The position numbers and the translations under genes are program-made. A stretch of DNA of 33,819 nucleotides from Bacteroidota bacterium (GTDB taxonomy: Bacteria > Bacteroidota > Rhodothermia > Rhodothermales > JABDKH01): the NCBI GenBank assembly GCA_020437385.1, contig JAGQWL010000270.1:1-33819 (forward strand), given 5' to 3'. A model generated the notes under the pieces. The model worked only from the letters and a program-made list of their open reading frames with translations, was not told the origin of the DNA and did no database searches. This document shows, piece after piece, positions 1 to 33,819 of the stretch (the first letter of the stretch is position 1; each line of letters starts with the position of its first letter).

Positions 1-12
1 GGAGCCGCAAGC

Positions 13-705
13 CTATCCCTGCTCCTTTTCGAGCTGCTCGCGGTACTCTTCGTTGGCGTAGATCGCGATCTCGACGCGACGGTTCGCCTGGCGACCCATC
101 TCGGTGTCGTTCGTTTCGACGGGTTCGAGTTCGCCACGGCCCTCGGTGAGGACGCGTGAGGTTTCGACGCCGTTCGAAAGCAGGATGTCGGCTGCCGACT
201 GCGCGCGACGTTCGGAGAGGCGCTGGTTATACTCTTCAGAACCGCTGGCGTCCGTATGGCCAACAACGAGCAGGTCGGTGTTCGGGTACTCGCGGAGGCT
301 TTCCGCCAGCTTCATCAGGCTTTCTCGCGACTCCGGTCGAATCGCCGCCGAGTTGAAGTCGAAAAGGATGGCGGAGTCCATCGTGATCCTGATGCCTTCG
401 CCGACGCGCTCGATCTTTGCATCCTCCAGTTCCTCTTCGAGTTCCTTTGCCTGCTTGTCCATCTGTGCGCCGATGATGGCTCCGGCGGTGCCGCCCACGA
501 CGGCCCCGATGATCGCGCCCTTCGTCGTTTCGTCGGATCCGTGGCCGATCACGCCGCCGATCACGGCGCCCGCGGCTGCGCCGACTCCTGCGCCCTTACC
601 GGTGTTATTTACCGATGAACAGCCGGACTGGCCAAATCCAAGCGCTGCCACGATAGCAAGCGCGACAGCCGAGTGAAGTCTGTTTCGAATCGATAGTGCC
701 GTCAT
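13..705 (-). CDS. OmpA-family lipoprotein with glycine-zipper domain
   Basis: The 230-aa product starts at the ATG at 705. An AGGAG lies about 12 nt upstream, and the reading frame further upstream has no signal-peptide character. Residues 10-28 form a hydrophobic signal ending in QSGC (Cys29), an atypical but plausible lipobox. Residues 35-80 are a Gly/Ala-rich glycine-zipper segment (repeated GAxxG and GAIIGA), followed by a short acidic helix (KELEEELEDAK). Residues 110-220 are an OmpA C-terminal peptidoglycan-binding domain, with FDFNSAAI, GHTDASGS, RLSERRAQS and RQANRRVEI all present. The family tethers the outer membrane to peptidoglycan. The same zipper-plus-OmpA architecture is common in YiaD-like proteins. 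It is transcribed divergently from the nucleotidyltransferase gene and its stop lies at the window edge, so any downstream operon partner is unseen. Confidence 0.9.
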   Translation of the reverse strand: MTALSIRNRLHSAVALAIVAALGFGQSGCSSVNNTGKGAGVGAAAGAVIGGVIGHGSDETTKGAIIGAVVGGTAGAIIGAQMDKQAKELEEELEDAKIERVGEGIRITMDSAILFDFNSAAIRPESRESLMKLAESLREYPNTDLLVVGHTDASGSEEYNQRLSERRAQSAADILLSNGVETSRVLTEGRGELEPVETNDTEMGRQANRRVEIAIYANEEYREQLEKEQG

Positions 706-1095
706 GATACTCGTATGCTCCTGATGTAAGACAGTTGAAGTAAAGCAGTTGGTGAAAAACGGTTCGCGTCCTGCAGTCGCTCCTTCCGATGGATCGGTGC
801 CGAACAGGGAACGCTGGTGCAAGCGACGTGCCACCAGCCCGCCGGCCGCTGCGCACTTGAAGGGAATCTGTACGCAGTTGCCGCAGATTACTCAACGTAT
901 CGGTATTTTCTGACTCGCCGGTTAAGCATTCTAGCGATTTTGGCGAATTCGCCTTCATACCGGCATCGGACGCGTTTGAAGGCGTAGTACCGTTCGTCCA
1001 GGCGTCCAGCGGCGGCACGGGGTTTGTCCTCGATACTGTCCACTCGCATCGTCGGTTCGCAGCAAGTTCAACGTATACAGATACCTGACTCCTTA
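706..1095. other. Divergent intergenic region (390 bp)
   Basis: This region separates the leftward OmpA-type gene from the rightward nucleotidyltransferase gene and should hold both promoters. I see no convincing protein: the open frames across it lack domain features and run against known starts. AT-richer patches occur at 890-940 and 1066-1095, and the octamer CAACGTAT occurs in both (near 893 and 1069). No canonical -35/-10 pair or tRNA is apparent. Confidence 0.5.
942..953. repeat. 12-bp perfect palindrome
   Basis: GGCGAATTCGCC reads identically on both strands. It sits in the divergent intergenic region between the OmpA-type and nucleotidyltransferase genes, where a dimeric regulator could bind. 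There is no second copy nearby, so an operator role is only a possibility. Confidence 0.3.
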
Positions 1096-2094
1096 ATGAA
1101 ACTCGTAATTCCGATGGCCGGGCGCGGAACGCGTGTCCGTCCGCACTCCCACGTTACCCCCAAACCACTGCTCAACGTCCGCGGAAAGAGCATGATCGAA
1201 CGGCTGGTCGATACGTTCATCCGCGTGCTGCCGGGCACAATCGACGAAGGGGTTTTTATACTTGGGCCGGACTTTGGCCAGCCTGTCCGCGACATGCTTT
1301 CGCAGATTTGCGACGCCCGGGGAATGAAGGCGAGATTTCCGGTTCAGGAAACCGCACAGGGTACCGGCCATGCGGTATTCGCGGCGCGCGAGCATCTTGA
1401 CGGCGACGGCATTGTGGTGTTTGCGGATACGCTCTTCGACATGGACCCGATCGATTCGCTTGGTGACAGCGATGTCGTCGCCTGGGTGAAGCACGTCGAC
1501 GATCCGAGTCGGTTCGGGGTCGCCGTCCGCGAAGGGGAAAAGATCGTGGCGTTTGTCGAGAAGCCGCAGAAGCTGATCTCGACCGAAGCGCTCATCGGCA
1601 TCTACTACTGCAAGGACCTGAAGCAGCTTCGCCGCGCACTGCAGCACCTCGTCGACAACGACATCCGCGGCGTCGGAAACGAGATCCAGCTCACCGATGC
1701 GTTCGACTTCCTGCTGAAGGAAGACGCATTGATTACCACCGCCGGTGTGACCGAATGGCTCGACTGCGGAACGATCCCGGCGCTCATGGAAACCACACAG
1801 ATCATTCTGGACAAGGAAGCGGATCAGCCGGGCGAGGGCGAAATCAGGAACTGCGTGGTTCACGAGCCGGTGTTCGTCGCGCGCGGAGCAATCATTTCCG
1901 ATTCCGTCGTCGGCCCATACGTGTCGGTAGAGGCCGGTGCCGTCATTTCCAATTCGGTAGTCAGCCGCTCGATCGTTTTTGCCAACGCGGAGGTGTCGGA
2001 CACGTCAATTACCGACTCGCTGGTTGGTCAGTCGGCATCCGTCAAGCCGGCCCGCGCGAAGATCAACGTCGGAGACCACTCCACGATCGAGTAG
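1096..2094 (+). CDS. Sugar-phosphate nucleotidyltransferase
   Basis: The 332-aa product starts at the ATG at 1096, placing the nucleotide-binding loop at the N-terminus (MKLVIPMAGRGTRVRP). A TTG 72 nt upstream is open but adds no family-like sequence. Residues 1-235 are an NTP_transferase Rossmann-like domain: GxGTRxRP loop, TPKPLLNV, the active-site region VVFADTLFD, and VEKP. Residues 250-330 are short valine/isoleucine-rich hexapeptide-like repeats (VVHEPVFVARGA, ISDSVVGPYVSV), a left-handed beta-helix. The family joins NTP and a sugar 1-phosphate to make NDP-sugars for cell-surface glycans, and resembles glucose-1-phosphate thymidylyl- or uridylyltransferases. The exact nucleotide and sugar cannot be read here. 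It lies 31 nt before mutS2 and is probably co-transcribed with it. No strong Shine-Dalgarno sequence is seen. Confidence 0.88.
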   Translation: MKLVIPMAGRGTRVRPHSHVTPKPLLNVRGKSMIERLVDTFIRVLPGTIDEGVFILGPDFGQPVRDMLSQICDARGMKARFPVQETAQGTGHAVFAAREHLDGDGIVVFADTLFDMDPIDSLGDSDVVAWVKHVDDPSRFGVAVREGEKIVAFVEKPQKLISTEALIGIYYCKDLKQLRRALQHLVDNDIRGVGNEIQLTDAFDFLLKEDALITTAGVTEWLDCGTIPALMETTQIILDKEADQPGEGEIRNCVVHEPVFVARGAIISDSVVGPYVSVEAGAVISNSVVSRSIVFANAEVSDTSITDSLVGQSASVKPARAKINVGDHSTIE

Positions 2095-2125
2095 GCGGCT
2101 TCGCTCGCCGGGAGGCGGGACGACT

Positions 2126-4540
2126 ATGCTAGTTTATCCTTCATCGGCGGTCACGGCACTCGGCTTCGACGCTGTTCTCGAGACACTTCGTGACTACGTA
2201 GTGAGCAGCATCGGTCTCGAGCTGCTGGACGCCGAGGACTCGTTCGACGAAATCGGAGCGCTTCGCGAAGCCTTGAATCGTGTCGCGGAGTTCCAGGCGC
2301 TTCTTCGTTTTGACGACCCGTTTAATCTGACGGGGATTGCGGATACGCCCGCGCTGCTCGCGAATGCGGGTCCGCAGGGAAGTTACCTCGAGGGCGAGGG
2401 CCTGCGCCTGGTGCTTGCCTCGCTTGCGTGCGCGCGGATCACGAAGTCGTATCTGCACACGCGGAATCAGAAGTATCCGCTTCTCGCGGGGATTGCCGAG
2501 TCGCTGGCTTCATTTCCCGACCTCGAAAAGTATATCGAGTCCCGCATCGACGAACGCGGTGAGGTGCGCGAAGACGCGACGCCGCGACTTCGGGAGCTCA
2601 ATCGCCGCAAGTTTCGGATCGAAAACAGCCTTCGCCGCGCCATTCACGATGAGTTGAAGCGCGCCTCGGAGAGTGGTCACGCAGCGGACTCCCAACCGAC
2701 GGTTCGCGGCGGCCGAATGGTGCTGCCGATCCGCGCAGAGGCGAAGCGGAAGGTACAGGGGTTTGTTCACGACGAATCAGCCACCGGGCACACGGTCTTC
2801 ATCGAGCCCGCCTCGTGTCTGGAGGGCAACAACGAGCTGGTTGGGATCGAGGCCGAGATCCGCCGCGAAATCGTAGCGGTGCTTCGCGAAACGACGAGCG
2901 AAGTGGTTCAGTCGAGACGCGAGATCAACGCGAACGCGTCGATCCTCGCCGTGCTCGATGTGCTTGCCGCCAAGGCGAAGCTCGCGAATCGGATCGGCGG
3001 GATCGTGCCGACGGTCACGATGGAGCGGACCGTTGAACTGATTGATGCCCGAAATCCAGAGCTGGCGCTTGCCGCCTCGAGCGGCGACGCAACACGCGTG
3101 GTGATCCCCCTGACGCTGAAGCTCGGCGGGGACGACCACACGCTGATCATCACCGGTCCCAATGCCGGAGGCAAGACCGTTGCCCTGAAAACGATCGGGC
3201 TCTTCGCGTTGCTCCTTGCCCACGGGATTCCGGTACCGGCTGATGACCGCACGGTGTTTCCGTTCACGTCGAAGCTGCTCGTGGATATCGGCGACGAGCA
3301 GTCGATTGAGAACGACCTGTCCACGTACAGCGCGCACATCGTGCGAATGGCCGGCATGATCGAGAAGGCGGGGTCCGGGTCGATCGTGCTTATCGACGAG
3401 GCGGGCACGGGCACGGATCCGGTCGAAGGCGGCGCCATCGCGCAGGCCGCGCTCGAGTCGCTCGGCGCGTCCGGAGCCCTGACCGTCGCCACAACCCATC
3501 ACAACTCGCTGAAGGCGTTTGCCCACGACACGCCCGGAATCGTGAACGGGTCAATGGTTTTTGATGTCGAGTCGCTCTCGCCCACATTCCGCTTTCGCAT
3601 GGGGATCCCGGGTTCGTCTTACGGACTCGAAATCGCACGGCGCAGCGGACTTTCGGATTCCGTACTTCTGCGCGCGCGCGAGCTGGTAGGGGAGGACACC
3701 CGTTCCGTTGAGGACCTGTTGAACACACTCGAGGCCAGGTTGCAGGGCCTGCAGGAGCAGCAGGAACGATACGAGCGCAGTGCCGGAGAGGCCGAACACT
3801 CGAAGGAGAAGTATGAAAGCCGCGCCACGCAGATCAAGGAAGAGCGCGAGCGAATCATCGCTGCCGCACACGCCGAGGCGGCGGCGGTTCTGAAGTCCGC
3901 CAACGCACGTGTCGAAAACACAATCCGGGAGATCCGGGAAGCACAGGCGGACAAGGACGCGACGAGGCGCGCGCGTGCGCTGCTCGACGACGCGCGTGAG
4001 AAGGAGGAGGAAAAGGTGCGCGTGCGAGTCGAGCGGAAGGCGAAGAAGCAGCCACGGCGTGACGCCGGCGCCGAACCGATTACAGTCGGCGACCAGGTGC
4101 TTGTTGACGATGGATCGACTGCCGTGGAGGTGTTGGCTATCGACGGTAAATCCGCCGAGGTGGCCTTCGCCGCCGGACGCATGCGGGTGAGTCTGGATCG
4201 TTTGCGGAAGGTGGCGGGCAAGCGTGCCCAGCGCGTCGACGTTCGTCGGGTTCAGGAAACGACGAGTCGCGGCGATCTGACGACGGGTATCATTGAGCAG
4301 CGACTCGACGTGCGCGGTGCACGAGTCGACGAAGCGCTCGGAAAGGTCACGCGTCTGGTTGACGAGGCGGTTGCTGCGGGTCTGGATTCAGTGGAGATCC
4401 TGCACGGAAAGGGTACCGGTGCCCTGCGCGCCGCGATTCGCGAGAACCTGCTTGCCCGGCGAGACGTTCGGGCTGCAGACGACGCGCCGTTTGAGCTCGG
4501 CGGATCCGGTGTTACGGTCGTTGCGCTTTCCGGGAGCTGA
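2126..4540 (+). CDS. mutS2: Endonuclease MutS2
   Basis: The 804-aa product starts at the ATG at 2126, with GGGAGG at 2110-2115 giving good spacing. The upstream in-frame extension overlaps the previous gene in another frame and was discarded. Domains in order are: MutS-type core and clamp helices (about 1-330); ABC-type ATPase with Walker A GPNAGGKT near 344-351, Walker B IVLIDEAGTGTDP near 420-432 and the switch histidines TTHH; a long charged coiled coil (about 515-640); a short KOW-like beta segment; and a C-terminal Smr nuclease domain with LDVRG near 723 and HGKGTG at 760-765. MutS2 lacks mismatch recognition. In other bacteria it acts on branched DNA to limit recombination and, with Smr, on collided ribosomes. 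Length matches the family. It converges on the barrel gene with 7 bp between stop codons. Confidence 0.96.
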   Translation: MLVYPSSAVTALGFDAVLETLRDYVVSSIGLELLDAEDSFDEIGALREALNRVAEFQALLRFDDPFNLTGIADTPALLANAGPQGSYLEGEGLRLVLASLACARITKSYLHTRNQKYPLLAGIAESLASFPDLEKYIESRIDERGEVREDATPRLRELNRRKFRIENSLRRAIHDELKRASESGHAADSQPTVRGGRMVLPIRAEAKRKVQGFVHDESATGHTVFIEPASCLEGNNELVGIEAEIRREIVAVLRETTSEVVQSRREINANASILAVLDVLAAKAKLANRIGGIVPTVTMERTVELIDARNPELALAASSGDATRVVIPLTLKLGGDDHTLIITGPNAGGKTVALKTIGLFALLLAHGIPVPADDRTVFPFTSKLLVDIGDEQSIENDLSTYSAHIVRMAGMIEKAGSGSIVLIDEAGTGTDPVEGGAIAQAALESLGASGALTVATTHHNSLKAFAHDTPGIVNGSMVFDVESLSPTFRFRMGIPGSSYGLEIARRSGLSDSVLLRARELVGEDTRSVEDLLNTLEARLQGLQEQQERYERSAGEAEHSKEKYESRATQIKEERERIIAAAHAEAAAVLKSANARVENTIREIREAQADKDATRRARALLDDAREKEEEKVRVRVERKAKKQPRRDAGAEPITVGDQVLVDDGSTAVEVLAIDGKSAEVAFAAGRMRVSLDRLRKVAGKRAQRVDVRRVQETTSRGDLTTGIIEQRLDVRGARVDEALGKVTRLVDEAVAAGLDSVEILHGKGTGALRAAIRENLLARRDVRAADDAPFELGGSGVTVVALSGS

Positions 4541-4547
4541 TCGGCGC

Positions 4548-6005
4548 CTAGAACGACAGGTTCACCAGCGATGCGCCAACCATGTACCTTCCGCCCTGTC
4601 CGACCGACGTAGTGGTTGGCGTTGCGGCAACTCCAAGCTCCATCCGGTACGGTCCCGCGTGGATTCCGAATCCGAAAGCCAGCGTCAACGCGCCGGATCC
4701 GCCAACCTGAACGCCGCCGCGAAGCGGAACGTTGAACGCCCGGCCGCCGAGACGGTATTCGCCGCCCACGTGGAGCGACGGGTTGCGTGAAACGTTACCC
4801 GGCGCCGTGTTTGCCGCGACCGATCCACCGGTCGACACTGTCGCCTTGCCGCCGAGCAGCCTGAACGACGCGCCCGCATGCATGCGTGTCGGGAGCTGTG
4901 CCTTGAAGCTTCCTGCTTCCGTTGTGGATTCTTCGTATGCGATGCGGGCGAGGCTGTCGAGACGACTTTCGAGATACTGACCAAAGTCGTTGTCAAACTG
5001 ATTCTGCAGCTCGTCGAGGTTCAGCTCGATCCCGTCAAACCGAAACTGGTTGTTGACAGGCTTGTACGTCGCGGCGTCGCCGGTCCAGTTCACGAAGCCC
5101 ATATCGGTGACACTGGCCGCAAGGTCCACGTTGCGCGAGTAGGAGTAACGAACGCCGAGGTCAAGACCGAGACCCGTGCCGGCGATGCTGAACGGCGTCG
5201 GTGTAAACGATCCGTTGCCGAACGGGTCGGTACTGAAAAGATTGACCTGCGACAGTACGTCGCGGTTGATCGATCCCGCAGACTGGATCTTGTAGTCGAA
5301 ATCGTGAATCACCGACGTTGAGTTGACGGTCACGTCTGAATCGAGCGTGATCCGGGAGTAGTCCGATCCGAGCACGAGACGCGGTGTTGCACCGACGGAA
5401 AGGCGGCCGTCGAGAAACGAACGTGCAACAGCGACGGAAACGTCGAACATGTTCACGACTGACAGATCGCCGTTAAGGGGAAGCGTCCGCTCTTCCGCCG
5501 TGCCGATGAGCAGGAGGTCGACCCATCCGCCATTGATACCGAGCTGGCCATACGAGCGGGAGCGCAGGCTGACGCCAAAGCCCCAGTCGTTGACACGCAT
5601 CGCGAGCGCCAGCGGAACGGTTTGCGCCTGCACACCCGCTCGCTGGATCGTGGACAGCGACGAGCTTCCGAACCAGTCGGCAACGATCGAGTGCCCGGTT
5701 TCGGGTGTGATCACTGCGCCGGTAGTGAAGGCGTCGTTGTAAGCCTGGAACTGTACGAGCGGTCCGCCGGCGAAAACGGTGAACGAGCCCGTTGAGATCG
5801 CCAGGCGGCGGAAGCCCGCATCATCTGCGACGAGTCGCGCGGGATTCAGGTTGATGGCGTCAAGTCCGGCAACGGCCGCCGTTCCGGATCCGCCCATTCC
5901 GATTCCGCGGATTCCGTGCGCTTCGAGCTGCGCGAATGCCACGCCCGGCGTTGCAAGAACGGCGAGCGCGATGAAAGCAAAAATGCGTGTGTGGTAGCGA
6001 TTCAT
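4548..6005 (-). CDS. Outer-membrane beta-barrel protein, PorV/FadL-like (DUF5723-like)
   Basis: The 485-aa product is read from the ATG at 6005, giving a clean signal peptide (about residues 1-25, cleavage after AFA before Gln26). A TTG at 6029, directly after the upstream stop, is the alternative start. The mature N-terminus carries GIGMGGSGTAAVAGLDAINLNPARL, a form of the MGGxxxAxxxDxxxxxxNPAxL signature of FadL/PorV-like and DUF5723 barrels of Bacteroidota. Alternating amphipathic strands continue to a C-terminal Phe (LVNLSF), as expected for an outer-membrane barrel inserted by BamA. It directly follows the large lipoprotein gene with no gap and is almost certainly in one operon with it. 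Substrate is unknown, and a role as a secretion or assembly partner of the lipoprotein is inference. Confidence 0.78.
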   Translation of the reverse strand: MNRYHTRIFAFIALAVLATPGVAFAQLEAHGIRGIGMGGSGTAAVAGLDAINLNPARLVADDAGFRRLAISTGSFTVFAGGPLVQFQAYNDAFTTGAVITPETGHSIVADWFGSSSLSTIQRAGVQAQTVPLALAMRVNDWGFGVSLRSRSYGQLGINGGWVDLLLIGTAEERTLPLNGDLSVVNMFDVSVAVARSFLDGRLSVGATPRLVLGSDYSRITLDSDVTVNSTSVIHDFDYKIQSAGSINRDVLSQVNLFSTDPFGNGSFTPTPFSIAGTGLGLDLGVRYSYSRNVDLAASVTDMGFVNWTGDAATYKPVNNQFRFDGIELNLDELQNQFDNDFGQYLESRLDSLARIAYEESTTEAGSFKAQLPTRMHAGASFRLLGGKATVSTGGSVAANTAPGNVSRNPSLHVGGEYRLGGRAFNVPLRGGVQVGGSGALTLAFGFGIHAGPYRMELGVAATPTTTSVGQGGRYMVGASLVNLSF

Positions 6006-6029
6006 TTCAATACTCGTCGGGGAGGGCAA

Positions 6030-8777
6030 TTACTGGCCCACATTCACGGTGATGTCAAAGTTGCCGCTTAGAGCGAGCTCGATCTTGTCATCCGCACGGA
6101 TGCGGCCGACGCCGGAACTTCCGGTCGATGCGGTGATCTCCATCCGGATCGACGTGCTGTTCGCGATCGTCTGCAGATCATCGGCGGACACCGAGAAGGA
6201 CGTGCTGCCCGATGTCGACTGCGTCGTGAAGCCGCTTCCGTTTGTTGTTCCGGCAGTGACCTCGAAAGCAGGCGAAGCCGCATCGGGAAGCGTCAGGACC
6301 GTGTTGCCGGATCCGTCGACGAAGTTCATCCGCAACCCGACGCCGATCGGCATGGCGTTCGTGTAGTCGAGCAGCAGTTCGGCGCGGTTGACCGCTACGT
6401 CTGAACCCGGCTGTGACAGGTCCGCGAGGCTCGACAGATCGGCGTCGACTGTCTTGTTGACGGCGAATGATTCGCGGATCGCAATCGGAATCGACACGTC
6501 GAGCCCGGCAGTGAGGACAAATTCGTCCCTGATCTGGACCTTGCCGCCGGACGGCTGGAAGACGGCGCGGCCGACAAACCGGATGTTCTCAGGCAGGTTG
6601 CCGACGAAGTCCGTGATTGTGCTGTTCGCGTCCCGCAGAAGGACGTTTCGCTGAACGATCTGTCCGATCGTTGTTGCGCCGGTGATATCGATCTTGATCA
6701 TGTCCCCGGCGCTGATCTGGTTGCCGGAGGCATGCAGCGGATTCGCGTTCGCTTCGGCCTGCGTGACCGCATGTTCACCGCGGCCGCCGAGATATACGGG
6801 CGACCCATCCGCGGCAACGCCGACAATCGCACCGTAGAGGACGAAGTCCGCCGCGACATCCGTCGCGATGGCGAAGCCGAGCTCGGCGTCCGCAAGACGC
6901 AGATCAGACACGCCGGCACTTGCAATCTGGTCGAGGCCGAGCTCCGTCACCTGCGCCTCCGCGTCATCCATGATGTCGAGGAAACCGTTGTTGTTGGCGT
7001 CCGTCCCGAGGTCCACGTCGAACGGATTGATGTCCGCCACGAGTTCTCGCGGAACGAGGTTCGTTCCCGATATGGATCCTGAAATTTTGTCGCTGACGTT
7101 GATGGTGCGCACATCCTGGGCATCTTCCGACACCGCCGTGATGTGGTACGTCAGTTCATTGCCGGTTGCATAGATCCGCTTGTCGGCCATGTTGATCGAC
7201 AGCACGTTTGATCGCGTACTCGAACGCGGCATGCCACCCGGGATCGTGACCACAAGCGTGTCGGCAGGGCCGAATGCGCCGGTGCGGATTCCGGGGAACG
7301 AAAGCTGGACGTTCGACAGCGAGACGTCCATCTCGTTGACGAGCTCGTCGATCACGAGCAGTCCGGAATCGAATTCGACAAAGTCCTCCGGATCGTTCAT
7401 CGAGATGTCCTGGACGTCGAATGCGAACGTGGCGCCTTCGTTGATCTCCTCGGCTGCCGGGCGTATCAGAATGCGGTCGAGCTGCGTGCTCGCGTTCATC
7501 TGGACGCGGATGGCGTCGACGGCGCGAATGTGAGTGGCCGCGTTGCTGCCGGGTGAAGCAGCAAAGGCGATCGCCTCAATGTTCGCAGCGACACCCGTCT
7601 GACCGAGCGGGAGGTTCACCACCGCCGACGACCGAGCGCCGACGTTCTGCCCGGAGGTCGTCGCCACGACGTGACCAGCCGGGAATCCGTCAACAGCGTC
7701 TACGTTTCGGATTTCGAGCTGCTGGATTGTTATCGGCACGGGCAGGTCGTTGGAGATCGTCAGGCTGATCTGACCCGAGTTCGTGACGGCGCCGTGGAAG
7801 TCATAGTCGCTTTCGACCGTGATGGTCGGCTGCGAAAGATCAACGGCCGTCTGCGGCTTCAGACTCGAAAGGGTGAACGCGTCGTAGTGCGTTTCGGTGA
7901 TCGATGCGGCAACGGCGATCGAGGTCGGGTTTCCGGTGATCGGAGCCATGCCCGATGCCGTGCCCACGTCAAAGCGGTAGCGGCTGTCCGCGGGCAGCGC
8001 GAGCCCGCTCAGGTCGATCGTCGCGCTCGTCGTCTGGCCGTTTGCCGGCGAGATCGGAAACGAGACACGCGTGATTTCGGTGCCGTCCGGAAATTCGACC
8101 ACGACATCCGGGGTCGATCCCGGGACGAACGAGCCGTCCGTCAACGGCTCGGCCTGGTTGTTCGTCAGGTCGAAGGTAAGCTGGTTGAAGCCGCCTCCAT
8201 CCGCCGAAACCTCAAACTCCGTAACGTCCGCGTCACTCAGATCCAGGAGCGTCGAGCTGGGAATCTCCAGCAGGGCCGACGTTTCGGCCGGAAACAGTAC
8301 CTGGCCGGTCGACATGTCCGGCGGAAGCGAGGGGCCCGCTGCGGGGTCGCTTACCTGCACGCCGACCGTTTCCTCGAAGCTGGATGCGAAATCCTGCGAT
8401 TCGAATTGCCCGATTCCCGTCTCGAACGAGACGGCGCCGAGATCGACAGGGTCGATCAGGCCGTCAAGGCTGCCCAGGTCGAAGTTGTCGATGGACTGCG
8501 TGATGTAGACGGACCGGTCCGTCGGATCCACCATGAAGAGCGAATCGAAGTCCGCGCTTGTCGTATCGATGAGGCCGTCGAGGCCCTCGGCATTCGGCCC
8601 GATGAGCACGAAGCCTTCGCTGAAGATGAGCGGTACGCGAACGGACGGATTGACGGCAAAAGACGGCGCTTCGGTAGGGATGTCGCACCTCGCGGTCGCC
8701 ACGACGACGACGAGGAGCGAGATCATGTCCCGGACGCGCAGCAGTGCCGCTCGCGTGCGAACAGTCTTGGTTGACAT
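6030..8777 (-). CDS. Large beta-rich surface lipoprotein, function unknown
   Basis: The 915-aa product starts at the ATG at 8777. A basic N-region is followed by a hydrophobic stretch (about 18-29) and Cys31 in TARCDIPTEAP. The residue before Cys is Arg, so the lipobox is atypical, but Cys followed by Asp suits Bacteroidota envelope lipoproteins. The rest is acidic, Ser/Thr/Asp/Gly-rich and rich in beta-strands, with recurring phrases of the form 'LPADSRYRFDVGT'. Near residue 593 a loop DANNNGFLDIMDD fits the DxNxNGxxD calcium-binding pattern. No catalytic motif is recognised. The stop abuts the start region of the outer-membrane barrel gene, suggesting a two-gene unit in which lipoprotein and barrel act together at the outer membrane. 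I do not know the family and assign no activity. Four to five large frames on the opposite strand are shadows of this GC-rich gene. Confidence 0.8.
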   Translation of the reverse strand: MSTKTVRTRAALLRVRDMISLLVVVVATARCDIPTEAPSFAVNPSVRVPLIFSEGFVLIGPNAEGLDGLIDTTSADFDSLFMVDPTDRSVYITQSIDNFDLGSLDGLIDPVDLGAVSFETGIGQFESQDFASSFEETVGVQVSDPAAGPSLPPDMSTGQVLFPAETSALLEIPSSTLLDLSDADVTEFEVSADGGGFNQLTFDLTNNQAEPLTDGSFVPGSTPDVVVEFPDGTEITRVSFPISPANGQTTSATIDLSGLALPADSRYRFDVGTASGMAPITGNPTSIAVAASITETHYDAFTLSSLKPQTAVDLSQPTITVESDYDFHGAVTNSGQISLTISNDLPVPITIQQLEIRNVDAVDGFPAGHVVATTSGQNVGARSSAVVNLPLGQTGVAANIEAIAFAASPGSNAATHIRAVDAIRVQMNASTQLDRILIRPAAEEINEGATFAFDVQDISMNDPEDFVEFDSGLLVIDELVNEMDVSLSNVQLSFPGIRTGAFGPADTLVVTIPGGMPRSSTRSNVLSINMADKRIYATGNELTYHITAVSEDAQDVRTINVSDKISGSISGTNLVPRELVADINPFDVDLGTDANNNGFLDIMDDAEAQVTELGLDQIASAGVSDLRLADAELGFAIATDVAADFVLYGAIVGVAADGSPVYLGGRGEHAVTQAEANANPLHASGNQISAGDMIKIDITGATTIGQIVQRNVLLRDANSTITDFVGNLPENIRFVGRAVFQPSGGKVQIRDEFVLTAGLDVSIPIAIRESFAVNKTVDADLSSLADLSQPGSDVAVNRAELLLDYTNAMPIGVGLRMNFVDGSGNTVLTLPDAASPAFEVTAGTTNGSGFTTQSTSGSTSFSVSADDLQTIANSTSIRMEITASTGSSGVGRIRADDKIELALSGNFDITVNVGQ

Positions 8778-9178
8778 TAAAATGCTGGTTTTCAGGCTCA
8801 GAATGTGTGTGGCCCCGGCCGCCCCGAGAATTGATTAATTGGGCGGATCGCGGTCGCTTCAGTATCGCGGATGGGCTCTTTTCGCTTAAAGCGAGACCGT
8901 CGGGTGATCGGTGCTCTCGAGCCCGAAATCGTCCATTGGGGGCTGTGCGCGTCGATTGTTACTTGTTCGGCGGCATTCGTGAAGATTGGCCCAAGCGCAT
9001 GGCCGCAGGATTGTCGCCTGGAATGAGCATCCGGCGCGGCACAACTGTGCTGAAATGTGGACGATTTTTGATTGTCGTCCACGTCGATGGCCGAACCACC
9101 GCCCTGGACTGCGGAGGCCCACTATTTGCTACCTTGCCTGCGTCGAATCATCACGGATCATCCGAAGGCGTCCTCGTA
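8778..9178. other. Divergent intergenic region (401 bp)
   Basis: This region separates the leftward lipoprotein gene from the rightward DUF4783 gene. I see no protein-coding candidate in it. It contains a 13-bp near-palindrome at 8882-8894 (TCGCTT-A-AAGCGA), an 8-bp inverted repeat at 9057-9082, and an AT-rich patch at 8828-8840. TACCTTG at 9130-9136 loosely resembles the Bacteroidota -7 element TAnnTTTG, but no -33 TTTG was found at the right distance. Confidence 0.45.
9057..9082. repeat. Inverted repeat, 8-bp arms, 10-nt loop
   Basis: GTGGACGA (9057-9064) and TCGTCCAC (9075-9082) are perfect reverse complements around a T-rich loop. The element lies about 100 bp before the DUF4783 start. 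No T-run follows on either strand, so it is not a typical terminator. An operator or an mRNA leader hairpin are the alternatives. Confidence 0.45.
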
Positions 9179-9580
9179 ATGCGATTTGTCGTACCCCTAC
9201 TGTTCATCGGCCTGATGCTGAGCGTTGCCGTTCCGAACGGCGCCGCCCAGGATCGCGACGTTGTGAAGTCGATCGAACGCGCGCTCAACAAGGGCGACGT
9301 GCCGGGGCTGCTGGCATTCGGCTCGGATCGTATTGCCGTCGCGGTGTTCGGTGAGGCGCGTGAATACAGCCACTCCCAGGCCGAGTACGTCCTGAAGGAT
9401 TTCTTCAAGACGCACCGCGTTACATCGTTCTCGTTTGATGATCGATCGCAGACCGACAGGGGCATGTTCGTCCAGGGCCGGCTGCGCTACCGCGGTGCCG
9501 ATGAGCCCCTCCAGGTGTTCGTCAGACTGCGCATGCGATCGGACGAGTGGGAGCTTCGCGAGATCATTATTCGGAAGTAA
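9179..9580 (+). CDS. Secreted DUF4783-like protein
   Basis: The 133-aa product starts at the ATG at 9179, which places a signal peptide at residues 1-23 (cleavage near GAA before Gln24). The in-frame extension upstream to 8744 is not protein-like and overlaps the divergent promoter region. The mature part is a small alpha+beta domain: an N-terminal helix with 'ALNKGDVPGLLAF', then YSHSQAEYVLKDFF, and alternating strands ending WELREIIIRK. This pattern matches DUF4783, a family of small periplasmic or secreted proteins mostly in Bacteroidota with an NTF2-like appearance. Function is unknown. It is followed after about 57 nt by the large histidine kinase on the same strand, so a link to sensing at the envelope is possible but unproven. 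Confidence 0.8.
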   Translation: MRFVVPLLFIGLMLSVAVPNGAAQDRDVVKSIERALNKGDVPGLLAFGSDRIAVAVFGEAREYSHSQAEYVLKDFFKTHRVTSFSFDDRSQTDRGMFVQGRLRYRGADEPLQVFVRLRMRSDEWELREIIIRK

Positions 9581-9636
9581 TATCCGGGCAGCCGCTTGCC
9601 CGCCCACTTCGCCACCGTTTCAAATTTCCGCGTCCC

Positions 9637-12600
9637 GTGAACCGCCGATTCTGGATCTTCGGACTACTGATCGCGCTCCTCGCGCCGGCGACGCTGCTGA
9701 TTCGGAACGCCCGCATCGACGCGCTGAACCGGCATGAAGACGCACTCCGGGCTGCGGCGGTCACAGACGCTTACCGGCTGATCGACGATGATCTGCGCGC
9801 GATTCAACTGCAGATGCTCGCGATTGGCAGCGACATCGCCGGGGAAGAAGCCGTTCGTCGGGGACTCGATGCTGCCCGCTCCGTCGACGGTCCGACAACC
9901 GATCCGTCGCTCGTGGACTTCGTCGCGGGTCTCTCGCTCCCAGATCAGCTCTCGATCGAACTGTACACGCCGGTTCCGAAGCTTGTCGCCTGGCTTGGCG
10001 CCTCCATGCCGATGGACGACGCACCCGCGCAGCCGCAGTTCCTCGACCGGTACGTGACCGCCGTGGCAACGGACGGTGACCGCCGGGACGCACTCGCGAT
10101 CTGGGTGCCGGTTCGCGACGGCCCCACCGTCTACGGCGTTGTGCGGGTCCTCCGGATTCTCCGGTCGATCCCACCCGTGCAGAATACGTTTCTGCAGGAC
10201 TACGACATTACCGACACGTGGTCGCGCAAAACGCATCTCGAGCTTCGGACCGTGTACTCCGCTCCGTTCGATGACCTGCTCCCGGCGACCGGCGATGTGC
10301 GCCTGCTGCAGGGCATCGATGGCCGGTCTCTCGGACGCGTTTTTGTCGACCGCCCGGGAGGCGAATTGTTGATCCGGAACGTTCGGGATCGCTACGATGC
10401 GGTCGCCGGATTCTGGGTTGCGCTTGCGTTTGCCTGGGTCCTCGCCGGAGCAGCTGCCGCTTACCGCAAGGCAGCCCGGGTCGAGCGTCTTTCCCGCGTC
10501 TCCATCCGGTTCACGATTCTCATTGGTCTGCTCATCGGCTACCGATACGTGCTGCTGACGCTCGATCTTCCGAATCGCCTGCAGCGCGGCAAGTCGCCAC
10601 TGGCGCCGCTCTACGATCCGGTTCATCTGGCATCGACCCTTTTCGAAGGTGCCATGCGCTCGATCGGCGACGTGCTGCTCTCGTCCATCTTCGTTGCGGT
10701 CGCCGGGCTCGCCTTTTTTCATTTTTCGGCGACGATACTCGCCAGGACCGGTGAGGCGAAGCAATCGGATTCGTCGCGCGGTCGTCTTGCCGCCACCGCC
10801 CTCATTGTGCTGTCGTCGGTGCTTGTGACGTCCGTCGTGGTGATCCTGACGCGGGTCAGCAGCCAGGTCATCACAGACAGCACACTGGACTTCTTTTCGC
10901 GGACGGGGCTGCTGCCGGAAAACCTGGTGCTGATCGTCTTCGTGTCGCTGATTCTACTCGGCGCCGGCACCGCAATCCTTTTCGCGGCCGGAATGATGGG
11001 GTTGATCTCCGGCTATCGATCCTACAGCGCGAACGGTGGGGCGGGCATCGCAAGGCTGCTCATCCCGATCGCGCTTTCGCTTGCGGTCGTTGCGTTGGTG
11101 GCCGCAAAGGCGGAACTGTTTGTTCGCGCGGCGCCGTGGGTGGGGCCAACTGTGATCGCGCTTCTTATCGGAGCCGGGCTCCTGACGTTCCGTTGGGCCG
11201 CGGTCGGGATACGCGCGCTCACCCTGCGAAACATCCTCCTCGCGATCTTCTGGATCACCGCAATCGTGTATCCGCTTCTGTTTCGCGGATTGGAGCAGCA
11301 ACGGCGCAACCGGCTCGTCGACGCGGTCGAGTCTTTCGATGACGGGCGGGACCCACGCGTGTTGTTCGCAATCGATCGGATCCTCCTCGACGCAGTCGAT
11401 AACGACGCGCTTCGCGCGGAGCTTGCCGACGCCGAGGTGGGCCCTCCGCAGAACGAGTCGGATCGCGTTCGAAGCTCGTCGGCAGATTCGATCGCGACAA
11501 ATATTCTCCGCCGGTCGCTTCTCGCGTCCATGGGAGCCTACGAGGTCAGCCTCACCATTCTCGATGCCTCGGAAAACCCGATCGGCCGATATTATGAGGC
11601 CGATCAGCGCCTTACAACCTCAGCCCTCGCGGAGCTCGAGCGAAACGACTTCGAGATCATGAAGGAGATGCGCGAGGATTCCGATGTGTCGGGGCCGCTC
11701 GTGGAGCCGATGACCGGCCGCCGGGAGCGGGAGCGCTTCAGGTACCAGGGTATTGCACCGGTTGATGCAGACGACATGACGATCGGATGGGTGATGGCAA
11801 GCGCCGAGCCCCGCAGCGTCGTGGAAGAAGCTGTCACGCCGTTCCCGCGGGTCCTCGTTCCCGCCGGATTCTACGGCAACCTCGAGGGCGATGTGTCGCT
11901 GGCGGAATTCCGCGACGGCGTGCTCGTGCGAAACACGGGCAGCGGGTTTGGCAGGTACCGGCTCTCAGAAGACGCGCGCCGCGAACTCACGACGGAAGCG
12001 GATGTCTGGCGTCGCGAGATCGACAGGGGAAAGGTCTACGACACCTATTACCACCGCCGGCCGGGGAGCGGTACAATCGGGCAGGGTTCAGACATCGTAC
12101 TGGCATCGAGACTTCAGGCCATCACCGTGTTCGACCACCTCTATTATCTGCTCCGCCTCACGGTGTCCGGACTGTTCCTTGGAATCCCGCTCTACATCTT
12201 CGGGTTGTTCCGTCGCCGGCTCGCCGGACTGCTTCCTGCGCCGGAGGTGCGGTTCCGCGACAAGGTGTTGAACGCGTTCTTCGCGGTCGGACTCATCACC
12301 GTCGCGGCGATGGGCTTCGTGGGTCTTCAGGTCGTCACTGGAGAGAATGAGCGGGCGATCGAGAGCTGGCTGAAGCAGCATCTCGAGCGCGTGGAGAAGA
12401 CGCTCTTTCTCGAAGCGCAAGCGGGCGAGCTGGCCTACAGTGTCATGGACCGGACGTCGATCGACTCCCTTGCCGCGCGCGTCGGGCTCGACCTCAATCT
12501 CTACCGCGGCACCGAGTTGGTTGCCAGCAGCCGCCCGCAGTTGGTGGAGGACGGCCTGATCGACGAACGCCTTCCGATGCCTGCGTACAAGGCGCTGTTT

Positions 12601-13728
12601 TTTGATGGATTCCGTTTCACGGCCACCGAGGAGAATATCGGGACGTTCACGTATCCGGCAGGCTTTCGCGCGCTGACGAACGAGGAGGGCAAACCGTATT
12701 ACGTGTTGTCTGTCCCGACGCTTCCCGAGCAGGAACGGATCGAAGAGGAGCGCGCGCGCACGGTCGCCTACCTGTTTGGGGCACTCCTACTGCTTGTCAT
12801 CGTCGTGCTCGTCACGGCATCGATCCTCGCGAACGCGCTCACGAGGCCGATCATGCGACTGCGCCAGGGCCTCGAGGCGGTTTCGCGCGGCCAGTTTACG
12901 CGGATCACGCCGTTCGAGTCGCGAGATGAGTTCGGAGAACTCGTGCGAACGTTCAACAGCATGCAGGATCAGCTCGCGGACAGTCGGGTGAAGGTTGCCC
13001 AGCAGGAGCGGCAGCTCGCCTGGCGGGAAATGGCGCGGCAGGTTGCCCACGAGATCAAGAACCCGCTCACACCGATGAAGCTTTCGATTCAGTATCTCCG
13101 AAGATCGTTTGATTCGGAGAAGGATCGGGACTCGGCGGAATTCGGCAGTCTCTTCAAACGCATCACGACCACACTGGTCGAGCAGATCGACGCGCTGGCA
13201 CGCATCGCCAACGAGTTCTCGACGTTTGCGCGGATGCCCCAGCGCGTCATCGAAGATCTCGACTTGAACGAGGTCGTACGAGAAGCAGCGACGCTGATGG
13301 AGGCAGAGGAGGGAATATCGATCCGCGTGAAACTGTTCGACCGCCCACTGGTCGTCAAGGCAGATCGCGAGGAACTCCGCCGCATCTACATCAACCTGAT
13401 CAAGAATGGTATCCAGGCTGTTCCCGATAGCCGGCAGGGAAAGATTGAGATTGTGACACGTGCGGAACGCGCAAACGACGAATCAGGCAGCGCGATGGCG
13501 TACAGCGAGGTCAAGGACAATGGCGCTGGAATTCCCTCTGAGCTGCAGGAGAAGATCTTCGAGCCGAACTTCTCGACAAAAACGAGTGGGACGGGCCTCG
13601 GATTGGCGATTGTCCGCAAGAGCATCGAAGATCTGAACGGGGAGATCGGCTTCGAGACGCGGACGGGCAGGGGGACAACCTTCTGGATCCGGCTTCCCCT
13701 GACACACGATGACGAACCCGCGTCGTAA
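9637..13728 (+). CDS. Large multi-TM sensor histidine kinase (NtrY-like core)
   Basis: The 1363-aa reading begins at the GTG at 9637, just before the first membrane segment. An earlier GTG at 9547 would overlap the upstream gene and adds a non-membrane leader. By eye there are about 12 membrane segments: one near 5-22, eight clustered at 258-549, then near 835-858, 880-900 and 1045-1068. Two probable extracytoplasmic regions lie between them (about 550-834 and 901-1044), plus one after TM1. The cytoplasmic part has a HAMP domain (about 1068-1120), a HisKA H-box AHEIKNPLTPMKLS with His1138, and a HATPase_c domain: N-box INLIKNG, G1 DNGAGIP, F-box FEPNFSTK, G2 GTGLGLAI. The H-box matches NtrY-type kinases. 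The family phosphorylates a response regulator, but none is encoded in this window. The signal sensed is unknown, and the membrane region is far larger than in NtrY proper. Confidence 0.9.
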   Translation: MNRRFWIFGLLIALLAPATLLIRNARIDALNRHEDALRAAAVTDAYRLIDDDLRAIQLQMLAIGSDIAGEEAVRRGLDAARSVDGPTTDPSLVDFVAGLSLPDQLSIELYTPVPKLVAWLGASMPMDDAPAQPQFLDRYVTAVATDGDRRDALAIWVPVRDGPTVYGVVRVLRILRSIPPVQNTFLQDYDITDTWSRKTHLELRTVYSAPFDDLLPATGDVRLLQGIDGRSLGRVFVDRPGGELLIRNVRDRYDAVAGFWVALAFAWVLAGAAAAYRKAARVERLSRVSIRFTILIGLLIGYRYVLLTLDLPNRLQRGKSPLAPLYDPVHLASTLFEGAMRSIGDVLLSSIFVAVAGLAFFHFSATILARTGEAKQSDSSRGRLAATALIVLSSVLVTSVVVILTRVSSQVITDSTLDFFSRTGLLPENLVLIVFVSLILLGAGTAILFAAGMMGLISGYRSYSANGGAGIARLLIPIALSLAVVALVAAKAELFVRAAPWVGPTVIALLIGAGLLTFRWAAVGIRALTLRNILLAIFWITAIVYPLLFRGLEQQRRNRLVDAVESFDDGRDPRVLFAIDRILLDAVDNDALRAELADAEVGPPQNESDRVRSSSADSIATNILRRSLLASMGAYEVSLTILDASENPIGRYYEADQRLTTSALAELERNDFEIMKEMREDSDVSGPLVEPMTGRRERERFRYQGIAPVDADDMTIGWVMASAEPRSVVEEAVTPFPRVLVPAGFYGNLEGDVSLAEFRDGVLVRNTGSGFGRYRLSEDARRELTTEADVWRREIDRGKVYDTYYHRRPGSGTIGQGSDIVLASRLQAITVFDHLYYLLRLTVSGLFLGIPLYIFGLFRRRLAGLLPAPEVRFRDKVLNAFFAVGLITVAAMGFVGLQVVTGENERAIESWLKQHLERVEKTLFLEAQAGELAYSVMDRTSIDSLAARVGLDLNLYRGTELVASSRPQLVEDGLIDERLPMPAYKALFFDGFRFTATEENIGTFTYPAGFRALTNEEGKPYYVLSVPTLPEQERIEEERARTVAYLFGALLLLVIVVLVTASILANALTRPIMRLRQGLEAVSRGQFTRITPFESRDEFGELVRTFNSMQDQLADSRVKVAQQERQLAWREMARQVAHEIKNPLTPMKLSIQYLRRSFDSEKDRDSAEFGSLFKRITTTLVEQIDALARIANEFSTFARMPQRVIEDLDLNEVVREAATLMEAEEGISIRVKLFDRPLVVKADREELRRIYINLIKNGIQAVPDSRQGKIEIVTRAERANDESGSAMAYSEVKDNGAGIPSELQEKIFEPNFSTKTSGTGLGLAIVRKSIEDLNGEIGFETRTGRGTTFWIRLPLTHDDEPAS

Positions 13729-13798
13729 GTTGAGGGACGACGAAGCGTTTGTGGATTTCAACTGCGGCACAACCCGTGAGGAACTTCCCGGTCTGCAA

Positions 13799-13805
13799 TA
13801 TATTG
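13799..13805 (+). promoter_or_regulatory. Possible -7 element before trkA
   Basis: TATATTG lies 41 nt upstream of the trkA ATG in a 118-nt gap after the kinase gene and resembles the Bacteroidota -7 consensus TAnnTTTG. There is no convincing TTTG at the expected -33 position, so trkA could equally be read through from the kinase gene. The hexamer CACGTG follows at 13815-13820. Confidence 0.2.
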
Positions 13806-13846
13806 ACGCGGGTCACGTGCGGGAAACCACCGGTCACTCACTCTAG

Positions 13847-15196
13847 ATGAAAGTAATTGTTATTGGTGCGGGAGAAGTAGGATTTGATGTCGCCCGTATT
13901 CTGTCCATTGATCAGCATGACGTCGTCGTCATCGACACGGACCCGGACGCACTCGAAAGTGTTGGCGACCGCCTTGATGTCCTGACGATTCAGGGAAACG
14001 GCACTTCCGCCGCAGTCCTCGAAGAAGCCGGTATTCGAAAGGCCGATCTGCTCGTTGCCGTTGCGGCCATCGACGAGGTGAACATCATCTCGTGCATGAT
14101 GGCCAATCGGATGGGCGTCGGAACCACCGTCGCGCGTGTCCGATCTGCCGAGCTGACCCGGGATAAGTCGGTTCTCAGCGCGAAGGACCTCGGTATTGAC
14201 CTCATCATCCGTCCCGAAGAAAGCGCGGCAAGTGAAGTCGTCGGCCTGATCAAACGGGCGAGCGCGACCGACACGCTCACGTTTATCGACGGACACATGC
14301 AGCTCGTCGGTCTCCGGCTCGACGCGGATTGCCCGCTCGACGGTACGCCGGTCTCCGAATTACCCGGAATGCTTCCGAAGTATGAATTTCGGATTGCGGC
14401 GATCGTGCGGGGTGTCCGTACGATTATTCCGAAGGGAAAGGATGTGCTCAAGAAGAACGACCAGGTATTCATCTTCGCGCGGCCGAAGAACATGCCCCAC
14501 GTGATTCGACTGATGGGCAAGCGGGAAGACAAGATTCAGAACGTGATGATCATGGGTGGTACCGAGATCGGCGCCATGATTGCTGAGGAGCTGAGCGAGG
14601 AGCGCAACAAGCGGGTGAAGTTGATCGAGCCCAATCGGGAGCAAGCCGAACATCGCGCCGAGCAGCTCCCGTCGGTTCTCGTCATCCACGGGAGCGAGAC
14701 CGACATCGATCTGCTGGCCGCGGAAGGGCTTGGTGAGATGGACGCGTTTATTGCGATCACCGAGGACGAGGAATCGAACCTTGTCACATGCCTTCTGGCG
14801 AAGCACCTGGGGGTTAGCAAAACAGTGGCGCTCCTGTCGAAGACGGCCTACGTTCCGATCAGTCAGTCGATCGGGCTTGACGCTGCCGTCAGCCGAAAGC
14901 TCGCCGTGTCCAGGGAGATCATGCGCTTCCTGCGCGGCAAACACGTACTGAGTGTCGCCACCGTTCGCGGGCTCGATGCGGAGATCCTCGAGCTTCAGGC
15001 TGAGCCGCGAAGCCCCATCACCCGCGGATCGCTCGGCGAGCTGCGGCTGCCAAGCGGTATGTTGATCGCCGCCGTCGACCATGGCAACAAGAGCGAGGTT
15101 GCGATGGGGCAAACGGAAATCAGCGCCGGCGACCGCGTGATCGTGTTTGTTCTGCCATCCGTCGTGTCCCAGGCGGAAAAACTGTTCCTCAGTTAG
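13847..15196 (+). CDS. trkA: Trk potassium uptake regulatory protein TrkA
   Basis: The 449-aa product is a cytoplasmic, nucleotide-binding gating subunit of the Trk/Ktr potassium transporter. It has the full double-RCK plan. The first Rossmann TrkA-N domain carries GAGEVG at 7-12 and acidic VVIDTD at the end of the second strand. The first TrkA-C domain spans about 140-220. The second TrkA-N has GGTEIG near 237-242 and KLIEPN, and the second TrkA-C ends at 449. Length fits two-repeat TrkA (about 450-460 aa) rather than single-repeat KtrA. The trkH channel gene follows 21 nt downstream, so the two are one operon. No strong Shine-Dalgarno sequence precedes the ATG. Confidence 0.96.
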   Translation: MKVIVIGAGEVGFDVARILSIDQHDVVVIDTDPDALESVGDRLDVLTIQGNGTSAAVLEEAGIRKADLLVAVAAIDEVNIISCMMANRMGVGTTVARVRSAELTRDKSVLSAKDLGIDLIIRPEESAASEVVGLIKRASATDTLTFIDGHMQLVGLRLDADCPLDGTPVSELPGMLPKYEFRIAAIVRGVRTIIPKGKDVLKKNDQVFIFARPKNMPHVIRLMGKREDKIQNVMIMGGTEIGAMIAEELSEERNKRVKLIEPNREQAEHRAEQLPSVLVIHGSETDIDLLAAEGLGEMDAFIAITEDEESNLVTCLLAKHLGVSKTVALLSKTAYVPISQSIGLDAAVSRKLAVSREIMRFLRGKHVLSVATVRGLDAEILELQAEPRSPITRGSLGELRLPSGMLIAAVDHGNKSEVAMGQTEISAGDRVIVFVLPSVVSQAEKLFLS

Positions 15197-15217
15197 CGGC
15201 CTCGAATCGGGATTCTC

Positions 15218-16720
15218 ATGGTACTCAACCTGAAGGCGGTTGCCGGCACCCTCGGCGTTCTATTGTTCTTCCTCGGCGTTGCACTCGTTGCGCCGATGGT
15301 CGTCGGGCTCATCTACCATGAACCGACCTGGTGGACCTTTGGCGCTACGGCCATCGGTTCGATGATTGCAGGCGGACTGTTGTGGCGGTACTGGGGGCGC
15401 GACCTCGAACAGCTCAAGATTCGGGAAGGCTTTGCGATTGTCGCGCTCGCGTGGTTTGTCCTGTCGCTGGTGGGGGGACTTCCCTTCGTACTCGGCGGCG
15501 TGCTGGAGTCGTACACGGACGCGTTCTTCGAGACGATGTCCGGATTTACCACAACCGGAGCGTCGATCCTCGGTGGTGCGAACACGCCGAATATCGAGGA
15601 CATTCCCGCGTCGTTTCTGTTCTGGAGGAGCCTTGCGCACTGGATGGGCGGCATGGGCATCATCGTGCTTACGCTCGCGATCCTGCCGATCCTGGGCGTT
15701 GGCGGCATGCAGCTCTTCAAGGCTGAGGTGCCGGGGCCGACGGCGGACAAACTGACGCCGCGCGTTCGAGAGACAGCCCGTCGGCTGTGGTACATCTACG
15801 TCGGGATCACCGTCGTCGAGATTCTGTTGCTTCTTCCCGCGATGAGTCCGTTCGACGCAATCAACCATGCGTTTGCCACAATGGCGACGGGTGGTTTTTC
15901 AACGCGGAACGCGTCGATCGCGGCCTACAACTCGCCGTACATCGAGTGGGTCATAACGGTGTTCATGTTCCTGGCGGGGATGAACTTCACCCTGCACTAC
16001 CGCATGTTGAAGGGCGATGCTCTTCTATGCTTCCGCAACACGGAGCTCCGGGCCTACACGGGCATCACCATCATCGCAACCCTTGCCGTCGCGTTGACCG
16101 TCTGGGCGCCGGTGATGAACGTGTCAGGCTTGGTCACCGACGCGTTTGCCGGCTACGCCTCGTTTGCGGATGCGATCCGGGAGGCTGCCTTTCAGGTGAT
16201 CTCGATCGTGACCACGACGGGTTTCGCGGCCGCCGATTACGAGGTCTGGCCGACGTTTGCTATCGGGGTTGTGTTCGTGCTCTTCTTCATCGGCGGCATG
16301 GCGGGGTCGACCGGCGGCGGCATCAAGGTGATCCGCCACGTGCTGCTTTTCCAGAATTCGTTTCGAGAGATCCGTCAGCTGATCCACCCGCACGCGGTCA
16401 TTCCGCTTCGCGTGTCCGGGAAGGTGGTTTCGCAGGACGTCATGCGGAACGTGTTGTCGTTCTCGGTGCTGTACCTCGGCCTTGTCTCGTTCGGTACACT
16501 CGCGATGTCGTTGTTCGGGCTCGACCTGCTGAGTGCACTCGGCGCGTCCCTGTCTTCGGTTGGAAACGTCGGCCCTGCGTTCGGATCCCTCGGTCCGGTC
16601 GAGAACTATGCGCACGTGCCGGCGATGGGGAAATGGTTTCTGGCCCTGCTCATGATGGCCGGTCGTCTCGAGGTTTTCACCGTCCTGATTCTTTTTGTGC
16701 CGTCGTTCTGGCGCCGTTGA
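15218..16720 (+). CDS. trkH: Trk potassium uptake channel TrkH
   Basis: The 500-aa inner-membrane protein is the potassium-translocating subunit partnered with TrkA. Four repeats of the membrane-pore-membrane unit are visible through their selectivity-filter segments: TTTGAS near 110-115, ATGGFST near 222-228, TTTGFAA near 332-338, and GNVGPAFG near 449-456. Each carries the key filter glycine. GSTGGGIK before the last unit matches the intramembrane loop typical of the TrkH/KtrB superfamily. Length is as expected for TrkH (about 480-500 aa). It lies 21 nt after trkA and is presumably co-translated with it. The next gene on the same strand starts 176 nt downstream after a structured leader. 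Confidence 0.96.
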   Translation: MVLNLKAVAGTLGVLLFFLGVALVAPMVVGLIYHEPTWWTFGATAIGSMIAGGLLWRYWGRDLEQLKIREGFAIVALAWFVLSLVGGLPFVLGGVLESYTDAFFETMSGFTTTGASILGGANTPNIEDIPASFLFWRSLAHWMGGMGIIVLTLAILPILGVGGMQLFKAEVPGPTADKLTPRVRETARRLWYIYVGITVVEILLLLPAMSPFDAINHAFATMATGGFSTRNASIAAYNSPYIEWVITVFMFLAGMNFTLHYRMLKGDALLCFRNTELRAYTGITIIATLAVALTVWAPVMNVSGLVTDAFAGYASFADAIREAAFQVISIVTTTGFAAADYEVWPTFAIGVVFVLFFIGGMAGSTGGGIKVIRHVLLFQNSFREIRQLIHPHAVIPLRVSGKVVSQDVMRNVLSFSVLYLGLVSFGTLAMSLFGLDLLSALGASLSSVGNVGPAFGSLGPVENYAHVPAMGKWFLALLMMAGRLEVFTVLILFVPSFWRR

Positions 16721-16741
16721 GCGACGGGTCCACGCCTGATT

Positions 16742-16838
16742 CCGGGCAGGTCCTCATTTGCAGACCGCTGGCGGTGAAATTCCTACACCGCCGTACAAGC
16801 TTTTCCCGCTGGCAAGTAAGTGCGGATTTGGGTTAGAT
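16742..16838 (+). promoter_or_regulatory. Structured leader with FMN-riboswitch-like motifs (uncertain)
   Basis: The 176-nt gap before the flavoprotein gene contains GGCGGTG (16770-16776) perfectly complementary to CACCGCC (16786-16792), and the loop completes GGTGAAATTCC (16773-16783). That string is a conserved element of FMN (RFN) aptamers, and also occurs in cobalamin aptamers. It is followed by TACACCGCCGTA, near the RFN 'ACCGGCGGU' segment, and preceded by CGGGCAGG. Further on, AGTGCGGATTTGGGTTAGAT (16819-16838) recalls the RFN 3' end 'AGUCCGGAUGGGAGAAGAU'. The second half-helix and the P1 pairing of a normal RFN are not found, so this is at best a degenerate or novel variant and may be coincidence. 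ACCG at 16764-16767 can also pair with CGGT at 16772-16775, giving a competing fold. Confidence 0.25.
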
Positions 16839-16896
16839 CGCTGTTGTGCTGCGCATCCGCGCAGGATATCGACGAAACATAACAGAGGTTCGGCCC

Positions 16897-18351
16897 ATGG
16901 CACGTCTCGTGATCCTCGGAGCGGGAATTGGAGGCCACACAGCCGCGCTGCACGCCCGGCACAAGCTCGGAAAGCAGCACGAGGTTGTTGTGATCACTCC
17001 GAACAGCAAGTGGAACTGGATACCCTCCAATATCTGGGTCGGGGTCGGGTGGATGAAACCGGAACAGGTTACCTTCGAGCTTGCGCCTGTGTATGCGAAG
17101 CTCGGCATCTCCTTTCATCAGGCGAAAGCGGTATCGATCCATCCCGAGGGCAACGACAAAAGCGCGACGCCCTACGTGACGATCGAATACACCGATCCCT
17201 CGAAGTCCGGCACGAAGGAAACCATCACCTACGACTTTCTCATCAACGCGACCGGGCCGCGACTGAAGTTTGATGCGACGCCCGGCCTCGGACCAACCGG
17301 CAACAGCCTTTCCGTCTGCACCTACGGACACGCGTCCGAAACCGCGGGCGTACTGGCTGAGATGATCGAGCGGATGCGCAAGGGCGAACGGAAGAAGTTC
17401 CTTGTGGGCACCGGTCACGGAACATGTACCTGCCAGGGCGCTGCATTCGAGTACGCACTCAATCTTGAGTTCGAACTGCAGAAGGCGGGCGTTCGGGACA
17501 AGGCAGACATCACCTGGATATCCAACGAGGAAGAGCTCGGTGATTTTGGTGTGGGTGGCATGCACATCAAACGCGGCGGGTACGTGACGCACAGCCGGAT
17601 CTTTGCCGAGTCGCTCTTCACGGAGCGCGACCTTCACTGGATCACCCGGGCCCACGTGCAGAATGTTGGAGAGAATCAGATTTCGTACGAAACACTCGAC
17701 AACGAGGAAGGAACTGCGGACTTCGACTTTGCCATGCTGCTTCCGCCATTCTCCGGGGTCGGCCTGACCGCAATTGACAGGGATGGCGCAGACATCACGT
17801 CGAAGCTGTTCGCGCCGAACGGATTCATGAAGGTCGATGCGGATTACACGGCGAAGCCCTACGAACAGTGGAAGCCCACCGACTGGCCGTCGACGTATCA
17901 GAATCCCGACTATTCCAACATCTTCGCCGTTGGAATCGCGTTCGCGCCGCCCCACGCGATTTCGAGGCCGATGCAGAACGAGCGGGGCACCAAGATTTCG
18001 CCGACGCCGCCGCGAACGGGCATGCCGACCGGGGTGATGGCGCGCCTCGTCGCGTACAGCATCGCGGACATGATGAACGGCTCCGAACATCCGACCCACG
18101 AATCATCGATGGCGAACATGGGCGTGGCCTGCATCGCCTCGGCGGGCGCGGGTCTGTTCAACGGGACCGGCGTTACCATGACCATGTACCCGGTTATTCC
18201 GGACTTCCAACGATTTCCGAATACGGGAAGGGACCTTTCGTACACAAGTGGTAAGATCGGTCTTGCCGGTCACTGGTTGAAACACATCCTCCATCACGCC
18301 TTTCTCTACAAGGCAAAGGCAAAACCCTTCTGGCGAATTGTACCCGAGTAG
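16897..18351 (+). CDS. Sulfide:quinone oxidoreductase-like FAD flavoprotein
   Basis: The 484-aa product is read from the ATG at 16897, preceded by AGAGG at good spacing. The start at 16846 adds 17 residues before the dinucleotide fold. GAGIGGHTAAL (about 7-17) is the N-terminal FAD-binding Rossmann loop, and INATGPRLKFD marks the second dinucleotide region. Conserved-looking cysteines are Cys141 (SVCTYGHA), Cys177 and Cys179 (GTCTCQGAAFEY) and Cys412 (GVACIASAG). SQR enzymes use cysteines in comparable places for sulfide capture and a polysulfide bridge. They reduce membrane quinone with electrons from sulfide. The C-terminal segment HWLKHILHHAFLYKAKAKPFW looks like an amphipathic membrane-contact helix. 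SQR-like is the best fit, but a related NDH-2-type or flavocytochrome-c-type enzyme cannot be excluded. A 48-aa gene follows after 14 nt. Confidence 0.8.
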   Translation: MARLVILGAGIGGHTAALHARHKLGKQHEVVVITPNSKWNWIPSNIWVGVGWMKPEQVTFELAPVYAKLGISFHQAKAVSIHPEGNDKSATPYVTIEYTDPSKSGTKETITYDFLINATGPRLKFDATPGLGPTGNSLSVCTYGHASETAGVLAEMIERMRKGERKKFLVGTGHGTCTCQGAAFEYALNLEFELQKAGVRDKADITWISNEEELGDFGVGGMHIKRGGYVTHSRIFAESLFTERDLHWITRAHVQNVGENQISYETLDNEEGTADFDFAMLLPPFSGVGLTAIDRDGADITSKLFAPNGFMKVDADYTAKPYEQWKPTDWPSTYQNPDYSNIFAVGIAFAPPHAISRPMQNERGTKISPTPPRTGMPTGVMARLVAYSIADMMNGSEHPTHESSMANMGVACIASAGAGLFNGTGVTMTMYPVIPDFQRFPNTGRDLSYTSGKIGLAGHWLKHILHHAFLYKAKAKPFWRIVPE

Positions 18352-18365
18352 GGGAGGCAGTCAAA

Positions 18366-18512
18366 ATGTCCGATCGAAAACCGTACGAGCAGAGCTATTA
18401 TCCTCCCGTCCCGACCCGGTTCACGCGCCACATGCGGACGAATCTGATCTGGCAGCTTTGGGAGTTCCTGATCCTGAACATCAAGGTGCTGCGGATGGTT
18501 CGTAAGCACTGA
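18366..18512 (+). CDS. 48-aa protein encoded directly behind the SQR-like gene
   Basis: This short gene reads ATG at 18366 to TGA at 18510-18512. GGGGAGG at 18351-18357 gives 8-nt spacing, the clearest ribosome-binding site in this part of the window. It starts 14 nt after the flavoprotein stop, so co-transcription is very likely. The product begins MSDRKPYEQSYYPPVPTRF, a Tyr/Pro-rich basic head. It is followed by a hydrophobic helix-like segment with three leucine/isoleucine faces and two Trp residues (about 26-44), and ends in a basic tail (RMVRKH). That shape suits a small monotopic or single-pass membrane protein. I do not recognise a named family. A role as a membrane anchor or accessory subunit of the flavoprotein is inferred from position only. 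Confidence 0.72.
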   Translation: MSDRKPYEQSYYPPVPTRFTRHMRTNLIWQLWEFLILNIKVLRMVRKH

Positions 18513-18600
18513 CAACGCGATGGGCCGGCGTCAGCGCGGCATTCCGCCGGAGGAACGATCGGTCGCGCGTTGGCCGAGGCAGGTGTGTGTCCGGCGCCGG

Positions 18601-19170
18601 TCAGCTGAAGTCGCGAAAGCCGAAGTAGTGCAGCACGTACTTCATCTTCATTGCCTTCGCTTTTCCGAAGCCGGGCAGTTCAAGCAGGCGCTTCTGGATC
18701 GTCGCGAAGTCGGCGTCGTCGTTCCAGAGCCTCAAGGCATCACCGTCGTATTTGCTGGTGATCACTCCGCAAACCTCCTGCGTGTAATCTGCCATCTTGT
18801 TCACGAATCGATGAACGGCAGGCGCCTGCGAAAACACCTCTTTCAGTTTATCCGGTTTCATCCGGGCGATCTTCTTCAGGTCGAGGTGCCCGAGTCGATC
18901 GTAGAGGCGCTTCGGACCCGTGAAGGCGTACTCGGCCCGGACCCGCTGATCGTACAGGAGACCCAGAAGGGCGGCAGACGGATTTTCGCGGATGAACTGG
19001 TCTTCGTCAGGCTCGCCCGTCAAGGTGCCTTCGTCCCGAAATCGATCCAGCATGCGTGCGAGACCGCCCTCCAGTTCGCTGTGGTCGAGTTCGGTAACCG
19101 TGATCCTGCCGGATGACTTCGAGCTTGTCGCCTTCGTCCGCTGCTTGCCGGTGCCCGCCTTGTCGTTCAT
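18601..19170 (-). CDS. HhH-GPD-type base-excision DNA repair family protein
   Basis: The 189-aa product is read from the ATG at 19170; a TTG four codons upstream is the alternative. After a basic, Ser/Lys-rich N-terminal tail (about 1-22), the core begins ENPSAALLGLLYDQRVRAEYAF, like the helical start of HhH-GPD glycosylases. Near 165-173 is a helix-hairpin-helix LPGFGKAKA that binds the DNA backbone. The size and the 'LLYDQ...AF.GP..L..RLG' pattern resemble the uncharacterised HhH-GPD family TIGR03252. The usual catalytic Lys/Asp of EndoIII/OGG could not be placed with confidence and there is no Fe-S Cys cluster, so substrate and even glycosylase activity remain open. It is convergent with the 48-aa gene and lies 33 nt beyond the cysS stop on the same strand. 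Confidence 0.75.
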   Translation of the reverse strand: MNDKAGTGKQRTKATSSKSSGRITVTELDHSELEGGLARMLDRFRDEGTLTGEPDEDQFIRENPSAALLGLLYDQRVRAEYAFTGPKRLYDRLGHLDLKKIARMKPDKLKEVFSQAPAVHRFVNKMADYTQEVCGVITSKYDGDALRLWNDDADFATIQKRLLELPGFGKAKAMKMKYVLHYFGFRDFS

Positions 19171-19203
19171 CTGTCGTAGCAACTATTCAGTTCTGGTAGA
19201 AGG

Positions 19204-20715
19204 TCACGAGTCGATCTTTCGTCGCCAGGTGACACCCTCGGCGGTATCCATGACCTCGACGCCCATTGCGCCCAGCTCGTCCCGAATCTGGTCGGCGCGG
19301 GCCCAGTCCCTGGACGCACGGGCGACCGCTCGTTCTGAAAGCAACGTCTCGACAGCCGCGGCCAGCGATGCGTCATCGGCCGGGTCCGGCGCGATCGGCC
19401 TTCCGATAATACCGAGCAGCGATTCAACGTGTCCCAGCCAGTCCTTCGCCGTCTCAACGTCGTCTGACCCGAGCGTGTCGCGTTTTGCCATCACGCGCTT
19501 GACGCCTTCCAGAACAGCCGCGATCGCTTCCGGCGTGTTTAAATCGTCCAGCATGGCGTCCAACATGCGCGCGGAGAGATCATCGAGCACAAGCGGCTCC
19601 ACGGTTTTATCGGTCGCTTCGGTTTCCGACACGTTGTCCAGCAGGTCTCGTATCTCACGGAGCCGCTGCACGTGTCGGGTGTTGGCGCGCAGCGTGTCCA
19701 TTGTAAAGTTGTAGGGCTTGCGATAGTGCCCCGAGATCAACGTGAGTCGGAGCGCCATCGGGTCGACGCCCTTGCCGCCGTCCTCCTTCGACTCGATGAG
19801 GCCTTGAACCGTGAGGAAGTTGCCCTTGCTCTTGCTCATCTTCTCGCCTTCGACCTGCAGGAAGCGCGTGTGGACCCAGTGCCGGGCGAACTGCTTACCC
19901 GTAAGGCTCTCGGCCTGCGCGATCTCGCATTCGTGATGCGGGAAGATCAGGTCCTCGCCGCCGGCATGCAGATCAATCTCTTCACCAAGGTACTCGTTGG
20001 CCATCACCGAGCATTCGATGTGCCAACCCGGAAAGCCCCACCCCCACGGACTGAACCATTGCATCAGGTGTTTGTCGTCCTTCTTCCACAGCGCGAAGTC
20101 TCGCGGATCCTCCTTTGCGGAATCGACGACAAGCTCCCGCGACAACTCTGTCAGTTCGGCGGCGTCGCGGTTGCCCGACAACTTGCCATAGTCCGGGAAG
20201 GATGCCACACGAAAGTAGACGCCCTGGGTCGTTTCGTATGCGTGACCGGCGCTGATGAGCGACTGAACGGCCAGTATCTGCTGGCGGATGTGCTCCGTCG
20301 CACGCGGGCGCAATGTGGGCTCCTCGAGGTTCAGACGATCCCAATCGGCAATCAGGACGTTTGCATAGTGCCGCGCAAGGTCCCACACGTTCCCAAACGA
20401 CTCGCCCTCCTTGGAGCGTAGTGCCCGGGCCATTCGGTCTTCACCCTGCGAGTCCGCGACATCGTCGTCAGTCAGGTGGCCGACATCCGTAATGTTCGTG
20501 ACGTAATTGACCTTGAGGCCGATTGCCTGAGCGGTGCGCACGATCAGGTCCGAGGTCAGGAACGACCGGAAGTTTCCGATGTGCGCGTAGGAATAGACGG
20601 TCGGACCGCATGCGTACATCCGCAGTTTTCCGGGCTCGATCAGGTCCAGCGGCTCAACCCGGTTCGTCAGCGTATTGAAGAGTCTGAAATCCGAAGATGC
20701 TTTTTGCGGAAACAC
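19204..20715 (-). CDS. cysS: Cysteinyl-tRNA synthetase
   Basis: The 503-aa class I aminoacyl-tRNA synthetase charges tRNA-Cys in the cytoplasm. The start is a GTG at 20715, and no in-frame ATG gives a better N-terminus. Cys36 in YACGPTVYSYAHIGN begins the catalytic domain and supplies a zinc ligand. HIGN (45-48) is the family form of the HIGH motif. WHIECSVM (Cys235) and FPHHECE supply the other zinc ligands. EKMSKSKGN (KMSKS at 292-296) is the second ATP-binding signature. The C-terminal helical DALR-like region and small anticodon domain end in WRRKIDS. All hallmark residues are present and the length is typical. It lies 124 nt downstream of moaB on the same strand, with a strong inverted repeat in that gap. 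Confidence 0.97.
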   Translation of the reverse strand: MFPQKASSDFRLFNTLTNRVEPLDLIEPGKLRMYACGPTVYSYAHIGNFRSFLTSDLIVRTAQAIGLKVNYVTNITDVGHLTDDDVADSQGEDRMARALRSKEGESFGNVWDLARHYANVLIADWDRLNLEEPTLRPRATEHIRQQILAVQSLISAGHAYETTQGVYFRVASFPDYGKLSGNRDAAELTELSRELVVDSAKEDPRDFALWKKDDKHLMQWFSPWGWGFPGWHIECSVMANEYLGEEIDLHAGGEDLIFPHHECEIAQAESLTGKQFARHWVHTRFLQVEGEKMSKSKGNFLTVQGLIESKEDGGKGVDPMALRLTLISGHYRKPYNFTMDTLRANTRHVQRLREIRDLLDNVSETEATDKTVEPLVLDDLSARMLDAMLDDLNTPEAIAAVLEGVKRVMAKRDTLGSDDVETAKDWLGHVESLLGIIGRPIAPDPADDASLAAAVETLLSERAVARASRDWARADQIRDELGAMGVEVMDTAEGVTWRRKIDS

Positions 20716-20773
20716 AGGCCGGGTCGTTGATGCGAATGGTGGAGCGTGATGAATGGCTCAGAAGATAAGGACT

Positions 20774-20812
20774 CCCGGCATCATGCCGCGTAACGTGAAT
20801 GCTGATGCCGGG
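20774..20812. repeat. 10-bp perfect inverted repeat between moaB and cysS
   Basis: CCCGGCATCA (20774-20783) and TGATGCCGGG (20803-20812) are exact reverse complements separated by 19 nt. In the moaB-to-cysS direction it would fold soon after the moaB stop and about 60 nt before the cysS GTG. Only a weak pyrimidine stretch (TCCTTATCTTCT) follows, so it may be a poor terminator, an mRNA stabiliser or a leader structure for cysS. No T-box sequence motif was seen. Confidence 0.5.
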
Positions 20813-20839
20813 CAACGCCGCATCGGCAAATGGGCCCAC

Positions 20840-21349
20840 TCACGTCTTCTGCCGTAGGATCTCCCACACAAGATGCTTGAGCTGCGGCACGATCAGTCGT
20901 TCCATGGCAAGTCGAACAGCGTTTGTCGAGCCTGGCGTGAGGAAGACAATGGTGTCGCGGAACACGCCGGCTTCGGCCCTCGAGAGCATGGCGGCTGCGC
21001 CGATCTCCGAAAAGGACAGCACCCGAAAGATCTCACCGAACCCCGGAAGTCGCTTTTCGAACAACGGGACCAGCGTGTCCACCGTCGAGTCGCGCTTCGA
21101 AATTCCGGTCCCGCCGTTGAAGATGATCACGTCGGAGTTTGACGCGAGGATTTCCAGTGCGGACGTCAGTTGTTCGGGTTCGTCTTTGACGATCTGGTAC
21201 TCGGCCAGAGGGTGCCCCGCCGCTGTCAGGAGGTCGCGGACGAGTTTGCCACTCGTATCCGTATCAACGGTCCGGGTGTCGCTCACCGTGACCACTGAGC
21301 ACCGTACCGGCGTCTGCTTCGCCTGCTGTTCGTGTTCGTCGTAGCCCAT
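20840..21349 (-). CDS. moaB: Molybdopterin adenylyltransferase/MoaB-family protein
   Basis: The 169-aa product starts at the ATG at 21349, with a strong AAGGAGGAG at 21360-21368 (as read on the minus strand). The fold is the MoCF-binding (MoaB/Mog) domain. [17 protein letters not shown] near the N-terminus matches the family's SDxR...D.SG signature, and [19 protein letters not shown] is the conserved GGTG...RD molybdopterin-binding loop. [14 protein letters not shown] follows and contacts the phosphate. MoaB/Mog proteins act late in molybdenum-cofactor synthesis, adenylylating molybdopterin. Which of the two names applies cannot be decided from this sequence, and no other moa/moe gene is in the window. 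Its 5' 86 bases overlap the 3' end of yidD in a different frame. Confidence 0.92.
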
Positions 21350-21692
21350 GATTTCGATTCTCCTCCTTCACGCGTTCCGTGTACCAGACGGGCGGATCGT
21401 AGCCGTGCCCACCCCAGGGGTTACACCGAAGGATCCGATGGACGCCGAGGATGATACCCTTGATCGCGCCGTACTGCCTGACTGCCTGGACAGCATACTC
21501 CGAACACGTCGGCGTGAAACGGCAGGTTGGTGGGAAGAACGGCGAGATCGCCAGTTGGTAGAATCGAATCAACCCCGTGACGACCAGCGCAGGTATTCTA
21601 AATATGATTCTAAGCGCGCGCGTCTGTCCACTCGCCTGTTCTTGAACTTGTCTCGAATTGAAGTCGCAGGCGCCTGCAGTGTTCCGATGCAA
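21264..21692 (-). CDS. yidD: Membrane protein insertion efficiency factor YidD
   Basis: The open frame is 142 aa from a TTG at 21692. The true start is uncertain because no in-frame ATG or GTG precedes the conserved core. The core is unmistakable: [27 protein letters not shown], then [27 protein letters not shown], with the three conserved cysteines. YidD is a small membrane-associated factor that assists YidC-dependent insertion. The family core is about 70-85 aa. Here about 30 extra residues follow the core within the 86-nt overlap with moaB and may have no function. Neighbouring genes rpmH, rnpA and yidC, often beside yidD, are absent. It probably forms an operon with moaB, with translational coupling to moaB's strong ribosome-binding site. 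Confidence 0.88.
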
Positions 21693-21712
21693 CCGGCGTC
21701 CCGGTCCCGAAC

Positions 21713-22693
21713 CTACAGGTGCGGCAGGTCCCGTATCGTGCGTTCGCTGGAAACGTTGCCCGTATTCACCGTCGAGGCCGGCTCAAAGAGGAGCACGTGC
21801 ACCTCTTCGTCCGCAACCGGTCGGTGCTCGATTCCGCGCGGCACTACGATCGCCTGGCCTTTCCGGAGCGTCACCACGCCGGAGCGGAAGTGCAGTGCCA
21901 GCTCGCCGTCAAGAATCAGAAAGAGTTCGTCCTCGCTTTCGTGATGGTGCCAGTCGAACGCGCCCTTGAGCTTTGCCAGACGGACTTCCTGGCCGTTCAG
22001 TGAGGCGACGACGTGGGGTCGCCAGTAGTCGTGGATGGCGGTCAGCTTTTCAGAGAGGTTGAGTACCGGCGGAAGGAATTCGGCCGTTCGTGTTCCAGCC
22101 GGCCGGACAGGGCCAGCCTCGCGCTCGCCCGCCTCGTTTCGGCCGATGTAATGCAGTACCGGTGTCACGATCGACAGCACGGTCATGATGATGGATGCGA
22201 TACCCATCAGTCTGAGGAAAAGGTTCTCGGGAGGGTCGAACCAGATCAACGTGAGGATGATGCCTGTCAGCACGGCAGCAGTCACCCGATTGGCCGTCGG
22301 GACGGCCGCGAATCGGCGAGGGAGGTCGGCCAGTTCGAGCAGGGCCAGCAGTGCAAGCGCCGTGGCGACCACTGTTGCCGTCATGGTCGCGCGCCAGTAT
22401 TCGTCCGCGTTCATTTCGGACCAGATCCCGACAAGGACCAGCAACGTCGCGATCCATGCAATCGCAAAACCGAAACGGGACGGGACGAGAAATCTGCCGC
22501 GTTCAATTGCCGCGCCGCACGCGAGTGCCAGGATGCTCCCGCAGGAAACGGATAGCGAGGTAAGCAGGATCTTGACCTGGAGTTGTCCGAAATCGCCTGC
22601 CGCGAGTGCGAAGATCCCGATGAGGCCGCTGATGATCAGGGAGCCGATGAGGACGTACAGGGCGATCCTGCGCGTATTAAATTGCTGATCCAT
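21713..22693 (-). CDS. Membrane protein with C-terminal cupin domain (fusion)
   Basis: The 326-aa product starts at the ATG at 22693. Residues about 8-185 contain five or six hydrophobic membrane segments (for example [21 protein letters not shown] and [15 protein letters not shown]), a compact integral-membrane half. Residues about 205-326 form a complete cupin domain. [22 protein letters not shown] (His249-251, Glu256) is cupin motif 1, and [16 protein letters not shown] is motif 2 with the second metal-binding His. The cupin half closely resembles free-standing 115-120-aa cupins ending in '[13 protein letters not shown]', so this gene looks like a fusion of a membrane module with that cupin. 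Topology suggests a cytoplasmic or periplasmic cupin tethered to the inner membrane. Ligand and reaction are unknown. It is divergent from pyk and upstream of yidD-moaB on the same strand. Confidence 0.8.
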
Positions 22694-22890
22694 GTCGCGA
22701 AAGCTGTTTGGTGTTTACTGCGAACGCCGATAAGCAAATCGGTGCGAGGGCGGTTTGCAGCTTGTCGCCGGAGCCGATCCGATAAGTGCCGGGATGGCGG
22801 CTGAAAAGTGTCGCGCGCGCCGCCCGGATATCGATGCGCTGTCTGCCCCAACCTGCCGGCCGTTTGATGGTCGCGGTGCGCATCCGTACC

Positions 22891-22923
22891 TTTCACGACG
22901 GCTGACTTACGAATAATATACTT
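22891..22923 (+). promoter_or_regulatory. Possible promoter of pyk
   Basis: TATACTT at 22917-22923 lies 26 nt before the pyk ATG in an AT-rich patch (GAATAATATACTT), and TTTC at 22891-22894 precedes it by 22 nt. Shape and spacing fit the Bacteroidota pattern TTTG-N17-23-TAnnTTTG with two mismatches. The surrounding 256-bp divergent region (22694-22949) shows no other gene. Confidence 0.3.
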
Positions 22924-22949
22924 CCCACCGATTCCTCGTCAGAGCCCGA

Positions 22950-24443
22950 ATGACCCGTCGCACGAAGATCGTCTGTACCCTTGGCCCGTCCTCATCGGAT
23001 CGCGAGACGATCGCCCAGTTGATCGGAGCCGGCATGGATGTCGCCCGACTGAACTTTTCCCATGGCAGCCACAGCGGCCACGCGGAACGCATCACGATTA
23101 TCCGCGAAGAGGCCGCGCGCGCCGGCAAGGTTGTACCAATCTTGCAGGACCTGCAGGGCCCCAAGATCCGGACGGGTCCAGTGGAGAACGACATGGTGCT
23201 CATCCGCAAGGGAGAGCAGCTCATTCTGACCGCCGAGCAGATGGAGGTCGGCACGGCGGAGAAGATCCATGTCAGCTACGACTCGCTTGCCGAGGAGGTG
23301 AAGCCGGGCGGCCGCGTGCTGCTCGACGACGGACTGCTCGAACTCGAGATTCGCGAGGTTGTGGGCACCGATGTGATCACCGAGGTCATTGTCGGGGGGC
23401 CGTTGCGAAGCCGCAAGGGAGTCCATCTGCCGCTGATGCACAACTCGCGACCGTCGCTGACGCAGAAGGATCTCGACGACCTCGAATTTGGAATTTCGCA
23501 GGACGTCGACATCATCGCGCTCTCGTTTGTTCGAAGCGAGACCGACGTCGAGGCGGTTGTGTCGCGGGTAAGGGAGGCCGGGTGCCGCGCGACCGTCGTT
23601 GCCAAGATTGAGAAACCGGAGGCCGTCACACGCTTCGACAAAATCCTGCAGGTTGCCGACGGCATCATGGTCGCCCGCGGCGATCTCGGAATCGAGATGC
23701 CGCTCTCGCAGGTGCCGATCACGCAGAAGCGAATCATCAAGAAATGCCTGCAGGCCGCGAAGCCGGTTATCACCGCAACGCAGATGCTCGAGAGCATGAT
23801 GGACAACCCGCGGCCGACGCGTGCAGAGGTCTCGGATGTCGCGAACGCCGTTCTGGACGGCACCGACGCCGTCATGCTGTCAGGCGAGACGGCGGCAGGG
23901 AAGTACCCTGTCCAGACGGTCGAGGTGATGGCCCGCATCATCGTCGAGACCGAGAAGAACTACAACCTCGGCAAGGTCGATCACTACATCCGAACCGCGA
24001 CATCGGATTCCATCGTCACCGACTCGGTCAGCTTCACAGCGTTTGAGCTCGCCGAACACGTCGGCGCCAAGGCCATCGTGTGCCTGACTGCCAGTGGAAC
24101 CACCGCTCGCTCCATCGCCCGTCACCGGCCGGACATCCCCGTATACGCCTTCACGGATGATGATCATGTGGTCAGGCAATTAGCACTGCTCTGGGGAACA
24201 AAAGCATTTCAGATTCCTTTCCAGAAAGACACCGATTCGGGGGTCTGGACGGTCCATTCGCGTCTGCGCGAGGAAGGACTCGTTGAGGACGGAGACCTGA
24301 TCGTGATCACGGCGGGAATGCCCCTGCCCACGAAGGGTCGGACGAACATGGTCCATGTCAGTCGAATCGGTGCCCAGCTCTCTGCCACATCGGCATCGGA
24401 ATCGGCATCGGAATCGGCATCGGCATCGGAATCAAACGCCTGA
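22950..24443 (+). CDS. pyk: Pyruvate kinase
   Basis: The 497-aa enzyme transfers phosphate from phosphoenolpyruvate to ADP in the last step of glycolysis. The start is the ATG at 22950. Family signatures follow in order: TKIVCTLGPSS, MDVARLNFSHG, the B-domain around GGRVLLDDGLLEL, the active-site signature VAKIEKPEAV with the catalytic Lys, MVARGDLGIEM, ATQMLESM, and MLSGETAAGKYPV. The C-terminal allosteric domain includes VCLTASGTTARSIARHRP. After the normal end near ...NMVHVSRIG, about 20 residues of Ser-Ala-Ser-Glu repeats (TSASESASESASASES) are encoded by a hexamer tandem repeat. This tail is unusual for the family and has no expected catalytic role. The gene is probably led by its own promoter and precedes the SprE-like gene by 90 nt. 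Confidence 0.96.
   Translation: MTRRTKIVCTLGPSSSDRETIAQLIGAGMDVARLNFSHGSHSGHAERITIIREEAARAGKVVPILQDLQGPKIRTGPVENDMVLIRKGEQLILTAEQMEVGTAEKIHVSYDSLAEEVKPGGRVLLDDGLLELEIREVVGTDVITEVIVGGPLRSRKGVHLPLMHNSRPSLTQKDLDDLEFGISQDVDIIALSFVRSETDVEAVVSRVREAGCRATVVAKIEKPEAVTRFDKILQVADGIMVARGDLGIEMPLSQVPITQKRIIKKCLQAAKPVITATQMLESMMDNPRPTRAEVSDVANAVLDGTDAVMLSGETAAGKYPVQTVEVMARIIVETEKNYNLGKVDHYIRTATSDSIVTDSVSFTAFELAEHVGAKAIVCLTASGTTARSIARHRPDIPVYAFTDDDHVVRQLALLWGTKAFQIPFQKDTDSGVWTVHSRLREEGLVEDGDLIVITAGMPLPTKGRTNMVHVSRIGAQLSATSASESASESASASESNA
24389..24433 (+). repeat. Hexamer tandem repeat in the pyk 3' end
   Basis: Seven consecutive hexamers of ATCGGC or ATCGGA plus a partial ATC run from 24389 to 24433, in the order C-A-C-A-C-C-A at the last base. 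In the pyk frame they encode alternating Ser-Ala and Ser-Glu pairs. Gain or loss of units by slippage would change the tail by two residues without breaking the frame. Confidence 0.9.
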
Positions 24444-24533
24444 TCAAGCATCGCCCAATCGCTACGGTCTGAAATTATTGCCAAGGAAATCGCCGGAGCC
24501 GGGACGGCTTCCGCCGAACCGTCGACTGTCGCC

Positions 24534-27500
24534 ATGCGCCGAAACCGAATCCGACGCCACGTACCGTTCACGGCAGGTCTGCTGCTGGCCGCGCTGCTAT
24601 TCAGCGGATGCAGTTCGACCTCCTTCATCGGCGGCCGTTTCGACGACTTCACAGCTTTCTACAACACCTTCTATAACGCACGAAAGTCGTTTGACAAGGG
24701 CGAGAAGGGTGTCCTCGAACGGACCGGCCCCGTCGATCGCCAGATCTATCGCCCCATCTTCCCCGTCTACGAAACGGCTGCTCCGTCACGCGACTTCGAG
24801 GACGCGATCCGAAAAAGTGCGGACGTCCTGCGGGACCACGGAACGTCCAAATGGGTCGACGATGCGTTGCTGCTGATCGGGAAGTCGTACTTCTATCAGC
24901 AGAACTACTACGCGGCCGAGGAAAAATTCAACGAGGTCATCGCGCTCGAGACCGGGTTGCAGGACGAGGCACGATACTGGCTGGCGCGGACGCTGCTTTC
25001 CGCCAACTCCTATGAAGAGCTCAACGATCTTCTCGTCGTCACCTTCGAGCGTGAGCGATTGTCGAAGAAGTGGGCGGGCTATCTTCGCCTCGTTCAGGGC
25101 GAGCTGTATGTGCGCACAGGGCTGAAGGACGACGCGATCGGGCCATTGTCCCAGGGTGCGAAGTCTGTGAAGCAGAAACGCCTTTCGACGCGGGCCAGCT
25201 ACCTGCTGGGACAGATTCTGGAGTCGCTCGGAAACTATGACGAGGCGATCACTGCGTACAAACGATCGCTGCGCAAGAACTCGGACTTTGATCTTGTGTA
25301 CGCGGCCCAGGTCTCGATCATCCGGGCCGAAGCGGCAAACGGAGATGTCGAAACCGCGCTCAAGGATTTGCGGAAGATGGAGCGCGACGACAAGAACTTC
25401 CAGTCGATGGCTGACCTTCGGGCTGTGCGCGGCCGAATCCTCGCCGAGCACGGTCGCATCGACGAGGCCGAGAACGTCTTTCACGACGTCCTCCGCAGCG
25501 ACGATCGCATCACTCCTGAGGTGAAGGGTGAGATCCACTACCGGTTGGCGACCATCTATCGCGACGTGGATTCGGATTTCATGCTCGCCGCGGCGCACTT
25601 CGATACGGCCGCAACATCGTTGCAGTCGCTCATCGACAAGCGGAACTCCGATGCCCAGAAGTTTGGCTTTTCGGAACCGTTCGTACCCTGGGCCATCAGG
25701 GACGCTCGTGAAGAAAAGGACGTCTTCGGCACGTTCGCTCGCGAGGCGACCGACGTCGCCGAAATGGATTCGCTGCTCTATCTCGGTTCGCTCGATGAGG
25801 CGGCCTTCGAGGAACGGTTAGCGGAGATTCGCAAGCAACGTCGCGAAGAGCTTGCCGAGCTTGCGCGACAGCGCCAGGAGCAGCAGATCGAAACGCAGTT
25901 CCGAGGCGGTGCGGCGGCGGCCGCAGACCGGCAGCAGGATCTCCTCGCACAGAAGACCGGCGGAAGCGGCGCAGCTACGGCAACGGGTGCCGAGTCCGGC
26001 TTCCTCTACCACAAGGACCCGGCCCTCGTGCAGGAAGGACTCCGGAATTTCGTGCAGCGATGGGGCGAACGGCCGCCCGTCCCGGGGTGGCGCTTGAGCT
26101 CGAAGCTGATCGCGGCGGCATCGGCCGCAAAGGCGTCCGGCGAACCGGACAAGAATCTGCTGGCCGCAAAGCAGGCGGCGGGCAATCTGCTTGGCACCGA
26201 CTCTTTCGGGGCCGAGTTTGACGACCTCGATATCTCCCAGATTCCCCGAACCGAAACGGCTCGCGAGGGGATGCGCACGAAACGGGCCGAGGCCCGCTAT
26301 CGCGTGGGTACCGTGCTCTTTCTCGCCATGGATCGTCCGGATTCCGCGGCTGCCTGGTTTCGTACGGTCATCACGGAGGATCCGGACGAGCCAATCGCTC
26401 CAAATGCCTACTACGCCCTTGCCGAGGTGAATCGGGCACTCGGCGACGAGGGCCGGGCGGACGAACTGATGCGGGCTCTCGCGGAAAAGTACCCGGAAGA
26501 ACGCAAGGCATTCATCGTGCAGGACGAAGTTGCCGATGACACGGATCAGGAGGGGATCGAGGAGCGGTACGCCGATCTCTATGACCAATGGCAAGCAGGG
26601 TCCTTCCGGGACGCTGCCGGCGGGCTGGTGGCGCTCGCACACGATGCGGACCCCACGGCCAGGAACGGCGCGGCAACGATTGGCCAGCCAACGAATGGCC
26701 AGCCAACGAATGGCGCCGCATCGAAAGGACCGGCAGCGAATGTTCCGGGATCGGATGTGGACGACGCGGCCAAAGCCCTGTTTGCGGCCGGAAACGTGCT
26801 GATCGACTGGGCCACGACGGATGGCCGAAGCACGGATGAGCCCGTAGAACTCGCCATGACGGATTCTACAGCCATCTGGCTTGGAGTTGCGAAAGTGGAT
26901 TCGGCGGCGACGCGTCCTGTCTTGCCCGAAGATGTTGCGGCTCCGGCGGATTCGAACGTCGTGTCAGGGCAGTCGTCGGCGGCGCCTGACTCAGTCCAGG
27001 CTCAAACGGCAAGTGCGGTGATGGACACGACAGCTGTGCCGGAGGTGCGCGATATTCCGGAACGGTCCGCTGAGGCCGAGAACGGCCTTCCGGCCGATTC
27101 ACTCGGAAGCACCGTTGTGGCCGGGACGGACTCGACGATGTCGGCTGCCGGCACCGTACTTCCGGACGGGATGAGCCTTGTCGGCGTGTCGCCGGAGGCG
27201 ATCCTGAGTGCCGTGTCGTCCAAGTTCGGTCGAACGGATTACGCAGCCGCGGCGGCGAAGCAGCTTGAGGCGGTGAAGGAGATTCGCGCACGCAAGAAGG
27301 CGGTCAGGGATTCGCTCGCGGCCGTCGAAGCGGCGAGGTTGGACTCGATTCGGGCAGCGAACCCCGTCCCGGCGGCAGATTCGCTCGGTGTTGCCGCGAA
27401 TGCGGCTCCGGACAGCGTCCTGGCGGGAGGATTGCCGGACGGCCCCCCGGCGCCAGATACCACTGGCACGGAGGCCGTGAAGCAGCCCCCGACTCCATCG

Positions 27501-27842
27501 CCGAACGAGATGCGTCGCGACGCGGCCGCTCGCGTAAATGCAGATTCCGTGTACGCTGCGGACACGGTCGACATCCCGCCGTACCCGATCGGCGGGGGAG
27601 CGGCTCTCCGGTCGCTGATTGCGCTTCCTGACACTGTTACCGCGGGAGGGATCGTCGAAGTGGCGTTCCTTGTGGACAAGAACGGTGTCACGAGTGATCC
27701 GGAGATCGTCAGCGGCGTTGCGCCGATCGTGGACGATGCCTGCCTGACGGCAGTGCGCCAGATGCGCTACACGCCCGGCAGACAGGCCGGCGTTCCGGTA
27801 GCCGTGCGCATGAGTGTCCGCATTCCGGTGGGAGAGGAATAG
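24534..27842 (+). CDS. SprE/PorW-like TPR lipoprotein with TonB-like C-terminus
   Basis: The 1102-aa product starts at the ATG at 24534. A basic N-terminus and hydrophobic run end in LFSGC (Cys26), a good lipobox. Next comes FDDFTAFYNTFYNARKSF, very like the opening of SprE/PorW lipoproteins of the type IX secretion and gliding system ('YHNxTAxYNxYFNxxE'). TPR-like helical pairs occupy about 95-370 (for example DDALLLIGKSYFYQQNYYAAEEKFNEV). A charged helix is near 425-460 and a second TPR-like block runs to about 665. Residues about 680-1010 are Ala/Asp/Ser/Thr-rich and low complexity, with a 15-bp direct repeat. Residues 1014-1102 form a TonB C-terminal-like domain (GGIVEVAFLVDKNGV, VRQMRYTPGRQAGVPVAV). 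SprE/PorW aids type IX secretion at the outer membrane. The TonB-like end is not part of that family as I know it. No other T9SS gene is in the window. Confidence 0.75.
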   Translation: MRRNRIRRHVPFTAGLLLAALLFSGCSSTSFIGGRFDDFTAFYNTFYNARKSFDKGEKGVLERTGPVDRQIYRPIFPVYETAAPSRDFEDAIRKSADVLRDHGTSKWVDDALLLIGKSYFYQQNYYAAEEKFNEVIALETGLQDEARYWLARTLLSANSYEELNDLLVVTFERERLSKKWAGYLRLVQGELYVRTGLKDDAIGPLSQGAKSVKQKRLSTRASYLLGQILESLGNYDEAITAYKRSLRKNSDFDLVYAAQVSIIRAEAANGDVETALKDLRKMERDDKNFQSMADLRAVRGRILAEHGRIDEAENVFHDVLRSDDRITPEVKGEIHYRLATIYRDVDSDFMLAAAHFDTAATSLQSLIDKRNSDAQKFGFSEPFVPWAIRDAREEKDVFGTFAREATDVAEMDSLLYLGSLDEAAFEERLAEIRKQRREELAELARQRQEQQIETQFRGGAAAAADRQQDLLAQKTGGSGAATATGAESGFLYHKDPALVQEGLRNFVQRWGERPPVPGWRLSSKLIAAASAAKASGEPDKNLLAAKQAAGNLLGTDSFGAEFDDLDISQIPRTETAREGMRTKRAEARYRVGTVLFLAMDRPDSAAAWFRTVITEDPDEPIAPNAYYALAEVNRALGDEGRADELMRALAEKYPEERKAFIVQDEVADDTDQEGIEERYADLYDQWQAGSFRDAAGGLVALAHDADPTARNGAATIGQPTNGQPTNGAASKGPAANVPGSDVDDAAKALFAAGNVLIDWATTDGRSTDEPVELAMTDSTAIWLGVAKVDSAATRPVLPEDVAAPADSNVVSGQSSAAPDSVQAQTASAVMDTTAVPEVRDIPERSAEAENGLPADSLGSTVVAGTDSTMSAAGTVLPDGMSLVGVSPEAILSAVSSKFGRTDYAAAAAKQLEAVKEIRARKKAVRDSLAAVEAARLDSIRAANPVPAADSLGVAANAAPDSVLAGGLPDGPPAPDTTGTEAVKQPPTPSPNEMRRDAAARVNADSVYAADTVDIPPYPIGGGAALRSLIALPDTVTAGGIVEVAFLVDKNGVTSDPEIVSGVAPIVDDACLTAVRQMRYTPGRQAGVPVAVRMSVRIPVGEE
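26681..26714 (+). repeat. 15-bp direct repeat (about 2.3 copies) inside the SprE-like gene
   Basis: TGGCCAGCCAACGAA occurs at 26681-26695 and again at 26696-26710, followed by TGGC. It encodes a GQPTN pentapeptide twice, at the start of the low-complexity linker. The unit length is a multiple of three, so copy-number change keeps the frame. Confidence 0.85.
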
Positions 27843-28026
27843 CGTCTGCAGGTGATTCACGCAGGTGCAGCGACGAATCTAGGAACCTAACAGCGCATTT
27901 CCGGGTTCGCGCAGAGAACCAGCCACCAACGGAATTGGTTCATATCAAGCTGTAAGCGTCGCCATGATGAGGCGGCCGCACCGCGGCATTTTGGCATTCA
28001 CTCCCGAACAGAGCCAGCTCTCGTAC

Positions 28027-30150
28027 ATGGCGGACCAGGAAAGAAACTCGAATCAGCCGAGGGAACGCATCCCGCGCCCCGTTCAACGACCCGGTGAACG
28101 GCGCCCGAAGTTCTGGATGTGGCTGTACCTTGCTGTACTTGTGTTCCTCGGTGTCCACTTGTTTCTGCAGTTTCGCAAGCAGGACCCCAATTCGATCAAG
28201 TACAGCACCTTCCTTGACTACCTGAACAAGGGTTACGTCAAGGAGCTCGTCCTGATTAACGACACGGCAATCGAGGGCAAGTACACCCAGGATGCTATCA
28301 AGTCCGGCAAGGTCGAGTTGGCCGAACCCCCGCGGCAAGACATTCTCTCGGCAGGAGAGACAAAGCCGTCCGACGGATTTGTGACCATCAAGCCGGGCGA
28401 TCACGAATTGACGGCCGTGCTGAAGGACTATAACGACAAGGCTATCGCGGAGGGAAAGCCGGAGGTCGTGTTTTCTGCCCGGAGAGACGAGAACTGGCTC
28501 GACGGCCTGCTGCTGTGGGTCTTCCCGCTGTTGCTGATCGTGCTTTTCTGGGCGTTTATCCTGCGCCGCATGAACCCGAGCTCGCAGGTTCTGAATATCG
28601 GCAAGAACAAGGCGGTGCTCTTCGACGCAATGGGTGAGCACCGGGTCACGTTCAAGGACGTTGCCGGGCTTGACGAAGCGAAGGACGAGATTGTAGAGGT
28701 TGTCGAGTTCCTGAAAAACCCGAAGCGGTTTACGTCCCTGGGGGGCAAGCTGCCGAAAGGCGTGCTCCTCGTAGGACCTCCCGGAACGGGCAAGACGCTT
28801 CTGGCGAAGGCCGTTGCAGGCGAGGCCGGGACCCCATTCTTCTCGCTTTCAGGGTCGGACTTCGTTGAGATGTTTGTTGGCGTGGGTGCAGCCCGCGTTC
28901 GAGATCTGTTCCGACAGGCAAAAGAAAAGGCGCCATGTATCATCTTCATTGACGAAATCGACGCGATCGGACGATCGCGCGGTCGCGGAATGATGATGGG
29001 AGCCAATGATGAGCGCGAAAACACGCTTAATCAGCTGCTGGTTGAGATGGACGGCTTCAACACGGACAAGGGTGTGATCATCATGGCCGCGACAAACCGT
29101 CCGGATGTGCTGGACTCGGCGTTGCTGCGGCCGGGGCGATTCGACCGCCAGGTGCTGATCGACAAGCCGGATCGGAAGGAGCGTGCGGAGATCTTCAAGG
29201 TCCATACCCGGGGAATCACCGTCTCGTCGAATGTGAATCTTTCGGTCCTCGCAAGCCAGACACCGGGATTTGCGGGCGCCGAGATCGCGAACGTGTGTAA
29301 CGAGGCCGCGCTCCTTGCCGCCCGCGAAAACAAGTCGGCCGTCGAGATGGACGATTTTGAAAAGGCGATCGACCGGATCATCGGCGGACTCGAGAAGAAG
29401 AACAAGCTTATTTCTCCAGAGGAGCGGGAGATCGTTGCGTTTCACGAGGCGGGGCACGCCATTACGGGCTGGTTCCTGAAGAACACCGATCCGGTGGTCA
29501 AAGTATCGATCGTCCCGCGTGGGCTTGCCGCCCTCGGATACGCCCAATACCTGCCTGAGGAGCGGTACCTGTACACGAAGCAGGGACTGCTCGATCGGAT
29601 GACGATGGCCATGGGCGGTCGGGTTGCCGAGGAGATCGTCTTTGGACGGATTTCGACGGGCGCCCAGAACGACCTCGAGCGAATCACCAAGATGGCGTAC
29701 GCGATGGTCGTCGACTACGGAATGAGCGAGAAGGTTGGCTATATCAGCTTCAACGTTTCGGGTAATTCCGAAAGTCCGGTCTTCGACAAGCCGTATTCGG
29801 ATGAAACCGCCCGAATCATCGACGAAGAGGCAAAGCGGATCATTGATGAGGTTCGGGAAGGTGCGCGCAGACTACTCACCGAGAAGCGTGCGCTGTTGGA
29901 CGAGATGGCCAAGGTCCTTCTGGAGAAGGAGGTGCTTGGACCGAAGGACCTCGTCCAGATCCTCGGGCCGCGGCCGTTCGGCGAATACGTGACGCTGCAC
30001 GACGAGCACGGGGAGCAGGGAGCGGATGCGGCGTCGGCAGACAAGAATGCGGCGGTCTCTGAAAAGAACGGTTCGGCCGACGGGGCCGACGCGTCGCAGG
30101 GTGACGGCGGTACGTCTCGCGTGGGGCATCCGGAGGGTTCGGAGTCGTAG
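28027..30150 (+). CDS. ftsH: ATP-dependent zinc metalloprotease FtsH
   Basis: The 707-aa reading starts at the ATG at 28027 (MADQERNS). Two tandem ATGs at 27964 and 27967 would add about 20 residues. The protein has two membrane segments (about 30-50 and 156-178) around a periplasmic FtsH_ext domain. The cytoplasmic AAA+ domain has Walker A GPPGTGKT at 250-257, Walker [12 protein letters not shown], the pore loop MFVGVGA and the second region of homology [20 protein letters not shown]. The M41 peptidase has HEAGH at 473-477 and a third zinc ligand Asp549 in NDLERIT. It degrades misassembled membrane proteins and some soluble regulators at the inner membrane. The last 50 residues are a low-complexity Ala/Asp/Ser/Gly tail. 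Length exceeds E. coli FtsH (644 aa) because of a larger N-terminal/periplasmic part and this tail. Confidence 0.95.
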
Positions 30151-30601
30151 TCATCCCGGCGTAAGTGATATACTGATCTATCACTGTCTATCATCTTGCG
30201 CATAGGAAAACGGCCCTTATCAGCCGTTTAGAGGCCCTGCGACCTGTTAATCGTATCTTCACTGGCGCGAAAAGTGGATTCGGCGATAACGGCGCAGTAT
30301 ATTTCCTGACTTGCCGCTCGCCGGACGTGCACGTAGCAGATATCCTCAGTAGATAGGCCTGTCGTGAAGGTTCGGTGGTCTGGCTCGCCAGTGATCCGCA
30401 GGTTGCGGACGGTCCCTCAGCGTTTTTGTAGACGTTTCGTTTGCGCGCTCGAGTCCGCGAAGCTGCTTCCGTCGGTCGATTCCTTGTGCTAACGACGCCG
30501 TGGTATCGATACGGGTCGAAGCCTCTCATCTGGAAGCCGTCGCTGCGACAGTAGCCAACAGCTGCAACACCAGCAAACAAGAGTAAAAGGGGAAGGCGCT
30601 C
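30151..30601 (+). other. Long noncoding leader/intergenic region before the str operon (451 bp)
   Basis: I see no gene here. An open frame on the opposite strand (30191-30580) has no domain-like sequence and is rejected. The region has hairpins near the ftsH end, a TATATTTC at 30298-30305 that is one base from the Bacteroidota -7 element TAnnTTTG, and a compact hairpin TCCGCA-GGT-TGCGGA at 30395-30409 followed within 20 nt by TTTTT (30423-30427). A 10-bp palindrome GTATCGATAC lies at 30503-30512 and GTCGC-T-GCGAC at 30539-30549. An A-rich stretch with GGGGAAGG precedes the rpsL GTG. A promoter plus a structured 5' untranslated region for the ribosomal operon is the likely content. Confidence 0.5.
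30164..30229 (+). terminator. Two small hairpins after ftsH, possible weak terminator
   Basis: AGTGATA (30164-30170) pairs with TATCACT (30179-30185), and AAACGGC (30208-30214) pairs with GCCGTTT (30223-30229). Each has a 7-bp stem and an 8-nt loop. They begin 14 nt after the ftsH stop. The second has an A-rich 5' side and ends in TTTA, but the T-run is short, so efficient intrinsic termination is doubtful. Confidence 0.35.
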
Positions 30602-30976
30602 GTGCCAACAATACAGCAGTTAGTCAGAAAGGGTCGAAACCCGAAGGTTCAGACGACAAAGTCGCCGGCACTCAGCTCGTGCCCGCAGCGACGGGGCGTG
30701 TGTACGCGTGTTTACACGACGACGCCAAAGAAGCCGAACTCGGCGCTCCGTAAGGTTGCAAAGGTTCGCCTCACGAATTCGGTTGAGGTTATCGCGTATA
30801 TCCCCGGCGAAGGTCACAACCTTCAGGAGCACTCGATCGTGCTTGTCCGCGGTGGTCGTGTGAAGGACCTCCCCGGTGTGAAGTATCACATCGTGCGAGG
30901 CGCATTGGACACCTCCGGTGTTGAAGGTCGCAAGCAGAGTCGCTCGAAGTACGGAGCGAAACGACCGAAGGTCTAG
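30602..30976 (+). CDS. rpsL: 30S ribosomal protein S12
   Basis: The 124-aa product is read from the GTG at 30602, preceded by GGGGAAGG at good spacing. The sequence is the canonical S12: [36 protein letters not shown] and [18 protein letters not shown]12 sits at the decoding centre of the small subunit. The positions altered in streptomycin resistance in other bacteria are wild-type here: Lys43 and Lys44 (E. coli 42 and 43), and Lys88 with Pro91. It is first gene of the str operon and follows a 451-bp noncoding region after ftsH. Confidence 0.98.
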
Positions 30977-30981
30977 CGATC

Positions 30982-30998
30982 GCGACGCGCTGCGTCGC
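30982..30998 (+). promoter_or_regulatory. Hairpin in the rpsL-rpsG spacer
   Basis: GCGACGC (30982-30988) and GCGTCGC (30992-30998) form a perfect 7-bp stem with a GCT loop, 5 nt after the rpsL stop. No T-run follows. The spacer is 109 nt, much longer than other gaps in this operon. In E. coli, ribosomal protein S7 binds the equivalent rpsL-rpsG spacer to repress its own translation. A similar role here is inference. TATGTTTG at 31053-31060 in the same spacer matches TAnnTTTG exactly and could be an internal promoter element. Confidence 0.4.
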
Positions 30999-31085
30999 AT
31001 TGCAATCGGGCGCTCCGCGTCCGCGCCGCCCAGTGGAGGCGGTATCCCAGATTATGTTTGAACAGGTTTTGTAACACCAGCAGAT

Positions 31086-31553
31086 ATGCGTAGAAAAAGT
31101 GCGGATAAGCGTCAGGTGACTCCTGACCCGGTGTACACGGATGTGCTCGTCTCCCGATTCGTCAACAGCGTGATGGTGAGCGGCAAAAAAAGCACTGCCC
31201 AGCGTCTGATCTACAAGGCGTTCGACGTCATCGAAGAGAAGTCAGGCCAGGCGGGTATCGAGGTGTTCCGGCAGGCGGTGTCGAACGTGGCACCCCTGGT
31301 GGAGGTCCGCAGCCGACGCGTCGGCGGCGCGACGTACCAGGTACCGGTTGAGGTGCGTCCCGAGCGACGAACGGCGCTCGCTTTTCGATGGATCATTCAA
31401 TACGCCCGGGCACGCAACGACAAGAGTATGGCGAACCGGCTCGCAAGTGAATTGCTGAGCGCCTCAAAGGGAGAGGGCGGCGCGATCAAGAAGAAGGACG
31501 ACACGCACAGGATGGCGGAAGCGAACAAGGCATTCGCACACTTCCGTATCTAG
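31086..31553 (+). CDS. rpsG: 30S ribosomal protein S7
   Basis: The 155-aa product starts at the ATG at 31086. It carries the expected S7 sequence: [57 protein letters not shown] and [13 protein letters not shown] at the C-terminus. S7 nucleates assembly of the 3' domain of 16S rRNA and contacts tRNA at the exit site. No Shine-Dalgarno sequence precedes the start (GTAACACCAGCAGAT), in contrast to rpsL. It lies between rpsL and fusA, 18 nt before the latter. Confidence 0.98.
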
Positions 31554-31571
31554 GTTCATCATCGAGATATT

Positions 31572-33662
<2,091 letters not shown>

Positions 33663-33697
33663 CGCGAATTAAGAAAAGAACACGGAGTATTTAGACC

Positions 33698-33819
33698 ATG
33701 GCGAAGGAGACATTTCAGCGTACGAAGCCGCACGTGAACGTAGGCACGATCGGCCACGTAGACCACGGTAAGACGACGCTTACGGCGGCGATCACGTCGG
33801 TGTTGGCCAAGCACGTAAC
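33698..33819 (+). CDS. tuf: Elongation factor Tu (5' end, cut by window)
   Basis: From the ATG at 33698 the frame reads [20 protein letters not shown], then [20 protein letters not shown], to the window edge, about 40 codons. GHVDHGKTT is the G1 loop of EF-Tu, and [21 protein letters not shown] is diagnostic for it. EF-Tu brings aminoacyl-tRNA to the ribosome. It follows fusA after 35 nt, and GGAG about 11 nt upstream may serve as a ribosome-binding site. The rest of the gene lies outside. Confidence 0.97.

Follow-up and report, generated by a model that had tools for sequence, protein, structure and literature searches.

Along which route force and position reach the translocon of the type IX secretion system (T9SS) is an open question. 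PorW has been proposed as the link with the motor ring, yet the end that would form this link is not conserved. The window, i.e. the whole stretch of 33,819 nucleotides from a Bacteroidota genome (class Rhodothermia, order Rhodothermales), contains a gene which an earlier note, made from the sequence alone, had read as a lipid-anchored TPR scaffold of SprE/PorW type that carries its own TonB-like contact. Is this protein a PorW, and what may such an end do? The features of the locus are as follows.

22950-24443, plus strand: pyruvate kinase, the conserved upstream neighbour (Pfam PK)
24534-27842, plus strand: PorW/SprE gene with TonB_C tail (ATG; 1102 amino acids plus stop; NF052312 291.2 bits)
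24534-24611, plus strand: lipoprotein signal peptide and lipobox LLFSGC with Cys26 (sequence; invariance of C26)
24591-26618, plus strand: PorW/SprE TPR core, residues 20-695 (NF052312, Pfam TPR, PDB sequence match, Foldseek)
25899-26219, plus strand: low-confidence stretch within the core, residues about 456-562 (pLDDT; Finger Region by position)
26619-27557, plus strand: linker rich in Ala/Asp/Ser/Val/Pro, residues 696-1008 (composition; AF2)
26748-26882, plus strand: predicted folded island in the linker, residues 739-783 (pLDDT block means 59-88 between 741 and 790)
27171-27359, plus strand: predicted folded island in the linker, residues 880-942, best 881-920 (pLDDT block means 79-86 at 881-920)
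27558-27839, plus strand: C-terminal TonB_C domain, residues 1009-1102 (Pfam stretch 1039-1097, equal to 27648-27824)
27964-30150, plus strand: FtsH protease, the conserved downstream neighbour (Pfam Peptidase_M41/AAA)

The product of the gene is PorW/SprE, an outer-membrane lipoprotein of the T9SS. Residues 20-695 matched the PorW equivalog NF052312 above its curated cut-off of 250 bits, and the same model exceeded its cut-off in 7/7 relatives scanned, all three kinds of tail included. F. johnsoniae SprE (8gl8_I) was the top PDB match by sequence (E 3e-18) and also by fold (Foldseek E 1.2e-15, TM 0.61 by target length), several Pfam TPR models passed their cut-offs, and Cys26 of the lipobox was invariant in 11/11 aligned PorW proteins. 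The single frame with its ATG, the lipobox, the SprE-like opening and the TPR blocks, all claimed earlier, were thus borne out. Within the core, AF2 confidence fell below a pLDDT of 50 at residues 456-496 and 513-562. By position, this stretch is probably the counterpart of the Finger Region of SprE as described in PMC10994853. The neighbourhood is conserved as well; pyruvate kinase lies upstream of PorW at 13/13 loci (L038-L050) and FtsH downstream at ten of these, while the remaining three run off the contig.

The earlier note had suggested to look for SprA and PorK, PorL, PorM and PorN in the genome. SprA was present (1873 bits, contig C273), as were 135 matches to the type A CTD model TIGR04183; SprA and type A CTDs were each found in 8/8 genomes examined. 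PorK, PorL and PorM were represented by a divergent cluster on contig C259 which scored below the NCBIfam cut-offs (GldK 222 bits, cut-off 350; GldM 59.9 bits, cut-off 180). In the GldM-like protein the third and fourth Pfam domains were just over cut-off and the second below, and GldL_N was below cut-off at E 0.001; the assignment is supported by gene order. The expected PorN place after PorM is occupied by a 206-amino-acid gene for which NCBIfam and Pfam gave no match and the PDB none that was credible. TIGR03523 matched 0/8 genomes and no positive control responded either, and the GldN-like and GldL-like proteins of this genome used as queries each matched 2/8 genomes. In 296 genomes, TIGR03513 (GldL) left the window's genome unmatched although a GldL-like gene is there, and the 76 matches listed included none from the order; this model is therefore blind in the order. 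Separately, only 22 of the 114 genomes of the order yielded a PorM-like motor protein, with absences resting on a search profile built from two sequences, and PorW was found in 108 of the 114.

Between core and tail lies the long Ala/Asp/Ser linker that had been noticed at first reading (21% Ala, 8.6% Asp, 8.6% Ser, 9.6% Val and 8.3% Pro). It is not uniform, as two islands at about 741-780 and 881-920 were predicted to be folded (AF2 pLDDT block means 68-88). The TonB-C-like end was confirmed by PF03544 at residues 1039-1097 with 32.2 bits in the full protein (cut-off 24.6) and 36.9 bits in the tail alone. TIGR01352 (tonB_Cterm) remained below its cut-off in the window protein (22.8 bits, cut-off 27.1), and SPOR (PF05036) was not among the Pfam matches of protein or tail. 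PF03544 matched 7/7 tails of this kind from the order, and a profile of these seven found TonB C-terminal domains of solved structure (best 2k9k, E 6e-10). The window tail was the weakest of four PorW TonB_C tails scored, at 36.8 bits against 70.6 in G309, 61.4 in G030 and 59.9 in G034; given this score it may be decaying. TonB_C domains from other proteins were nearer to it than the PorW tails of its own family. Structure prediction of the tail gave a helix/strand order of a-b-b-a-b, at low confidence (pLDDT 50.6 for the tail alone by single-sequence AF2, about 30-43 in the full-length model). Rescored Foldseek matches included the TonB C-terminal domains 6i97_D (Z 2.7), 8rd6 (2.4), 7zc8 (2.3) and 1u07 (2.0); since unrelated chains reached similar values (top Z 3.2), these matches carry little weight.

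A TonB-type energy transducer would have an inner-membrane anchor. In the window PorW the top hydrophobic stretch was the lipoprotein signal and no transmembrane anchor was detected, nor was there an SH[LIV] of the SHLS-type motor motif within the first 120 residues. TonB-like proteins of the same genome (L188, L194, L198) do have an N-terminal hydrophobic helix. Of the lipid-anchored scaffold with a TonB-like contact, the union of scaffold and TonB_C domain in one gene is supported, and an energy-coupling contact is not. Neither outcome that the note had named as a refutation came up: relatives did not have the two parts in separate genes, and the PorW signal was present.

Next to its relatives the tail lost the appearance of a unique oddity. 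Of 120 uncut PorW from the class Rhodothermia, 74 ended in SPOR (called by Pfam itself in 51), 27 in a TonB_C-like domain, and 19 had no recognised tail. TonB_C was kept in 3/3 uncut PorW of the window's family f1 (window included), 1/1 of f4 and 3/3 of f3; in 20/23 PorW from other orders of the class the tail was TonB_C-like but more distant; relatives thus retain the fusion in one frame. By hhalign, the TonB_C-like tails from the other orders and from this one are homologous (probability 97.4, E 1.1e-11), whereas TonB_C-like and SPOR tail profiles had no detectable homology. Tails of Bacteroidia PorW reached an hhalign probability of only 9.8 with SPOR, and no link to TonB_C was found. The PorW core tree requires eight changes of tail state. 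A single clade of all SPOR-tailed PorW was rejected on this tree (p 1.4e-6), and the 20 TonB_C-like tails of other orders formed one clade (support 100/98). A single gain of the TonB_C tail was neither demonstrated nor rejected. The tail tree mixed PorW tails of the order with other TonB_C domains, but AU tests over only 97 columns did not reject one clade (p 0.32 for all PorW tails, 0.31 for the seven of the order); in the tests on the core tree, a clade of f1+f3+f4 gave p 0.069 and one of f1+f4 p 0.42. Within the order, median linker lengths were 311 residues for TonB_C PorW (n = 7) and 308 for SPOR PorW (n = 74), which argues for one shared architectural role. The family assignment, the architecture and the variability and recurrence of the tail are direct results of the comparison; together they show that the PorW C-terminus is a variable slot (SPOR, TonB_C or none) and suggest an exchangeable attachment point.

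What would such a slot accomplish? Our preferred reading, held at about even confidence, is a PorW/SprE with a long tether and an exchangeable docking domain, here TonB_C as a passive contact. As in F. johnsoniae, where SprE sits on SprA, the translocon would be held by the TPR core at its periplasmic face. A tether of about 310 residues would present a small docking domain at the C-terminal end; its kind differs between lineages, being SPOR, TonB_C, none or, in Porphyromonas, D6, which lies at the same end of PorW, binds PorN and is described as not conserved (PMC8754138). In the window protein this domain is a TonB_C fold and, in parallel to TonB and the TonB box, would bind a peptide in extended form that belongs to a partner in the periplasm or outer membrane. 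It would keep the translocon beside this partner and would not pull. That the tail docks at all, and to what, we infer; as SPOR domains bind peptidoglycan, docking to another envelope component is most likely. An energy transducer is improbable because the inner-membrane anchor is missing and Flavobacterium SprE can do without its tail.

In most of the order the position of this tail, behind a linker of the same length, is taken by SPOR, so the TonB_C tail might do SPOR's job as a peptidoglycan tether that ties the translocon to the cell wall. SPOR domains bind denuded glycan (PMC6895207), and peptidoglycan anchoring is common among trans-envelope machines (PMC9239104). To account for the exchange with SPOR, a ligand in the peptidoglycan is at least as simple an assumption as one in a protein. 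The C-terminal domain of TonB is also reported to bind peptidoglycan. We consider this tether possible but on the unlikely side, as the two kinds of tail lack detectable homology and our search of the accessible literature on TonB-domain affinity for peptidoglycan found nothing. The best-studied ligands of TonB_C domains are protein peptides.

Alternatively, PorW ends may tolerate any small domain, and the tail would be a dispensable, drifting passenger. F. johnsoniae SprE without residues F759-P870 secretes normally, so the end of PorW may be dispensable, and that of P. gingivalis PorW appears unnecessary as reported by the same source (PMC10994853). The 19 tail-less relatives, the low score of the window tail and its nearness to TonB_C domains of other proteins agree with this. 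However, 101 of the 120 uncut PorW retained a small domain of one of two kinds beyond a long linker, and the well-supported clade from other orders suggests retention over long times; a mere passenger is unlikely.

Recruitment of the Ton machinery (ExbB-ExbD-TonB) to the translocon by the lipid-anchored TonB_C, and with it energy coupling, is very doubtful. PorM-PorN-PorW has been proposed as a powertrain (PMC8754138), PorM is scarce beside PorW in the order, and the TonB_C-tailed families f3 and f4 had no match to the two-sequence PorM profile. Against this, PorW has no inner-membrane anchor, a PorM-like protein was present in 6/6 genomes of the window's own family, PorM-negative relatives carried mostly SPOR and not TonB_C (69 vs 4), and PorM absence depends on that profile. 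Tail and PorM presence were associated (Fisher p 1e-4; a tail was present in 73 and absent in 7 of the PorM-negative, against 8 and 9 of the PorM-positive), but this is not independent evidence because all nine PorM-positive cases without a tail belong to family f7 (27 genomes, 25 with PorW, 16 with a PorM match). If the patchy PorM result holds, the question arises what powers secretion in PorM-negative genomes. One could speculate, at high risk of error, that the T9SS of much of the class does without the PorL-PorM motor and that the exchangeable PorW tail is a new envelope link, by SPOR with the cell wall for most lineages and by TonB_C with Ton (ExbB-ExbD-TonB) for others, where Ton would supply force or position for secretion; the window's family, with PorM-like protein and TonB_C, would be an intermediate. 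Finally, an assembly or annotation artefact joining two genes, conceivable in a genome of 488 contigs, is ruled out for practical purposes by the same fusion in independent genomes, the single-contig G030 included.

The window protein can be placed among known systems. With F. johnsoniae SprE and P. gingivalis PorW the window protein shares the lipobox, a TPR core of about 675 residues, an NF052312 score over cut-off and co-occurrence with SprA and type A CTD cargo; it differs in its TonB_C end, where P. gingivalis has the PorN-binding D6 and F. johnsoniae a deletable tail. TonB energy transducers (PF03544) have the same C-terminal domain by sequence profile and a flexible linker ahead of it, yet they have an N-terminal transmembrane helix where the window protein has an outer-membrane lipid anchor, and the latter has a TPR scaffold and scores below the TIGR01352 cut-off. 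PorE, a CpoB-TolB-Pal-like T9SS fusion lipoprotein of the outer membrane, likewise combines TPR with a domain for envelope contact at its C-terminus, but this is of the OmpA/Pal type and the core is another one (PMC12204202). The SPOR-tailed PorW/SprE of most other families of the order have the same core, the same linker length and a small domain at the very end, but there peptidoglycan-binding SPOR replaces TonB_C. This natural PorW series (SPOR, TonB_C, no tail) provides ready-made swaps for probing the function of the end.

The PorW/SprE gene of the window is flanked by the genes for pyruvate kinase (PK) and ftsH:

22950-24443, pyruvate kinase (Pfam), flank of porW
24534-27842, + strand, PorW/SprE, a single gene of 1102 amino acids
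27964-30150, ftsH (Pfam), flank of porW

The order PK-porW was kept in 13/13 loci of the named collection (L038-L050); ftsH lies 3' of porW in ten of them and the remaining three run off their contigs. The last part of the pyruvate kinase is a Ser-Ala-Glu low-complexity tail (24355-24440). Elsewhere in the window a 1393-amino-acid frame (9547-13725) with HAMP, HisKA and HATPase_c at its end encodes a very large sensor histidine kinase.

An earlier note, made from the sequence alone, had described a SprE/PorW-like TPR lipoprotein fused in one frame of 1102 codons to a TonB-like C-terminal end. The fusion is real and was rightly described. The NCBIfam equivalog T9SS_PorW_SprE matched residues 20-695 with 291.2 bits (cut-off 250). 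The best-matching PDB sequence (E 3e-18) was chain 8gl8_I, SprE in the Extended Translocon of F. johnsoniae, and a Foldseek search with a whole-protein model, computed from 11 aligned sequences and confident in the TPR core, again returned this chain first (E 1.2e-15). By family the protein is an ordinary PorW/SprE; it is novel as a variant, through a SPOR/TonB_C exchange at the PorW end. In the linker the model predicted two folded stretches, residues 741-780 and 881-920. These two predicted islands amid low-complexity sequence are located at 26748-26882 and 27171-27359.

The TonB-like end was equally borne out. Pfam TonB_C matched the last 60-odd residues with 32.2 bits (cut-off 24.6), as it did all such tails of the order (7/7); the TIGR01352 score was under its cut-off. 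A joint profile of the seven tails matched the solved TonB C-terminal domains 2k9k, 6i97 and 6fip (E 6e-10 to 2e-9). The modeled tail has a helix/strand order, a-b-b-a-b, that fits TonB_C, at a low confidence of about 30-43. Phmmer placed TonB_C domains from other proteins nearest to the window's tail (56.7 bits), ahead of a PorW tail of the same family (L054, 46.8 bits). TonB_C occurs in other settings as well. The same genome encodes a second non-TonB carrier, a 979-amino-acid protein that combines PEGA repeats and a carboxypeptidase-regulatory-like domain with TonB_C at its C-terminus (L180:1805-4741). Very small lipoprotein-like proteins of 127 and 164 amino acids appear to contain little besides TonB_C (L200, G034; L210, G163), and a single frame of about 560 amino acids has two successive TonB_C matches (L184/L189, G309:C103:21410-21997).

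How is the C-terminus of PorW occupied in relatives? PorW matched in 108 of the 114 genomes of the order; leaving out G370, with an N-terminal part only, gave 107 proteins, and 23 more came from the 43 genomes in other orders of the class that had a match. Ten of these 130 were cut at contig ends. Among the 120 uncut proteins 74 tails were SPOR, 27 TonB_C-like and 19 neither, as labeled with profiles built in this analysis, the SPOR profile being iterated; Pfam alone recognized SPOR in 51/74 and TonB_C in 9/20 of the TonB_C-like tails of other orders. The TonB_C tails of the order matched the latter in profile-profile comparison (probability 97.4, E 1.1e-11), and both sets were separate from SPOR tails. 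Within the order, relatives keep the fusion: TonB_C tails were present in the window's family f1 (3/3 uncut), f3 (3/3) and f4 (1/1 uncut). SPOR tails were found in f2, f5, f8-f12, f53, f54 and part of f7, whereas f6, f52 and a large part of f7 had no recognized tail. Seven of seven relatives spanning all three tail types passed the PorW equivalog cut-off. The median distance from TPR core to tail within the order was 311 amino acids for TonB_C (n = 7) versus 308 for SPOR (n = 74); in other orders it was 195.5 (n = 20). In 20 Bacteroidia-side outgroup proteins the same profiles yielded neither a TonB_C-like match (best E 0.24) nor a SPOR match below 0.01. Literature searches gave no title or abstract opening that describes a PorW/SprE with a TonB or SPOR tail, though closed journals or database annotations may hold such a statement; the word SPOR is absent from PMC10994853 and PMC8754138, and TonB from PMC10994853.

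The core tree covered 87 sequences, including 20 cut or outgroup ones without tail label, and required at least eight changes of tail state. With clade groups picked after the tree was seen, SPOR tails as one clade were rejected (p 1.4e-6) and a single f1+f3+f4 clade was not (p 0.069). In a tree of 52 domains, PorW tails and other TonB_C domains, the tails of other orders formed one clade (100/98) and those of the order were intermixed with other TonB_C domains; AU tests were compatible with a single origin (p 0.31-0.32). From these phylogenies we conclude that PorW tails were swapped repeatedly; TonB_C may have been captured once or more often.

The window is one entire contig of a 4.69 Mb genome in 488 contigs; among the closest named records, Rhodothermales or unclassified Bacteroidota MAGs predominate. 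Of PorK, L, M, N and SprA, proposed earlier as a genome check, SprA was present (1873 bits), and the type A CTD model matched 135 times. Contig C259 (L176:5846-9783) carries a PorK-like gene (222 bits), a GldL-like gene and a PorM-like gene (59.9 bits, three GldM Pfam domains), and an unassigned 206-amino-acid gene occupies the place of PorN. Therefore, the genome has a T9SS, whose motor and ring operon is divergent. On the opposite strand 3' of this cluster (L176:11107-13503) are ExbD-like and ExbB-like genes, named by reading the sequence, and an HU-domain plus SPOR protein, the only one covered by the domain scan.

A profile of two f1 PorM-like proteins matched in 22/114 genomes of the order (f1 6/6, f7 16/27, other families none). 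Among eight class genomes TIGR03517 matched only in the window's genome and G309, both under cut-off; SprA and CTDs exceeded their cut-offs in 8/8. This suggests that many class genomes have no recognizable PorM or a far diverged one. With PorW in 108/114 genomes versus PorM-like proteins in 22/114, the T9SS in most of the order is possibly motor-less or has an unrecognized motor; on this point the GldL model is of no help, since it fails to match even the genome of the window.

In the light of published work, the PorW C-terminus resembles a slot that holds a docking module on a long tether; in the window TonB_C fills it. Neither a transmembrane segment nor an SHLS-like motif (named in PMC12204202) was found in the window's PorW. 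A TonB_C without inner-membrane anchor cannot pull by itself, which makes passive docking the simplest interpretation. One candidate partner is an outer-membrane protein with a TonB box; a TonB-dependent receptor, PG0534, is among the P. gingivalis T9SS components listed in PMC5445135. The tail may possibly bind peptidoglycan; denuded glycans are the ligand of SPOR domains (PMC6895207). PorN is another possible partner, being bound in P. gingivalis by the C-terminal D6 domain of PorW, a domain missing from PorW of other lineages (PMC8754138). Possibly the tail has no partner at all: F. johnsoniae SprE, which holds the SprA cavity from below, tolerates removal of its last residues, F759-P870, without effect (PMC10994853). 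Passive docking remains our preferred reading. At the C-terminus, then, PorW of P. gingivalis carries D6, whereas that of the window carries TonB_C.
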